A stretch of DNA of 64,000 nucleotides from Blastocatellia bacterium (lineage in GTDB: Bacteria; Acidobacteriota; Blastocatellia; HR10; J050). The DNA lies in the NCBI GenBank assembly GCA_026985075.1, contig JALSQX010000067.1, positions 186,001-250,000 on the forward strand, read 5' to 3'. The position numbers and the translations under genes were made by a program. The notes under the pieces are model-generated. The model was not told the DNA's origin. It worked only from the letters and a program-made list of their open reading frames with translations, and did no database searches. Of the stretch, positions 1 through 64,000 are shown in pieces (position 1 is the stretch's first letter; every line of letters starts with the position of its first letter).

Positions 1-921
1 AGAGTGAAGCCGGTGACCGAAGCGGACATCGATGAGGCACTCAATCGTCTGCAACAGCAACATGCGACGTTGATTCCGGTCGAGGATCGGCCAGCAGCCC
101 GTGGCGATTACGCGACCGTCAAACTGGAGGCGCGGATCGTCTCGCCGAGTGATCAGACCGAGAACGCTCTCCCGAAAACCGAGGTCGTGGAGATCGAGCT
201 CGGGGGCGAAGACACCCTGCCGGCATTCACCGAGCATCTGGTCGGCTTGCGCGTCGGCGAGACGTGTGAATTCCGGGTTCATCATCCTCCCGACGCCCAG
301 CCGCCGGAATGGGCGGGCAAGGATGTGGAGTATCGAGCCACCCTGGAGGCGCTGCGCATCAAAGAGTTGCTTCCTCTCGACGATGAGTTCCCCCGGAGCA
401 TTGGCGAAGCGTTCGACACCCTGGCCGAATTCCGTCAAGAGCTCAAACGCCGACTGGAGCGCTCTCGCGAGGCGGAAGCCCAGGAGGAATTGACCGAGAT
501 CGTCCTGGAAGAATTGGTCGAGGAGCACCCCATCGAAGTCCCGGAGACGCTCGTGAAGCGGCGTCTGCAGGATCGCATCCGCCGCGTGATCGCCTCTATG
601 CTCGATGAGGGCGTCGATCCCCGCTCGGCAGACATTGATTGGGAGCGCATCAGCGATCAGCTGCGAGAGCAGGCCATCAAAGATGTCCGAGCATCGCTCA
701 TTCTGGAACGTATTGCCGATCTGGAGCACATCACTGTGTCGACAACCGAGCTGGAGGCAGAAATCGCGCGCCTGGCACGTCGGCGAGGTGAGTCCGTGAT
801 CCAACTGAAGCGGCGCTTGACAAAGGAGGGCTCGCTGGATAGTATCAAGAATGAGATCAGGAATCGGAAGGCTTTGGAGCTGGTTGTGAAGGCGACAGAG
901 GTGGAGCGAGAGATGGCTTGA
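1..921 (+). CDS. tig: Trigger factor, C-terminal part (cut by window start)
   Basis: Ribosome-associated chaperone and peptidyl-prolyl isomerase. The reading frame is open at base 1, so the gene starts upstream; the GTG at base 4 is not a real start. About 306 residues are visible out of a usual 430-450. The missing part is the N-terminal ribosome-binding domain. The visible part has the end of that domain, then an FKBP-like PPIase domain (PAFTEHLVGLRVGE region, residues 70-125), then the long helical C-terminal chaperone domain rich in Glu and Arg. The order tig-clpP-clpX-lon that follows is a classic conserved protein-quality-control cluster, which supports the call. The stop is TGA at 919-921. 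Confidence 0.93.
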   Translation, partial: RVKPVTEADIDEALNRLQQQHATLIPVEDRPAARGDYATVKLEARIVSPSDQTENALPKTEVVEIELGGEDTLPAFTEHLVGLRVGETCEFRVHHPPDAQPPEWAGKDVEYRATLEALRIKELLPLDDEFPRSIGEAFDTLAEFRQELKRRLERSREAEAQEELTEIVLEELVEEHPIEVPETLVKRRLQDRIRRVIASMLDEGVDPRSADIDWERISDQLREQAIKDVRASLILERIADLEHITVSTTELEAEIARLARRRGESVIQLKRRLTKEGSLDSIKNEIRNRKALELVVKATEVEREMA

Positions 922-1005
922 ACCAAATGACGAGCGGGGGGCATGTGAAGGTGCAATTCAGACGAGCACGCCATCGACATCTGTAACGATGAGGGAGCGA
1001 GAGTT

Positions 1006-1611
1006 ATGAGAGCGGATACCCACGGGGCGCTCGTACCCATGGTGGTTGAACAGACGAGCCGGGGCGAGCGAGCCTATGATATTTTTTCCCGCCTACTGAA
1101 AGATAACATCATTTTTTTGGGGACCCCCATCGATGATACCATCGCTAATTTGGTCATCGCCCAGATGCTGTTCCTGGAGGCGGAAGATCCGGATCGGGAC
1201 ATCTCTCTCTATATTAACAGCCCGGGCGGGTCCATCACGGCGGGCCTGGCCATCTATGATACCATGCAGTTCATTCGGCCCGATGTCACGACCATCTGCA
1301 TTGGGCAAGCATCGAGCATGGCCGCCCTCTTGCTCGCCGCGGGCACCAAAGGGAAACGGTATGCCTTGCCCAACGCCCGCATCCTCATACACCAACCCCA
1401 CGCTGGCGGGATTTCTGGCCAGGCAACGGATATCAAAATCGCCGCCGAAGAGATCATTCGAATGCGCCAACTCACCAGCAGCATTTTGGCCAAGCATACC
1501 GGTCAACCGTTGGACGTGATCGAGCGCGATGTCGAGCGCGATTTAATTATGACTGCCGAACACGCCCGAGAATATGGGATCATCGACGAGGTCATCACGC
1601 ACCGCCCGTGA
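1006..1611 (+). CDS. clpP: ATP-dependent Clp protease proteolytic subunit
   Basis: Serine peptidase that forms the tetradecameric proteolytic chamber used by ClpX and other Clp ATPases in the cytoplasm. It has 201 residues, the usual length. The catalytic triad is visible as S104 in GQASSMAA, H129 in RILIHQP and D179 in the ERDVERD motif. The N-terminal [19 protein letters not shown] segment matches the ClpP N-terminus, so the ATG at 1006 is likely; an internal ATG at 1039 would cut into it. A purine-rich GAGGGAG lies upstream. It sits between tig and clpX, its ATPase partner. Confidence 0.97.
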
Positions 1612-1654
1612 CCGCTCGTCATGAGAGCGATCAATTCAATCTGGAGAAACGTTC

Positions 1655-2887
1655 ATGGTTCGCAAAGTGGATGATACGCTGCACTGTTCCTTCTGTGGAA
1701 AGAGTCAGAACGAAGTGAAAAAGCTCATCGCCGGGCCTGCCGTTTACATCTGCAACGAATGCGTGGATATCTGCAATGAGATCATGGTCGAGGAGCCGCC
1801 TCCGGAGGCCTTGACCCAATCGCGCCTGCCCAAACCTCCGGAGATCAAGCGATTCCTGGACGAATACGTCATCGGTCAGGAGGAGGCCAAGAAGAAACTG
1901 GCCGTGGCCGTCTACCAACACTACAAGCGGGTGGAGATGGCCACTCACCAGAACGATGTCGAGATTCAAAAGAGCAATATCCTGCTCATCGGGCCCACGG
2001 GCACGGGCAAGACGCTGCTGGCCCAGACCTTGGCCCGGATGTTGGACGTCCCCTTCACCATCGTGGACGCGACCACGCTGACCGAGGCCGGCTATGTGGG
2101 CGAGGACGTGGAAAATATCATCCTCCGATTGGTGCAGGCGGCCAACGGCGATTTGGAACGGGCTCAATATGGCATCATCTATATCGACGAGATTGATAAG
2201 ATCGCCCGCAAGGATGAAAACCCGTCGATCACCCGTGATGTCTCGGGCGAAGGCGTGCAACAGGCCTTATTGAAGATTCTGGAAGGGACGGTGGCCAACG
2301 TCCCCCCTCACGGAGGTCGCAAGCACCCGCACCAAGATTTCATCGCCGTCGATACGACGAACATCCTCTTCATCTGCGGCGGGGCATTCATCGGCCTGGA
2401 TAAAATCATCGAGAAACGACTGGGGAAAAATCGGCTCGGCTTCCGCGCCGAGGTTCGTCCCTCGGCGACGCGGTGGACTGAGAATTTGCTGGCTCAGGTT
2501 CAACCTGAGGACCTCATTCGTTATGGCTTCATTCCGGAATTCGTCGGGCGTCTCCCGGTCATCGCCCAGCTTCACGAACTCGATGTGGCCGCTCTGGTGC
2601 GGATCCTCACCGAGCCGAAAAATGCCATCATCAAACAGTACCAGAAGCAATTCGAATACGATCATATTAAGCTACGGTTCACAGAGGAAGCGCTGACGGC
2701 CGTGGCCGAGATGGCGCATGAACGGAAAGTGGGCGCCCGCGGGCTGCGCATGATTCTGGAAGAATTGATGCTGGATGCCATGTACCACCTCCCCTCACAA
2801 AAGAAGGTCAAGGAATTCGTGGTCACCGAAGAGATGGTGAGGAATCGTTGCCTCACGCTCCCGTGGCTGGAGAAGAAAGCGGGCTAA
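1655..2887 (+). CDS. clpX: ATP-dependent Clp protease ATP-binding subunit ClpX
   Basis: AAA+ unfoldase that recognises tagged or specific substrates and feeds them to ClpP. It has 410 residues. The N-terminal zinc-binding domain has four cysteines (C11, C14, C33, C36). The AAA+ domain follows with Walker A GPTGTGKT, the [10 protein letters not shown] pore segment and Walker [14 protein letters not shown]. The C-terminal small domain contains the conserved [14 protein letters not shown] stretch. It lies 43 bases after clpP and 19 bases before lon, so co-transcription of the three protease genes is likely. Confidence 0.97.
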
Positions 2888-2906
2888 CCGCGAGGATCCA
2901 TGAGTT

Positions 2907-5330
2907 ATGAAAGAATACACTGACGCAACGCCGCCCGATGTCGTGCGACACCCGGTCGTCCCGGTGCGCGATGTGGTCATCTTCCCACATTGTACCGCTC
3001 GATTTTTCATCGGTCGTCGCTCTTCGATTCTCGCCTTTCAAAGGGCGCTGCAATCAGACCGCATCGTCTTCCTGGCGACCCAATACGACGCCACCGTCGA
3101 TGAACCGACCCCGGATCAAGTCTACTCGGTGGGAACGCTGGCCCAGATCACCAAATCGCTGCGGCTCCCCGATGGGACGATCAAAGTGGAGGTGGAGGGC
3201 CGCCGCCGCGGGCGCGCCGTCAACATCACTGTCGAAGACGGCTGCTGGGTGGCGACCATTCGGCAATTATCCGAAGAGATCGACTCCCCGGCCCGACTGC
3301 GGTCGCTGCTCGGCCGGTTGAGCATTCTCCTCGACCAGTATGTCCAACATTATCCCAACGCCGATCTCCGCCATGTCTTCCGATCGCAAGATCCTTCCCA
3401 CATCGCCGATGTCCTGGCCGACAGCCTCAAGCTCGAGGTGGAAGTCAAGCAGGAACTCCTGGAGACGACGTCGGTGGCTGGCCGATTGAGCCGACTCATC
3501 GAGCTGCTGCAGATCGAAATTCAGAAGGCCGAACTGGATCGGGAGATCAACAACCGCGTCAAGCAGCAGATGGAGAGAGCGCAGCGGGAATATTACCTCA
3601 ACGAGAAACTCAAGGCCATCCACAAGGAACTCGGTCGCAAGGACGAGAAAGCCGAACTGGAAGAATTGCGGCAGAAGATCGAAGAGGCGGGCATGTCCAA
3701 GGAGGCCTATGAGAAGGCGATGAACGAGCTGAAGCGGCTGGAACAGATGCCGCCGATGTCCGCCGAAACGACCGTTTCGCGAAATTACATCGACTGGCTC
3801 TTGGCCGTCCCCTGGAAACAAGTGAGCGAAGAGATTCGCGACCTCCAGTACGCGGAGGATATTCTCAACCAAGATCACTACGGGTTGGAGAAGATCAAAG
3901 AGCGCATCCTCGAATATCTCGCCGTCCGCCAGTTGGTGGAGAATCCCAAGGGCACGATCCTCTGCTTTGTTGGTCCTCCTGGGGTGGGCAAAACGAGTTT
4001 GGGCCGCTCCATCGCCAAAGCGACGGGGCGGAAATTCGTCCGCCTGTCGCTCGGGGGGGTGCGCGATGAGGCGGAAATTCGCGGTCATCGCCGCACTTAC
4101 ATCGGCGCGTTGCCGGGACAGATCATCCAGATGATGCGGAAGGCGGGAACGATCAATCCGCTGATCATGCTGGACGAATTAGATAAACTGGGGGTAGACT
4201 TCCGGGGAGATCCCGCCGCCGCCCTGTTGGAAGTCCTCGATCCGGAGCAGAACTTCATGTTCCGCGATCACTATCTGGACGTGGAGTACGATCTGTCGCG
4301 CGTGATGTTCATTGCCACGGCCAATGTCACTCATACCATTCCACCGGCGCTCCAGGATCGACTGGAGATTCTCCGCATCCCCGGGTACACCGAATACGAG
4401 AAATTGCAGATCGCCAAGCGACATCTCATCCCCAAGCGGCTCAAAGAAACAGGCTTGAATCCGGCGAGCATCACCTTCACTGATGCGGGCATCCGGCGCA
4501 TCATTCAGTTTTACACCCGAGAAGCGGGGGTGCGAAATCTGGAACGAGAAATCGGATCCATCTGTCGCAAAATCGCCCGGAAGCTGGTCAGTTCCGGAGA
4601 GAGCCATGAGACTTACCGGGAGACGGTGACCGAACAGGCGGTCAAGGCCTACCTGGGTCCGGAGAAGTTCCGACCCGGGGTGGCCAATGAGCGCAATGAA
4701 GTGGGCGTGGCCACGGGACTGGCCTGGACCGAGATGGGCGGTGAGGTCCTACAAATCGAGGTCACGCTCATGCCGGGAAGCGGGAAGCTCACCCTGACCG
4801 GGAAGCTGGGCGAAGTCATGCGAGAGTCCGCCCAGGCGGCGATCAGCTACGTGCGCTCGCGCTCGAAGCGGTTTCACATTCCGACCGATTTTCACAAGAA
4901 CTATGACATTCACATCCACATCCCCGAAGGGGCCATCCCCAAGGATGGGCCGTCGGCCGGCATCACCATGGCCGTGGCCATCGCCTCCGCGCTGACGGGG
5001 AATCCGGTGCGGTGCGATGTGGCCATGACGGGAGAGATCACTTTGCGAGGGAAGATCCTCCCCATCGGGGGCGTCAAGGAGAAACTCCTGGCCGCCCATC
5101 GCGCGGGAATCACGACCTTGCTCCTCCCCAAAGAGAACAAGAAAGATCTGGTGGATATTCCGAACGACATCCTCGAGGCGCTCACCATCGAGTTCGTGGA
5201 ATCGATGGACGAGGTCTTGCATGTGGCTCTCGAGCATCCACTACCGCAGAGCGATCAAACATCGGTGAGCCCGCTATGGGCGCAAGAGAGGAGCCAAAGC
5301 GGAGAGAGTGCCAATCAGTTGGCTGAGTGA
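2907..5330 (+). CDS. lon: ATP-dependent protease Lon
   Basis: Cytoplasmic AAA+ serine protease that degrades misfolded and regulatory proteins. It has 807 residues, typical of LonA. In order there is an N-terminal substrate-binding domain (residues 10-210), a coiled-coil segment (residues 210-270), an ATPase domain with Walker A GPPGVGKT and Walker [12 protein letters not shown], and the C-terminal protease domain. The catalytic dyad is S683 in PKDGPSAG and K726 in the [12 protein letters not shown] segment. It is the last gene of the tig-clpP-clpX-lon run and is followed by engB, an arrangement also seen as lon-ysxC in Bacillus. Confidence 0.97.
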
Positions 5331-5493
5331 GTGTTCACGCTCGCACATCCTGAATCTGGGGAGACGCAGACAGCGCCGATGAGCGCTGGCCGCAACTCCC
5401 CACCGCCGTTGTTGGCTCGGTTGACAGTTCAGCGTGGTCGTTCCAGGGGCTGAACTCCTTGCACACGAGAGCGTCAACCAGTCTATCACCTTG

Positions 5494-6114
5494 ATGAACA
5501 CCGACCGTGTCCAATTCATCCGGTGCGCGTATCGGCGCGTGGAGTTCCCTGCCGATGGTCGGCCGGAGATTGTCTTCCTCGGCCGATCCAATGTGGGGAA
5601 GTCCAGTGCTCTCAATAGCCTGCTCCATCAACCGTCACTGGCGCGCACCAGCTCAACCCCGGGTCGCACGCGGGGGATCGGGTTCTATCTCATCGACGAG
5701 GCGTTTTACTTTGTCGATCTCCCCGGGTATGGATATGCTCGCGTCCCGGAGCGCGTGCGCCGGGCGTGGAAGGGGCTGATCGAAGCCTACCTGACCGATC
5801 GACTGCAACTGATCCTCGGGCTGCTCATCGTCGATGCCCGACACGAGCCCAAGTCGCTCGACCTCCAGATGCGGGATTGGCTCGTCGCCGCCCGCATCCC
5901 CTATCTGGTTCTATTGACCAAAGCCGACAAGCTCTCTCGCCATCAGTTGAAGAGGTCGGTCGAGCGGGCCGAGCCCGTTTTTTCTCCCGCCGAGGTCATC
6001 CCCTTCTCGGCGCGAACCGGCCTCGGCGTCAAAGAGGTCTGGCGAGTCATTCGAGCGCGACTCGCTCATGGCCAAAACCAAGTTGAGGAGAACGATCATG
6101 TCGCTGGAAATTAG
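5494..6114 (+). CDS. engB: Ribosome biogenesis GTPase EngB/YsxC/YihA
   Basis: TRAFAC-class GTPase needed for assembly of the large ribosomal subunit. From the ATG at 5494 it has 206 residues, close to the family's usual 195-210. G1 is [10 protein letters not shown]3 is DLPGYGYA and G4 is TKAD in [11 protein letters not shown]; the switch I segment STPGRTRGI is present. A GTG start at 5434 would add 20 residues that do not look like the family, so I prefer 5494. Its end overlaps the start of rho by 17 bases, which implies translational coupling. Confidence 0.93.
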
Positions 6115-7357
6115 TCAACTCAAAGATATGAGCATCTCCAAGCTCACCCATATCGCCAAGCAGCTCCGTATACCTGGCGCCACCAGTATGCGGAAACAGG
6201 AATTGATCTTCAAGATTCTGCAGGCGCAGACGGAGCGAAATGGCTTGATCTTCACCGAAGGGGTATTGGAATGCCTGCCCGATGGGTTTGGGTTCCTCCG
6301 GTGTCCAGATTACTGCTATTTGCCCGGCCCGGACGACATCTATGTGTCGCCCTCGCAGATCCGCAAGTTTGATCTGCGGACGGGGGACATCGTCTCCGGC
6401 GAAGTCCGGCCGCCCAAGAACGGCGAACGCTATTTCGCCCTGATCAAGGTCAAGGCCATCAACTACGAACCGCCCGAGGTCCACCGCGAAAAGGTCCTCT
6501 TTGATGACCTCACGCCCCTCTATCCCAATGAGCGGCTGAGGATGGAAACGTCGCCGGATAATCTCTCGGGGCGGGTGCTGGACCTTCTCACGCCCATCGG
6601 AAAGGGACAACGAGGATTGATCGTCTCGCCGCCGCGCGCCGGCAAGACGATGCTGTTGCAGAGCATCGCCACGTCGCTGGCCAAGAATCACCCGGAAGTG
6701 TTCCTCATCGTGCTGCTCATCGACGAACGACCAGAGGAGGTGACCGATATGATGCGCACCGTGCATGGCGAGGTGATCAGTTCGACGTTCGACGAACCGG
6801 CGGCTCGACACGTGCAGGTCGCCGAGATGGTCATCGAAAAGGCCAAGCGCCTGGTCGAGCATGGGAGGGACGTGGTGATTCTGTTAGATTCCATCACCCG
6901 GTTGGCTCGGGCCTATAACGCGACGGTGCCCTCTTCGGGGAAGATCCTCTCCGGAGGCATCGATGCCAATGCGCTGCAACGTCCCAAACGGTTCTTCGGC
7001 GCGGCGCGCAATATCGAGGAAGGGGGATCGCTCACCATCATCGCCACCGCCCTCATCGATACCGGCTCCCGGATGGACGATGTCATCTTCGAAGAATTCA
7101 AGGGAACCGGCAATATGGAAATCCTCCTGGATCGGCGGTTGGTTGACAAACGGATCTTTCCGGCCATCGACATCAATCGCTCGGGTACCCGGAAGGAAGA
7201 ACTCCTCATGCCCCCTGAAGATCTCAACCGAATTTTTGTCCTGCGCCGCGTCCTCAGCCAACTCTCGCCGGTGGAAGCGATGGAACTTCTTCTGGACAAA
7301 TTAAGCAAGACGAGATCTAACGCCGAATTCCTCGCCTCGATGCAGAATCTGGAGTAA
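6098..7357 (+). CDS. rho: Transcription termination factor Rho
   Basis: Hexameric RNA-dependent ATPase and helicase that ends transcription of untranslated RNA. From the ATG at 6098 it has 419 residues. The N-terminal Rho_N helical domain is at residues 1-45. The cold-shock-like primary RNA-binding domain is at about 50-120 (LPDGFGFLR, then the [12 protein letters not shown] segment). The ATPase core has Walker A SPPRAGKT and Walker [17 protein letters not shown]. An upstream in-frame ATG at 6068 lies inside engB; the 6098 start has a GAGGAG site 8 bases before it and is preferred. Confidence 0.96.
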
Positions 7358-7362
7358 AAAGC

Positions 7363-7380
7363 GGTCCGGGTGATCGGACC
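7363..7380 (+). terminator. Short hairpin after rho, no T-run
   Basis: GGTCCG at 7363-7368 and CGGACC at 7375-7380 form a perfect 6-bp stem with a GGTGAT loop, six bases after the rho stop. No T-tract follows, so this would be at best a weak or Rho-assisted end, or an mRNA 3' stabiliser. Confidence 0.35.
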
Positions 7381-7582
7381 TCGGCGACCTGCCGAATGAT
7401 CCCGGAAGCACTGATGCTCCATACCGGCCGCCCGTCGATGGCGGCAGGCTCTTCGCTTGACAAGGCTCCTGGCCTCCTCTTACCATTCTCGCTTCGAGCT
7501 GTCTCAGTGCCACGTGCAGAGGGGGCATCAATCTTGGAGGCAGAAAGGGAGAGAGGTGCGACTGAACGGGAGCGAACGAGAA

Positions 7583-9064
7583 ATGGTCGCCGAACGGTTC
7601 CGGGTGAGCTTCGCCGTCTCCGAGGTGGCTCCTTACGCCAAAGTGGGTGGCCTCGCCGATGTGGCCATTGCCCTCCCGAAGGCGCTGATGAGACAAGGCC
7701 TGGACGTCCGGATCTTCGTGCCGCGATATCGAGGAGTCCCCGCGGACGAGGCCGTGATCCCCGATCTGATGGTGCCGTTCGCTTTTGGCCTGAGACCGGC
7801 CGCCGTGTACCGAACCTGGACGCATGACCTCCCCATCTACGCGATCGATGCGCCCACCTACTTCGATCGAGATGGGATCTACGGGCCTCCCGGCCAAGAA
7901 TACCCAGATAATGTTGAACGGTACGCCTTCTTCTCGCGGGCCATCCTGGAGGCGATCAAGCGATTGGGGCCGCCCCCGCACATCATTCACTGCCATGACT
8001 GGCAGACGGGGCTCATCCCTCTCTACCTTCGAACGGCCTATCGCGGCGATCCTTTCTATGCCCATACGGCCACGCTGTTCACCGTCCACAATCTCGCCTA
8101 CCAAGGACTGTTCGACCCAGGGCTCCTTCCCCACTTGGGATTCGGACCCGAGGTCTTTCGGACTGATGGTGGCATCGAGTTTCATGGCATGGCCAGCGCG
8201 CTCAAAGCCGGTCTGGTGGCCGCGACGGGAATTTCCACGGTGAGCCCTCGATACGCTCAAGAGATCCAGACGCCGGAATTCGGCTGTGGGCTCGATGGAC
8301 TACTACGCGCCCGACGAGGCGATGTGATCGGCATCCTGAACGGGGTCGACTACGAGGTCTGGAATCCGGAGACGGACCCTCACATCACCCGAAACTACGG
8401 TCCCGATTCACTGGAGGGGAAAAAGGAATGTAAGATCGATCTTCTCAAACGCATGAACCTTCCAGTCGATGTCGCCCGTCCGCTCATCGGCTCCATCTCA
8501 CGGCTGGTTGAGCAAAAAGGGTTCGATCTCATCGAACAGGCCGCCGAGCGCATGTTGCATATGAACACGAGTTACGTGGTGCTGGGGTCGGGAGATCCAA
8601 AGGTAGAGGCCTTCCTTGGACAATTGCATCGGGCGTTCCCCGATCGCGTCAGCGTCCGTTTTGGCTTTGACGACCCTCTGGCTCACCAGATCGAAGCGGG
8701 AACGGACTTGTTTCTCATGCCCTCGCGGTATGAACCCTGCGGGTTGAACCAGATGTATAGCCTCAAGTATGGGACGGTTCCCTTGGTCCGCGGCACTGGT
8801 GGACTGGATGATACGATCAGGAATTTTGATCCCCACAGCCGATCGGGCAATGGGTTCAAGTTCTATGAATACAGTGCCGACCGCCTTCTGGAGAAGCTCC
8901 AGGAGGCTTTATCCGTGTACCGACAGAAGGACCTCTGGCGAACGCTCATGCTCAATGGCATGCGCACAGACTTTTCCTGGGATCGCTCGGCTCAACAATA
9001 CGTCGCGGTCTATCGGCGATTGAGGGCGAAGATCAGCGCCACGTTGGGCCACCGATCCCCGTGA
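7583..9064 (+). CDS. glgA: Glycogen synthase (ADP-glucose type, GT5)
   Basis: Extends alpha-1,4-glucan chains from ADP-glucose in glycogen synthesis. From the ATG at 7583 it has 493 residues, the usual GlgA size. The N-terminal GT5 domain has the ADP-glucose-binding KVGGLADV motif (K20 onward). The C-terminal GT-B half has SRYEPCGLNQMYSLKYGTVPLVRGTGGL, the conserved nucleotide-sugar site. A GTG at 7556 behind an AGGGAGAG site is a possible alternative start adding nine residues. It is the only glycogen gene in the window, lying between rho and trxA, so its operon context is unclear. Confidence 0.93.
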   Translation: MVAERFRVSFAVSEVAPYAKVGGLADVAIALPKALMRQGLDVRIFVPRYRGVPADEAVIPDLMVPFAFGLRPAAVYRTWTHDLPIYAIDAPTYFDRDGIYGPPGQEYPDNVERYAFFSRAILEAIKRLGPPPHIIHCHDWQTGLIPLYLRTAYRGDPFYAHTATLFTVHNLAYQGLFDPGLLPHLGFGPEVFRTDGGIEFHGMASALKAGLVAATGISTVSPRYAQEIQTPEFGCGLDGLLRARRGDVIGILNGVDYEVWNPETDPHITRNYGPDSLEGKKECKIDLLKRMNLPVDVARPLIGSISRLVEQKGFDLIEQAAERMLHMNTSYVVLGSGDPKVEAFLGQLHRAFPDRVSVRFGFDDPLAHQIEAGTDLFLMPSRYEPCGLNQMYSLKYGTVPLVRGTGGLDDTIRNFDPHSRSGNGFKFYEYSADRLLEKLQEALSVYRQKDLWRTLMLNGMRTDFSWDRSAQQYVAVYRRLRAKISATLGHRSP

Positions 9065-9144
9065 CAATGAGAGATCCCGGTCCAGGCGATGGTTCGCGGG
9101 GGCCATCGGGATCGTGTGGAAGACTTTCACTGAAGGAGGATAAC

Positions 9145-9477
9145 ATGGCTGAGAACGAACGGATGATCGACGTCACTGATGAGACTTTCGAACGGGATGT
9201 CTTGAAGTCCAATCTCCCCGTGTTGGTCGACTTTTGGGCCGTGTGGTGCGGGCCTTGTAAGATGCTGGAGCCCACGGTCGCGTCTATTGCCGAGGAATAC
9301 GCGGGCCGAGCTGTGGTCGCGCGACTGAACGTGGATGAGAACCCGGAGACGGCTGGCCGATACGGGATCAAAGGCATTCCCACGCTCATCCTGTTCAAGG
9401 ACGGTGAAGAGAAGGACCGGATCATCGGCGTGGTTCCCAAGGAGAGGATCGCCGACATGATCAATCGACATCTCTGA
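9145..9477 (+). CDS. trxA: Thioredoxin
   Basis: Small cytoplasmic thiol-disulfide reductant. It has 110 residues. The active site is WCGPCK with C35 and C38, and the conserved cis-proline is in KGIPTLILF. The ATG at 9145 follows a strong AAGGAGG ribosome-binding site at 9133-9139. A longer frame from 9061 only adds unrelated residues overlapping the end of glgA and is rejected. Confidence 0.96.
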   Translation: MAENERMIDVTDETFERDVLKSNLPVLVDFWAVWCGPCKMLEPTVASIAEEYAGRAVVARLNVDENPETAGRYGIKGIPTLILFKDGEEKDRIIGVVPKERIADMINRHL

Positions 9478-9679
9478 GGGACCGGTGATGCTCTCCTGAC
9501 GGAACGACGGAGGGGGTGGGGACTCGCGTTCTCTCCGGCGCGCGCCCGGTCACCCACGCCTCACCGCGGGAGAAGCTCGGATGGAGGCGGCGAGAGAGGG
9601 AGGCATTCACCGGCCATCGGTGGGGCGCGTCTCTTGAATCCGGCGCGCCTTTACCTTGTCTCAGGAATGGTAAGAGACT

Positions 9680-10993
9680 ATGAAGACTTTGATCGTCGTT
9701 GGCGCCCAATGGGGCGATGAGGGCAAAGGGAAGATCGTCGATGTCCTCTCGGAGCACTTCGATATTGTCGCTCGGTATCAGGGAGGTCATAACGCTGGAC
9801 ATACGGTGAAGGTGGGAGAACACACGTTCGTGCTCCACCTGATCCCCTCGGGAATCATTCATCCTGAGAAAGTGGCCGTGATCGGTCATGGGCTGGTCAT
9901 CGATCCGGCGGCCCTGCTCAAGGAGATGGACGATCTCCGTCGACTGGGAATCGAAGTGAATCCGGAGCGATTGCGGATCAGCGAGCGCGCCCACCTCATT
10001 TTCCCCTACCACCGGGCCATGGAAGTAGTTATCGAGCAACAGCGTGGTGCCCGGAAGGTGGGAACCACGATGCGCGGCATTGGCCCGGCCTATGTGACCA
10101 AAGTCGGCCGCCACGGTATTCGCGTGGGCGATCTCCTTCACCCGGAGCATCTCCGCGAGAAGATCGAGTTCAACGTAGCCTATGCGAATCGCTTCCTGCG
10201 GGCGTTTGAGGTCGAGCCGTTCGACGCCGATACCCTCTATGCCCGCTATTGCGAGTATGGACGGCAACTCGCCCCGTACATCACTGATACCATCGCCTAC
10301 CTTCAGGCGGCCATGGCCCAGGGTCAGAGCGTCCTGTTCGAAGGCGCGCAGGGCACCATGCTCGACATCGACTTCGGGACGTATCCCTACGTGACCTCAT
10401 CGACGGCGGTGGCGGCCGGGGCGGCGAGCGGAACCGGCGTGCCATTGAAGTGTCTGACCTCCATCCTGGGCGTCATGAAGGCCTATACGACGCGCGTGGG
10501 CGGAGGCCCTTTCCCGACCGAACTCCACGATGACGCCGGGGCTTTGCTCAGGGAGCGGGGTGTGGAATTCGGTGCCTCCACGGGGCGTCCGCGTCGGTGT
10601 GGCTGGTTCGATAGTTTCGCCGTGCGCTATGCCGTAATGGTCAACGGATTCGACGCCTTGGCCCTCACCAAGCTCGACGTGCTGGATGTCCTTGATGAAA
10701 TCAAGATCTGCATCGGTTATCGGTATCGGGGCGAATCGCTCAGCAGTTATCCGTTCGATGCCCAGGTGCTCGAGCACTGCGAACCCATTTATGAATCCAT
10801 GCCCGGCTGGAGGACGTCGACATCGGGTCTCACCCGGTTGGATGAACTCCCGCCGCGAGCGAGGGACTATATCCACCGACTGAGCGAACTGGTGGGTTGT
10901 CCTATCTCGCTGATCTCCACCGGGGCTCGTCGGCGCGAAACGATCCTGGTTCCTGGGTCAACCATCCCTCAACTCCTGGGGATGGCCTCATAA
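9680..10993 (+). CDS. purA: Adenylosuccinate synthetase
   Basis: Converts IMP, aspartate and GTP into adenylosuccinate, the first committed step to AMP. It has 437 residues. The N-terminal signature [15 protein letters not shown] contains the phosphate-binding loop. GGHNAGHT (IMP site) and the arginine-bearing [12 protein letters not shown] segment follow. No other purine gene is nearby. About 200 bases separate it from trxA and about 215 from the HNH gene, so it may be its own unit. Confidence 0.97.
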
Positions 10994-11042
10994 TGACCAT
11001 TCCCGCCGATGAGCGAGCCGGAGATTAAGATGACGGGGTTCT

Positions 11043-11078
11043 CTCCCTCGTCGAGTCACGTCTTTGATCGAGGGGGGA
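11043..11078 (+). other. Possible hairpin after purA
   Basis: CTCCCTCG and CGAGGGGGGAG can pair around a loop of about 15 bases, roughly 50 bases after the purA stop. There is no T-run and pairing is imperfect, so a terminator role is only a guess. Confidence 0.22.
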
Positions 11079-11168
11079 GTTCCTCGGTAGGAACACGAAC
11101 GAGAAACGCTCTCTGACCGCCGCGGCTTACCGGGAAATTTGCTCTAGGGAACGACGAGCGGTTTCGGC

Positions 11169-11174
11169 TATAAT
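11169..11174 (+). promoter_or_regulatory. Perfect -10 box (TATAAT) before the HNH gene
   Basis: TATAAT occurs at 11169-11174. The best -35-like hexamer, TTGCTC at 11139, is 24 bases away, which is too far for a standard sigma-70 promoter. A start of transcription near 11181 would leave either a leaderless message from the ATG at 11183 or a 28-base leader before the ATG at 11210. Confidence 0.4.
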
Positions 11175-11209
11175 AATTGTTCATGTATTCGTTGAATGGC
11201 AAAAAGCAG

Positions 11210-11719
11210 ATGAATAGCCCTGTTTTGGTCCTGAATGCGACCTACGAGCCCATCAACGTGACGACCGTGCGCCGAGCGCTGGTTCTCATCTTCAAGGGTA
11301 CGGCGCGTCCCGAAGAGCTGACTGACGAGGTTGTTCGCTCGGCGCGGCACTCATTCCCCGTGCCCTCGGTCATCCGACTAGTGGAATACATCCGCATCCC
11401 CTACGAGCGGCGAGAACTTTCGCGCCGGAATGTGATGCTCCGCGATGGATACACCTGCCAATACTGCGGCCGGAAGTTCAACCCTTCTGATCTGACCATT
11501 GATCACGTGATTCCTCGGGCGCGAGGAGGGCGAACCTCCTGGGACAACGTGGTGACCTGCTGTCGGCGGTGCAATGCGCGGAAGGGAGACCGAACGCCCG
11601 AAGAGGTGGGTATGAAATTGCTGAAACATCCTCGCGCCCTCTCCTGGCGCGTGGGCCATCAGATCTTGACGCACCTGGGCCGTCACCAGGAAGCCTGGCG
11701 CAAATATTTGATCATCTAG
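11210..11719 (+). CDS. HNH endonuclease family protein
   Basis: Small putative nuclease of the widespread stand-alone HNH group, whose cellular role is not established. From the ATG at 11210 it has 169 residues. The N-terminus NSPVLVLNATYEPINVTTVRRA is the characteristic lead-in of this group. The HNH core is at residues about 78-125: a CQYCG zinc knuckle, DHVIPRARGG with the catalytic His, WDNVV, and the CCRRCNARKG second knuckle. An ATG at 11183 would add nine residues. No methylase or restriction partner is nearby, which argues against a restriction system. Confidence 0.8.
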   Translation: MNSPVLVLNATYEPINVTTVRRALVLIFKGTARPEELTDEVVRSARHSFPVPSVIRLVEYIRIPYERRELSRRNVMLRDGYTCQYCGRKFNPSDLTIDHVIPRARGGRTSWDNVVTCCRRCNARKGDRTPEEVGMKLLKHPRALSWRVGHQILTHLGRHQEAWRKYLII

Positions 11720-11862
11720 TCTCCCGTTTTCGAAACTGAAACTCTCATTGCAAGGGTGAAACGGTAGTTACATCACCGCCAGAGTCAATCCGCGGTAAAC
11801 TTGTAAGTCTTTTCTCATCAGTCAGTTCCATAAAGCACCCAGATTCCCCCGTGTTACTCCAG

Positions 11863-11878
11863 TGGCACGTGATTTGCA
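11863..11878 (+). promoter_or_regulatory. Sigma-54 (-24/-12) promoter for the kinase/NtrC operon
   Basis: TGGCACGTGATTTGCA fits the sigma-54 consensus TGGCACG-N4-TTGCA at every fixed position, with GG and GC exactly 10 bases apart. It lies 74 bases before the histidine kinase start. The operon encodes an NtrC-type activator with a GAFTGA loop, so autoregulation is a natural inference. Confidence 0.85.
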
Positions 11879-11952
11879 ACATGTTTATCTGCCACAATGG
11901 CCACGAGCACGGATTGCATTGACTGAGGCCTGGCCTGCAGAGGGAGTGACAT

Positions 11953-14136
11953 ATGAAGTCCATGCTCAAGAGGAATTCCATCAGTACCCTGACCATTGCT
12001 CTGGGAATCGCCTTCACATCGGGGCTCATCATCGCCCTTCCCCAATACCCGAAGGCCCTCGCCGAAACGGCAATCGCTCGGCTGCAAACGGAATTGAGCG
12101 CCAAGATCTCCCAATCGATGAACGAGCGATTAGTGGGCTTGAGCAGAATGGCCGATTTGTATGCCCATGGTATCATCAAGAATGCCGCCACTCACGCTCA
12201 TTATGCCCGCCGGCTCATCGACCAGATTTCGGGTCTCCAGCAAGTGGCTTACGTTGACCGGGGATACCGGACTCGGCACGTCTATCCCTCCCCTCCCGTG
12301 CTGAGACTCAGCCTGGCGCGCCGATCGGAGTTGTATCATCTGGCCAAACACGCCATGGAGACGCGATCGACGCTCTTGTCACCGCCCATTCGCGCAGGAG
12401 CCAAAGCGGAATCCTACCTGGTGGCGTTCGCGCCCATCATATCGAACCAAAGAGTCATCGGGCTCATCGAAGGCATCTTCTCTAAACCGATTCTCACTCA
12501 GGATATCATTCGCCCGTTGATGAGCGCCCACATCCCATACCAGTTACAAACCAGTGAAGGTATCACCATCAGCAGTCAATACGAGGAGAAACTGGACCAG
12601 CTGCACCCTTTGCTCCTCCCCATCAAGGTGGGCGCGACGCAATGGGTTTTACGTTTTCCCACCAACGCGTTGCTCGGCCGGGCGAGCGTGCGCATTTATG
12701 ATTGGCTCACCATCCCCTACAATTGGCTCACGCTGATGTTCGGATTGGGCATCATCGCTGTCATTACCTTCGGGACGCTGGCGCTCAGCCGACAGAGCAA
12801 GAAGCTGGAAGAGAAGAATCAGGAAATCGCCCGGTTGTATGAAACGATCCAATTCTCTCTCCAGCAAACCGAGGATGAGTACCGTCGTATCGAACTGATC
12901 CTGGAGAACGTCCCGGCGGGCGTATGTGTCATTGATGCCGACACGGGCAAAGTGGTCATCGCCAATCGAAATGCCAGTCAATTATTTGGTCAACCGCTCA
13001 CGCCGGGCAGCGTCGTTCCGATTCTCTCGGACTCCTATGCCCTCTGCCAGCCCAGTGGGGAGCCGTATCCGCTGGCCGAGCTCCCGCTGGGCAAGGCCGT
13101 CCTCGGCGGCATCAGCAGCGTCACCGATGACGTGACCCTCATTCGCCCCGATGGGCAAAAGATCAATCTCTTGATGGGCGCGGCTCCCCTTTCCACCTCA
13201 GAGGAAGAGCCCACGCAGCAGATCGTCCTCGTGTTTCAAGACATCACCGAGAAGGTCAAAATGGAACAGAAGCTTCAGCATTACACCGAGCGATTGGAAC
13301 TGGAGGTCCGAAAGCGCACGCGCGAACTCGAGGAAGCCGAGCGAGAACTGCGCCGCTCGTACGAACAATTGAAACAGACGCAACAGCGGCTCATCGAGCA
13401 CGAGCGGTTATCGACCATCGGTAAGATGTCGGCCACCATCGCTCACGAAATTCGCAATCCTCTGAGCGCGCTCCACGCGGCGGCCCAGGAACTGAAAGAG
13501 AGCCTCTCCCTCCCGGAGGAGTACCAGGAACTCCTGGACATCATCACCTCGCAATCGGCCCGGCTGAGCAAGATCATTCAAAACACGTTGACCTTCACAC
13601 GACCAGTGACGCTGGAGAAGAAGGAGGTCGACCTTCACCAGCTCATTGATCATTTGCTCTCTTCACTGCGCGGGGATGCCCGATTCCAAAACGGCATTCG
13701 CCTCTCCAAGAACTTCGACCCCCACATCCCCACTGTGGACATCGACCCGGATGCCATTGAACAAGTGCTCTGGAACATCCTCATCAATGCTGTTCAGGCC
13801 ATTCGACATGGGGAGGGCCAGGTAGAGATCCTCACCCGCTGGCTCCCCCAGGGACTCAATGGGTTTGATGGCCCCGCGGTCGAGATCGCCGTGAAAGACA
13901 ATGGAGTGGGTATCCCGGAGACACAGCTTCAGAAGATCTTCGAGCCTTTCCACACCACCAAGACTCAGGGTACGGGCCTCGGGCTGGCCGTCGCGCGACG
14001 CATCGTCGAGGCACATGGTGGCCACATCGAGGCCGAAAGCCAAGTCAATAAAGGGACGACGATGAGAATTGTGCTCCCGGCCGAATCTCCAGGGAGAGAA
14101 GATCAGAGAGAATCCATGAGGAGGCAAGGAGGATGA
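11953..14136 (+). CDS. Membrane sensor histidine kinase with PAS domain (NtrB-like)
   Basis: Two-component sensor of 727 residues. A transmembrane helix at about residues 12-30 and a second at about 258-278 flank a 225-residue periplasmic sensing region. A coiled-coil, a PAS domain (about 310-425) and a second coiled-coil follow. The HisKA domain carries the phospho-acceptor H498 in IAHEIRNPLSAL. The ATPase domain has its N box (NILINAVQAI), the DNGVGIP G1 box and GTGLGLAVARRIVEAHGG. The ATG follows GAGGGAG. The stop overlaps the next gene's start in an ATGA arrangement, so the cognate response regulator is 14133-15509. The ligand is unknown. Confidence 0.9.
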   Translation: MKSMLKRNSISTLTIALGIAFTSGLIIALPQYPKALAETAIARLQTELSAKISQSMNERLVGLSRMADLYAHGIIKNAATHAHYARRLIDQISGLQQVAYVDRGYRTRHVYPSPPVLRLSLARRSELYHLAKHAMETRSTLLSPPIRAGAKAESYLVAFAPIISNQRVIGLIEGIFSKPILTQDIIRPLMSAHIPYQLQTSEGITISSQYEEKLDQLHPLLLPIKVGATQWVLRFPTNALLGRASVRIYDWLTIPYNWLTLMFGLGIIAVITFGTLALSRQSKKLEEKNQEIARLYETIQFSLQQTEDEYRRIELILENVPAGVCVIDADTGKVVIANRNASQLFGQPLTPGSVVPILSDSYALCQPSGEPYPLAELPLGKAVLGGISSVTDDVTLIRPDGQKINLLMGAAPLSTSEEEPTQQIVLVFQDITEKVKMEQKLQHYTERLELEVRKRTRELEEAERELRRSYEQLKQTQQRLIEHERLSTIGKMSATIAHEIRNPLSALHAAAQELKESLSLPEEYQELLDIITSQSARLSKIIQNTLTFTRPVTLEKKEVDLHQLIDHLLSSLRGDARFQNGIRLSKNFDPHIPTVDIDPDAIEQVLWNILINAVQAIRHGEGQVEILTRWLPQGLNGFDGPAVEIAVKDNGVGIPETQLQKIFEPFHTTKTQGTGLGLAVARRIVEAHGGHIEAESQVNKGTTMRIVLPAESPGREDQRESMRRQGG

Positions 14137-15509
14137 TGTTCAAGATTCTGATTGTGGACGACGAACAACCCATACGCCAGACGCTCTCATTCACGCTGCG
14201 ACGACAGAATTACGATGTCGATCAGGCCAGCAACCGGCGAGAGGCCTTGGAGCGACTGGAGAGCAACAACTATGATCTCATCTTGCTCGATATGCGGCTG
14301 AATGGAGATTCGGGCATGGATTTATTGCGGTACATCAAGAAAATGTATCCCCAGACCGAAGTGATGATGATCACCGCCTTTGGGACGGTGGCGACCGCCG
14401 TGGAAGCGATGAAGCTCGGAGCCTGTGATTACATCACCAAGCCGTTCAACCGCGACGAGCTGCTTCACCGGGTGAAGAACGTTCTCCGCACCAAGCAGCT
14501 GGAGAGCGAGGTCAAGGTCTTGCGCCAGGAATTCGAGGAAAAGTACGGACTGAACAACATCGTCGGTCAATCCAAAGAATTGATGAAGGTCTTGGCGTTG
14601 GTCAAGAAGGTCGCTCCTACGGATACGACCGTGCTCATCACCGGAGAGACGGGCACCGGCAAGGACCTCATCGCCCGGGCCATCCACGCCCTGAGCCGGC
14701 GCTCCGAGCGCCCATTTGTCTCCATCAACTGCGCGGCGTTCCCCGAGCATCTGTTGGAGAGCGAATTGTTCGGTTACGTCAAAGGGGCGTTCACCGGGGC
14801 AATCAATAATCGCAAGGGACTTCTCCAGGAGGCCGATGGGGGAACGTTCTTCTTCGATGAGATCGGAGCCATGCCCTTGCCGCTGCAGACGAAACTTCTG
14901 CGGGTCATCGAGGATAAGATGGTCCGTCGGCTGGGCGAGAACAAGCCCATCTACATCGATGTGCGCATTATTGCCGCCACCAACAATGATCTCTATGAGG
15001 CGGTTCGGGCCCAGCAGTTCCGCGAGGATCTCTTCTACCGGTTGAATGTCGTCAATATTCATATGCCCCCGCTTCGGGCTCGCCGGGCGGATATTCCCGA
15101 ATTAGCCCACTACTTCCTCAAGAAATATGCTCAGCGAGATGGCCGGGAAGGTCTGGAATTCTCTCAAGAAGTCCTCGCTCTCCTCATCAACTACGATTTT
15201 CCGGGGAACGTTCGCGAACTGGCTCACATTGTGGAACATGCGGTGACGGTCTGCCCGGGCCCACTGATTCGGCCCGAAGACCTCCCCCAGCGATTCCGCG
15301 AACACTCCCAGTCATCACAAACCATTCCGCTGACACCACAGCGAAGTCGCCGACAGCAATTGGAAGAAGAAGAGCGCCGGTTGATCATTCAAGCCATCAA
15401 GGCGAGTTCCACCATCCGAGAAGCGGCCGAAGCCCTGGGGATGAGCCGGGCGACGCTCTGGCGCCGAATGAAGAAATACGGACTCTCTAAACGTCTCTTT
15501 GTGGAATGA
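14133..15509 (+). CDS. NtrC-family sigma-54-dependent response regulator
   Basis: Transcription activator of 458 residues that works with sigma-54 RNA polymerase. The receiver domain (1-120) has D53 as phosphorylation site in LILLDMRLNG. The AAA+ domain has Walker A GETGTGKD, the sigma-54-contacting GAFTGA loop at residues 218-223 and Walker B GGTFFFDEIG. The C-terminal Fis-type helix-turn-helix is at about 415-450 (IREAAEALGMSRATLWRRMKKYG). It is coupled to the kinase upstream, and the operon sits behind a sigma-54 promoter. Confidence 0.94.
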   Translation: MMFKILIVDDEQPIRQTLSFTLRRQNYDVDQASNRREALERLESNNYDLILLDMRLNGDSGMDLLRYIKKMYPQTEVMMITAFGTVATAVEAMKLGACDYITKPFNRDELLHRVKNVLRTKQLESEVKVLRQEFEEKYGLNNIVGQSKELMKVLALVKKVAPTDTTVLITGETGTGKDLIARAIHALSRRSERPFVSINCAAFPEHLLESELFGYVKGAFTGAINNRKGLLQEADGGTFFFDEIGAMPLPLQTKLLRVIEDKMVRRLGENKPIYIDVRIIAATNNDLYEAVRAQQFREDLFYRLNVVNIHMPPLRARRADIPELAHYFLKKYAQRDGREGLEFSQEVLALLINYDFPGNVRELAHIVEHAVTVCPGPLIRPEDLPQRFREHSQSSQTIPLTPQRSRRQQLEEEERRLIIQAIKASSTIREAAEALGMSRATLWRRMKKYGLSKRLFVE

Positions 15510-15538
15510 ATGAACATCGCACTCGTGGAGGAGGAGCC

Positions 15539-15901
15539 ATGTCACGTATCCTCATCGTCGATGATGAAGAACCCGTTCGCCGGGTTTTGCGCATCATGTG
15601 CAAGGGATTGGGTCATACTGTAGACACCGCCGAGAACGGATTGGAGGCCATGGAGCGGTTGAAGCGCCAGCCGTACGACTTGATGATCACCGACCTGAAA
15701 ATGGTGCCCGTTTCCGGTCTCGAGCTGGTGAAGTTCGTCCGTTCGACATGCCCTCGTACGAAAATCATCATCCTCACCGCCTGGTCTATCAGTGCGTCCG
15801 AGATTCAGGCCAGGAAGCTGGGGATTCGCCATTATTTTGCCAAGCCATTCAACCGCACCCAGATCGTCCAAGCGATTCGGGAGCTCCTCAGTCCCCAGTG
15901 A
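15539..15901 (+). CDS. Single-domain response regulator (CheY-like)
   Basis: A stand-alone receiver domain of 120 residues with no output domain. The acidic pocket is VDDEE near the N-terminus, the phospho-acceptor is D52 in LMITDLKM, and the conserved Thr and Lys are in ILTAWS and FAKPF. The ATG at 15539 follows GGAGGAGG. It is the third gene of the sigma-54 operon, so it may act as a phosphate sink or phosphorelay step for the same kinase. Confidence 0.88.
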   Translation: MSRILIVDDEEPVRRVLRIMCKGLGHTVDTAENGLEAMERLKRQPYDLMITDLKMVPVSGLELVKFVRSTCPRTKIIILTAWSISASEIQARKLGIRHYFAKPFNRTQIVQAIRELLSPQ

Positions 15902-16557
15902 ACCTTAGGGGAGGACTCATCGGTGCAACCTTCGTTTCATTTTGAATCCGATGTTGCAGAGCGAGCGCCTGGCCGGTCGGGAGAGCGGTTGGGCGAGCTT
16001 CGTCTCCACACGCCATCCCCATTAATAGCAAAAGGTTGCCTCCATCCGCTGGGACGACGCTGGCGACACCTCCTTTGGCACGTGGATTGCAAATACGATG
16101 ATGCCCGAGTTCGATAACAAGAAATAGGGAGGAGAGAGGCCCCATCCCTTACGGGGATCGGGGCCGCCGGGGATATGAGCGAAGGCCTGCGTGAGGCCCC
16201 CCGAGGCGCTCTCGTCGAGATCTCGCATCTCCAGGATGATCCCCTGAGCATGTTGCGCACTCTCTCGGTATCATCCCGAGCTGCTGTACCATTTAGTCTT
16301 GTGGCTCTTCCACCGATCACCAGACCCTCTGTCAGCGTCATCCCGGTCAGAGCTTCTGTACCACCGGTTGGGCGCTCAATGGATGAGGCCCTGATCCTTT
16401 GAGACCTCATCTCCGTCCTTTGACGTGCTCCCTCTCATCCCCACTCTCGACGCAATGGGTGTGGGAGCGCGGTCGGTCGCGCCCTTCGACTCGGTTCTCG
16501 TCATCCCCAGCGCTGGACAATTTCATCCATCTGAGAGACAATTTGACGGCAAGGCTT
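15902..16557 (+). other. 656-base gap: sigma-54 promoter and structured leader, no convincing gene
   Basis: No convincing protein gene lies here. A 75-codon frame at 16175-16402 has no family resemblance and no good ribosome-binding site. Downstream of the sigma-54 site there is a strong hairpin at 16138-16165: GGCCCC and ATCCC pair with GGGAT and GGGGCC around a short loop, with one bulged base. A second smaller stem, GGCCT/AGGCC, is at 16184-16198. Neither has a T-run. The segment is either a long 5' leader of oppDF or a small RNA gene. Confidence 0.5.
16076..16091 (+). promoter_or_regulatory. Sigma-54 (-24/-12) promoter upstream of the oppDF region
   Basis: TGGCACGTGGATTGCA is a full match to TGGCACG-N4-TTGCA. 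Transcription would start near 16103, about 455 bases before the next convincing gene (oppD). The long structured leader in between is described separately. Confidence 0.8.
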
Positions 16558-17625
16558 ATGACTGACGTGAGCGAGGATCGCGGGTCACGTTTAGTTGAGG
16601 TCCGCAATCTGAAAACATACTTTTTCACTCGCCGAGGGATCGTCAAGGCAGTTGATGGCGTGAGTTTCACCATCGAGCGCGGCCATACGTTGGGACTCGT
16701 CGGCGAGTCCGGATGTGGCAAGTCAGTGACCAGTCTTTCGATTCTGCGGTTGATCTCGCCGCCGGGACGCATCGTTGGCGGCGAGATCCTGTTCGATGGC
16801 GTCGATCTGCTCAAACTGGATGACGAAACCATGCGGCGCTATCGGGGAAAGAAGATCGCCATGATCTTTCAAGATCCCATGACCTCACTGAATCCCGTTT
16901 ACACGGTCGGGTACCAGATCGCCGAAGCGATCCTGGCGCATCATGACATTCCCAAGCGGGAGGCGTGGCAACGGGCCGTAGAGCTCATGCGGGCAGTGGC
17001 CATTCCCGATCCGGAACAGCGGGCCAAGAGTTATCCTCATGAACTCTCCGGAGGCATGCGGCAGCGCGTCATGATCGCCATGGCCATTTCCTGCCATCCG
17101 GAGTTGCTCATTGCTGACGAGCCGACCACAGCACTCGATGTCACCATTCAGGCGCAGATTCTGGAACTGCTGGAGCACCTTCGCCGAACGATGAACTTGT
17201 CCATGTTGCTCATCACTCACGATCTGGGCGTCGTGGCCGAAACGGCCGATCGCGTCGCGGTGATGTATGCGGGGAAACTCGTCGAGATCGCCTCGACGCG
17301 GGACATCTTCACCGATCCCCAGCACCCGTACACCATCGGTCTCCTTCGCTGCGTGCCAAGGATGACGACGGCTGGCCAAGACGACCAGCGTCGCCGGCTG
17401 GAGACCATCACCGGGAGCGTCCCCGATCTGGTCAACCTCCCACCGGGCTGTCCATTCGTTCCTCGCTGTCCGGAGGCTCACTCGACCTGCCGCCAAGGCG
17501 AGATCGCGTTCACTGAAGTGAGCCCCGGCCACTTCGTCCGCTGCGTGGCCCGTGGTTCCGAAGTCATACCTCATCCCTCAGAGCTCGCTGTTGGGGTGGA
17601 GAGTCGAGCCGGAGGCGGCGATTAA
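16558..17625 (+). CDS. oppD: Oligopeptide/dipeptide ABC transporter ATP-binding protein (OppD/DppD type)
   Basis: Cytoplasmic ATPase subunit of a peptide or nickel-type importer. From the ATG at 16558 it has 355 residues. Walker A is GESGCGKS, the ABC signature is LSGGMRQR, Walker B is [12 protein letters not shown] and the H-loop is LITHD. The C-terminal OppC-specific extension has the cysteine-bearing [15 protein letters not shown] segment found in this family. A longer frame from 16399 has no support. It is paired with oppF, but no permease or binding-protein gene is in the window. Confidence 0.9.
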
Positions 17626-17652
17626 TGCGGCGAGTCGATGGCTGGAGGTTCT

Positions 17653-18639
17653 ATGAGGGAGGACGAGAAGCTGGTTGAGGTCATCGAGTTGAAGAAATAC
17701 TTCGCGCTGAGGAAGGGTCTGTTGGGAACCCAACGCCAGTCCGTCCGCGCCGTTGATGGAATCAGTTTCACCATTCATCGAGGGGAAACGTTCGCCCTGG
17801 TCGGCGAATCCGGATGTGGGAAGACGACCACCGGACGGTGTCTGCTGCGCCTCATCGAACCCACTTCGGGGAGCATTCGGTTTGCGGGCACTGACCTGCT
17901 CTCACTCAACCGCGCCGAGATGCGCGCCATGCGCCGTCACATGCAGATCATCTTTCAAGATCCCTATGCCGCGCTTGATCCCCGAATGACCATTGGCCAA
18001 ATCATCGAAGAACCGCTGCAGATCCATCGCTGGGGGACGAAGGCCGAGCGTCGCGAGCGGGTGCGACAACTTCTTGCCGAAGTGGGGCTGGATTCTGACG
18101 CCATCCACCAATATCCCCACGAATTCTCCGGCGGTCAGCGCCAGCGCATCGGCATTGCCCGCGCTCTGGCTCTGAACCCTACATTCATCGTCGCCGACGA
18201 GCCGGTTTCAGCCCTGGATGTCTCCGTTCAAGCCCAGATCATCAATCTGTTACAGGATCTGCAGGATCAGCATGGATTGACCTACTTGTTCATCTCTCAC
18301 GATCTGGCCGTCGTTCAACACCTGGCCACCCGGGTGGCCGTGATGTATCTGGGAAAACTCGTCGAGGTCGCTCCTCGGTCAGAGATTTATCGCCATCCAC
18401 AACATCCGTACACCCAGCTTCTGCTGTCGAGCGTCCCCGTTCCCGATCCTGACGCCCGGCGGGAACGCGAGCTTCCCCGGGGAGAGATCCCCACGGCGCT
18501 CAACCCACCGTCAGGATGTCGTTTTCATACGCGTTGTCCCTATGCCTTGCCGGAATGCCGGGAGCAAGAGCCGCCACTGATCGAAATCCAGAGACATCAT
18601 TGGGTCGCCTGTCATCTGGTCGGCCACAATCACCATTGA
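17653..18639 (+). CDS. oppF: Oligopeptide/dipeptide ABC transporter ATP-binding protein (OppF/DppF type)
   Basis: Second ATPase of the peptide importer, 328 residues from the ATG at 17653, which has GGAGG a few bases upstream (an ATG at 17638 is an alternative). Walker A is GESGCGKTT, the signature is [15 protein letters not shown], Walker B is [12 protein letters not shown] and the H-loop is FISHD. The C-terminal oligopeptide extension has the [14 protein letters not shown] cysteine pattern. It starts 27 bases after oppD. The two would form a heterodimer with permeases encoded elsewhere. Confidence 0.9.
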
Positions 18640-18698
18640 GGAACCTCTCGGGGGGGAACACTTCCGGGGAGTCTACTCTCCAGTATCTAGACTGAGCC

Positions 18699-18727
18699 TT
18701 GACATTCCCTGGGACAATCTGAATAAT
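18699..18727 (+). promoter_or_regulatory. Sigma-70 promoter for the YIP1 gene
   Basis: TTGACA at 18699-18704, a 17-base spacer and AATAAT at 18722-18727. The start of transcription would fall near 18734, about 39 bases before the ATG at 18773. Confidence 0.75.
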
Positions 18728-18772
18728 CCAGGCAGCACGTTGTCCAGTCAAGATCACGAAGAGCAAGGAGGT

Positions 18773-19585
18773 ATGAGCATGAACGAAGAGCCAATCATGG
18801 AGTCCCCGCCCGAATCGACGGGGACGTCGACAGAGGGTGAAGAACGACGGATGAATGAGATCTCTCGGGTAGCCAATATGTTTTTCTCCCCGGGAGAAAC
18901 CTTCGAAGACATCAACCGGAAACCCACCTGGCTCATTCCACTTCTCATCGCGCTCGTCTTCTCTCTCGCGGTAGGCGCGCTGTTTCGGACGAAGGTGCTC
19001 ACTCCAGAAGCCTTCGAGCAAATGACGCGACAACGCCTGGAAGAGGCCATGGAGAGACGAGGAGCTCAGATGTCCGAAGAGGTGATGCAGCAGGCTCTGA
19101 AATCCTCCAAGATCGCCTATCAGATGTGGCACGTGTTCACGGTGGGGTCCACGCTCCTGATGCTGGTCGTGATTGCGGGCGTGTATTTCCTCGTGCTCCT
19201 GCTCCTTCAGGCGGAAGCGCCGTTCAAAAAGGTCTTCTCCGTGGTGACCTGGTCGTGGATGGTCTATGCCGTGGCCAGTGGAGTCATTGCCGCTATCACC
19301 TTGCTTTTGAAGCCCCCGGAGACCATCGATCCCATGAATGTGGAGAGCATTGCTGCGACCAACCTGGCCGCTTTTCTCTCCCGACGAGAGACGTCGCCGG
19401 CGGTCTATTCCCTGGCCAGCAGTCTGGACATTTTCTCCGTCTGGTTCCTCATCCTCTTGTCCATCGGGTTCTCCAAAATCTCCAAGAGGGTCTCGGTCAA
19501 GAAGGCGGCGATCGCCGTATTCGCGCTGTGGATTCTGTACATCCTGGGGAAAGCGGGGTTTGCTTCCTTCCAGGGCGTGGCCTGA
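18773..19585 (+). CDS. YIP1-family integral membrane protein
   Basis: Membrane protein of 270 residues. The ATG at 18773 follows AAGGAGG; a second ATG two codons later is possible. An acidic, soluble N-terminus (1-55) is followed by four or five hydrophobic segments. The first is at about 55-75, after the FFSPGETFEDINRKPTW motif typical of bacterial YIP1/DUF1282 proteins. The others are at about 125-150, 160-182, 220-240 and 245-265. Function in bacteria is not established. It converges with the ABC-2 permease gene, whose stop is five bases away. Confidence 0.7.
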   Translation: MSMNEEPIMESPPESTGTSTEGEERRMNEISRVANMFFSPGETFEDINRKPTWLIPLLIALVFSLAVGALFRTKVLTPEAFEQMTRQRLEEAMERRGAQMSEEVMQQALKSSKIAYQMWHVFTVGSTLLMLVVIAGVYFLVLLLLQAEAPFKKVFSVVTWSWMVYAVASGVIAAITLLLKPPETIDPMNVESIAATNLAAFLSRRETSPAVYSLASSLDIFSVWFLILLSIGFSKISKRVSVKKAAIAVFALWILYILGKAGFASFQGVA

Positions 19586-19590
19586 GCCGT

Positions 19591-20859
19591 TCAGGCTTCG
19601 CGCAGCCAGCGAAGGATTTCCGACAGCCCGGGCCGCTTCCCATACATCAAGGATGCGGCCCGAAAAACCTTAGCCGCACCCCGCACAGCGAGCAAGATCC
19701 CCACGATGAGCGAACCCACCGAGATGAGGATATCGATGACAGGAACCGAGGTCAGACTGATGCGCAATAGCATGGTCACCGGAGCCGTCAATGGAAAATA
19801 CGAGAAACCACGAGCCAGCGCCGAATGAGGCGATTCGCTGATGGGGCCGAGAACAAAGAGCGGCACTATGCTCGAGATCGTCCAGACGGCGGCCAGTTGA
19901 TTGCTCTCCTGAACCGTGCTCCCCAAGATCCCCGTCCCGGCCATCAAACTGGCAAATAGCAGGTATCCGAGACCGAAATAGACGAGCGAGAGGAGGAGCT
20001 GTCCCACGCTCACCTGTACGGTGACGACCAGGACCATCGAGGGGACGAGGAGGACGAGGGCATAGAAGGCCACCTGCAGCAGGCCGGCTGCGCCTAATCC
20101 CATAATTTTTCCCGCCAATAGTTGCTCCGGCGTCACCGAGGAGAAGAGGATCTCGATCACCCGATTCTGTTTATCTTCGGCCATCCCCTGGAGCAGGTAA
20201 CCAGAAGAAAAGAAGATGGCCATAGTGAGCAGGATGAACATGCCGAACGGTCCGATCAGCTTGGTGACCTCATCCCACTCACTCTCAGAGGGTTGCACCT
20301 CACCCCGTTCGGAGACCTTCATCGACGCGAGGTTCACCGGCCGGAGCACGCGCTGGAGCATTGGCTCGGACACCCGACCTTTCACCAGGCTGGCCCGCAG
20401 GAGGGCGTACAACTCGCGCTCTCCAGGAGGATTGAGTCGCGAGAAGAGCCCCTCATCCCGGACGTAGACCGAGACTCTCCCCGTCGTCATATAATCGCTT
20501 TCGATCACATAACAGGCCTGGATGCGGCGGCGCTGCAAGTCGGCCAGCGCGCGATCGAGATCTTCATAGGAGGTGAGCTGCGGTCCCTTCTTCGGCCCAA
20601 GCGAGGAGGAGGAATCAGAGGCCGCTTCCACCCGCTCGATAACCTTGGCGGCGAGGTCAAAATCGACGACGCCGGCCCGATCGATGACGGCGACCATGCC
20701 GCGCTCCTTCGATGACCCATCCCCTGACGTCTCCACGATCATGGGGATGGCCGCGATGGCCAGGAAGAACAACGGCATGCCGATGACGGCGAAGATATAG
20801 CCTTTTCGCGTGACGGTGGCTATGAATTCGTGGCGCGCGATGACCAGAATCTTTCTCAT
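19591..20859 (-). CDS. ABC-2 type exporter permease (NatB-like)
   Basis: Membrane subunit of an ABC exporter, 422 residues from the ATG at 20859. One transmembrane helix at about residues 20-45 precedes a periplasmic domain of about 150 residues. Then five or six helices fill the C-terminal half (for example FILLTMAIFFSSGYLLQGMAEDKQNRVIEILFS), the arrangement of NatB/ABC2_membrane_3 proteins. The EDKQNRVIEILFSSVTPEQLLAGK segment is the family hallmark. The ATPase partner ends 54 bases upstream. The substrate (sodium, drug or other) cannot be told from sequence. Confidence 0.85.
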   Translation of the reverse strand: MRKILVIARHEFIATVTRKGYIFAVIGMPLFFLAIAAIPMIVETSGDGSSKERGMVAVIDRAGVVDFDLAAKVIERVEAASDSSSSLGPKKGPQLTSYEDLDRALADLQRRRIQACYVIESDYMTTGRVSVYVRDEGLFSRLNPPGERELYALLRASLVKGRVSEPMLQRVLRPVNLASMKVSERGEVQPSESEWDEVTKLIGPFGMFILLTMAIFFSSGYLLQGMAEDKQNRVIEILFSSVTPEQLLAGKIMGLGAAGLLQVAFYALVLLVPSMVLVVTVQVSVGQLLLSLVYFGLGYLLFASLMAGTGILGSTVQESNQLAAVWTISSIVPLFVLGPISESPHSALARGFSYFPLTAPVTMLLRISLTSVPVIDILISVGSLIVGILLAVRGAAKVFRAASLMYGKRPGLSEILRWLREA

Positions 20860-20913
20860 AAGCCGAAACTCGATGCCTGGCCAGCTCAATGGACGGAGGC
20901 GATGGTCAGGGAT

Positions 20914-21834
20914 TCAACCTTCGGGACGCTCGTCCGTCTCCCCCTCACCTGCCTGGACCACCTTAATGAAAATATCCTCCAGTGGCGTCGTCGCCCGCTC
21001 AAATGACTCCACCTCCGCTCCCACCTGGAGCATCCACGCGAGGAAGTCACGGGGCCGCACATCGTCATTCAGGTACACTCTCATCGTGCCATTCTCGGGC
21101 ACAGCGCGGGCGATGAGCGGACAGCGACGGTAGTCCACCGCAGCGCGAACGAGGACGGCATTATCCGAATACCGACGCTTGATCTCATCAAGATGTCCAT
21201 ATAATACGCGTCGTCCCCGATGAATCATGAACACGCGCTCGCACAGCGTCTCCACCAGTGCCATTTGATGCGTGGAGAGCAACACAGTCTTGCCCGCCGC
21301 CGCTTGCTCCCGAATCACGGTGCTGACCATTCGCGTGTTGACCGGATCGAGACCGGTGAACGGTTCGTCGAGAATGAGGATCTCCGGATCCCCCACCAAC
21401 GTGGCGACCAGTTGGACCTTCTGCTGGTTTCCTTTGGAGAGCTCTCCGACTTTCTTGTCCTTCATCTCCATCAAGCCCAGGCGCTCCAACCAAGTCAATG
21501 CGCTCTGGCGCGCTCGGGTGGGGGTCGCTCCTTTCAATCGAGCGAAATATTCGAGCACCGAGAGGACCTTCTGGCGGGTGTAGAGACCACGCTCTTCCGG
21601 CAGGTACCCGATCTGTTCTTTGACGCGCTCGGTGAGCTGTTGACCGAAGATCTCGATTCTCCCGGCATCCGGGCGGATGATGTCCATGATCATCCGAATC
21701 ATCGTCGTCTTCCCCGCCCCATTAGGACCCAATAGTCCAAAAACCTCTCCCCGCTCAACATCGAGCGACACATCATCTACAGCCACCAGCGAATCGAACG
21801 ATTTTCGCACTCCTCTGAGGGAGATGGCCGTCAT
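20914..21834 (-). CDS. ABC exporter ATP-binding protein (NatA-like)
   Basis: ATPase subunit partnering the ABC-2 permease, 306 residues. Walker A is GPNGAGKTT, the Q-loop is in IGYLPEERGLY, the signature is LSKGNQQK, Walker B is LILDEPFTGLD and the H-loop is LSTHQM. The EERGLY and SKGNQQKV variants are typical of the NatA branch. A C-terminal domain of about 85 residues (DUF4162-like) follows. The ATG at 21834 is preceded by GAGGAGCGTGAGG. Confidence 0.9.
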   Translation of the reverse strand: MTAISLRGVRKSFDSLVAVDDVSLDVERGEVFGLLGPNGAGKTTMIRMIMDIIRPDAGRIEIFGQQLTERVKEQIGYLPEERGLYTRQKVLSVLEYFARLKGATPTRARQSALTWLERLGLMEMKDKKVGELSKGNQQKVQLVATLVGDPEILILDEPFTGLDPVNTRMVSTVIREQAAAGKTVLLSTHQMALVETLCERVFMIHRGRRVLYGHLDEIKRRYSDNAVLVRAAVDYRRCPLIARAVPENGTMRVYLNDDVRPRDFLAWMLQVGAEVESFERATTPLEDIFIKVVQAGEGETDERPEG

Positions 21835-21840
21835 CCTCAC

Positions 21841-22090
21841 GCTCCTCTTCGAGGGGACCGAGAATCAGGATATCGACCAGATGTTCAAGGGAATGCCCAC
21901 CCCACGCCCAGCATCAAAACCCGCTCGGATATCTCCGATGAACATAAGGCGGTGCAAGCTGGCAGCGGCTTCATTTTCATCCCTCGTGGCGCGTTGTTGC
22001 CCATGGGCGATCCCCTCGACGTCGAACGTCGCCTCCCTACGACCACCGCTGAGTCGGTGGAGATGATGGGCACGGCTCGCTGAGGGCGAC
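21841..22090. other. 250-base gap between ABC gene pairs
   Basis: Open frames exist here (for example 21865-22098 on the - strand), but none has a family resemblance or a convincing start. I see no clear promoter or terminator. Confidence 0.3.
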
Positions 22091-23335
22091 TCACTCATAT
22101 CGTAACGCCTCCACGGGATCCAAGCGCGCCGCCTTCACTGCCGGCCAGAGCCCGAAGAATAATCCCACGCCGGCGGAGACGGCCAGTCCGGCCACCGGCG
22201 CCCAGAAGGGGACATACGTGGGCATAATGGTCTTCAGGATCAGGCTGAGCCCCCATCCGAGGATGATGCCGAGAACGCCACCCAACCCCGTCAACACCAT
22301 CGCCTCGATCAAGAATTGCCAGGTGATGTTGCTCCGCCGGGCGCCAATCGCTTTGCGGATGCCGATCTCCCGCGTCCGCTCGGTCACCGAGACCAACATA
22401 ATGTTCATCACGCCGATGCCTCCCACCAGGAGAGCGACGCTGGCGATGGAGATCATGAGCACGAACACGCCGAAGGTGATCTGGTTGATGTCGCGCTGAA
22501 TCGATTCCGGCGTCGAGATGGCGAAATTGTTGGGTTGATCGGCGGGCACAGCCCGGCGCCGCCGCAATAGTTCGGTGATCTCATCCACCGCCTGGTCAAC
22601 CTTTCCCGGGCGCGCTTCGGCCAGAATCCACCGCACTTCTTCCTGAGGATACATCTTCTGTAGCGTGAACAGGGGGATGTAGATCACCTTGTTGAGCCCG
22701 CTGGAGGATTCATCGCCAGCGAGGAGATTCTCTTGCCGTTCGAGAACCCCGATGATGGTGAACATTTTTTTGTTGATTTCCAGTTGTTTCCCCAGGGGGT
22801 TCAGTTGCGGAAACAGCGTCTCGGCAATATACGAACCCACCACGCACACGCGCTGACGATGGAGATTCTCCGAATCAGTGAAAAACCGCCCCTGGCTCAC
22901 CTGAACGTTGCTCACCCGTTCGTAGGCCGGGAGCGTCCCCTGGACGTCCACGGCATACAACTCCTGATCGCGATAGCGGACGATGCTCAGGCTCTGGAGC
23001 GCGGGCAACCTCATGATGGGCACGGCCACGGCGACCGACGGGCAGTATTCGGCGATGGCCAGCGCATCCTCATAGGTCAACGGCGGGCGTCGGCGCTCTT
23101 CAGCCGTCGCGCGCCGTAAGCGTACGCCGGGGCTGAATTTATGGATGAAAATGGCGCGGGTGCCAAACGATTCGATCGATCGTTCGATTTGCGATTCGAT
23201 CCCCACAATGAACGCCACCATGAGCATGACCGTCACCACACCGATGATCACCCCCAGAACGGTCAAGAAGGCGCGCAATTTATTGGCGGCGACGGCGCCC
23301 AAGGCCATCTTGAAATCCTCGTAAATCTCCTGCAT
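22091..23335 (-). CDS. MacB/FtsX-type ABC transporter permease
   Basis: Membrane protein of 414 residues of the mechanotransmission (type VII) ABC class. The N-terminal helix NKLRAFLTVLGVIIGVVTVMLMV (about 19-41) is the MacB_PCD hallmark. A periplasmic domain of about 220 residues follows. Three C-terminal helices make the FtsX domain, with the conserved VTERTREIGIRKAIGARR cytoplasmic segment. It is the second of two adjacent permeases (6-base gap). No MacB-type ATPase or membrane-fusion partner is adjacent; the nearest ATPase is of the NatA class. Confidence 0.88.
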   Translation of the reverse strand: MQEIYEDFKMALGAVAANKLRAFLTVLGVIIGVVTVMLMVAFIVGIESQIERSIESFGTRAIFIHKFSPGVRLRRATAEERRRPPLTYEDALAIAEYCPSVAVAVPIMRLPALQSLSIVRYRDQELYAVDVQGTLPAYERVSNVQVSQGRFFTDSENLHRQRVCVVGSYIAETLFPQLNPLGKQLEINKKMFTIIGVLERQENLLAGDESSSGLNKVIYIPLFTLQKMYPQEEVRWILAEARPGKVDQAVDEITELLRRRRAVPADQPNNFAISTPESIQRDINQITFGVFVLMISIASVALLVGGIGVMNIMLVSVTERTREIGIRKAIGARRSNITWQFLIEAMVLTGLGGVLGIILGWGLSLILKTIMPTYVPFWAPVAGLAVSAGVGLFFGLWPAVKAARLDPVEALRYE

Positions 23336-23341
23336 ACGCTT

Positions 23342-24568
23342 TCACTCGAACCGCAGTGATTCGACAGGATCCAGTCCCGCCGCCCGATACGCCGGATAGA
23401 CTCCGGAGAACAATCCCACCGTGGCCGAAATCACCAAGGCCGCCACCGTCCAGCCGAGCGGCAGAGCGACGGGCAAGCCTAATTGCCACGCCACCAGCCG
23501 TCCGCCCAGGTAGGCGAGCCCCATCCCGATGAGTCCCCCAATGGTGGATAAGGTCACCGATTCGGACAAGAATTGCATCAAGATGTCTCCCCGACGCGCG
23601 CCCACCGATTTACGGATTCCGATCTCACGGGTGCGCTCAGCCACCGAGACCAACATGATATTCATGATGACGATCCCGCCTACCACCAGAGCGATGGACG
23701 CCACCCCGATGATGGCAATCTGAATCGTGCGCGTCACGCTCTGGTAAAAATTATTGATCGCCTCTGAGGTCAGAATGCCGAAATTATCCGGCTCATGATA
23801 TTTCAAGTGACGGCGATTGCGCAGAACCACTCGCACCTCGTCGACGGCCTTATCGATGGCATCGGCGCTGATGGCGGCGACCCGAATGGAAATAGACCCC
23901 CGGGTCCCGTACAGCTTCTCGAAGGTGGAGATGGGAATGACGACGAAATTATCCTGTGGTTGTCCCAGCATCGTTCCCATCTCTTCGGCGACCCCCACAA
24001 TGCGGAACGGCAATCCGCTCAGCTTGATTTCCTTCCCAAGGGGATCAATCCCGGGAAAGAACTCCTTGACGATGTCGGCGCCCACAAAACAGGCGGTACG
24101 GTTATGTTGCTCCTCTTCTCGAGAAATATATCGCCCTTCGGCCACGTGGATATTGTCAATTTCGACCATGTTATAGGAGACCCCGCGAATGACGACGTCT
24201 TGAAGCACCCGCGATCCATACTTCACCGCACCTTGCGTCGACTTCAGGGCGGCGGCGTCCCGCACGTATCGCCGTCGCGGATTGGAGAGAATGGCCTCCA
24301 GATCCTCGTAGGTGATGTCTTTGTTCTGCTTGGCTGCCTGGATGAACTCCTCCAGACTGGTGATGAGCCCAAATCGACTCACCAGGAAGGCGTTGGACCC
24401 CAAGTCGGCCACCTGCTCTTTGAAGTACGCATTGAATCCTTCCACCAGCATCACCACGATGATCACAGCAGCCACACCGATGATGACCCCGAGGAGCGTC
24501 AGAAACGAACGCAGTTTATGGGCCCAAATGGCGTCCAGCGCTATTTTGGTTGTCTCAATGACGCTCAT
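23342..24568 (-). CDS. MacB/FtsX-type ABC transporter permease
   Basis: 408 residues from the ATG at 24568; a longer frame to 24781 has a non-homologous head and is rejected. The layout is the same as its neighbour: N-terminal helix HKLRSFLTLLGVIIGVAAVIIVVM, a periplasmic MacB_PCD domain, and an FtsX domain with VAERTREIGIRKSVGARR and three helices. The two paralogues differ in sequence, so they probably form a heterodimer. The ribosome-binding site is weak. Confidence 0.88.
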   Translation of the reverse strand: MSVIETTKIALDAIWAHKLRSFLTLLGVIIGVAAVIIVVMLVEGFNAYFKEQVADLGSNAFLVSRFGLITSLEEFIQAAKQNKDITYEDLEAILSNPRRRYVRDAAALKSTQGAVKYGSRVLQDVVIRGVSYNMVEIDNIHVAEGRYISREEEQHNRTACFVGADIVKEFFPGIDPLGKEIKLSGLPFRIVGVAEEMGTMLGQPQDNFVVIPISTFEKLYGTRGSISIRVAAISADAIDKAVDEVRVVLRNRRHLKYHEPDNFGILTSEAINNFYQSVTRTIQIAIIGVASIALVVGGIVIMNIMLVSVAERTREIGIRKSVGARRGDILMQFLSESVTLSTIGGLIGMGLAYLGGRLVAWQLGLPVALPLGWTVAALVISATVGLFSGVYPAYRAAGLDPVESLRFE

Positions 24569-24695
24569 GGATGAAAAATCGTAACATCGATCTTCATAAC
24601 TCGTCCAGTGAAACGATGTTCGAGGGCCGAGGGTTTCACCTTTTCTCGCCCGGGAGTCAATGGAGAGCAACAGGAGACCCAGGATGAAAAAGAGA

Positions 24696-24724
24696 TTGAT
24701 CGGGTTTTCGCTTTTGGGTATTAT
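24696..24724 (+). promoter_or_regulatory. Sigma-70 promoter for the PII-like/antiporter operon
   Basis: TTGATC at 24696-24701, a 17-base spacer and TATTAT at 24719-24724. Transcription would start near 24731, 45 bases before the PII-like gene. Confidence 0.65.
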
Positions 24725-24775
24725 CATAGGGGTCTTGTGAGTGATCAGGGGGAATCGGGCTAGTGAGAGCGTGAT

Positions 24776-25126
24776 ATGCACTTATTAGTGATTTTTTTGG
24801 CAGAGTCAGAACTGTTGGGAGAAATCTTTCAAGCCCTCCAGCAGATCGGGATCCGGCGGGCGACGTTGGTCGAGAGCGTCGGCCTGCGGCGCGCCATGAG
24901 CGAAGAGAACGTCCCGCTGATTGCCTCCCTGCACCACCTGCTTCGCCGCGATGAGTACCCTAATGTCACGCTCTTCATCGTCGTGGAAACCGAGCAAAAA
25001 GCGCAACAGGCGATCAGCATCGTCGACGAACTCGTCGGCGGATTGGAGAATCCCAACACGGGCTTAGCATTCACAATCCCTATTTACAATGTGACGGGAT
25101 TCATTCCCGACTCCGAGCGATCCTGA
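24776..25126 (+). CDS. PII-like (GlnB-fold) signalling protein
   Basis: 116-residue alpha/beta protein with a PII-like beta-alpha-beta-beta-alpha-beta pattern: an N-terminal strand LLVIFL, a helix with LLGEIFQALQQIGI, strands ATLVESVG and NVTLFIVVE, a helix KAQQAISIVDELVGGL, and a final strand. The canonical PII T-loop uridylylation motif is absent, so regulation by GlnD is not expected. It starts the operon with two cation/proton antiporters, eight bases before the first, so it probably gates or senses for them. The ligand is unknown. Confidence 0.65.
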   Translation: MHLLVIFLAESELLGEIFQALQQIGIRRATLVESVGLRRAMSEENVPLIASLHHLLRRDEYPNVTLFIVVETEQKAQQAISIVDELVGGLENPNTGLAFTIPIYNVTGFIPDSERS

Positions 25127-25133
25127 AAACCCC

Positions 25134-26390
25134 ATGAAAGGCATCATCGGGTTAATTATCATCACCGTCGTCGGCTACCTGAGTGCTCATTTTTTGTTTG
25201 AGCGCCTCAGTCGACGCTTCCTCCTCGTTTCGGGGATTGAGTATATTCTGCTCGGCGTGGTCATCGGGCCTCGGGGACTGAACTTCCTCACCCCTGAAAT
25301 GGTCACGCAGTTGAGTCCCATCTTCAGTCTGGGAGTAGGATGGATCGGCCTGCTGTTTGGGATGCAGGTACGCTTTCGCCGTCTGCGACGGCTCGATCCG
25401 GCCTACTTTTGGATCACCCTCATCGAAGCGATGACCACGTTCGTCATCGTAGGGGGATTCTTCGGCCTCGCTTTCTGGTACGGACTGGGCGGCCGCGGCC
25501 AATGGTCGATGCTGATCCCCGCCGCTTATGTTCTCGGAACCACAGCCATGGTGACGGCCCCCTCGGCGGTGGCTCTCGTCAAATTGCGTTTCCGCGGCCA
25601 TCGTTACCACGTGACCCACACCCTGCAGCACGTCATCGGCTTCAACAATCTTCTGGGCATCATTGTGTTCGGCTTCTTGTTTTGCTTCATTCATGTGGGG
25701 GAAACCGCGGGCATTCGACCGCTCACCGCCGTGGAATGGATCAACCTCTCGGTCATGCTCGGCATCTTGCTGGGCATTCTGTTCCACCTTCTGGTACGAC
25801 GCGAGCATGATGAGAATGAGTTGCTGCTGGCGCTCATCGGCATCGTCGTCTATGGCAGTGGGATCGCCTATTACCTCCATCTCTCGCCGCTGTTCCTCAA
25901 CTTGATTGTGGGCATCGTGCTGACCAACCTTTCGCCCCTGCGCCGACTGCTCTACGAGACGCTGCACTCTACGGAACGGCCTTTCTTCATCATCTTTCTC
26001 ATCTTCGTGGGAGCGATGTGGAACATCCATGCCGTGTGGGGGTATCTGCTCGTCCCGGCTTATATTCTGGTTCGGATGGCGGCAAAATTTCTCGGTGGCT
26101 ATCTCGCCTACCTGAGCATTGAAAAGAAGCGATTATTGGTTCCCAACGTCGGATGGGGACTTCTTTCCCAGGGGGGTGTAGCCCTCGCGCTAGTGGTCAA
26201 TTATCAGCAAGTCTACCAGAATCGGTTCACCGATCTCGTCGTCTGTTGCATCCTCGTCTCTGTGATCATCAACGAGCTGATGAGTCCACGCCTGGCGCGA
26301 GATTTCCTCGCCGACCTCGGGGAGATCACCCTCCCTACGGCCGATACTGGGCTCCAGGAACGAACGCCCACGCCGACGAGCCCATCCTGA
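25134..26390 (+). CDS. Cation/proton antiporter (CPA family), first of two
   Basis: Integral membrane protein of 418 residues with about 12 hydrophobic segments, starting with IIGLIIITVVGYLSAHFLF. Features of the Na+/H+ or K+/H+ exchanger superfamily are visible: an early VVIGPRGLNFL segment, a glycine-rich LGVGWIGLLFGMQVRF helix and a TAMVTAPSAVALVKL segment in the core. No C-terminal TrkA-N or TrkA-C domain is attached, unlike KefB/KefC. The PII-like protein upstream could supply the regulatory function. Confidence 0.82.
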   Translation: MKGIIGLIIITVVGYLSAHFLFERLSRRFLLVSGIEYILLGVVIGPRGLNFLTPEMVTQLSPIFSLGVGWIGLLFGMQVRFRRLRRLDPAYFWITLIEAMTTFVIVGGFFGLAFWYGLGGRGQWSMLIPAAYVLGTTAMVTAPSAVALVKLRFRGHRYHVTHTLQHVIGFNNLLGIIVFGFLFCFIHVGETAGIRPLTAVEWINLSVMLGILLGILFHLLVRREHDENELLLALIGIVVYGSGIAYYLHLSPLFLNLIVGIVLTNLSPLRRLLYETLHSTERPFFIIFLIFVGAMWNIHAVWGYLLVPAYILVRMAAKFLGGYLAYLSIEKKRLLVPNVGWGLLSQGGVALALVVNYQQVYQNRFTDLVVCCILVSVIINELMSPRLARDFLADLGEITLPTADTGLQERTPTPTSPS

Positions 26391-26409
26391 GCACATCGAT
26401 CGATCAAAT

Positions 26410-27738
26410 ATGCGTCAAATCGTCATCCTGGCACTACTCTTTTTTATCACCTACGCGCTCCAATTCCTCCAATGGGGGAGTGAGAGCGAACTCAATCCCA
26501 AATCCATGGCCAGTCTGGGCTTCATCCTCCTCGCCGCCTACGTGGCGGGCGATTTTTTTGCTCGGTTCAAACTCCCCAAGATTTCTGGCTATATCGTTAC
26601 GGGGATTATCTGTGGCCCCTATGTGATCAATCTGCTCTCCAAAGGGGTGGTCAGCGATCTGCGCGTCCTGGATGATCTCGCCTTGGGATTGATCGCGTTG
26701 ACGGCAGGCGGTGAGCTCAAACTGACGGCATTGAGGCGAGGCCTGAAGAGCGTCCTGTACATCATCGGCTTTCAAGTCATCGTCGTATTCACCGGCGTCA
26801 CGGCATGCGTATTAATGGCTCGACCACTGCTTCCCTTTCTTTCCCAGAGCCCGCTCTCGACGACGATCGCCGCAGCGCTCTGCTTTGGCATTACAGCGGT
26901 CGCCAAATCCCCAGCCTCGACAATCGCCATCATTACGGAGACCAAAGCGCGTGGTGTTGTGACCGAACGCGTTCTCAGTATCACCGTCATTAAAGACGTG
27001 CTCGTGGTCATCGCTTTTGCCTTCATCCTCTCGATCGCCAAACGCCTCTCTGTGGAACCGACCATCGGGCAGGGCGCGGTCACTGCCGTGTTCACTGAGG
27101 TCGCCGCCTCATTACTGATGGGAGCCGTCTTGGGCGCTTTGACCGTCTTTTACATCAAGTACATCAACGCCGAAATGCTGTTATTCATCATCGGGCTCGT
27201 TTTTGCGGGCACGGCCTTCGCCCATTGGCTGGAACTGGAAGCCATTTTGATGTTCATGGTTGCCGGATTCGTGGTGGAGAACTTCTCCTCCCACGGTCAG
27301 GCGCTCATCGAGACGATCGAACGCGCGTCATTGCCCGTTTACGTCGTCTTCTTCGCCATTGCCGGAGCAGATATCAATATACCCGTCCTGCGCCAAACCC
27401 TGCTGGTCGCCTCCATCCTGGTGGCCGTTCGGCTCCTCACCACGTATCTGGGGACCTTCCTGGGCAGTGTCCTCGCCGGGGACCCTCCCCCGGTTCGACG
27501 TTATGCCTGGATGGGATTCATCACCCAGGCGGGGGTCTCGCTGGGATTGGCCACCATTGTTGAGCAGACCTTCCCGAGCTGGGGCCCTCACTTCAAGACG
27601 CTCATCGTCGCTACCATCGCCATGAATCAGATCATCGGTCCCATTGCTTTCAAACTGGCCTTGGATCAGTCCGGCGAGACCGAGGTAGCGCGTGAGCGAA
27701 CGTTGACTCTGGCCGAACAACCGGCACCCGGACCGTAA
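26410..27738 (+). CDS. Cation/proton antiporter (CPA family), second of two
   Basis: 442-residue membrane protein with about 12-13 helices, starting 19 bases after the first antiporter. The FKLPKISGYIVTGIICGPYVINLL segment and the LTAGGELKLTALRR and GITAVAKSPASTIAIITE stretches match the CPA2 core. It has only a short cytoplasmic tail. The pair may work as a heteromeric exchanger or as two separate exchangers; the sequence alone does not decide the ion (Na+ or K+). Confidence 0.82.
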   Translation: MRQIVILALLFFITYALQFLQWGSESELNPKSMASLGFILLAAYVAGDFFARFKLPKISGYIVTGIICGPYVINLLSKGVVSDLRVLDDLALGLIALTAGGELKLTALRRGLKSVLYIIGFQVIVVFTGVTACVLMARPLLPFLSQSPLSTTIAAALCFGITAVAKSPASTIAIITETKARGVVTERVLSITVIKDVLVVIAFAFILSIAKRLSVEPTIGQGAVTAVFTEVAASLLMGAVLGALTVFYIKYINAEMLLFIIGLVFAGTAFAHWLELEAILMFMVAGFVVENFSSHGQALIETIERASLPVYVVFFAIAGADINIPVLRQTLLVASILVAVRLLTTYLGTFLGSVLAGDPPPVRRYAWMGFITQAGVSLGLATIVEQTFPSWGPHFKTLIVATIAMNQIIGPIAFKLALDQSGETEVARERTLTLAEQPAPGP

Positions 27739-27836
27739 CCGCTCCTGCCACCACCGAGATCATGAACATTCTGAACGAAAGTCTGGCTTGGACCGTCGAA
27801 GCTGATGATGAGGCGAGGAAAAGAGAGACAGTGAGG

Positions 27837-28133
27837 TCAGCGCTTTTTGAGATGCCAGACGACCTTCCCGACAATATCATCCCGATGAATCGCCCCAAAT
27901 CGCCGACTATCGATACTGTGACCATGCGTTCCCACGACGTATACGTCGCCCGTTTGTGGCACACAACGCTCAACCCTCTTGATCATCAGGCCATAGACGG
28001 GATGCTTGAAGACGATGACGTCACCGGGTCGGATCGAACCGAACAGGAAAGGGATTTTGGACACCACCACAAAATCCCCTTCCTGATAAACCGGATACAG
28101 GCTCTGGCCGGTAATCTTAACCAGCTTGATCAT
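27837..28133 (-). CDS. sodX: Nickel superoxide dismutase maturation protease (S26-like)
   Basis: Small LexA/signal-peptidase-type serine protease of 98 residues that removes the leader of NiSOD so that its N-terminal His can bind nickel. The Ser-Lys dyad is visible: S11 in ITGQSLYP and K52 in LMIKRV. RPGDVIVFKHP and a closing DDIVGKVVW strand are also typical of S26 proteins. The start ATG overlaps the sodN stop in an ATGA arrangement (28130-28133), so the two are translationally coupled. The size and the partner gene together make the call strong. Confidence 0.88.
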   Translation of the reverse strand: MIKLVKITGQSLYPVYQEGDFVVVSKIPFLFGSIRPGDVIVFKHPVYGLMIKRVERCVPQTGDVYVVGTHGHSIDSRRFGAIHRDDIVGKVVWHLKKR

Positions 28134-28633
28134 GACAGGACCGGATAGACGACCTCTTCCTCCGGCTTGTAAGGGGCCTTGGCGCGTTTGGTGGCGATGC
28201 CTTTGGTTTCCCAGAAAATCTCGGCGAATCGATTGACCGCCTGGAGCAGCTCCACGGCCGTCTCCCGGCTCGTCGTTTGCCGACATTTGGAGCCGAGTTT
28301 CATGATCTTGTTGGTCAGCTCGTGAAGCTCGGGGTACTTCTGAACGTGTTCGGGTTTGATATAATCGCCCCAGATGATGCGTACCTCATGTTTGCAGAGC
28401 TCCGCATGTTGCTCTTTGACGGCAATGTAACGGGCCATGCTGTTGTGGAATTCCATGTCCTGCTGACCGTGTTCTTTGACCAGCTCATTCATGAGATCGA
28501 TCATGCGGATGACGGTGAGAGCGGCCAATTGCGCATGATGGGGATCATAGATCCCACACGGGATATCGCAATGCGCTTTGGCTCGCTCGAAGGGAAATCG
28601 CCGATCCAGTTTCTCAATGAGCTCGTAAATCAT
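28130..28633 (-). CDS. sodN: Nickel-containing superoxide dismutase precursor
   Basis: Converts superoxide to oxygen and peroxide with a nickel centre. The precursor has 167 residues. A 20-residue leader ends in ERAKA, and the mature protein begins HCDIPCGIYD. H21, C22 and C26 of the precursor are the nickel ligands (mature H1, C2, C6) of the Ni-hook. The rest is the four-helix bundle of NiSOD. The ATG at 28633 follows AAGGAGG. sodX, the leader-removing protease, overlaps the 3' end. A longer frame to 29197 is only an open reading frame without homology. Confidence 0.95.
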   Translation of the reverse strand: MIYELIEKLDRRFPFERAKAHCDIPCGIYDPHHAQLAALTVIRMIDLMNELVKEHGQQDMEFHNSMARYIAVKEQHAELCKHEVRIIWGDYIKPEHVQKYPELHELTNKIMKLGSKCRQTTSRETAVELLQAVNRFAEIFWETKGIATKRAKAPYKPEEEVVYPVLS

Positions 28634-28675
28634 AGTGACCTCCTTTTCGGGTGGATGACAAAGCTCCTCGATGAT

Positions 28676-28696
28676 CTCACGTCTCGTCAGCGTGAG
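28676..28696 (-). promoter_or_regulatory. Inverted repeat at the sodN transcription start (candidate operator)
   Basis: CTCACG at 28676-28681 and CGTGAG at 28691-28696 are a perfect 6-bp dyad with a 9-base spacer. It covers the predicted transcription start of sodN (about 28694). It does not look like the known Nur box, so the regulator is unidentified. Confidence 0.4.
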
Positions 28697-28700
28697 CGTT

Positions 28701-28729
28701 ATCATATCCAGATGCCCCATTGTTGTCAA
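28701..28729 (-). promoter_or_regulatory. Sigma-70 promoter for sodN-sodX
   Basis: On the - strand, TTGACA (28729-28724), a 17-base spacer and TATGAT (28706-28701). It matches the consensus in 11 of 12 positions with ideal spacing, and gives a leader of about 60 bases before the sodN start at 28633. Confidence 0.82.
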
Positions 28730-29169
28730 GATAGCCGTCCGGCGTGCCAGTTGAAGGTTGAGAGCCCCCAAGAGGAGGCAGAGAAGGTCTGAGGCACACC
28801 CACCGAGACACCGCCCCTCACCCTCACAAACCCTGAAAGGGCGACATAGCTCATTGGCGCGAGCTCGAGGCGACCGACGTCGGGTTGACATACCGGCCCT
28901 CGCCGCTCCGGGGAAACGGCCTCTTCCTATCGTCAGCCCGCTACCTCGACAACGAACTCCATCTAGGCTACATTTGTCCCCGATGAGAATGACCGGACGG
29001 CATGACATCCGGCGGCCGAAACACGATCGGGGCGGACTGGTGCTACCCTCATACTCTTTCATGAGGGTTGCATGGATCGACTTCGCCAGACTCTTCGAAG
29101 AGAAGAAGCGGCCGCGCCGCCCGACGGTGTTCTCCTTCAAATCCAAGCCCATCGCAGGAGAGTGAATCC
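28730..29169. other. 440-base gap between divergent sodN and the sugar dehydrogenase
   Basis: No supported gene. A weak + strand promoter candidate is TCGACA at 28946-28951, 17 bases, TACATT at 28969-28974. A TTGACA at 28885 has no -10 box at the right distance. Confidence 0.3.
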
Positions 29170-30339
29170 ATGAGATCATCTGTCGTTCGCCACCCACGCT
29201 CTCTCTTCACCCTCGGGGTGGCCATGTCGTTGGGCGCCATAATAGGGTGTGGCTCCGGCGCGACCGAAGAACGTGAACCGACGCACCTCTATACGACGGC
29301 TCGTGGCGGGGCTTTCCGCGTCGAGGTCGTCGTCAAGCATCTGGAAATTCCCTGGTCGATGGCTTTCACGCCCGATGGTCGTCTGTTGGTTACTGAGCGT
29401 CCGGGCCGCGTTCGCCTCATCGAAAACGGAAAGCTGCGACCCGAACCTCTGCTCGTCATCCGCGATGTCGCCCACGTGGGCGAAGGAGGATTGATGGGTC
29501 TGGCGCTGGATCCCCAATTCGCTCAAAACCGATTTGTCTATCTTGCGTACACCTATCGAGGTCCCGACGGGTTGGCTAATCGCGTTGTGCGATACAGAGA
29601 AGCGTCCGGCCACCTCACCGACCCGCATATCGTCATCGATCACATCCCGGGCGCTCGATTTCATGATGGTTGTCGAATTCGATTTGGACCCGATGGCAAG
29701 CTCTACATCACCACTGGCGACGCCATTGAGCGCCAACTGGCTCAGGATGTGAACTCGTTGGCCGGGAAGATTCTGCGTCTCAATCCCGATGGGACGATTC
29801 CGGCGGATAATCCCTTCCCCCACTCGCCGGTCTACAGCTATGGACACCGGAATTCCCAAGGCATCGACTGGCATCCGGTGACCGGAGATCTGTTCAGTAC
29901 CGAACACGGACCGTCGGGCTTCGACGCTCCTGGCGGTGGTGATGAAGTGAACCTCATCGAGGCGGGCAAGAACTACGGTTGGCCGGTCATCCATCATCGG
30001 CAGAGGAAAGAAGGAATGGTCAGTCCCCTGCTGGAATTCACCCCTGCCATCGCGCCAGCCGGGGCTTCTTTCTACCGCGGTCATCGCCTTCCCGAATTCA
30101 CGAACGATTTCTTTTTTGCCACCCTCAGAGGCCGGCACATTCATCGCGTTGTGCTCAAGGCCCCGGATTATCGCACCATCGCATTCCACGAACGCCTGCT
30201 TCAAGGGGAGTTCGGGCGTCTCCGCGACGTCGTGGAGGGACCAGATGGCGCGCTCTATTTTTGTACGAGCAATCGCGACGGTCGAGGAAAGCCCCACCCG
30301 GATGATGACCGGATCCTGCGAATCGTCCCCGCATCCTGA
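29170..30339 (+). CDS. PQQ-dependent sugar dehydrogenase family lipoprotein
   Basis: Six-bladed beta-propeller protein of 389 residues of the soluble glucose/aldose sugar dehydrogenase (GSDH, YliI/Asd) family. The N-terminus has a lipoprotein signal ending in the lipobox GAIIGC, so it is anchored in the periplasm or outer membrane. Family motifs include LEIPWSMAFTPDGRLLVTERPGRV, GEGGLMGLALDP, DGCRIRFGPDGKLYITTGDA and YGHRNSQGIDWHP. AGGAGAG precedes the ATG at 29170. No pqq biosynthesis operon is in the window. The three genes after it appear broken. Confidence 0.88.
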   Translation: MRSSVVRHPRSLFTLGVAMSLGAIIGCGSGATEEREPTHLYTTARGGAFRVEVVVKHLEIPWSMAFTPDGRLLVTERPGRVRLIENGKLRPEPLLVIRDVAHVGEGGLMGLALDPQFAQNRFVYLAYTYRGPDGLANRVVRYREASGHLTDPHIVIDHIPGARFHDGCRIRFGPDGKLYITTGDAIERQLAQDVNSLAGKILRLNPDGTIPADNPFPHSPVYSYGHRNSQGIDWHPVTGDLFSTEHGPSGFDAPGGGDEVNLIEAGKNYGWPVIHHRQRKEGMVSPLLEFTPAIAPAGASFYRGHRLPEFTNDFFFATLRGRHIHRVVLKAPDYRTIAFHERLLQGEFGRLRDVVEGPDGALYFCTSNRDGRGKPHPDDDRILRIVPAS

Positions 30340-30349
30340 ACCAAGGTCC

Positions 30350-31495
30350 ATGATCGAGAAAAGAGCTCTCCTCCGACTACGTCGACCATTGACCTTGGCG
30401 GTCCTCATCCTCCTCCCCCTCTCATGCCAGCCGGCCGATCATCCCCCACCTCATCGCACAACTGAATCGGAGGCGCAAACGATGCACGCCGAGTGGCTCG
30501 ACGAACCATCGCTTCCGGAACCCCTGACCAATAACGCTGTGGCCGGTCTGACGATAGACGGGACGCTCTACCTGTTCAGTTTCATGGGGCTGGATGCTAC
30601 CAAAACTCCCGCGGGAATCACCCGTCGAGCCTTCGCATTCGATACGCGGACGCGGCGGTGGACTCCCATCCATCCCGTCCCCGGTCGGCTCGGCCGCATT
30701 GCGGCGACGGCACAGGGCGTCGATGAGCGAGTTTACATTTTGGGTGGTTACACTGTCGCTCTTGATGGGCACGAAGTCTCCGTTCCCAATGTGGACATCT
30801 ATGATCCCCAACGCGATCGATATGACGCTGGCGCCCCCGTACCCGTTCCCGTGGATGACTCTGTCTCGGGCATATGGCGAGACCGCTTCATCTACCTCAT
30901 CAGTGGATGGTCACAGCAAGACAACGTCCCGAATGTTCAGGTTTACGACACCTAGACGGACCGATGGCAACAGGCGACACCCATTCCAGGCCCGCCCGTC
31001 TTCGGACATGCTGGGGGAATCGTCGATGAGACGATCGTGTATTGCGATGGGGTGAGAATCGATCCCACCCGTCATCCGCGATTCGTCATCTCCGATGCCT
31101 GCTACCAGGGAGAGATCGATCCCCATGCCCCCTCACGCATCACCTGGTCGCCCCTGCCAGCACATCCGGGCGAACCGAGGTATCGCATGGCCTCCGGTGT
31201 CATCCCCGAGGAAGGACTCATCATTTTTGCTGGAGGCACAACTCGCCCTTACAACTACGATGGCATCGGGTACGATGGCATTCCCTCCGAGCCCAGCTCG
31301 CAGTCCTTCGCTTATGACGTGCGTCACAAGCGGTGGCTCGTCCTTCCAGATATGCCTTCGCCGAGCATGGATCATCGGGGACTCGTCGGCACTGGACGAA
31401 GTCTGTATCTCATCGGCGGGATGAGAGAACACCAGAGCGTCAGTTCCGGAATGCGGCGGATTACGGTGAATGTCAACCAGTCGAAAGAGCGATGA
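30350..31495 (+). pseudogene. Kelch-repeat lipoprotein gene interrupted by an in-frame TAG
   Basis: One reading frame runs from the ATG at 30350 to the stop at 31495 but is cut by TAG at 30953-30955. The first part (201 codons) has a signal peptide ending in the lipobox PLSC and then Kelch-like blades (VYILGGYTVALDG, FIYLISGWSQ). The part after the TAG continues the same propeller (TDRWQQATPIPGPPVFGHAG, then GLIIFAGGTTRP and LYLIGGMREH). A CAG-to-TAG change would explain it: YDT-Q-TDRWQQ fits a blade boundary. It is either a nonsense mutation, a sequencing error or true readthrough. It begins 10 bases after the sugar dehydrogenase. Confidence 0.75.
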
Positions 31496-31662
31496 ACAGG
31501 CGAGGCGAACATTGACCTGAGTGATGAGTAGATTTACAATGCTGTCGAAGAAGCAAGAACTTCGGGGTTGAGAGAGGCCGAGAAGATAAACGAGCGTCGA
31601 GTTCGCCCAGTGTGATTTTTCACTCGAAGGATGAGATTCATGAAAGAGGAGGAATGACGTCC

Positions 31663-32159
31663 ATGATGGTGAACATATGGCTCGCTCTCTCCCTGTGTCT
31701 CCCGGCCCTGCTCCCCCAGGAGCCGCCAGGACAAATGAGAATGCGGGTGATTGTCGGTTCTCGCTCAGTCCACATCATTCCGGACCGCCCCTCGGCCTTG
31801 ATAACCTTCACGCTGCCGAGGATGTCGATGTCCAGGGACCGGCTTTTCTCATGTTCAAAGCGACCGGAGTGGATCTGGGATTCGATCGCATCTACCTCAA
31901 CCCTCAGGTGCCCACTCCCGAGAACCCCATCTGCCAGTTCCCCGTCGATCCCAATGGCCCTTACCTCGTCACCACTCTGGATGGTGTAGTCGGCGGGATG
32001 GACAAAGCCGGTTATGCGCTCGTTCGTCCGGGGCTGCTTCGTCCGGGGGTGAATCGACTGCTGATCTGTGAGGACGGGCACGAGGATGATGATGGGCTCT
32101 TTGATTCCTTCAGCCTCAGCGAGATCATCCTGGTGTACACGATCACATCCGCACGCTGA
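31663..32159 (+). pseudogene. Secreted protein of unknown function, apparently frameshifted
   Basis: The frame starting at 31663 (after GAGGAGG) opens with a clear signal peptide, MMVNIWLALSLCLPALLPQ, but loses protein-like composition around 31780-31800. A second frame, +2 relative to it, becomes protein-like at that point (LHAAEDVDVQGPAFLMFKA, then VDLGFDRIYLNPQ) and runs to the stop at 32159. One frameshift near 31780 would join them into a protein of about 165 residues. I do not recognise the family. It lies between two other damaged secreted-protein genes. Confidence 0.5.
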
Positions 32160-32201
32160 GACGCCGCGAGGACTCATCTAAGGTACGGGAGGATGAGATC
32201 A

Positions 32202-32480
32202 ATGAAATAGCGCATCGGGGTGGTGATCCTGCTGGCGATGTTCGCCAGCAACGGTCTGGCCGGGGCGGCGCCTGGGCCGACTCAGGAAGAGTTCGCTCAA
32301 CCGCTCAAGACATTGCGGGATCTCAGGCCTCCAACGATATGAGAACCACACTGCTTCAAGCGAGGTTCTCCACTGGCAGTGGTGGATGAGTGAAGCCGAG
32401 GTCGCCACGAGGTACAACCATGCGGAATATCGAGATCCTGATGGCATCCTTCGTCCCCTCTTGTCGAACGGAGGTTGGAA
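32202..32480 (+). pseudogene. Remnant of a small secreted-protein gene (amber at codon 3 plus frameshift)
   Basis: After a GGGAGG site, ATG at 32202 is followed by AAA and a TAG. Beyond the TAG the same frame reads as a signal peptide (RIGVVILLAMFASNGLAGAA) and continues to a TGA at 32340. From about 32330 another frame becomes protein-like (RYENHTASSEVLHWQWWMSE and beyond) up to about 32480. Both lesions are inferred from reading-frame character only. No family is recognised. The remnant runs up to the promoter of tRNA-His. Confidence 0.45.
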
Positions 32481-32489
32481 GTGTACAAT
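32461..32489 (+). promoter_or_regulatory. Sigma-70 promoter for tRNA-His
   Basis: TTGTCG at 32461-32466, 17-base spacer, TACAAT at 32484-32489. Transcription would start near 32496, about 16 bases before the tRNA. Confidence 0.65.
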
Positions 32490-32511
32490 ATGGCCGGTAA
32501 TGGAGGATGGT

Positions 32512-32589
32512 GCTGGCGTAGCTCAGTTGGTGTAGAGCGCCTGACTGTGGATCAGGAGGTCCCCGGTTCAAGTCCGGGCGCCAGTACCA
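32512..32589 (+). tRNA. tRNA-His (anticodon GTG)
   Basis: The cloverleaf folds fully. Acceptor 32512-32518 pairs with 32579-32585 (first pair G-U). The D arm is GCTC/GAGC, the anticodon stem is CCTGA/TCAGG with loop CTGTGGA (anticodon GTG), and the T arm is CCCGG/CCGGG with loop TTCAAGT. CCA is encoded at 32587-32589. Position 73 is A and the base before position 1 is T, so the usual tRNA-His G-1:C73 pair is not encoded. Confidence 0.93.
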
Positions 32590-32612
32590 GCTATATTATA
32601 AATGCTTGCAGG

Positions 32613-32640
32613 GAGCGCCGAATGGGCGCTCTTTTATTTT
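32613..32640 (+). terminator. Rho-independent terminator after tRNA-His
   Basis: GAGCGCC at 32613-32619 pairs with GGCGCTC at 32625-32631 around a 5-base loop, followed by TTTTATTTT at 32632-32640. Confidence 0.92.
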
Positions 32641-32793
32641 GCGTCACAACTATCTCTCGTCGTAACTCCTTTCGCCGTGGCTCACAGCAGAGTATGCCCG
32701 CGTCAACTGAGCGACGACATGAATGGCCTCACCGCAATGACCATGATTGTCGGTCAGGCACTCCATCCTGGCCACGCCCTCGATCCTCGAGTG

Positions 32794-33492
32794 CTACCTC
32801 GCCGGTGGCGATGTGAGTGCCATCGCGGGATGGAATTCTTTCCAAGAGGGACAGAGATCAACCAGTACGCACTCCGGACAGAGTGGCTTCCGCGCCTTGC
32901 AGATACGTCGTCCATGTTCGATCAGTCGATGAGGGAATGTGATCCACTCCCGTTTGGGGATGATGGCCATCAAGTCTTGCTCCACTTTATCGCGATCGGT
33001 ATGATGCGTCAGCCCCAGGCGCCGAGAGAGACGCAACACGTGAGTATCAACGACAATGCCAGAAGCGATGCCGAAGGCGTTGCCCAGCACAACGTTGGCC
33101 GTCTTTCGGGCCACGCCCGGCAACGTCAACAACTCCTCCATCGACTGAGGAACGCGCCCGCCGAATGTTTCGACGAGCTTTCGAGCCGCTGCCTGAATGC
33201 TCTTGGCCTTATTACGATAGAATCCCGTCGGTTTAATGTCCCGTTCTAATTCGGCGAGTGGCACCCGAGCGTAGTCTTCGGCTGTCCGATACTTCTTGAA
33301 CAACTTCGCCGTCACCATATTGACGCGTTCGTCGGTACATTGCGCCGAAAGAATCGTGGCCACCAGCAACTCCAGTGGATTACTGAAATGCAAAGCCGTC
33401 CTCGTGGCCTTCGGATAGGCCTTTTTGAGACGGTTGATGATGTCTTTCACCCGCTGAGCATTCTTGACCTCTCGCACCGGCTTCTTGGCCAT
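32794..33492 (-). CDS. nth: Endonuclease III
   Basis: Base-excision repair DNA glycosylase/AP lyase for oxidised pyrimidines. From the ATG at 33492 it has 232 residues. The helix-hairpin-helix is LPGVARKTANVVLGNAFG with catalytic K130, and catalytic D149 is in VVDTHV. The 4Fe-4S loop has the pattern C-X6-C-X2-C-X5-C (C198, C205, C208, C214). GAGGAG precedes the start. It begins two bases after the TenA-like gene's stop, so it is the third gene of the M61-TenA-nth operon. Confidence 0.95.
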   Translation of the reverse strand: MAKKPVREVKNAQRVKDIINRLKKAYPKATRTALHFSNPLELLVATILSAQCTDERVNMVTAKLFKKYRTAEDYARVPLAELERDIKPTGFYRNKAKSIQAAARKLVETFGGRVPQSMEELLTLPGVARKTANVVLGNAFGIASGIVVDTHVLRLSRRLGLTHHTDRDKVEQDLMAIIPKREWITFPHRLIEHGRRICKARKPLCPECVLVDLCPSWKEFHPAMALTSPPAR

Positions 33493-33494
33493 GA

Positions 33495-34148
33495 TCACAT
33501 CTCCTCAGAAGGATATACGGCATCGAAGAACTGTGCTTCATATTCCAGGGCCAACCTGGCCGCCCTTCTGGCGCGAGACCTCGCCTCTTCGGTCTGCGTA
33601 TGTCGATCAATCAGTCGCTCCTCCGTCTGGAAGTCTACGGCGGGGATATGGTACGCCTCCAGAGTCTCATCTGGGAAACCATAATGCCGTTTCAGTCCAT
33701 CGTAAAGCGTTCGACAGACGGAAATCCACACGTCCTCAATGACAAAAAAGGCGGTCATATTCTCCTCCGGCGCCCCACCGGCGGCCAGATGGAACAGGTA
33801 GTTCGGGGCGGCCATAGCCCCGGCCAAAGGGTGGGAAGCCTCCAAGTCGATTTGTTCCAACCCCAGGGCCCGAGCAAACGTCAGGAACAACCCAATATAT
33901 TCGACTTCTCGTCGCGCCATGGTGATGAAGAATTCCTTCCCCTCGCGATCCGGAGTGCGAAGGATACTCAAGGCGAAGTAGTCGTAAATATGCGCGACAT
34001 AATGATATTCCTGTTCGACGAAGACTCTCAACGTCTGTCGAGGAAGTTGACCACGGCGAACGTCCTCGACGAATGGGTGATGCGTGATGCGTTCAACCTG
34101 CGGGGAGAGTTCCTCGCGCAATTGCCGAACGAACATCGAACCGTTCAT
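33495..34148 (-). CDS. TenA/PqqC-like haem-oxygenase-fold protein
   Basis: All-helical protein of 217 residues related to the TENA/THI-4 and PqqC-like superfamily. Recognisable parts are FVEQEYHYVAHIYDYFALSI, the AAGGAPEENMTAFFVIEDVW segment and the C-terminal YHIPAVDFQTEER helix. The TenA catalytic cysteine motif is not evident, and the D-X-X-H iron-ligand pattern of PqqC/CADD relatives reads VDFQT here, so neither thiaminase nor a PqqC-type reaction can be assigned. The ATG at 34148 follows GGAGGTGTG. Its first 56 bases overlap the end of the M61 gene. Confidence 0.7.
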   Translation of the reverse strand: MNGSMFVRQLREELSPQVERITHHPFVEDVRRGQLPRQTLRVFVEQEYHYVAHIYDYFALSILRTPDREGKEFFITMARREVEYIGLFLTFARALGLEQIDLEASHPLAGAMAAPNYLFHLAAGGAPEENMTAFFVIEDVWISVCRTLYDGLKRHYGFPDETLEAYHIPAVDFQTEERLIDRHTQTEEARSRARRAARLALEYEAQFFDAVYPSEEM

Positions 34149-36051
34149 CACACACCTCCTGGAGAATGCCTCTTTTATAAGGAACAGGGCGAATAACCGA
34201 TTGACCGTGGCCAGCGCGATCTGACGGCGACTCCAGTACCCATTGTCGATAGAGCGTCTCCTGTTTGTCCGTCATCTGGTCCAATTTGACGATATGATAG
34301 TCAGTTCGGATTCGCCGCCCGAGAACGACATCGAGAGTGCGGACCATCCCCTTCCGATTGATGGTGAGGACCACGGATTCGCCCGGCTTCTTGGCTCCCA
34401 GCCGTTGAGCATAGTTATCGAAATTGACGCGCCATCCATCTATGGCCAGGATTTCATCCCCCACGTACACCCCATATTGGTAAGCCGGTGTATTCGCGAC
34501 GACCGAGGCGACGACAGCTCGCCCATTCTCATTCCTCAGTCGAACGCCCAAGTAGCCCCTCCTCTCATCAATTTCCGTTCGCTCCAACCGGAGCCCGGCA
34601 TGGTGGAGAAATCGGTCATAGTCGATCTCGGTCGTCCCGTAGACATACTGTTCGAAGAACTCGCGCAAATCACTGCCCGCCACAGCCTCGCACACGTGGC
34701 GAAAATCCTCCTCCGTATATCCCGTGTTGCGCTTCTTATAGAACTCAGTGTAGAGATAACGCATGACGTCATCGAGACTACGAGCGCCGTCGGTGCGATG
34801 CCGAATCTCCAAGTCCAGGAGAGCGGCGAGGATCTTACCCTTGTTGTAGTAACTCACCGTGGTGTTCCGAGAATTCTCATCAGGGCGATAAAATTTGATC
34901 CAGGCATCGAAACTCGCTTCGGCGACTGACTGAATGAAGCGTCCCGGACGATTTTGCAACTCGGCGATGGCCTGGGCCAGTCGTTCCAGGTAGCGGCCCG
35001 GGCCGATGAATCCAGCTCGAAGGAGGAGCCGATCGGCATAATAACTGGTGAATCCTTCGGCGACCCACAACATGCGGGTTGGCGTCTCGCGGGTATAGTC
35101 GAATGGTCCCAGTTCGATGGGCCGAATCCGCTTGACGTTCCAGAGATGGAAGAACTCATGAGCTACCAGCGACAGCCAACGCTGGTATGAGGATTCTGGC
35201 GAGAAGTCCCAACGGGGATAGCTGAGCGATGCTGAGTTGGCATGTTCGATGCCCCCCCCACCGGAGGACGTCAAATGCACGATGAAGGTGTAGTGTCGAT
35301 AAGGAAGTTCGCCAAACAGCGCCTCAGCCGCTTCGATGATCCGACGGGCATCGGCCATCAGTCGCTGGGGATCATAGTTCCCCACGCCGTATATGGCGAT
35401 GCGATGAGGCACCCCTCGCACGGTGAATTCATAGACCGGATGCTGGCCGATCTCGATGGGGCAATCGACCAGCACGTCATAATTGGGGGCTTCAAAAACC
35501 CACTTCTCTCCAGGAACGGGATCGAGACCGGTGGAGATGGTATCCCAACCCGGTGCCGGATGAATTCGCAGACGAACGGGGCGATCCAGATAACCGTCCA
35601 CGTAGACGAACAGGCTGGGACCATTGATGTAGGCATGCGACTCGTCCAGATAACTCTCGCGCATGTTCTCATCAAAGGCATAAACCCGATAGTGAGCGAT
35701 GATCTGCCTTGCGCCACGACTCTCCACGCGCCACGTCGTCTTATTGGTCTTCCGTACGGGCAGCGTCGTTCCCTGACTATCAGTAGCCGAGAAGGTGGTC
35801 ACATGACGCGCATAGTCGCGAATGAGGTATGAGCCCGGCGTCCAGACGGGCATGACGAAGTCAACGGTCTGTTGATGGAGCCCGGTGACGGTGACGGTGA
35901 CCTCGAAATAATGCGTCTGGGGTTCCGGCATTCGGACCTCATATTCGATGCTCGGCTGTGGCGCCGATGCCATCCCCAGAGATCCTCCTCCAATGAGGAG
36001 GAGAGTGACAAAGATCAACAAGATCTGTGGTCGATGCCTCTGTCGCTTCAT
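34093..36051 (-). CDS. M61-family (glycyl) aminopeptidase with PDZ domain
   Basis: Secreted or periplasmic metallopeptidase of 652 residues. A signal peptide covers residues 1-30 (LLIFVTLLLIGGGSLGMASA). The N-terminal beta domain follows, then the M61 catalytic domain with GGGGIEHANS and the zinc motif HEFFH (H298, E299, H302) before LWNVKRIRP. A PDZ domain is near the C-terminus (about residues 495-590). The ATG follows GGGAGG. The last 40-50 residues run past the usual family end and overlap the next gene by 56 bases, so an original stop may have been lost. Confidence 0.88.
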   Translation of the reverse strand: MKRQRHRPQILLIFVTLLLIGGGSLGMASAPQPSIEYEVRMPEPQTHYFEVTVTVTGLHQQTVDFVMPVWTPGSYLIRDYARHVTTFSATDSQGTTLPVRKTNKTTWRVESRGARQIIAHYRVYAFDENMRESYLDESHAYINGPSLFVYVDGYLDRPVRLRIHPAPGWDTISTGLDPVPGEKWVFEAPNYDVLVDCPIEIGQHPVYEFTVRGVPHRIAIYGVGNYDPQRLMADARRIIEAAEALFGELPYRHYTFIVHLTSSGGGGIEHANSASLSYPRWDFSPESSYQRWLSLVAHEFFHLWNVKRIRPIELGPFDYTRETPTRMLWVAEGFTSYYADRLLLRAGFIGPGRYLERLAQAIAELQNRPGRFIQSVAEASFDAWIKFYRPDENSRNTTVSYYNKGKILAALLDLEIRHRTDGARSLDDVMRYLYTEFYKKRNTGYTEEDFRHVCEAVAGSDLREFFEQYVYGTTEIDYDRFLHHAGLRLERTEIDERRGYLGVRLRNENGRAVVASVVANTPAYQYGVYVGDEILAIDGWRVNFDNYAQRLGAKKPGESVVLTINRKGMVRTLDVVLGRRIRTDYHIVKLDQMTDKQETLYRQWVLESPSDRAGHGQSVIRPVPYKRGILQEVCDERFDVRSAIARGTLPAG

Positions 36052-36334
36052 ACGCCTCCCTGAATTCATGAGACCTGCGAACTGCTGGCCGACGACCGCA
36101 GTCCGGCGATGTGAACCGCCAGGGACATCATTACTTTTACACTGTCCGGGGACGGGCTGGCAATAGTGCGGCCGAGGGAATCGCTGAACATCGCGATGGC
36201 TCAGCAACGGATGAAGGATGAGAGATCCTCTCACCGTCAATCGTTCACATGACAACGAGCGGTTCAAGGAGGCTCCGTCCCTTTCAGAGGGTCTTTCATT
36301 ATGCTACACTTTCGCCCTGACTGGGAGTCTCGCG

Positions 36335-37528
36335 ATGACGACATCGGATCGACACAATCCGGCCGCTGTCCACAGCTTCCCCATTGAGGAAGCGGAACGT
36401 TCGGTCGCCCCATGGTTCTCGCTCGCCTACCACGAGCAACTGGAGCGTAAAGAGCAGCGTTTGCGCGAGGTCCTCGATCCATCGCTGACGTCGCTCATCG
36501 AACCGATATTACCCAGTCCCCGCATTGTTGGACACCGGAATAAGATGGAATTCTCTTTCGGCTACGATGACGATGAACGGCCCGCTCTCGGCTTTCATCA
36601 ACGGGGAAAGTTCTGGCGGGTTCAGGATCTGAATCGAAGCGCCTTTTTGTCCGATGCGGCCAACGATGTCTACGCGGCCTTAAAGCAATGGGCGATGCGG
36701 ACGGGCCTGCCTTTCTACCGGCAGGTGGATAATCGAGGATTCTTTCGCTATCTGGTCATTCGTGAGGGAAAGTACACCGGGGAAGTCCTCGCCAATCTGG
36801 TGGTGAATCCCTCGGGCTACGAGGAGCGGGTCGAGGGGCTCGCGGCTGAACTCGTCCAATTGGCCCAACGACTCCCTGCGCTCGCTTCGTTATGGCTCAG
36901 CTTTCGGCGATCGGTCGGCGATGCGGCCACTGGCGAAGAGAGCCGCTGCCTGGCCGGTTCACGGCTGATTCACGAGAAACTGCTGGGCCTCACATTCCTC
37001 ATTTCCCCGTCCTCTTTCTTTCAGGTCAATACATTTGGTGCCGAAGTCCTCTACGAGAAATTACGCCAATTGGTGAGCGAACTCGCGCCGCGCCGAAGGC
37101 TGGTCGACCTGTACTGTGGCAGTGGAGGCATGGCTTTGATTCTCAGCCCTCTATTTGACGAACTCATCGGTATTGATTCCGACGTCGAATCCATTGGTTT
37201 GGCCAGAGAGAATGCTCAGCTCAACGGGATCAACAACACCCGCTTCATCTGCTCTCGCGCCAAGCAGATCCATCAGGTTCTCTCTCCCCCGATTGACGTC
37301 ATGGTCGTGGACCCGCCCCGCGCAGGACTCACTCCGAAAGCGGCCAGGAACGTCCTACGCATGGCTCCGCGACATCTCATCTACATCTCGTGTAATCCTC
37401 ACAGCTTCCGGGAGAACATGCGTTTGTTGCGGCGCCGATTTCAAGTGAAACACATCATTCCCGTTGATCTCTTTCCCCATACGCCGCACATCGAATTGAT
37501 CGCCAGACTCGATCTGATAGCGGGTTGA
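36335..37528 (+). CDS. RNA (uracil-5-)-methyltransferase, TrmA/RlmD class
   Basis: SAM-dependent enzyme that makes 5-methyluridine in tRNA or rRNA. It has 397 residues from the ATG at 36335. The SAM site is LVDLYCGSGGMALIL, the substrate-site motif is VVDPPRAGL and the catalytic cysteine is in YISCNPHSF. An RNA-binding segment (GHRNKMEFSFG) lies near residue 60. The N-terminal TRAM domain and Fe-S cysteines of RlmD are absent, so a TrmA-like enzyme is more likely; the exact target is not decidable. The start ATG has only a modest GGGAG upstream. Confidence 0.85.
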   Translation: MTTSDRHNPAAVHSFPIEEAERSVAPWFSLAYHEQLERKEQRLREVLDPSLTSLIEPILPSPRIVGHRNKMEFSFGYDDDERPALGFHQRGKFWRVQDLNRSAFLSDAANDVYAALKQWAMRTGLPFYRQVDNRGFFRYLVIREGKYTGEVLANLVVNPSGYEERVEGLAAELVQLAQRLPALASLWLSFRRSVGDAATGEESRCLAGSRLIHEKLLGLTFLISPSSFFQVNTFGAEVLYEKLRQLVSELAPRRRLVDLYCGSGGMALILSPLFDELIGIDSDVESIGLARENAQLNGINNTRFICSRAKQIHQVLSPPIDVMVVDPPRAGLTPKAARNVLRMAPRHLIYISCNPHSFRENMRLLRRRFQVKHIIPVDLFPHTPHIELIARLDLIAG

Positions 37529-37665
37529 TCATGTTGGAGAGCACATGAATTCGCGCCCACAACTCAACCAGACTGGTCGTTCACCCGCCAGTCAGAAGAT
37601 CGCCTTCATCTCCTGGGTGCCGCCCAGAGTGAGACCGAGCCAAGGATAATGATAAGGAGGACACT

Positions 37666-38163
37666 GTGCCGTTTAAGGTTGGAGAAAAAGTGATCTATCC
37701 GGGGCGAGGCATTTGTGAGATCGAGCGCATTTCGACGCAAGAGGTTGATGGTCGAGATGTCGAGTTTTATCACCTCACGTTTCTGCGCGACGAAGCCACC
37801 GTGATGGTGCCAGTCGAGAAAGCGGACACCATTGGCATTCGACGCCTGCTCGACAAAGCGGAGGTCCCCAAGGTATACGCCTTCTTACGACAAAACATTC
37901 ATACTCCCAGTTCTGATTACAAAGTCCGCTATCAACAGAACGTCGACCGACTGGCATCGGGAACGATCTTCGACATCGCTGATGTCGTCAAAACGCTGGT
38001 CTATTTGAGTCGCATCAAGAAGCTGTCTGAACGAGAGACGAATATGTTGGAGCGAGCGTACACTTTGCTCGTCAACGAAATCGCCCAGGTCTCGGGGGCT
38101 GACAAGGATGAAGTCCAGTCCAAAGTGGATCGCGCATTAGAACAATTTGATGTCGAGGAGTGA
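37666..38163 (+). CDS. carD: CarD-family transcriptional regulator
   Basis: RNA-polymerase-binding regulator that stabilises open complexes, notably at ribosomal RNA promoters. It has 165 residues. The N-terminal RNAP-interaction domain (Tudor-like, MPFKVGEKVIYPGRGICEI) and the helical DNA-binding domain with LYLSRIKKLSERET-like spacing (here VYLSRIKKLSERET) are both present. The start is GTG at 37666 behind a strong AAGGAGG. Single-gene context. Confidence 0.93.
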   Translation: MPFKVGEKVIYPGRGICEIERISTQEVDGRDVEFYHLTFLRDEATVMVPVEKADTIGIRRLLDKAEVPKVYAFLRQNIHTPSSDYKVRYQQNVDRLASGTIFDIADVVKTLVYLSRIKKLSERETNMLERAYTLLVNEIAQVSGADKDEVQSKVDRALEQFDVEE

Positions 38164-38301
38164 GTGCCCCCGCCCCGCCGGCCGCTGTGGTGGTGACGCG
38201 ATGCCCCGCCCGCCAGGAGAGGAGTGAATTCTCCCTTCCACCCGGCGCTCCTCTCACCCGGTTGAAGGTCCACGCCAGCATGGAGCAATATCCCAGCCAC
38301 A

Positions 38302-38330
38302 TTGACCCCTCTGCGGATGCGTCGTACAAT
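38302..38330 (+). promoter_or_regulatory. Sigma-70 promoter for the CHRD-domain gene
   Basis: TTGACC at 38302-38307, 17-base spacer, TACAAT at 38325-38330; transcription would start about 37 bases before the ATG. Confidence 0.8.
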
Positions 38331-38373
38331 GTGTCCGGCCCGGTGGAATTCAATCTAACCAAGGAGGAGCATT

Positions 38374-39219
38374 ATGAGGAGGATCACTCTATCCTTCATC
38401 GTCAGCATTATCACCGTGCTCTCGGTTTACAACGTGAGTCAGGCTCAAACCCATTTGACGGCCGCCTTGGACACTGCACAAGCTGTACCCGCCCCCGATG
38501 TCGCGACACAGCCCACTGGCACGGGAACGTTCACCTTATTGCCCACCTCTTTCCTCGCCTTCAAATTGAGGTTCAATATTACGGTCACGAATTTGAGTGG
38601 CCCCATCATTGCCGCCCATTTTCATCACGCTCCCGCCGGTGAAATCGGACCGGTCGTTCGCACCATCACGGACGAGTTCGACGGCCATACGGCATCGGGG
38701 ATCTGGAGTATCGCCGATGATGAACCGCTCACGCCCGATTTGGTGAGAGCGTTGCTCAACGGCGAGATTTACGTCAACATTCACACGGCCGCCAATCCGG
38801 CGGGCGAAATCCGCGGTCAGGTCTATCCAACGGCCGGATTCAAGGCCGTGCTGAACACACAACAAGCCGTCCCGACGCCCACGGTATCAACAACGCCATC
38901 GGGGACCGGTTCGTTTGTGCTTCGAGGGACTCGGCGAGGCGTGGAATTGAGCTTTGATATCACCGTCGATGATCTGAGCAGTCCCATCATTGCCGCCCAC
39001 TTCCACCACGCTCCGCGCGGCCAGACGGGACCAGTCGTCCGCACCATCACCGCAGCATTCAACGGGAATACGGCCTCGGGGACGTGGCGCAGCACAGATG
39101 ATGAACCGCTCACGCCAGCTCTCCTGAAGGCGTTGTTGAATGGCGAGATTTACGTCAACATTCACACGGCCGCCAATCCGGCGGGCGAAATCCGTGGCCA
39201 ACTCATCGTCGTCGAGTAG
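38374..39219 (+). CDS. Secreted protein with two CHRD domains
   Basis: 281-residue secreted protein. The signal peptide is residues 1-24, ending VSQA. Two tandem CHRD (chordin) domains follow at about 25-150 and 151-281. Each holds the family motif IIAAHFHHAP-G--GPVVRTIT and a C-terminal NGEIYVNIHTAANPAGEIRGQ. The role of bacterial CHRD proteins is unknown; they are thought to sit at the cell surface. AAGGAGG precedes the ATG. The two domains share a 53-base identical DNA stretch. Confidence 0.9.
   Translation: MRRITLSFIVSIITVLSVYNVSQAQTHLTAALDTAQAVPAPDVATQPTGTGTFTLLPTSFLAFKLRFNITVTNLSGPIIAAHFHHAPAGEIGPVVRTITDEFDGHTASGIWSIADDEPLTPDLVRALLNGEIYVNIHTAANPAGEIRGQVYPTAGFKAVLNTQQAVPTPTVSTTPSGTGSFVLRGTRRGVELSFDITVDDLSSPIIAAHFHHAPRGQTGPVVRTITAAFNGNTASGTWRSTDDEPLTPALLKALLNGEIYVNIHTAANPAGEIRGQLIVVE
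38761..38813 (+). repeat. 53-base direct repeat, copy 1 (CHRD domain end)
   Basis: Identical over 53 bases to 39142-39194. It encodes the GEIYVNIHTAANPAGEIR segment that closes each CHRD domain. Confidence 0.9.
39142..39194 (+). repeat. 53-base direct repeat, copy 2 (CHRD domain end)
   Basis: Second identical copy of the 53-base stretch at 38761-38813; identity at silent positions too points to recent duplication or gene conversion. Confidence 0.9.
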
Positions 39220-39277
39220 CGCTGGCCCTGGAGGAGATCCTTCGCGTTCGTCGCCAAGAGCATGGGGAAGGGCCCGT

Positions 39278-39310
39278 GACGAGCGGGTGAATCATCACTC
39301 GCTCGTCTCC
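39278..39310 (+). terminator. Strong hairpin after the CHRD gene
   Basis: A 13-base-pair stem (39278-39290 with 39295-39307) closes on an ATCA loop. One pair is G-U in the + strand RNA and would be a mismatch on the other strand, which fits a + strand transcript. The following CTCCCTTT is only weakly T-rich. The stem starts 58 bases past the CHRD stop. Confidence 0.6.
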
Positions 39311-39426
39311 CTTTGAAGGTCTCACGTTCACTCGGTATCTCGGGCAACGGATAACGGTCTCTTCCCCTTCGACATCGAAAATCCCCGAGGTCTCGCTCGA
39401 CGCCTCCACGTCCCCATGGAGGCGCT

Positions 39427-39455
39427 TGACAGCCTCAAGGCCGAGGCGTACACTT
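39427..39455 (+). promoter_or_regulatory. Sigma-70 promoter for the VWA gene
   Basis: TTGACA at 39427-39432, 17-base spacer, TACACT at 39450-39455, about 70 bases before the ATG. Confidence 0.72.
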
Positions 39456-39525
39456 AAGTTGAATCTCTGCCATCGCGGTTAATAACACAGTACCCCTTCA
39501 TCACTCGGGGGAGGAGAGAGGGATC

Positions 39526-41271
39526 ATGAAAATGTGGTCATCCACTTTTCGCTTTTCCTTCACGGCCGGGAGCCTCCTTGTCATCTTCCTGGTGTCGTCT
39601 GGTTTCTCTCAGCACCGAACTCTGGAGCAGAGCTTTCAGATTCGGCCTGGAGGTACGATCGAGGTCACCAATCCTACCGGCGGGGTGAAAATTGAAATCT
39701 GGGATAAATCTTTCGTCCACATCAGGGCGGAGAAAGTCCATCCGGCCGGAGAACCCGTCTATTTTTCGGACGTCACGTTTGCGGCCAGCGAGTCAACGAT
39801 CGTCGTTGGTTGCTACCCGGACGATCCAGGGGTTCGCATCGATCTGACCATCTACGTCCCTCATGGCGTTCGGGTGCAAATTGGGAACGATCACGCGGCG
39901 GATCAGTCGCCGGGATTCCCACCATCGGCCTCGACGCCCGCGTCCAACGCGCCAGGTCGTCCCCTGCCGCCCCCAACGGCCAATCCCCCCACGAGCATCG
40001 CCGGCGACCGCCAGCGAGGCTATGATCAACAGCGTGACGGTGTCGGACCGATCCAACGAGGCGGCGATCGGAAGAATTCAGTGGGAAGCTCTATGGGTCT
40101 CGGCGTGCGCGTCATCCCGCCGCTGTCGACGGGATCGGATACGACGCGAGCGCAGGGTCCCCGCTCATCGAGTCGCGATCCATTCGCCGTATTCGATCAA
40201 GATCCTTTCTTCACCTCCGATCGGGATCCGTTTGGCCGATCGAAACGCAGACAGCATACACAATCTGGCATGGGATGGCCCGATGTCTCTCGCGACGAGC
40301 CCGCTCCCCCTCGTTCACGCCCCGGATGGAACGCTCCCGGTGAACCATCGCCGAGCAACGCTTCTCGTCGAGCGCCCGCCGGGCCCGCCGCGCCCCCGGA
40401 TGACACACTCGTCCTCAATGGTGATCTCGTCACGCTCAACGTCAGTGTGCGAGACCGGTCAGGTCGAGCCATCTCGGGGTTGGCCAAATCCGACTTCATC
40501 GTCTATGAAGATGGCGTTCGACAAGAGATCGCTTTCTTCTCCCCCACCTCGGCGCCGTTCAATCTCGTGTTAGTGCTGGATCTGAGTGGGAGCACCCGAG
40601 AGAAACTCGATGTCATCAAGCAGGCGGCGATTCGCTTCATTGAAACGCTCAGCCCGGAGGATCGCGTCGCCGTCGTCGCTTTCACTCGAGAGGTGTATCT
40701 CATTTCTCCACTCACTCGCGATCGCTCACTTCTCCGCCAGCGGATCGAGCAGATCCGATCGGCTCGCGGTGGGACAGCTCTCTACGAAGCAATGTGGCGC
40801 GTGCTGAGCGACGTTCTGGCCGGGACGCGCGGAGAGCGGAATGCTCTCGTCGTGCTGACTGACGGCGTGGACAATTCCATCAGCGAATTCAATCTCGTCC
40901 CCAGCACGGTCAGTTTTGATGACCTGCTCTATCGCATTGAAGAATCGGACGTCATCATCTATCCCATCTACCTCGACACAGAGCGAGAGGTCGTCTACAA
41001 GTACCTGGCTGAATCCCCTGAAAGCTACGCGCTGGCGCGTGAGCGGCTCCAGGCCATGGCCGAAGTCACCGGTGGGGTTATGTTCCGCGCCGCTCATGTG
41101 CGCGACCTGGATCGCGTCTATCAACAAGTGGCTTCCGAACTGCGCACCGTATATAGCCTGGGGTACTATCCAACCAATAGTCGACGCGATGGAAGTTGGC
41201 GTCGAGTACGCGTCAAGGTCAAGGGAAGAAACGTCGCCGTGCGAACCCGCGCCGGATATTACGCTCGATAG
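39526..41271 (+). CDS. Secreted VWFA-domain protein of the acidobacterial type
   Basis: 581 residues with an N-terminal signal peptide (1-29). Residues 30-130 resemble the start of a DUF4097-like beta fold (GGTIEVTNPTGGVKIEIWDK, then VRIDLTIYVPHGVRVQIG). Residues 130-290 are a low-complexity Pro/Arg/Ser/Asp-rich linker, likely disordered. The von Willebrand A domain is at about 300-560. It has the lead-in VTLNVSVRDRSGRAISGL-KSDF-VYEDG of the group named VWFA-related Acidobacterial domain, and the MIDAS motif DLSGSTREK. The likely role is adhesion or surface assembly. GGGGAGGAG precedes the ATG. Confidence 0.88.
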   Translation: MKMWSSTFRFSFTAGSLLVIFLVSSGFSQHRTLEQSFQIRPGGTIEVTNPTGGVKIEIWDKSFVHIRAEKVHPAGEPVYFSDVTFAASESTIVVGCYPDDPGVRIDLTIYVPHGVRVQIGNDHAADQSPGFPPSASTPASNAPGRPLPPPTANPPTSIAGDRQRGYDQQRDGVGPIQRGGDRKNSVGSSMGLGVRVIPPLSTGSDTTRAQGPRSSSRDPFAVFDQDPFFTSDRDPFGRSKRRQHTQSGMGWPDVSRDEPAPPRSRPGWNAPGEPSPSNASRRAPAGPAAPPDDTLVLNGDLVTLNVSVRDRSGRAISGLAKSDFIVYEDGVRQEIAFFSPTSAPFNLVLVLDLSGSTREKLDVIKQAAIRFIETLSPEDRVAVVAFTREVYLISPLTRDRSLLRQRIEQIRSARGGTALYEAMWRVLSDVLAGTRGERNALVVLTDGVDNSISEFNLVPSTVSFDDLLYRIEESDVIIYPIYLDTEREVVYKYLAESPESYALARERLQAMAEVTGGVMFRAAHVRDLDRVYQQVASELRTVYSLGYYPTNSRRDGSWRRVRVKVKGRNVAVRTRAGYYAR

Positions 41272-41734
41272 GGCGGGCCGGGTACCCCCAAAACGCCACA
41301 GTCCAGCAGCATGGGAACCTTTCTCCGCCGTTTCTCTCCCCGTGTCCGGGGCTCTCCACTCCGGTGCTCTACGTCACCACCAACCACTCGATCTCAGAGG
41401 AGAACTCGGTACGATCGTCCCATGTTGGGAGAGCTTCGCTGGCCCTCTAAAGCATTCATCGCCTGTTCGAGGCTCGTGGTGATGGAGAGGCGGACTTCCT
41501 GGAGCGTATGCCCCAAGCGCTTCTTGTGGTACCTTGCGGCGCTTCCCCGTCCACCTCGTCCCGTCAAGAGTCCGGTTGCTTGACTTTTGGGAAGCGATCA
41601 ATTATCGTGTAATTCTCTGCTGAGGAAGCAGCCAATTCATCGAACGAATCGTAGCGCGCCGGAGTGGGGTTGAGCGTCCACCGCTCATGTGAAGGGTTCT
41701 GTGGAGAGAAAATCTAGCCGGCCGAAAAGCGCGT
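41272..41734 (+). other. 463-base gap with one promoter candidate, no gene
   Basis: No supported open frame. A sigma-70-like promoter is at 41580-41608. A short perfect stem, CTGCT/AGCAG, is near 41619-41633, and GAGCG/CGCTC near 41670. I see no terminator with a T-run for the VWA gene. Confidence 0.35.
41580..41608 (+). promoter_or_regulatory. Sigma-70-like promoter for the second NtrC operon
   Basis: TTGACT at 41580-41585, 17-base spacer, TATCGT at 41603-41608 (4 of 6 in the -10). It would give a leader of about 120 bases before the ATG at 41735. Confidence 0.5.
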
Positions 41735-43099
41735 ATGGTCATGAATCGGATCAAAATTCTGGTCGTCGATGACGAACAGGCCATGCGGGAAGTCCTGCAG
41801 ATGCGTCTTCAAGAGTGGGGCTTCGATGTGCGCCTGGCGGCCAATGCCCTGGAGGCGCAACGCCTGGTGGAAAGCGATGATCCCGACATCGTCATCTCCG
41901 ATGTCGTCATGCCCGACGTTTCGGGTTTGGAATTGCTCAACAGCCTGAAGACGGGGAATCCCACTCGCCCGGTCATTCTCATCACGGCGCACGCCAATGT
42001 CGATATGGCCGTGGAGGCGATGAAGCGTGGGGCCCAGGACTTCGTGACCAAGCCCCTCGACTATCCGAAACTGAAAGCGATCCTGGAGACGACTCAGAGA
42101 GAGATCATGTTGCGAAGAAAATCCCGGAGATTGGCCACGCGATTGGAGCGGGGAGCCGGCTTCGGGCCGTTCATCGGCGTCAGCAAACGCATGCGGGAGG
42201 TCTATGGACTCATCGAGCACCTGGCAACCAGCGATGCCCCGGCCATTATCACCGGCGAGAGCGGAACGGGAAAGGAACTCGCCGCGCGGACCATTCATCA
42301 ATTGAGCGCTCGCGCCGACGGTCCATTTATTGCCATCAACTCGGCGGCGATACCGGAAAACCTCATCGAAGACGAACTCTTCGGACATGAGAAAGGAGCG
42401 TTCACGGGGGCCACGTCTTCGCGCCCCGGCTGCTTCGAATGCGCAGACAAAGGAACGTTATTGCTGGATGAAATCGTCGAGATGCCCATCGCCTTGCAAC
42501 CGAAACTCCTCCGCGTTCTGGAAGATGGTCGCGTTCGCCGCTTAGGGGGCAAACATGAAATCGCGTTCGATGTGCGCATCCTGGCTGCCACCAATCAGGA
42601 TCCTCGCCAGGCCGTGCGTCAGGGACGGTTACGAGAGGACTTGTATTATCGACTGAATGTATTCACCATTGCCCTGCCTCCTCTGCGCGAACGGCGAGAG
42701 GATATTCCGCTTCTGGCGCACCACTTCATCACCCTCTTCAATCGGAAGCACGAGGCTTCGGTCGAAGGCCTGCGCGAAGAGACGCTCCAGATGTTGAAAG
42801 CCTATCCCTGGCCGGGCAACGTGAGAGAACTGAAGAACGTCATCGAGCGAGCCGTCATCCTGGCCAGGCGCGCGTGGATTGAACCCTCCCACCTCCCCCC
42901 CTACATTCAGAGTCCAACCGGCGATGAGCAAGAGACGCTCATCCTTCCCATTGGCATCACGGCAGCAGAAGCTGAAAAAGCACTCATCCTGAAAACGCTC
43001 GAACGGGTCGATCATAACAAGGCCGAAGCCGCCCGTCGATTGGGACTGGATGTGAAAACTATTCGCAACAAATTGAAGCGCTACGGCATCGATTCATAA
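41735..43099 (+). CDS. NtrC-family sigma-54-dependent response regulator (second)
   Basis: 454 residues. The receiver domain has D56 as phospho-acceptor in DIVISDVVMPD. The AAA+ domain has Walker A GESGTGKE, GAFTGA at residues 221-226 and Walker B GTLLLDEIVEMP. The Fis-type helix-turn-helix is at the C-terminus (AEAARRLGLDVKTIRNKLKRYG). Translation may start at 41735 or at the ATG two codons later. It lies two bases before the kinase gene, so this is a two-component pair. It could serve the sigma-54 promoters at 45974 and 47376 downstream, but that is inference. Confidence 0.93.
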   Translation: MVMNRIKILVVDDEQAMREVLQMRLQEWGFDVRLAANALEAQRLVESDDPDIVISDVVMPDVSGLELLNSLKTGNPTRPVILITAHANVDMAVEAMKRGAQDFVTKPLDYPKLKAILETTQREIMLRRKSRRLATRLERGAGFGPFIGVSKRMREVYGLIEHLATSDAPAIITGESGTGKELAARTIHQLSARADGPFIAINSAAIPENLIEDELFGHEKGAFTGATSSRPGCFECADKGTLLLDEIVEMPIALQPKLLRVLEDGRVRRLGGKHEIAFDVRILAATNQDPRQAVRQGRLREDLYYRLNVFTIALPPLRERREDIPLLAHHFITLFNRKHEASVEGLREETLQMLKAYPWPGNVRELKNVIERAVILARRAWIEPSHLPPYIQSPTGDEQETLILPIGITAAEAEKALILKTLERVDHNKAEAARRLGLDVKTIRNKLKRYGIDS

Positions 43100-43101
43100 G
43101 G

Positions 43102-44649
43102 ATGAAGATCGCTACCAAAATTACCGCGGGATATGGCATCCTCATTGCCCTCATGGTCGGCCTGTTGATCTATCTGGTGTCCGTGATCCACCAGATGGTC
43201 TCCATCAACCAGAGTCTCTCGCACATCAACTTTCGCGCCGCCATGACGGCTCTCCAATTGATGCGCGATCTGGATCAATTGGAGAATGACACCAAAAAAT
43301 TCCTCGTCACCAGAGACCCGGGATATGCCAACAAGGTGACCGAGATGCGTCGTTTGATCATCGAAGATCTTGACATCTTGAGAGCCACGGGCCGCACGGC
43401 CCGGGAGCGGGCCGAGATCGAGACGTTCGATCGCCTATGGCAACGGTATCTCCAGGTCGCCGCCCAGTCCGAGCGACGAGTGCGAACTATCGATGGACGG
43501 GCGAACGCCATGTCCCCCTCCATCTCCTCCCTGGAATCACTCCGGCTCCAAGCCGACGTTCTCATCCGCGTCACCCAACAGGAAATCGCTTCTCAAGTCC
43601 AAAGCGTCGCGGTGGCCGGTGAGCGGGCAGAATTCGTTTCCTGGATGGCCGGGGCCATCGCCCTGGGATTGAGCGTGATCGTTTCACTGTTCATCACCCG
43701 ATCCATCCTCAAACCGCTCGATCAACTCACCGAGGGGACCCGGGCTTTGGCTCAAGGGGATTTCTCGTATCACCTGGACATCCCCGGCGACGACAAGCTC
43801 GCCCAACTGGCTCGAGATTTCAACACCATGACGGAGCGGCTTGGCGAACTCGATCAGATGAAAAAAGACTTCATCTCCCACGTCTCACATGAGCTGAAAG
43901 CGCCATTGGCCTCAATGCAGGAGATCACGCAACTTCTCCTGGATGAGATCCCCGGGCCGTTGGCCGAAAAACAAAAACACTTTCTCCGCCTCAATCTTCA
44001 GAGCGGCCGGCGCCTCTCGGCTATGATCGGGAATCTCCTGGATCTCTCCCGAATGGAAGCGGGAGTGATGGATTATCAACGCCAGGCTCAGGACATTGTC
44101 GGCCTCGTTCAAACGGCGTTGGCCGAGTTCCAGGTCCTCGTGGGCGAGAAACGTCTGCGCCTGGAGACGGAACTCCCCGCCCATGCGCTGACCGTAGAAT
44201 GTGATGGCGACCGGATCATTCAGGTGATCAGGAATTTGTTGGACAATGCCCTGAAATTCTCGCCGCCGGGTGGGACCATCGGCGTGAGAGTATGGTCGAC
44301 GCCCACCCCTCCCGCCCACCTGCCCCCATACTGGCGAGGCCGGCTCCCGGAAGTGCCCCCCGAGGAGGGATATGTGCTCCTCGCCATCTCGGATTCCGGA
44401 CCCGGCGTCCCGGATGCCCATAAGGAGAAGATATTCCAGAAGTTTCATCAAGTGAAACGGGGCCAGAAGCTCTCCGGTCAGGGCGTGGGATTGGGTCTGG
44501 CCATCTGTCGAACAATTGTTGAAGCCCATCAAGGGGCTATTTGGGTGGAGGACAACGATGAGGGTGTGGGTGGGAGCACCTTTTATGTGCTCCTGCCAAC
44601 GCGGTCTGTCCATGAGGAGGTCACCGCCCCCGCCCCTTCTCTGCTCTGA
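43102..44649 (+). CDS. Membrane sensor histidine kinase with HAMP domain
   Basis: 515 residues. A helix at about 8-30 and a helix at about 175-198 enclose a periplasmic four-helix-type sensing region. A HAMP linker follows (about 198-250, SILKPLDQLTEGTRALAQGDFSYHLD). The HisKA domain has H263 in ISHVSHELKAPLASM. The ATPase domain has NLLDNALKFSPPGG, SDSGPGVP and GVGLGLAICRTIVEAHQG. It is paired with the NtrC regulator two bases upstream, and a TPR lipoprotein gene begins eight bases downstream. Confidence 0.92.
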   Translation: MKIATKITAGYGILIALMVGLLIYLVSVIHQMVSINQSLSHINFRAAMTALQLMRDLDQLENDTKKFLVTRDPGYANKVTEMRRLIIEDLDILRATGRTARERAEIETFDRLWQRYLQVAAQSERRVRTIDGRANAMSPSISSLESLRLQADVLIRVTQQEIASQVQSVAVAGERAEFVSWMAGAIALGLSVIVSLFITRSILKPLDQLTEGTRALAQGDFSYHLDIPGDDKLAQLARDFNTMTERLGELDQMKKDFISHVSHELKAPLASMQEITQLLLDEIPGPLAEKQKHFLRLNLQSGRRLSAMIGNLLDLSRMEAGVMDYQRQAQDIVGLVQTALAEFQVLVGEKRLRLETELPAHALTVECDGDRIIQVIRNLLDNALKFSPPGGTIGVRVWSTPTPPAHLPPYWRGRLPEVPPEEGYVLLAISDSGPGVPDAHKEKIFQKFHQVKRGQKLSGQGVGLGLAICRTIVEAHQGAIWVEDNDEGVGGSTFYVLLPTRSVHEEVTAPAPSLL

Positions 44650-44656
44650 CACCGAT

Positions 44657-45295
44657 ATGAACGCGAAAGCCCATCCTCTGCTCGTCATCGTGCTGGCATT
44701 GTCTGTGGTGACGAGCATGGCTTGCCACAAGAAAAAGCGCGTTCCCACGCCGAACTACTTTCAACGAGCGGAGGCTTATTTTCGGGCGGGCGATTATGCT
44801 CAGGCGGCGCGAGCTTATGAAGCTTATCTGAGTCACAACCCTTCTCCTTCAATTCAGGACCGGGCGCTGTTCCGACTCGCTCTTGCTCATCTGTTTCCCC
44901 AAAGCGCCGTCCATGACCCCAAGCGCGCCACGGAGATCCTTCATCATCTGGTGACGCGCTTCCCCGAGAGTCCCTACGCCCCAGAGGCTCATCTCATCCT
45001 CGGGCTACAAGCTGATGTGAATAACCTCAGAGCCTATGTGAATGAACGGCTCTCCGAGATTCAGCGTCTTCAAAACGAGGTGCACAACCTGCGGTCGGAA
45101 CTCCACGCCCGACAGAGCGAAGCGAGGCGCTTGCGAGAGGACATCGATCGGTTGCGCCAAGAGGTCGAAATGCTCCGCGCAGAACTCCGAGCGAAAGAGA
45201 ATCGTCTCCAAGAGTTGCAGAATGAGTTGGAACAGCTCAAGCGAATCGACATAGAGAGGCGCCCCCCGCGACCTCCCGACTCGCCTCGAATCTGA
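44657..45295 (+). CDS. TPR lipoprotein with C-terminal coiled coil
   Basis: 212 residues. The signal peptide ends in the lipobox TSMAC, so it is membrane-anchored. Tetratricopeptide-like repeats occupy about 30-110 (FQRAEAYFRAGDYAQAARAYEAYL, then FPESPYAPEAHLILG). A heptad-rich coiled coil of about 80 residues ends the protein (LQNEVHNLRSELHARQSEA and on). It resembles YbgF/CpoB-type proteins with domain order reversed. It forms an operon with the kinase pair and may be its sensory or output partner. It converges with the sigma factor gene. Confidence 0.78.
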   Translation: MNAKAHPLLVIVLALSVVTSMACHKKKRVPTPNYFQRAEAYFRAGDYAQAARAYEAYLSHNPSPSIQDRALFRLALAHLFPQSAVHDPKRATEILHHLVTRFPESPYAPEAHLILGLQADVNNLRAYVNERLSEIQRLQNEVHNLRSELHARQSEARRLREDIDRLRQEVEMLRAELRAKENRLQELQNELEQLKRIDIERRPPRPPDSPRI

Positions 45296-45299
45296 TGTC

Positions 45300-45893
45300 T
45301 CATGCCGCCACCTGACAGGATACCGATGCCAGGCGGGCCCGGAGAAGATGCCGCAATTTCTTGCGGGCCTTGTGTAACTGCGACTTGGACGTTCCCGCGC
45401 TGCAGCCGAGCATCTCGGCGATTCTCTCGTGCTCATACCCTTCGACATCGTGAAGAATGAAAACGGTCCGATATCCTGGAGGAAGTTGGGCGATGGCCTG
45501 TTCCAGCGTGATGCGGTCAATGAGCGAGACAGCGGGAGGGCGCAGCGTCCCTGGATCGCTCAAGTTTTTCAAGTCGCCATCCTCGGTCACTTCCTCCTGT
45601 CGTACATACCGCTTGCGCAAGTGCATGAGCACCTGATTCACCGTCAGACGATGAAGCCAAGTGGTGAAGGCTGATGCCCCACGGAAGGTGTTGAGCTTCC
45701 GAAATACTTGAATGAACACCTCCTGGGTCAAGTCTTCAGCATCCGCCGTATTGCCGAGCATCCTCAGGCAGAGCGTATACACCCGCCGCCGATGGCGCTC
45801 ATAGAGCTGTTCAAAAGCCCCAATGTCGCCAGCCGCCGACCGTGCGATCAGTTCCGGATCGGTGAGTTGTATTGCCCGTCCCTTTTCTGCCAT
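45300..45893 (-). CDS. ECF-type RNA polymerase sigma factor
   Basis: 197-residue group 4 sigma factor. Region 2 is at about 18-85 ([41 protein letters not shown], containing the -10 recognition segment). Region 4 is at about 135-185 ([44 protein letters not shown]), the -35 helix-turn-helix. The ATG at 45893 follows GAGGAGG; longer frames upstream have no homology. No anti-sigma gene is adjacent. A -24/-12-like site lies 81 bases upstream of its start. Confidence 0.92.
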
Positions 45894-45973
45894 CGTCGAC
45901 CTCCTCAACGTTGGGTTGACCGGGAGGCTTCCTCGCTGGGGGACATCACGAGAAGCCATCCCACGGTCTTCCT

Positions 45974-45989
45974 TGCAACTCCCATACCA
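45974..45989 (-). promoter_or_regulatory. Sigma-54-type promoter upstream of the ECF sigma gene
   Basis: On the - strand the site reads TGGTATGGGAGTTGCA. The invariant GG and GC with a 10-base gap and the TTGCA end are present; two less conserved positions differ from TGGCACG. The ECF sigma start is 81 bases downstream. Confidence 0.55.
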
Positions 45990-46142
45990 CTCAACTGATT
46001 CAGCCCATCTTTCTCCAAAGATGAAACTTACGCTACGATCCGCGGACAGCCTCCGGATAGGAAGAGTGAAAATCGAGGAAAATTTCCCCGATTTTTGAAC
46101 AGCAATATTGGGCAGCTTCACTCGGGAAGAACCTCCCAGGCC

Positions 46143-46186
46143 CCGCCGCCGAATCCTCGGCGGCGGCATCGCCCAGGATGCCGCCG
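46143..46186 (-). other. Two overlapping, mutually exclusive 10-bp hairpins after the OmpA-family gene
   Basis: CCGCCGCCGA (46143-46152) pairs with TCGGCGGCGG (46157-46166). CGGCGGCATC (46161-46170) pairs with GATGCCGCCG (46177-46186). Both stems are perfect 10-mers and share 46161-46166, so only one can form at a time. They lie 18-61 bases past the OmpA-family stop (- strand). No T-run follows; a terminator role is possible. Confidence 0.6.
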
Positions 46187-46203
46187 CGACATGTGCCGCT
46201 CGC

Positions 46204-47268
46204 TCACTGGGTCATGACCAGGCCTCGATTGACCAGGAGGCGAACTTCAACGCGTCGATTCTTCCGGCGTCCCTCTATCGTGGAATTGTCGGCTACAGGG
46301 CGGGACTCGCCATAGCCGAAGGGCATCAAGATGCGCCGAAGCGGGATGGAATGGGCCGTGACCAGATAACGTACGACGGCTTCGGCTCGGCGCTGACTCA
46401 ACCGGCGATTATACTCCTCAGGACCATCGGCTGAGGCAAAACCAGCCACCTCAATGACATATCCACTGGCATGTGAAGCAGAGGCGGCCAATCGATCGAG
46501 TTTGTCTTTAGCCCGAGGCGTGAGCTCAGCACTTCCCACAGCGAAGTAGACGGTCAAGACCTGAACGGCCTCATACTCGTCCAGCGCCGATATCCGTTCA
46601 TTGGTTCGGCGAACTCCCGCCATGGCCGTCTCGGCCGTCTCCCGCACGGCACGCGTCTCTCGCCGCACCAGTTGGAGTTCGCTCCCCAATTGGCTCACCT
46701 CTCCGGAGAGCCGCTGGGCGGCGCGTTCCGTCAGCGTGACGCGCTGTTCCGTCGTGGTCAGTCGCTTCTCGGCCTGACCGAGGCGGTTCTCCACAGGTAG
46801 GACTCGCGACTGGATGATGCGCGCTACTTTCAATTTATCTTGCGTGAATTTGACCGTCTCGGCCACCAGCGCGCCTTGTTCATCCCCACGTCCCTTCACG
46901 ACGACGTAGAGCCCAGGAAGGAGATCCGTCGCCTGGTACAGCTTGGGCTGGCGGAACGGATTGAGTTTCTTCTCCTTCACCTTGGTGCTTTCGCTCACCC
47001 GCACATTGACCAATCGTCCTTGCTCATCACGAAGTACAAATCCCTCAGCAGTCCGTTCGATGATCACGCCTTTCACCTTCCATTTCTCTCCCGGAGCCAC
47101 CGGAGCCGCCTGCTCAACATCACCCCGTGTCATCTCAGGAGAGAGTTCAACAGCGGAAACTGGAGCTCCCGATCCGTCGATCAGTGGCCGAGCATCGGTC
47201 GAACCCTGAGTCAGCCCAATCAATAGAAAGCCGATCACAAATGCTATGGGTGTTGAACTTCTTTTCAT
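46204..47268 (-). CDS. OmpA-family protein with DUF5666-like N-terminus
   Basis: 354-residue exported protein. The signal peptide is residues 1-26. Residues about 60-145 form a DUF5666-like beta domain ([29 protein letters not shown]). A coiled-coil follows (about 150-225, [20 protein letters not shown]). The OmpA C-terminal peptidoglycan-binding domain is at about 235-345 ([22 protein letters not shown], then [26 protein letters not shown]). The ATG at 47268 follows AAGGAGG. The gene sits behind a full sigma-54 promoter. Confidence 0.88.
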
Positions 47269-47375
47269 CGGTTCCTCCTTCATAGATGGATATTGACTGA
47301 CCCGGCCTTGGTGCTCGACCGAGTGCAGCGGGATAGATCTGAAGAAACGCCTCAATCTCATCCCGCATTGAGATG

Positions 47376-47391
47376 TGCAACTCTCGTGCCA
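47376..47391 (-). promoter_or_regulatory. Sigma-54 (-24/-12) promoter for the OmpA-family gene
   Basis: On the - strand the site reads TGGCACGAGAGTTGCA, a full match to TGGCACG-N4-TTGCA. Transcription would start near 47364, giving a 96-base leader before the ATG at 47268. Confidence 0.85.
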
Positions 47392-47563
47392 CAGAAACTG
47401 CGGAGCATATCTTATGCGTTTCCAATCTGTTACCAGCCAGGAGCGGGATGAGCGAGCCGTTGGGGGAGCAACATTCGGGGAAAATTTCCCTGTTCGCGGG
47501 CGCTCGCAACACCCGAGCGTCGCTCTCGTCCTATTGGGCCGCAGGCTCTGGAGCGCGCCGCCA

Positions 47564-48241
47564 TCACGACGTCTCGTCTCTCAACACGTAACCGACGCCG
47601 CGAACGGTCTGGATCAATTTGGGTTCGAAATCGCGATCGATCTTATTGCGCAGGTAATTGATATACACGTCGATGACGTTGGTCAAGGCATCGAAGCTCT
47701 CCCCCCAGGCGCTTTCGGCCAGGATCGTGCGCGACAACACGCGATTCTTGTTTCGCAACAGGCACTCCAGCAGGGCGAACTCCTTCGGCGTGAGGGCGAT
47801 GTCGCGCCCGCCACGCGTCACTCGTCGGGAGATCGGATCTAAGATCAGGTCCGCCGCCTGCAACTGCAGGGTGAGATCATATTGGCTTCGACGCTGCAAG
47901 GCGCGCAATCGCGCCAACAATTCGGCAAAGGCGAAGGGTTTCGTCAGGTAATCGTCGGCACCACTATCGAGGGCCTGGACCTTCACATCCACCGTATCCC
48001 GCGCTGTGAGCATGAGGATAGGCGTCTTAATGCCTTGCCGACGGAGATCGCGGCAGAGCTCAATCCCATCACGGGCGGGCAAGGCAATGTCCAGGACGAT
48101 CACATCATAATCACGCTCTGTGGCTCGATGCCATCCCTCGTCCCCATCGTAAGCCAGGTCCACGACATAGCCTTCCTCTTGGAGGCCACGCTTGAGCGAA
48201 GCGGCCATCTTTTTCTCGTCCTCCACGATGAGCACGCGCAT
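47564..48241 (-). CDS. OmpR/CusR-type response regulator
   Basis: 225 residues from the ATG at 48241. The receiver domain has D51 as phospho-acceptor (VIVLDIALPARDG), the conserved Thr in MLTARD and Lys in LTKPF. The winged-helix DNA-binding domain is at about 128-220, with LTPKEFALLECLLRNKNRVLSR and VIDVYINYLRNKID. The QEEGYVVDLAYDGDEGW head resembles CusR/CopR copper-response regulators, but the signal is not decidable. No partner kinase is adjacent, so this is an orphan regulator. Confidence 0.92.
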   Translation of the reverse strand: MRVLIVEDEKKMAASLKRGLQEEGYVVDLAYDGDEGWHRATERDYDVIVLDIALPARDGIELCRDLRRQGIKTPILMLTARDTVDVKVQALDSGADDYLTKPFAFAELLARLRALQRRSQYDLTLQLQAADLILDPISRRVTRGGRDIALTPKEFALLECLLRNKNRVLSRTILAESAWGESFDALTNVIDVYINYLRNKIDRDFEPKLIQTVRGVGYVLRDETS

Positions 48242-48588
48242 AACCTCATCACAGTATAGCACCGGATTCGGCTGAAGGAGGAATAGGTTCGGGCGAAGGT
48301 ATGCGACGCGCTCTCGACCGCGGGACATCGCCGAAAGGAGGAATGGGGATTTCGGCCAAGAGAAAAAATCGGCTCGCACAACCGCAAACTCAGACGCGCC
48401 CGCCCTCAAGTGACTCGTGGTGATGACGATGAACTGCCCGAACGCGATACACCACTACGGGCCCGGATGCGCCCGCACGCGAAGAGCCGGGCAGTGATGT
48501 CCGACGCGGGCTGGTTCAAGACGAAGGCTCCTGTCACACTCGACAGCTCAAAGCGGCAGGGCGGCGATCAGTCCCCCTCTCCTGCGAC
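48242..48588 (-). other. 347-base gap between ilvD end and the OmpR-type gene
   Basis: No supported gene. A TATACT box lies near 48248-48253 on the - strand, a few bases before the OmpR-type start, but no -35 box is at the right distance. I see no T-run terminator for ilvD. Confidence 0.3.
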
Positions 48589-50256
48589 TCATCCGGTCAC
48601 GGCGCCCCGAGAAGCCGATGAGACGAGCCGGGCATACTTGGCCATGACGCCCGTCGTGTACCGGGGAGGCGGAGGCGTCCATCGATCCAATCGAGCCTTC
48701 AATTCCTCGTCTGGGATCTCCACGTCGAGCCGGCGCTGCGGGATGTCGATGACAATGATATCCCCATCGCGGAGCGCGGCGATCGGTCCTCCAACAGCCG
48801 CCTCGGGAGCCACATGACCGACCATCAATCCATGGGTTGCACCGGAGAAGCGCCCATCGGTGAGAAGAGCGACCGATGGACCGAGTCCCGCGCCCTGAAT
48901 CGCTCCGGTCACGGCCAACATTTCGCGCATTCCCGGGCCCCCTTTCGGTCCCTCATATCGAATGACGACGACATCCTCTGGTTTCACATCTCCTCGCTGG
49001 ACGGCGGCGAAGGCATCCTCTTCACAATCGAACACCCGGGCCGGGCCTCGATGATACTGCTTCCGTTTGCCGGCGATTTTCAGCACGCTTCCTTCGGGTG
49101 CCAAGTTCCCTTTCAATATGACCAATCCACCGTTGGGCGAGAGGGGATCCGAGAGTGGACGGATGACCGTTTGTCCCGGCGTCTCCTCTGCAGCCCGCGC
49201 TTCCTCACCAATGGTCCGGCCGGTCACCGTCAGGGCCTCCTCGCTGAGGAGTCCCGCTTCTAACAACCGCCGAGCGACGACGCCGACTCCGCCGGCTCGA
49301 TAGACATCGTGGGCCACATAGCGTCCCCAGGGCTTGAGATCGGCCAGCAGCGGTGTACGAGCGCTGATCGTATCGAAATCGTCAATGCTCAACTCCACGC
49401 CCGCTTCGTGGGCCACGGCCAACAGATGCAATACGGCATTAGTCGATCCCCCGGTGGCCGCTACGGCGGCGATGGCATTCTCAATCGCCGGCCGGGTGAG
49501 AATGTGATGGGGCCGGATATCGCGACGCAACAGTTCCATCACCAGTTGCCCACACTGGAAGGCGACCTCTTCCTTACGTGGATCGGTCGCCGGAACCATG
49601 GCGCTCCCCATGGGCGAAATACCCATCATCTCGAATGCGGTGGCCATGGTGTTGGCCGTGAACTGGCCCCCACAGGCGCCCGCTCCCGGGCAGGCGGCGC
49701 TCTCCAATTGCCGCAATTCGCTCTCGGTCATCTGCCCGGCAGCACAGGCACCCACGGCTTCGAACACGTCCTGAATAGTCACATCTCGCCCCTGGAACTC
49801 CCCGGGGAGAATCGATCCGCCATAGAGCATCAGTCCCGGAATATCCAATCGAGCCAGCGCCATCACCGAGCCGGGGATCGTCTTGTCGCAGCCCGAAATG
49901 GTCACCAGAGCATCGAACAGATGGCCTCGAGCGACCAGCTCGATGGAATCAGCGACCACTTCTCGACTGATGAGCGAGGCTTTCATGCCTTCGGTGCCCA
50001 TGGCCACCCCATCAGAGATGGAGATAGTGTTGTACTCGATGGGCGTCCCACCGGCAGCGCGCACGCCTTCCTTGACTTTTTCGGCCAGCCGCCGATGATG
50101 ATAGTTACACGGCATCACTTCGATCCAGCAATGAGCTACGCCCACCAGCGGGCGCGCCAGATCCTCATCGGTGAATCCAACCGCTTTGAGCATCGCTCGC
50201 GCCGGAGCTCGGCTGGGTCCTTCGGTGAGCACATGACTGCGATGTTTCAATTCCAT
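48589..50256 (-). CDS. ilvD: Dihydroxy-acid dehydratase
   Basis: Fe-S enzyme that dehydrates dihydroxy-acids to the keto-acids of valine and isoleucine synthesis. It has 555 residues from the ATG at 50256, which has GGAGGGAG upstream. Cluster cysteines C50, C123 (SGCDKTIPG) and C195 ([17 protein letters not shown]) are in place. It is the last gene of the ilvB-ilvN-ilvC-ilvD operon. Confidence 0.96.
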
Positions 50257-50420
50257 ATCTCCCTCCACCTCTACTGCCCCCTTCTGCGAGGCCCGAACGT
50301 CGCCTCCGGACATTCAAGGCGTCTTCGAGATCCCATGGTCCATACTCCTCTGGCGAACCGGCATTGTCTGAAGCGGCCGCCGAGGGACTCGACGATCGTC
50401 GGTTAGGACGCGCCCAGAAA

Positions 50421-51485
50421 TCAATCTCCTGATCCTGGGGAAGCCACCGCCGTCTCTTTCGTCGGGGTCTCAGTCTTCTGTTCCGACGATCGTCCCTCCT
50501 TGAGCCATCCCATCATCTTCCGCAACCGTCGTCCCACCTCCTCGATAGGGTGCTCCGCCTCCTGGCGGCGATAGGCATTGAAGCTCGGTCGCCCGGCCTG
50601 ATTCTCCAGAATCCACTCGCGAGCGAATGTTCCATTTTGAATGTCTGTGAGCAGTTTTTGCATCTCCGCTTTCACGCGATCATCGATTACCCGCGGGCCG
50701 CGCGAATAGTCCCCATACTCGGCCGTATCGCTGATCGAATAGCGCATATAACTCAAGCCGCCCTCATAGATCAAATCGACGATGAGCTTGAGCTCGTGCA
50801 GGCACTCAAAGTAGGCGACCTCGGGCTGATAGCCGGCGTTGACCAGCGTTTCGAATCCGGCCTTGATGAGGGCCGACACCCCTCCACAGAGGACGGCTTG
50901 CTCCCCGAAGAGATCGCTCTCGGTCTCCTCCCGGAAGGTGGTCTCGATGACGCCCGCTCGCGTACATCCGATACCCCGAGCATAGGCTAAAGCGGTCGCT
51001 TTGGCTTGACCGGTGGCATCCTGGTGGACGGCCAGCAAAGCGGGTACGCCGACTCCTTCGACGAACAGTTCTCGCATGCGGTGACCCGGTGCTTTGGGCG
51101 CAATCATGGAGACATCCACGTCCGACGGAGGGACGATCTGGTTGTAGTGAATGTTGAATCCATGAGCGAACATCAACGTTTTGCCCGAGGCGAGGTGATC
51201 TCTGATGCTCGTCTCATAGACCTGACGCTGCACCGGGTCGGGCACCAGCATCATGATGACGTGCGCTCGAGCCGCCGCCTCGTTCACCGGAGCCACGGTC
51301 AACCCTTCAGCCTCTGCCTTCGCCCACGACCTGCTCCCCGGATATAATCCCACGATGACCTGAACGCCGCTATCACGAAGGTTCAGCGCGTGAGCATGTC
51401 CTTGACTCCCGTAGCCAATGATGGCGACGGTCTCACCTTGAAGTCGCGAAAGATCTGCATCGCTGTCATAGTAGACATGAGCCAT
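50421..51485 (-). CDS. ilvC: Ketol-acid reductoisomerase
   Basis: Isomerises and reduces acetolactate-type acids with NADPH, second step of the pathway. It has 354 residues (class I). The N-terminal nucleotide site is [21 protein letters not shown]. The knotted C-terminal domain includes [19 protein letters not shown] with metal-binding acidic residues, and [16 protein letters not shown]. It lies 91 bases after ilvN and 164 before ilvD. Confidence 0.97.
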
Positions 51486-51576
51486 GACGTTTTCCTCCCG
51501 ACGTATTTCTCCTTCACGGCCTGAATTTCTCTCCCGAGCAAAGAACGGCGCCGTCCGATCGGGAACCCCGCGCCAG

Positions 51577-52092
51577 TCACGATGATCCCCCCGTGGCCGT
51601 TACCCGATGAGGGCTGGTCAGTCCCCGAGCCATCGCTACGGCACCCGTTCGCGCCACTTCCTCAATCTCGTATTTTCGGAAAAGCTCGATGAACGCCTCG
51701 ATTTTTTCTGTATCGCCGGTAGCCTCGAAGATATACGAGTCCGACCCCACATCGATGACGCGCGCCCGGAAGAGCTCGGCTTCTTTGAGGATCTCCATCC
51801 GCTGTGACGGATCGACGCGCACTTTGAGCAAAACCAGTTCCCGCTCCACCGTCTTTCCGTCAGAAAGATTGGCCACGCTGATGACGTCGATCATCTTGTC
51901 CAATAACTTCAGAAGATGCGCTACCACTCGAGGTTCGAGATTGACGACCATCGTGATATGTGACAGCGTCGGATCATCGGTCTTGGCCACGCTCAGGCTT
52001 TCAATGTTATATCCTCGAGCGCTGAACAATCCGGCAATCCGCGCCAATACCCCGGATTTGTTCTCCACCAGCAACGAAATCGTCTGATTCAT
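51577..52092 (-). CDS. ilvN: Acetolactate synthase small (regulatory) subunit
   Basis: Regulatory partner of IlvB that confers feedback sensitivity. It has 171 residues. The N-terminal ACT domain (residues 4-75) carries the [28 protein letters not shown] motif with the valine-site glycine. A C-terminal ALS_ss_C domain with VDPSQRMEI and [14 protein letters not shown]-type segments follows. Its start is seven bases after the ilvB stop, so the subunits are made together. The symbol ilvH is equally used for this subunit. Confidence 0.95.
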
Positions 52093-52099
52093 CTCGCCA

Positions 52100-53830
52100 T
52101 TATGTCAACTGAAAGGTTTTGGGCGACTTGTACTGTCCCTCGATCATCTCCTTGATGGATGCCCCGGGCGGGACCATCGGATAGACGTTCTCTTCGGGCG
52201 CCACATGGACATCCAGCACGACCGGGCCGGGAATAGAGAACGCCTCTTTGATCGTATCGGCCAGGGCGGCGGGCCGGGTGACGCGATAGCCGACGATACC
52301 GAACGCCTCGGCGAGCCGCGCGAAATCGGGCGAGAGACTCAAATCGACTGCCGAATAGCGACCATTGAAGAAGATCTGCTGCCATTGGCGCACCATGCCC
52401 AGATAGGCGTTATTCACGATGACGACCTTGATGGGCAGCCGATGCTCCGCCACCGTCGCCAATTCCTGCATGGTCATCTGGAAGCCGCCGTCTCCGACGA
52501 TCGCCACCACCAACTGATCGGGCCGCGCCATCTGGGCCCCAATGGCCGCCGGAAACCCAAATCCCATGGCTCCCAGACCGCTCGATGAGAGCCACGTTCG
52601 CGGTCGCTTGAAGCGATAAAACTGTGCCGCCCACATCTGATGCTGCCCCACATCCACGCTGATGATGGCATCGCCCTGGGTGACCCGCGCGATCTCTTCG
52701 ATCAATCGCTGCGGTTTGATGACCTCGTCATCATCATCGTAACAGAGGGGATGTTCCCGCTTCCACTGCTCAATCTGGTCGAGCCACGCCCGGCGCTCAC
52801 GATGCCACTCTGGCGGCATCTCGGCTCGCATCTTGACGAGGTGGGGTTTCAATTGCTGGAGCACGAGTTTGGCGTCACCGAGGATGGGGAGATCGACGGG
52901 AACGTTCTTGTTAATCTCCGAAGGGTCGATTTCCACATGAATCTTCTTGGCGTCGGCGGCGAATTCCTCCAACTTGCCGGTCACCCGATCATCGAATCGA
53001 ACGCCAATGGCGAATAACAGATCAGCGTGAGAAATCGCCGTATTGGCATACCAGGTGCCGTGCATGCCCAACATGCCCAGTGACAAACGGTGTACGGTGG
53101 GGAAACCACCGATGCCCATCAGCGTCGTCGTCACCGGGATCTCGGCCAACTCGGCTACTTCCAGCAACTCAGCCGACGCCCCCGAGGTGATGATGCCACC
53201 CCCAGCATATACCACCGGTCGTTGGGCTTCCATGAGGGCCCGCGCCGCGGCTTCGATCTGGTGCGGATCAGCCTCCACGACCGGTCGATACCCCCGGAGT
53301 GAGACCGTCTCCGGATACGAGAATTCCGCATCGGAGAGCAATAAATCCTTGGGCATATCCACGAGGACCGGCCCGGGGCGGCCCGTCGAAGCAATATAAA
53401 ATGCCTCCTTGATGATTCGCGGGAGATCCTCGGTCCGCCGCACCAGATAGTTATGCTTGGTGCATGGCCGAGTGATGCCGACAATGTCGGCCTCCTGAAA
53501 GGCGTCGTTCCCAATGAGATGGGTGGGGACATTCCCGGTGAAGACGACCAGCGGCACCGAGTCCATGTGCGCGGTGACGATCCCCGTGACTAAATTGGTC
53601 GCCCCCGGACCCGAGGTGGCCAAACAGACGCCTACCTTCCCCGATGCCCGCGCGTATCCATCTGCCGCGTGCGCCGCCGCCTGCTCGTGACGCATCAACA
53701 CGTGCTTGATGGGCGCATCGTAGAGTTGATCGTAAATCGACAGCACGACGCCCCCGGGAATTCCAAAGATGACCTCCACGTTCTCTCTCAACAAACACTC
53801 GACGAAAATCTGTGCTCCTTTCATCCTCAT
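52100..53830 (-). CDS. ilvB: Acetolactate synthase large (catalytic) subunit
   Basis: Thiamine-diphosphate and FAD enzyme that makes acetolactate or acetohydroxybutyrate from pyruvate. It has 576 residues from the ATG at 53830, which matches family N-termini ([24 protein letters not shown]) and has GGGAG nearby. ATGs at 53845 or a start at 53875 are alternatives. Catalytic E49 is in [15 protein letters not shown]. The ThDP motif is [12 protein letters not shown] with a downstream [12 protein letters not shown]. The leader upstream contains a complete attenuator. Confidence 0.95.
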
Positions 53831-53884
53831 CTCGCTGTCTCCCATCGCGAATTCCCCGCTCTCCCACACACTCAATCAATAATG

Positions 53885-53924
53885 AAAAAGGCCATTCTCC
53901 GGTTCAGCGGATCATGGCCTTTTT
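53885..53924 (-). terminator. Attenuator terminator hairpin in the ilvB leader
   Basis: On the - strand AAAAAGGCCAT (53924-53914) pairs with ATGGCCTTTTT (53895-53885), an 11-bp perfect stem. An inner TCCG/CGGA stem lies within the loop. The 3' arm ends in five T, followed by CATT. It lies 55 bases before the ilvB start. Confidence 0.9.
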
Positions 53925-53959
53925 CACCCTACTCGTCTTGGCAACCGGCCATCATCCGC
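53907..53959 (-). promoter_or_regulatory. Antiterminator pairing in the ilvB leader
   Basis: On the - strand GCGGATGATGGCC (53959-53947) can pair with GGCCATGATCCGC (53919-53907) in 12 of 13 positions. The second element contains most of the 5' arm of the terminator, so the two structures exclude each other. The first element overlaps the stop codon of the leader peptide. Confidence 0.85.
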
Positions 53960-54134
53960 TGCCCTCGATGACGAGACCAATTACGCCCAAATTGTCGCCT
54001 AGGGCAGTCCAAGAGAGGCGGCGTACAGTTAGGCTTGAGCCAACCAACGAAGCGGATCGAGGCCCGAAGATACCCCACTCCTTCCTCCGCGCCCGATGCG
54101 TTATCTGTCCTCTTTGTGCTCTTTCTCGTGCCAC
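53952..54134 (-). CDS. ilv leader peptide (attenuation)
   Basis: A 60-codon frame from a GTG at 54134 ends at TGA 53954-53952, just before the antiterminator. Its last 16 residues read LGDNLGVIGLVIEGSG: seven of twelve consecutive codons (CTA, TTG, GTA, ATT, CTC, GTC, ATC) specify Leu, Val or Ile. The start is uncertain. The GTG lies about five bases after the predicted transcription start, so leaderless translation is possible. A TTG at 54047 would give 31 residues. Ribosome stalling at these codons would leave the antiterminator free to form. Confidence 0.7.
   Translation of the reverse strand: MARERAQRGQITHRARRKEWGIFGPRSASLVGSSLTVRRLSWTALGDNLGVIGLVIEGSG
53959..54007 (-). promoter_or_regulatory. 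Pause hairpin (1:2) of the ilv attenuator
   Basis: On the - strand CTGCCCT (54007-54001) pairs with AGGGCAG (53965-53959), within the leader-peptide coding region. The second arm touches the antiterminator segment, as expected for a protector/pause stem. Confidence 0.65.
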
Positions 54135-54145
54135 CTGAGGTCAGA

Positions 54146-54174
54146 AGTGTATCAACTTCTTCCGAATTTGTAAA
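54146..54174 (-). promoter_or_regulatory. Sigma-70 promoter for the ilv operon
   Basis: On the - strand TTTACA (54174-54169), 17-base spacer, TACACT (54151-54146). The - strand DNA just upstream (54175-54220) is AT-rich, like an UP element. Transcription would start near 54139. Confidence 0.7.
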
Positions 54175-54252
54175 ATTGATTGTTTTTTAGATGAGATTAA
54201 TTTCGTTTATAAAGAGTGGCGAGTGCCCGGAGAGGATGCTGGTGGCCTGAGA

Positions 54253-55341
54253 TCAATGGGTGAGTCGAATATCACCGCTCACTGTTTTGATGTAGATGGT
54301 GGGGGGACCACCTTGACCGATGGTCCCATGAGCTGATTTGCTGCCGAAACCGCGTTTGAGCAGCAGGTGGATATCGCCACTGATGTCGATGTCCCCTGTT
54401 GTGGTGAACACGCTCACATCGGCATTGAAGGGGGCGAGACAGCGAATGGCGATGTCGCCGCTCACCGTCTCGAACGTGGTGTCCTGCTCGTCAGCCCCCT
54501 CGAGGAGTTCCGCCTGGACATCGCCGCTGACCGTTTGGACCTTGACCGGACCTTGAATGCGTCCGAGCACCACATCGCCGTTCACGGTTTGAACGGAGAC
54601 CTTCCCTTCAACACCCTCAATATGCACGTCGCCACGAACGACGCTGATCCGATCGATGTTGACCTGGCGAGGCAATTTAATCTCCTGGTAGTCGATGTGC
54701 GCCCGGGCGCCGGAAGGCCGTCGCGTTCGAATGATGACGGTGTTCGGGGTAGAGGTATCGACCTCGAGAGTCACCTGCGCCCTCTCGCGAGTCGAGCCCA
54801 GGTGCTTTCTCGCCTTGATGGAGACGAGATCCTTATCCCATGTGGAGATCTTGACGTCGCCGATGTCGGCAAAGAGGGCGAATGTCCCGCCGGAGGTGAG
54901 TGGGATCGTTCGGGTGATCGCGTCTGGCACGGTGGAGGTCTCGTCCAGACCGCCAATGGTGATCTTCTTGCCATCTTTGATGATTTCGATCCCTTCAGCG
55001 CCTTCGGTAATCCGAATGCCTTTCAGTTGGCTCACTCCTCGATACAACCCGTATCCAATGAAACTGAAGGCGAGCAGAAGGCAACCGAGCACACATCCCA
55101 ACACCCAGGGCCAGCGGCGCTTTCGCACGGACTCGGTGGCCACTTCCATGGATGGCGATTCGGGAGGGATATAAGCCGGTTGTGTGGAGCCCGTGGGCCG
55201 CCAGCGCGTCGGAGTAGTTGCGGGAAACGGCTGGGTCCCGGATTCTTCGGAGGAGAGTGCGCCCGTCGCCGTGCCACAGAAACGGCAGAACCGCATTCCG
55301 GGTAAGATCTCAGCACCGCATTGCTTGCAATGATTGGCCAT
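54253..55341 (-). CDS. Zinc-ribbon membrane protein with DUF4097-type beta domain
   Basis: 362 residues. An N-terminal zinc ribbon (CKQCGAEILPGMRFCRFCG, residues 5-23) is followed by a Pro/Thr-rich linker. One transmembrane helix is at about 77-98 (WVLGCVLGCLLLAFSFIGYGLY). The rest is a repetitive beta region with recurring VSGDV/VNGDV units (residues about 160-362), as in DUF4097 proteins that form a right-handed beta-helix. The role is unknown; the domain is probably outside the membrane with the ribbon in the cytoplasm. It is transcribed towards the ilv leader. Confidence 0.8.
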   Translation of the reverse strand: MANHCKQCGAEILPGMRFCRFCGTATGALSSEESGTQPFPATTPTRWRPTGSTQPAYIPPESPSMEVATESVRKRRWPWVLGCVLGCLLLAFSFIGYGLYRGVSQLKGIRITEGAEGIEIIKDGKKITIGGLDETSTVPDAITRTIPLTSGGTFALFADIGDVKISTWDKDLVSIKARKHLGSTRERAQVTLEVDTSTPNTVIIRTRRPSGARAHIDYQEIKLPRQVNIDRISVVRGDVHIEGVEGKVSVQTVNGDVVLGRIQGPVKVQTVSGDVQAELLEGADEQDTTFETVSGDIAIRCLAPFNADVSVFTTTGDIDISGDIHLLLKRGFGSKSAHGTIGQGGPPTIYIKTVSGDIRLTH

Positions 55342-55392
55342 ATGTTGTCCTATCGGCGATTGTTGCCTTCCATGGTGTTGCTCATCGTCCGT

Positions 55393-56931
55393 TCATTTGT
55401 CTAATACGCTCTCGGCCAGAAGATGTTTCTGGATTTTCCCCGTAGCCGTCTTGGGGAAGGCTTCGACGAAGAACACCTTACGAGGGCATTTGAAATCGGC
55501 CAGGTGCTCCTGGCAATAGGCGATGACGTCCTCTTCGGTCCAGGTCTCGCCCTCCTTCAAGATGAGACAGCAGGCCACCTCCTCGCCCCAGATCTCATCG
55601 GGCAATCCAATGACTGCCGCCTCTTTGACCTTGGGATGGCGGTAGAGGACTTCCTCGATTTCCTTGGGATAGATATTGACGCCGCCCCGGATGATCATCT
55701 CTTTCTTCCGCCCGACGAGATAGAGAAAACCGTCTTCATCTCGATAACCTAAATCCCCTGTGTGGAGCCATCCTCCCCGCAAGGCCTCGGCCGTCGCCTC
55801 GGGATTCTTGTAATAGCCTTTCATCACATTTCGTCCCCGAATGAGGACCTCTCCAACCTGACCCGGAGGAAGCTCTCGATCGTGATCGTCCACGATTTTG
55901 ATCTCTTGACCGGGAAGGGGCACGCCCACCGAACCGATTTTCCGCTCCCCCTCAATGGGGTTGAGGGTACTGGCACAGGTTCCTTCGGACAGCCCATATC
56001 CTTCGATGATTTTGGTGTTGAACTTCTTCTCGAACCGGGTGAGAACCTCGACGGGCATCGGCGCCGCGCCGCAAATGCACATGCGCAGACCACTGAGATC
56101 ATAGTGCTCGGCCTCGGGCGCATGCAGCAGGATCGAGTACACGGTGGGCACGCCGCTGAATGTGGTCGCCCGATAGCGGGTGATGTGATGGAAAAAGGTC
56201 TTCGGCGAAAACCCCTCAGTCAGGATGAGGCTCCCGCCCGCCTGCAGCGGCATGAGAATGGTCACAACTTGACCATTGACGTGGAACAGCGGCAGGATGC
56301 ACATGGCTCGCTCATCCGGCCCCATCCTGGAGACCATCACGCCTTGCTGGCTGTTGACGTAATAGTTCTCGTGCGTCAACACCACTCCCTTGGGCTTCCC
56401 CGTCGTCCCCGAAGTGTAAATAATGCCCATCTCGTCTTGCGGGAGAATCTCCACCGGAGGCTCGGATGCTGGAGCCTCGAGAAGTCGTGAGAAGGGGATC
56501 ACCTCCTGGCGCTCCGGCTCGCCGATGACTACCACGTGTTGTATCTTCGGACAGGTCGGCCGGATGGCCTGGATGAGCGGGAGGAAGGTGTCTTCGGTCA
56601 CGATCACAGTGGCATCGGAATTCTCCACGATATATTGTACTTCCTCTGCCTTCAGACGGATGTTGATCGGGACGAGCACGGCGCCCACCTTGGGACCCCC
56701 TAAAAACACATAGACGAACTCAGGGCGATTGGAGAGCAAGAGACATATCTTTTCTCCTTTTCTGATGCCCAATCGAGTCAGGCCATTGGCCAGTCGATTG
56801 GTGATCTCGTCTAATTGGCGGTAGGTTACTTCCAGGTCGTGGAAATAGAGGAAGACCTTATCCGGTCGGTTCTCGGCTTGTCGGCGAAGCAATGCGGGGA
56901 TGGTCTCTGTGATCTCTTCGGATGACGCCAT
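55393..56931 (-). CDS. Acyl-CoA synthetase (AMP-forming), long-chain type
   Basis: Activates a fatty or other carboxylic acid to its CoA thioester with ATP. It has 512 residues from the ATG at 56931. The P-loop motif is IIYTSGTTGKPKGVVLTH, then YGLSEGT, the hinge/adenylate motif GDLGYRDEDGFLYLVGRKKEMIIRGG, and the catalytic lysine in PKTATGKIQK near the C-terminus. The acyl chain length cannot be fixed from sequence. It is the last gene of a short run with Hsp20 and STAS, but separate transcription is possible. Confidence 0.9.
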   Translation of the reverse strand: MASSEEITETIPALLRRQAENRPDKVFLYFHDLEVTYRQLDEITNRLANGLTRLGIRKGEKICLLLSNRPEFVYVFLGGPKVGAVLVPINIRLKAEEVQYIVENSDATVIVTEDTFLPLIQAIRPTCPKIQHVVVIGEPERQEVIPFSRLLEAPASEPPVEILPQDEMGIIYTSGTTGKPKGVVLTHENYYVNSQQGVMVSRMGPDERAMCILPLFHVNGQVVTILMPLQAGGSLILTEGFSPKTFFHHITRYRATTFSGVPTVYSILLHAPEAEHYDLSGLRMCICGAAPMPVEVLTRFEKKFNTKIIEGYGLSEGTCASTLNPIEGERKIGSVGVPLPGQEIKIVDDHDRELPPGQVGEVLIRGRNVMKGYYKNPEATAEALRGGWLHTGDLGYRDEDGFLYLVGRKKEMIIRGGVNIYPKEIEEVLYRHPKVKEAAVIGLPDEIWGEEVACCLILKEGETWTEEDVIAYCQEHLADFKCPRKVFFVEAFPKTATGKIQKHLLAESVLDK

Positions 56932-57003
56932 ACCTGTTTCTCTCCAGGGCGTCCCTCCCTCGTGAAGGGCGAGGAGAGGTCTCGGCGCCCGCATCGCTGG
57001 TCG

Positions 57004-57357
57004 TCAGCCCCCGTAGAGTTTCACGTAGAGAATCCCGTCGCGGTATTCGGTGCTCACGCGGGTCGCATCAATGCCGCATGGGAATTCGACGATGCGTTCG
57101 AAGCGGGAGTAAGCCATTTCCAGCGAATAGTAGCTGAAGCCCTGCTGGAGACTGGTATCGCGACGCACGCCGCTGATGTGCAACCGGTTACCGCGAATGG
57201 CCAGGCGCACATCTTCCTGGCGAACGCCGGCCAGCTCTATTTTCACCAACCATCCCTCGGGCGAGCGAAGGACATCAGCTCTCGGCTGCCACGCCTGTTC
57301 TTCGGCCCAGGCGCCCATAGGGTGGGCGAGAAATCTCCACGGAGCCTTTCTCATCAT
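57004..57357 (-). CDS. Small heat-shock protein (Hsp20/alpha-crystallin)
   Basis: 117 residues from the ATG at 57357 (a longer frame starts at 57381). The alpha-crystallin domain spans about 35-117: DVLRSPEGWLVKIELAGVRQEDVRLAIRGNRLHISG, the SRFERIVEFPCGID segment and the closing YRDGILYVKL strand. The C-terminal I-X-I tail of many Hsp20s is missing because the protein stops at LYGG. ATP-independent holdase function is expected. It lies 34 bases after the STAS gene. Confidence 0.88.
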   Translation of the reverse strand: MMRKAPWRFLAHPMGAWAEEQAWQPRADVLRSPEGWLVKIELAGVRQEDVRLAIRGNRLHISGVRRDTSLQQGFSYYSLEMAYSRFERIVEFPCGIDATRVSTEYRDGILYVKLYGG

Positions 57358-57391
57358 CTCTTCTCTGAGTCTCCCTGGCAACAGGTGAGGA

Positions 57392-57733
57392 TCACATGAA
57401 GCTCCTCACCGCTTCTTCCTCGTTGTTGAAAATGTCAAACACCGAGAGCAGCTTGGTCAACGTGAGGACATCCTGCACACGATCGCTCAAATTCATGAGC
57501 TTCAACTGCCCCCCATGCCGCCGCACAGTGGTAAAACTGTACACCAGCGCACCGATGCCCGAGCTATCAATGTAGTCCACCTTCTCCATGTTCAAAAGGA
57601 TCTTGTTCCGTCCGGCGTCGAGTAATCCTTTGATCGTATCCCGTAATCGCGACTCCTCATCGCCGAGCCGGATGGACCCATCCAGATCGAGAATAGTCAC
57701 CTCATCGATTGTCCGCTCTGTAATGGTCAGCAT
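57392..57733 (-). CDS. STAS-domain anti-sigma-factor antagonist
   Basis: 113-residue STAS protein of the SpoIIAA/RsbV type. The phosphorylatable serine lies in the DSSGIGALV motif (about residues 56-64), which a partner serine kinase would modify to release the antagonist. GGGAGGAAG precedes the ATG. No RsbW-type kinase gene is next to it. It lies between Hsp20 and the HPF-like/sigma fusion gene, which suggests a stress setting. Confidence 0.88.
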   Translation of the reverse strand: MLTITERTIDEVTILDLDGSIRLGDEESRLRDTIKGLLDAGRNKILLNMEKVDYIDSSGIGALVYSFTTVRRHGGQLKLMNLSDRVQDVLTLTKLLSVFDIFNNEEEAVRSFM

Positions 57734-57787
57734 AGTTTCTTCCTCCCAAAAGCTCCTTTACCACAACCAGCATTTCACGGCATCAAT

Positions 57788-57816
57788 AGTACACCACGGA
57801 TCGGCAGCTCTGTCAA
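57788..57816 (-). promoter_or_regulatory. Sigma-70 promoter for the STAS-Hsp20 genes
   Basis: On the - strand TTGACA (57816-57811), 17-base spacer, TGTACT (57793-57788). Transcription would start near 57781, 48 bases before the STAS ATG. Confidence 0.62.
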
Positions 57817-57834
57817 CAAAACGAAACGCGCCCC

Positions 57835-58863
57835 TCATTCGCGGCGAGAGGCCGCGTTCCATTCCCCCCCTTGACCCGAGACGCGAACGTCGGTCAAGCG
57901 CTGGCGAAGAAAGTCTCGCGCCGCTTGCACATCGCGTTGTACGCGCTCCAGCGTGGCCCCGGTCACCAGCGATACCTGCTCCAGAGTGAACCCTTCGATC
58001 ATGTGGAGGACGAAGGCGTCGCGCCAGCGTTTTGGCAGGAAAGCGATCATCTGGTCCAAATCATATTGTAACTGGCGTTGGGCCGCAATCTCTTCTGGCG
58101 ATCGGGTATGGGGATCGGCCACGATATCCTCCACCCGCAGATCTTCGTCGGGCTGGTACCAATAGTACATCTCGTCCTCGATCGCCGCCCCAGCGCGCTC
58201 GGGCGGCACTCTGGCCACCTGTTGCTCCACGCGCGCCTCCTGGCGTCCCATCTCTCCGCCACTCGTGTTGTTTTGCCAAACCTGAGCATCGAGGACATCC
58301 TTGGCCAAGGTGATGAGCCAACCGGCCAGTGATAACTGTGGTGGGCGCGTGGCATATTCGGTCAATGCCCGGACGACCGTTTCGTCCACGATATCCTCGA
58401 CGCGCACCATCCCCGCCGAGAGTTCTCCAGTGGACAGAAAATACCCGATTTCGCGCTCCACATACTGGGAGAGGCGAGGTAACTGGCGATTGATGGCCTC
58501 CCGGAGATCCTCGGCGGAGTTCTCCTCCGCTTCACGGGGAGGAGCGGCGAAAGGCGGCTTCGGCGTCGGTTGCCCCAAATGAGGCTGACCGAGTTGGTGC
58601 TCCAGCGCTTGGAAACCGATACGGAGCAACGTCTCGATCTCCGTCCCGCGTTGCTTGATCTGAAGAGCGCCTTGAGGCAGTTTGAGAATCAGCGTCAATT
58701 CAAAGGGCTCCTTCGCCTCGCTGCGGGTAACGCGTCCCTGGAGCGACGCCGCCGAGAGGTGTAAACGCGCCATCCGGCGCTCCAGGCCCTGGAGGTGCCA
58801 TCGAATCAACTCTTCAATCGATGGGGATGGCCGGTACCGATCGAAATGCCAATGAGATTCCAT
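57835..58863 (-). CDS. HPF/RaiA-like domain fused to a sigma-70-family factor
   Basis: 342 residues. Residues about 1-100 resemble a ribosome hibernation-promoting factor fold: a helix with IRWHLQGLERRMARL, strands EPFELTLILKLPQGALQIKQRG, then a helix LLRIGFQALEHQL. A linker of about 20 residues follows. The C-terminal part is a sigma-70-like module: a region 2-like helical part (about 125-205, VEDIVDETVVRAL) and region 4 (about 275-330, LPKRWRDAFVLHMIEGFTLEQVSLVTGATLERVQRDVQAARDFLRQRL). GAGGAGG precedes the ATG at 58863. The match to HPF is by eye; the region 4 match is firm. Confidence 0.75.
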   Translation of the reverse strand: MESHWHFDRYRPSPSIEELIRWHLQGLERRMARLHLSAASLQGRVTRSEAKEPFELTLILKLPQGALQIKQRGTEIETLLRIGFQALEHQLGQPHLGQPTPKPPFAAPPREAEENSAEDLREAINRQLPRLSQYVEREIGYFLSTGELSAGMVRVEDIVDETVVRALTEYATRPPQLSLAGWLITLAKDVLDAQVWQNNTSGGEMGRQEARVEQQVARVPPERAGAAIEDEMYYWYQPDEDLRVEDIVADPHTRSPEEIAAQRQLQYDLDQMIAFLPKRWRDAFVLHMIEGFTLEQVSLVTGATLERVQRDVQAARDFLRQRLTDVRVSGQGGEWNAASRRE

Positions 58864-59017
58864 GACCCGTCCTCCTCTGTCACCACATGACCTCCCTCGA
58901 TGCTCACCGCCACATGCCCGAGGTGGACATCGCTCTTACATCCTAAATCAGATGGCCTTCATCCGGCAAGTCATTTATTCCGAGATGCGGCCTGTCATGT
59001 TCACCAATTTGGCGGCA

Positions 59018-59047
59018 TTTACGAGGTCTCTGCCCGAATGCTACACT
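59018..59047 (+). promoter_or_regulatory. Sigma-70-like promoter for the M1-like gene
   Basis: TTTACG at 59018-59023, 18-base spacer, TACACT at 59042-59047, about 23 bases before the ATG at 59070. Confidence 0.5.
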
Positions 59048-59069
59048 TAAACCTTCGAGGAAGAGGATT

Positions 59070-61064
59070 ATGCGGAGACTCAATGCCTGTTTTTCCATAG
59101 CCATTGCTCTCATCTTGTGCGCGTTATCGACGGCTCGGGGAGCTCAATCTGATGAAGATGTCATCGACGTGCGTCATTATCAGATTGATGCGGCCATAGA
59201 TCCCGAAGAGTCGATGTTGAAGGCGATGACCGTGGTGACCGTGAAGATGCTCGCTCCGAGCCGATCGGTGGTTCTGGAAATGAACGGCTCGCTGACCATC
59301 TCCAAGGTCCTCAATGAGGAGAATGAACCGCTGGAGTTCATTCAGGATCGCATTGATCGACTCGACGTCCGAGTGGACCTTGGCCGGCCAGTGGAAGCGG
59401 GTAAGGAACTGAAGCTGACGTTCGAATATGCCGGTCCACTGACCACTCCAGAGGGGGGGCCCATTGCGGATAAGCGATTGGCCTATATCGGGCCGGAGGG
59501 GTCCTATCTCTTCTATGCGGCTCGTTGGTTCCCGTTTCACAAATACGCTTCGGACCTCGCTACTTACGAAATCCACCTGACCGTTCCCGAGGGGTTGACG
59601 CTGGCCGGTTACAGTGAGTCGGCATTGACGGCCAAGCCGGTGAAAGATGGTCGCGTCATGTACACGCTGGTGAGCCGCACCCCGGTGTTACCCGGATCAT
59701 TGGCCGTGGCCAATTACATCACCGAGAAGCTCCTCTCCCCCAGCGGTTACACGTTGGAATTCTTCGTCAAGCCGGGCGACGAGGGTCACATCAGCCGCTT
59801 CAGCCAGCCCATCAGCAAGATGCTGGAAGTCTATAGCACCCAGTTTGGTCCTTACGCCTTTGGACCTCGATTGCAAATTGTGGAGATCGACGACGAATCG
59901 CTCGATTATTACTCGGCGCCCGGGACCCTCTTCATTGCGCCGCGCATTTTCACCGAGCAGGTTCCCTTGGATCTCTCGCGGTTGGCCAGAGAGGTCGCCT
60001 ATCAATGGTGGGGACAGGCCGTAGCCCTCAAGAGCTTTGACGACGCCTGGCTCTCGCAAGGCCTGGCTCAGTACAGCGCGCTGCTCTATCGCCAGGAAAC
60101 GAGTAGCGCTGCCGAATTTGAGCAGGCCTTGCGAGAGACGATGGAGCGCGCCCTCACCTTCGAGTCGGTGGCCTCGATCGCGCGCGCGCCAGCAGAACTT
60201 TATGATCTCTCGCCGAGTTATATCTCCATCGTTTATTACAAAGGGGCGTTCGTATTTCAGATGCTCCGAAATTTGATCGGTGAAGACAAATTTCTCACCC
60301 TGTTGAGAACCTACTACCACACCTATAAAGGGAAGAACGCCTCCATCCCCGATTTCGAGGCGCTAGCTTCGCAAGTCGCGGGCCGCAGTTTACGCACGTT
60401 TTTCGGCCAGTGGGTTGATTCGACCGGCGTCCCCGAATTCCGCGTCGAATATCTCATTCTGCGCACGAAAGACGAAAAATTCAAAGTGCGTGGCACGCTG
60501 AAGCAGAACTTCGATATCTTTGACATGCCCGTCGACCTTCTGGTGCGGACCAAGGACGAGACCAAGAAGATCACCGTCCCTCTCAAAGGGACGGAAGCCC
60601 CATTTGAGGTTCTCACCGAGAGCATGCCCCTGGAAGTGATCGTCGATCCCGATAACAAGATCCTCCATATCTCGGAGAGCATCCGCCTCAATGTCATCGT
60701 TCGCCGCGGCATCGAGCACCGGAAGAACCGCGAGTATCCCGAGGCCGAACGGGAATTCCGCGCCGCGATTGAACTCGATCCACTCAATTCCTGGGCCCAT
60801 TATAATCTGGGATTGCTCTATTTCGAGCAGCGGAATTACCAGCGCGCTCTTGATGCCTTCAACGACGCCATCAATGGGGACCGCCGCCCCTCCTGGGTCG
60901 TCGTCTGGAGTCACATCTACCGGGGCAACTGTTGGGATGCCCTCGATCAGCGCGAGCGGGCCGTCGCCGAATACAAGAAGGCCATCGAACTCGGCGATAA
61001 TTACAATAATGCCCAACACGTCGCCCAGCAATATTTGAGTAAACCGTTCCGGCCCGAGCGGTGA
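59070..61064 (+). CDS. M1-peptidase-like protein with TPR tail, zinc site lost
   Basis: 664 residues, exported (signal peptide 1-25). An N-terminal beta domain of M1 aminopeptidases (about 30-230) is followed by the catalytic-like domain. Where M1 enzymes have HEXXH this protein reads REVAY (R307 to Y311) before QWWG, and the third ligand (Glu in WLNEGFA) is Q330 in WLSQGLA. All three zinc ligands are missing, so it cannot be a normal aminopeptidase. Two or three TPR repeats end the protein (about 560-650). AGGAAGAGG precedes the ATG. Confidence 0.85.
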   Translation: MRRLNACFSIAIALILCALSTARGAQSDEDVIDVRHYQIDAAIDPEESMLKAMTVVTVKMLAPSRSVVLEMNGSLTISKVLNEENEPLEFIQDRIDRLDVRVDLGRPVEAGKELKLTFEYAGPLTTPEGGPIADKRLAYIGPEGSYLFYAARWFPFHKYASDLATYEIHLTVPEGLTLAGYSESALTAKPVKDGRVMYTLVSRTPVLPGSLAVANYITEKLLSPSGYTLEFFVKPGDEGHISRFSQPISKMLEVYSTQFGPYAFGPRLQIVEIDDESLDYYSAPGTLFIAPRIFTEQVPLDLSRLAREVAYQWWGQAVALKSFDDAWLSQGLAQYSALLYRQETSSAAEFEQALRETMERALTFESVASIARAPAELYDLSPSYISIVYYKGAFVFQMLRNLIGEDKFLTLLRTYYHTYKGKNASIPDFEALASQVAGRSLRTFFGQWVDSTGVPEFRVEYLILRTKDEKFKVRGTLKQNFDIFDMPVDLLVRTKDETKKITVPLKGTEAPFEVLTESMPLEVIVDPDNKILHISESIRLNVIVRRGIEHRKNREYPEAEREFRAAIELDPLNSWAHYNLGLLYFEQRNYQRALDAFNDAINGDRRPSWVVVWSHIYRGNCWDALDQRERAVAEYKKAIELGDNYNNAQHVAQQYLSKPFRPER

Positions 61065-61113
61065 GGCACGGGAGTCGCCAGCCACTCAGGCAGCCATGGC
61101 GAAAGATGAGGAC

Positions 61114-62157
61114 TCAGTGGTCCGTCTTCCCGCGCGCTGGCGGAGTCGGACGCGAGGATCTCAGCCGCCGGAAGATCGGATGCTCGGGGTCGCTGATATC
61201 AATGAAAAACGACCACTCCCGCCGTTGGCCAGTCCGTCGCTCATAGCCATTCACCCGGAATATCCACGCCCGATCCCGTCCCCCGCGAAGAATGGGGAAA
61301 ACCCCATCGATGCGCTTCCAATAGCTTTTATAGGCGTGGGCGGCCACATCCCAGACGAAGAGCCGGAGTCGATGAAAATCGGTTCCCGGAGTCGGTCGAT
61401 GCCGGTGGCGCTCCAACACGAGGTAATGTGTGACCGGGCCGATATCCGGATCCTCAACCTGTCCCAGGGCGAACCATCCGACGATGCTGTACACATCCTG
61501 GAAGTAGACCAGCCGCGGAGGGATATCCAAGTCAACCAGATCGGCATACACCCATCCGGCCTGCACGAGTGAGGATGGCGACAAGCGCACTTCGTACCAC
61601 TCATCATATCGAGGCGCCTCCAATGCCTCCGAGGAAGAGGTCGATGGTCCGAACTGGCCGGAGGAACCCTGTTTGGGGATGAGTTGATTGCTTCCTTTGA
61701 GCGTCTGCTGACGATTCACGATCTCGACGGGAGTGCCTCCGGCCATCACCATGATCACATTCTCATCGGAGGCGCGCCCCGGCGTGATGCGCAGCCTGGC
61801 CGGCCCGGACAGGTGCCCCTTGGCCTGGGCGGGGATGTGTTGGAGTTCTCGGGCCAGCGCCCGAGCGCGTTCAACCAGGCGCTTGCGGGCTACAGCGCGG
61901 GCCTCGACCCACCCCTCGATGCCCTTCACTGTTCGCACTTTCACCCACCGGTCCCCGCGCCGTTCCAGAATCTCGACCGGATCGCCCCGGTGGAGTTCGG
62001 CAACGTTCAGGGCCAGCTCGGCCGTCGAACTCCGGACGTAGACGGTTTCCCGTCCAATGATCCCGTCATCGATTTTGGTGCGCCGGGTGAGGCCCGAACA
62101 TCCTGACGGGAGGATGAGCGAGAGGATGAGCAAAGCGCTTCGTATTCGTCTACCCAT
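61114..62157 (-). CDS. SH3-domain lipoprotein
   Basis: 347 residues. The signal peptide ends in the lipobox LPSGC. Two bacterial SH3-like segments follow: about 38-92 (VYVRSSTAELALNVAELHRGDPVEILERRGDRWVKVRT, ending IEGWVEARAV) and about 118-230 (ARLRITPGRASDENVI, ending QAGWVYADLV) with a low-complexity insert. The C-terminal 110 residues (LVYFQDVYSIVGWFALGQ to the end) are not recognised. The role may be cell-wall binding. It converges with the M1-like gene and diverges from the hydantoinase gene. Confidence 0.75.
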   Translation of the reverse strand: MGRRIRSALLILSLILPSGCSGLTRRTKIDDGIIGRETVYVRSSTAELALNVAELHRGDPVEILERRGDRWVKVRTVKGIEGWVEARAVARKRLVERARALARELQHIPAQAKGHLSGPARLRITPGRASDENVIMVMAGGTPVEIVNRQQTLKGSNQLIPKQGSSGQFGPSTSSSEALEAPRYDEWYEVRLSPSSLVQAGWVYADLVDLDIPPRLVYFQDVYSIVGWFALGQVEDPDIGPVTHYLVLERHRHRPTPGTDFHRLRLFVWDVAAHAYKSYWKRIDGVFPILRGGRDRAWIFRVNGYERRTGQRREWSFFIDISDPEHPIFRRLRSSRPTPPARGKTDH

Positions 62158-62280
62158 GCGTTCGATGCCCTCTTCACTTGAGAGTCTAGCCTCGCCATTC
62201 CAGCAGCGTCAACCAGACCGCGCCTCTCCCTATCGGTCGCTTGACACGCCGCGCATCCATCGAATAAGCTCCTGCCCGTG

Positions 62281-63909
62281 ATGAAGCAGCGGTCAGCTGT
62301 CGACCCCGTAGAGTTGGAGATTTTCAAATCGTTATATGCTTCAGTGGCCGAAGAGATGGGCGCTGTCCTCCGGCGCACGGCTTTTTCGGCCAACATCAAG
62401 GAGCGGCGCGATTACTCCTGCGCCGTCTTCGACCGTCGTGGCCGGCTCATCGCCCAAGGCGATCACATGCCTGTTCATCTGGGATCAATGCCTCTGTCGG
62501 TCCAGGCGGCCCTCGCCGCCGTCGATCTCGGCCCGGGCGACGTCGTGATCCTCAACGACCCTTACGCCGGAGGGACGCATCTCCCCGATGTGACCATGGT
62601 GAGTGCTGTCTTCGCTCACTCCGCGGAAGGAGAGCGGACGAAAGCGACCTCACCGACATCCCGACGTCCCGGCGCTCTTCGACCTCTCTTCTACGTGGCC
62701 AATCGCGCCCATCACAGCGATATTGGCGGTGCGACGCCGGGATCCATGGGCACGGCCACCGAAGTGTTTCAAGAGGGGTTGCGCATTCCGCCGGTGCGAC
62801 TCACCGCCAACGGTCAGCTTCAACATGATGTACTCCATCTCATTCTGCAAAACGTTCGCCTGCCCGAGGAGCGGGAAGGCGACCTCACCGCCCAACTCGG
62901 GGCCCTCCGGATCGGACGAGCGCGGTTACTGGAGATCGTGGATCGGTACGGCTACGAGAAAGCCGACGCCTACGCCCGGGAGCTGATCGCCTATACGGCC
63001 CGGCTCATGCGACAAGTGATCGCTCGGATCCCCGACGGGGAGTACACCGCCGAGGATTTTCTCGACGACGATGGGTTGAGCGATGAGCCCATCCGCATCG
63101 CGGTCACCATTTCCATCAGCGGGCATCGCGCCGGCGTTGATTTCACCGGGAGCGCGCCCGAGGCGCGCGGTCCCATCAATGCTGTGAAGGCGATCACCGT
63201 GTCGGCGGTGTACTATGTTTTCCGTTGCCTCATCGAGACGGATGTGCCCGCGAGCGCGGGCATTCTCGAGCCTATTGAGATCATCGCCCCACCGGGCACG
63301 GTGGTCAATGCGCGCCCGCCAGCACCCGTGGCCGGTGGCAATGTCGAAACCTCGCAGCGCATCGTCGATGTCCTGTTCAAGGCCCTGGCGCAAGCGATCC
63401 CGATGAAGATTCCCGCCGCCAGCCAGGGAACGATGAACAACCTCTCGCTGGGCGGTCGCGATCCGCGCACCGGCGAGCTGTTCGCTTATTATGAGACGAT
63501 CGCCGGCGGGATGGGAGCCCGGCCCGGGCGCGACGGCCTTCACGCCATTCACACTCACATGACCAACTCGCTGAACACGCCCATCGAAGCGCTGGAGTAT
63601 GCCTTTCCTCTTCGCATTCACCGATATGCCATTCGGCGCGGCTCGGGGGGCCGGGGTCGATTCCGGGGCGGCGACGGCGTCATTCGGGAGATCGAGCTGC
63701 TCGCCGATGCTCGCCTCTCACTCCTTTCAGATCGTCGAAAGTTCCCACCCTATGGTCTCCAGGGAGGCGAAGCGGGTAAGCCGGGACGAGCCTATTTGAT
63801 CAGGGATCACCGTCGACGCCGATTGCCGGGCAAGTTCACCATCGACGCCCGCGCCGGAGATCGCATCCGTATCGAAACACCAGGAGGTGGCGGGTATGGT
63901 TCCCCATAA
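62281..63909 (+). CDS. hyuB: Hydantoinase B / 5-oxoprolinase-type subunit
   Basis: Catalytic subunit of an ATP-dependent hydantoinase or 5-oxoprolinase complex. It has 542 residues. Family segments are MGAVLRRTAFSANIKERRDYSCAVFD, QGDHMPVHLGSMP, LNDPYAGGTHLPDVT, NRAHHSDIGG and the closing GGGGYG. The start is ATG 62281 or the GTG immediately before it, and no ribosome-binding site is visible. The HyuA partner is not upstream; a gene could follow beyond the window edge. Confidence 0.9.
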   Translation: MKQRSAVDPVELEIFKSLYASVAEEMGAVLRRTAFSANIKERRDYSCAVFDRRGRLIAQGDHMPVHLGSMPLSVQAALAAVDLGPGDVVILNDPYAGGTHLPDVTMVSAVFAHSAEGERTKATSPTSRRPGALRPLFYVANRAHHSDIGGATPGSMGTATEVFQEGLRIPPVRLTANGQLQHDVLHLILQNVRLPEEREGDLTAQLGALRIGRARLLEIVDRYGYEKADAYARELIAYTARLMRQVIARIPDGEYTAEDFLDDDGLSDEPIRIAVTISISGHRAGVDFTGSAPEARGPINAVKAITVSAVYYVFRCLIETDVPASAGILEPIEIIAPPGTVVNARPPAPVAGGNVETSQRIVDVLFKALAQAIPMKIPAASQGTMNNLSLGGRDPRTGELFAYYETIAGGMGARPGRDGLHAIHTHMTNSLNTPIEALEYAFPLRIHRYAIRRGSGGRGRFRGGDGVIREIELLADARLSLLSDRRKFPPYGLQGGEAGKPGRAYLIRDHRRRRLPGKFTIDARAGDRIRIETPGGGGYGSP

Positions 63910-63954
63910 TTCCTGGCGAGACGGATTCCGATATGGGAGCACTCATCCGGCAAC

Positions 63955-64000
63955 ATGACAATGGGCGTGGAAGGACGGACGATCACGATACTTGCCGTGC
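63955..64000 (+). CDS. Possible start of the next gene (window edge)
   Basis: An open frame from ATG 63955 (or 63961) runs to the window end and begins MTMGVEGRTITILAV. Too short to identify. No strong ribosome-binding site is visible. Confidence 0.2.
   Translation, partial: MTMGVEGRTITILAV

Follow-up and report, generated by a model that had tools for sequence, protein, structure and literature searches.

Comparison with known ilv leaders

In E. coli and Corynebacterium, ilv operons are classical examples of attenuation. The E. coli ilvB (ivbL), ilvGMEDA and leu leaders carry a short frame rich in cognate codons, a stop codon beside an antiterminator arm, mutually exclusive 2:3 and 3:4 hairpins and a U-tract, and they stand before a biosynthetic operon. 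The Corynebacterium ilvB-II motif (ilvBNC leader) is an ilvB attenuator with a terminator and an upstream frame (uORF) rich in branched-chain amino acid (BCAA) codons (PMC10272879, PMC11857589). Translation of the Corynebacterium leader peptide does not involve a ribosome binding site, judging by the title of a paper that PMC10272879 cites (Morbach et al. 2000). The ilvB-OMG and Leptospira ilvB motifs also lie before ilvB, contain uORFs rich in BCAA/threonine codons and are proposed attenuators (PMC10272879, PMC8632094). PMC10272879 places ilvB-OMG in "various bacterial phyla", which may include Acidobacteriota. That paper argues that attenuation is common for ilvB, including the Leptospira motifs and ilvB-OMG of several phyla, and it mentions a ppGpp riboswitch class. 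Before the Firmicutes case reported in 2010, knowledge of leader peptides was confined to Proteobacteria and Actinobacteria, and in that year almost no predicted acidobacterial attenuator had an assigned function (PMC2965389). In the open-access literature we found no paper joining ilvB, leader peptide, attenuation and Acidobacteria.

The ilvB locus analysed here, from the class Blastocatellia, shares with the E. coli leaders every feature listed above. No sequence relation to them was found, however, and the acidobacterial leader differs in its probably near-leaderless GTG/ATG start, in the enrichment of Ile and Val but not Leu codons and in having ilvB, N, C and D behind one attenuator. The near-leaderless start is reminiscent of the Corynebacterium leader as characterized in that title, whereas the phylum, the RNA sequence and the peptide are different. 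Unlike the ilvB-OMG and Leptospira motifs, the acidobacterial loci are matched by no Rfam 15 family. As far as checked, the type of attenuation is known and the lineage, the regulon and the details are new. An earlier note on this DNA had proposed that E. coli ilv/leu attenuator logic is present in an apparent acidobacterium. Recurrence before ilvB in the class and covariation support the proposal, and together they provide strong sequence evidence that textbook translation-sensing attenuation also operates in Acidobacteriota.

The ilvBNCD leader

The window (the whole 64,000-nt stretch analysed) contains on the minus strand ilvB (acetolactate synthase large subunit, 52100-53845; NCBIfam TIGR00118, 860 bits), ilvN (acetolactate synthase small subunit, 51577-52092; NCBIfam NF008864), ilvC (ketol-acid reductoisomerase, 50421-51485; NCBIfam NF004017) and ilvD (dihydroxy-acid dehydratase, 48589-50313; NCBIfam NF002068). 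They are preceded on the same strand by a promoter, an open frame and the arms GCGGATGATGGCC...GGCCATGATCCGCTG...ATGGCCTTTTT, in this order. A tRNA-His (GTG) at 32512-32589 (plus strand) was the sole RNA gene recognised in the window. The promoter, TTTACA-17-TACACT at 54174-54146, was found where the earlier note had put it (-35 TTTACA at 54174-54169, -10 TACACT at 54151-54146, spacer of 17).

The leader frame (54134-53952, minus strand; VARERAQ...LGDNLGVIGLVIEGSG) has a GTG start, 60 codons and the stop TGA at 53954-53952. Its control codons TTG GGC GTA ATT GGT CTC GTC ATC (Leu, Val, Ile, Leu, Val, Ile) occupy 53990-53967. Seven of the last 20 codons specify Ile, Leu or Val (shuffle p = 0.027), which is modest evidence alone and a weaker run than in most relatives. 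The frame contains no ATG; GTG 54134, 11 nt after the -10, is its sole ATG or GTG codon. In the same-genus genome G001 a GTG stands at the same position. An ATG start lies 9 nt after the best -10 in G002 (same family) and 10 nt after it in G006 (same order). All four frames are open (60, 60, 56 and 60 codons in the window's genome G000, G001, G002 and G006), and no Shine-Dalgarno sequence was found at any of the four starts. From the 9 to 11 nt spacing we infer a near-leaderless leader mRNA for the order, with GTG 54134 probably the best start of the window's leader. Elsewhere in the class, leader ATG starts are farther from the promoter. The internal TTG 53990 was rejected as a start, G001 having GTA there. 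Offsetting 2-nt indels between the G000 and G001 leaders preserve the frame. Their last 39 codons differ at 19 nonsynonymous and 2 synonymous positions, a comparison that gives no support for a conserved peptide or for coding. Leader peptides are usually not conserved.

The RNA arms agree with the pairings that had been proposed. The pause stem lies at 54007-54001 (CTGCCCT, region 1) and 53965-53959 (AGGGCAG), minus strand; by eye, the sister species alone retains it, with the help of G-U pairs. The antiterminator has 12 of 13 pairs between GCGGATGATGGCC (53959-53947) and GGCCATGATCCGC (53919-53907) and can be extended to 14 of 15 pairs between CAGCGGATGATGGCC (region 2, 53961-53947) and GGCCATGATCCGCTG (region 3, 53919-53905), with -26.8 kcal/mol. 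The window's antiterminator arm beats all 100 shuffles (p < 0.01). The leader stop lies inside region 2, as it does in the antiterminator first arm of most relatives. Region 3 is shared, as had been noted, and pairs either with region 2 or with region 4 in an intrinsic terminator (53924-53885, minus strand) of 11 pairs between AAAAAGGCCAT (53924-53914) and ATGGCCTTTTT (53895-53885). The five terminal Ts also pair with five As, so that the free U-tract is short. The whole leader RNA is not unusually stable (z = -1.0) and its folding energy is uninformative. Rfam gave weak matches to mir-7359 and, on the opposite strand, to Thr_leader (E 0.04-0.37), which were rejected as chance matches on the palindrome.

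Bacterial ribosome footprint sizes are known, and these general sizes were used to place the covered nucleotides (from the stop to about 53941). With a ribosome at the stop, the terminator (-28.8 kcal/mol) is the sole predicted option. With a ribosome stalled at ATT 53981, region 2 is free and the antiterminator (-30.4) is predicted to form while region 4 has yet to be transcribed. After completion of region 4 the terminator beats the antiterminator in free energy; the switch must therefore be kinetic, as in known attenuators.

Recurrence of the attenuator architecture

Relatives were searched with a detector blind to these sequences, which required a terminator and a frame of at least 12 codons ending 12 to 62 nt before its left arm. 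A call was positive if at least 7 of the last 20 codons of the detected frame specified Ile, Leu or Val. Of the 52 ilvB upstream regions from the class, at least 26 were called positive, compared with 2 of 92 reverse-complement controls. Within the window, the present locus was the only positive among 89 upstream regions; none was found before other long ORFs. We judge the attenuator to be real from this recurrence in relatives, the window leader alone being only suggestive. Four more class genomes (G041, G057, G088 and G117) show the same design by eye, below the detector thresholds.

G001, G002 and G006, the nearest genomes, keep GCGGATGATGG...GGCCATGATCC...ATGGCCTTTTT, with leaders ending in RVIRLAIRGSG, GLAVIIVGLINSG and LLLIIAISIVIVPGPGSG, respectively. 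G000 and G001 have the same regions 2, 3 and 4, amid flanking leader sequence that has diverged. Additional class members with a copy ahead of ilvB were picked up by a covariance model built on five sequences. Examples of leader ends are VISVIVIVAVAIIPAQLADWTT (G018), LSVITLLIPVIIVVVVLLIKSG (G010), VVPVAVVVVIAISGLIVASPTG (G013) and SVIIISINFNVIILGG (G062). Among 40 sampled ilvB regions from other classes of the phylum, 4 look positive (G321 and G410 of family f70, G351 of f44 and G476 of f86), and three of these four pass the stricter detector described above. Since most sampled regions outside the class are negative, the device is either scattered there or too diverged for the detector. When 84,980 species were scanned for the exact pattern GGATGATGGC..GGCCATGATCC, 33 places matched, and the one in the sister genome J050 alone lies before ilvB. 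The exact sequence is narrow in distribution and the architecture is wide.

Codon content and covariation

In 29 accepted leaders, Ile codons were 3.4-fold, Val codons 3.0-fold and Leu codons 1.07-fold their shuffled expectation in the leader ends. The leaders had been picked on Ile, Leu and Val jointly, so the absolute enrichment is inflated by selection and the contrast of Ile and Val with Leu is the informative part. The earlier note had read the frame as ending in Leu/Val/Ile codons. The stop and these codons are in place in the window, and BCAA codons are conserved as a class among relatives; the enrichment, however, extends to Ile and Val but not to Leu. The signal sensed is thus most likely Ile/Val rather than Leu/Val/Ile.

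Compensatory changes, which the earlier note had suggested looking for, are present in both competing helices. We aligned three arms (first antiterminator arm, shared arm and terminator second arm) from 30 leaders. The register was set manually, a procedure biased towards pairing. In this alignment, 90.8% of terminator cells are paired and 9 of 12 pairs have changed on both sides (37 such cells against a shuffled mean of 12.2); for the antiterminator, 85.3% of cells are paired and 8 of 12 pairs have changed on both sides (25 cells against 8.8). None of 500 shuffles reached either count, and pairing in both helices dropped sharply when the partner was slid by 1 to 3 columns. Because the hand register favours pairing, we also relied on a separate shuffle test, in which the antiterminator arm had p of 0.02 or less in 18 of the 26 detector-positive class leaders. 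In the outgroup family f70 the arms have changed together (CCCCGCC/GGCGGGG vs CCTCGCC/GGCGAGG). The antiterminator search, whose range ends 14 nt before the stop codon, missed five f8 genomes; by eye, these have an arm CTCGCCG farther upstream in the frame.

The promoter and an element common to leuA

Promoters of this quality are expected by chance at 0.9 per 2 kb, yet this one is kept throughout the order. It aligns in G001 and G002, and it directly precedes ilvB in relatives that have no attenuator. A 21-nt element, AAAAACAATCAATTTTACAAA (54187-54167, minus strand), overlaps the -35, is common to the leuA promoter and is a probable operator. The form AAAAAnAATnAATTTTACAAA has exactly two perfect sites genome-wide, at ilvB and at leuA (G000:C105:248073-248093, plus strand, locus L216), and one more with 2 mismatches. 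A weaker third site is found in G000:C33 and G001:C415. In the order relatives examined, the best element sites are likewise those of ilvB and leuA, and leuA is always adjoined by a divergent LysR-type gene (named from its sequence by eye). No attenuator was found at leuA of the window's genome. With an element common to leuA in its promoter, and leuA beside a divergent LysR-type gene, ilvB is probably under two-layered control. Initiation is probably set by a LysR-type protein acting at this element, the identity of the binding protein being a guess from gene neighbourhood.

The two layers are arranged differently in some relatives. In G006 the conserved ilvB promoter element sits 3' of the attenuator (L071 2200-2660, minus strand), and a second transcript from there would by-pass the attenuator. 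Genus g4, in the family of G006, has the promoter element before ilvB and no attenuator there. A weak model match (E 0.0017) in L157 (G107:C325:5332-5429, minus strand) has a GGATGACGAC/GTCGTCATCC hairpin and precedes a LysR-type gene, which by eye looks like the one adjoining leuA.

Proposed mechanism and alternatives

From the sequence evidence above, ilvBNCD is very probably governed by ribosome-mediated transcription attenuation that responds to charged tRNA-Ile and tRNA-Val. What the sequence itself shows is the set of elements, how they are conserved and covary, the bias in codons and the tie to Ile/Val genes; where transcription starts, that translation initiates at GTG, that the ribosome stalls and that termination is regulated are inferred. 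Transcription would begin about 6 to 8 nt after the -10, and a ribosome would initiate at GTG 54134, almost at the RNA 5' end. When Ile or Val is scarce, the ribosome would stall on GTA-ATT or GTC-ATC (53984-53967), leaving region 2 (CAGCGGATGATGGCC) free to pair with region 3 once that is made. With regions 2 and 3 paired, the terminator would not form and RNA polymerase would continue into ilvB. When Ile and Val are plentiful, the ribosome would reach TGA (53954-53952) and its footprint, extending to about 53941, would cover region 2. Region 3 would then pair with region 4 and transcription would end near 53885. The element common to leuA, probably bound by a LysR-type protein, would set initiation as a second layer.

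That second layer might be the dominant one, with initiation control by the LysR-type regulator on the ilvB/leuA element coming first and the attenuator secondary. Throughout the genomes of the order that were examined, the 21-nt element marks both ilvB and leuA and a divergent LysR gene adjoins leuA; genus g4 keeps the element while dispensing with the ilvB attenuator. Such dominance would still allow attenuation, however, and the attenuator is conserved much more widely (in the class) than the element (in the order); judged from sequence, we regard this ranking of the layers as rather unlikely, though it is compatible with attenuation. The loss in one genus of the order also bears on a different reading, in which the window's leader is a decaying remnant with little or no translation, whose terminator just lowers ilvB expression constitutively. 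The absence of ATG from the window leader (the sister species has ATG ACG CGC AGG ATG where the window has ATA) and its short codon run, described above, would fit decay. We nevertheless find it improbable, given that the 60-codon frame is open in both species despite the offsetting indels, that the GTG is placed relative to the -10 like the ATG of G002 and G006, and that regions 2, 3 and 4 are unchanged between G000 and G001 while the flanking leader diverges.

The terminator could also belong to a metabolite- or tRNA-sensing RNA (T-box, ppGpp riboswitch or other), the frame being accidental. T-boxes and ppGpp riboswitches do control ilv genes in other organisms. At this locus, however, the T-box and ppGpp riboswitch covariance models gave no match, and 20 related loci yielded no Rfam match at gathering score and no meaningful weak match. 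A sensing RNA would also leave unexplained why Ile and Val are enriched and why the stop lies within region 2, and we regard it as highly improbable. It is hardly conceivable that the hairpin is a plain terminator of the upstream gene (54253-55341): it does lie 3' of that gene on the same strand, but a promoter and about 330 nt intervene, and in G002 and G006 the attenuator adjoins ilvB and not that gene.

Copies before other genes

The same hairpin family occurs, in diverged copies, before citramalate synthase in five genomes of the order, with very Ile-rich leaders (LTLVIIIQPASGSG, LAIIIRLIILPASGSG and LTIIIGGLIILPGSGSG). The enzyme was identified with TIGR00977 (763 bits for the G006 protein). 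Citramalate synthase is isoleucine-specific. Genus g4, with its attenuator lost at ilvB, has one at cimA. The family, again diverged, is also found before gltB in G000, G001, G002, G003 and G029; in G003, a citramalate synthase gene comes after gltB.

These copies would fit an ancestral class-wide Ile/Val attenuation regulon (ilvB operon, citramalate synthase and glutamate synthase), with near-leaderless leaders in one order, a LysR-type layer common to leuA and attenuators that were relocated among the genes of one pathway (with loss at ilvB and retention or gain at cimA). We give this wider picture an even chance. Through attenuation of the kind proposed here, dozens of acidobacterial attenuators would be assigned a function, with Ile/Val as the signal and a mechanism open to test. 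Within the class, attenuators before one gene would form an evolutionary series (intact, diverged, by-passed by a downstream promoter or lost), and regulatory sequence logic would be supplied for organisms with few known genetic tools.

Individual copies vary in their leaders. In the window's genome, attenuator-like hairpins with a frame ending in VTIMISAMTPGGGDG lie directly before gltB (L003 1430-1538; G000:C83:94767-94875, plus strand), and the gltB leader of G002 has a high content of Thr and Ile (TTAITKVKAITTAVRDG). A further copy of the device (L145; G000:C67:183700-183809, minus strand), about 2.2 kb beyond the left edge of the window, has the leader LLGLIISLRLWRGSG. It precedes a cupin-like gene of 124 residues, as it does in G001, and a similar leader is found in G002:C56 before a related stretch.
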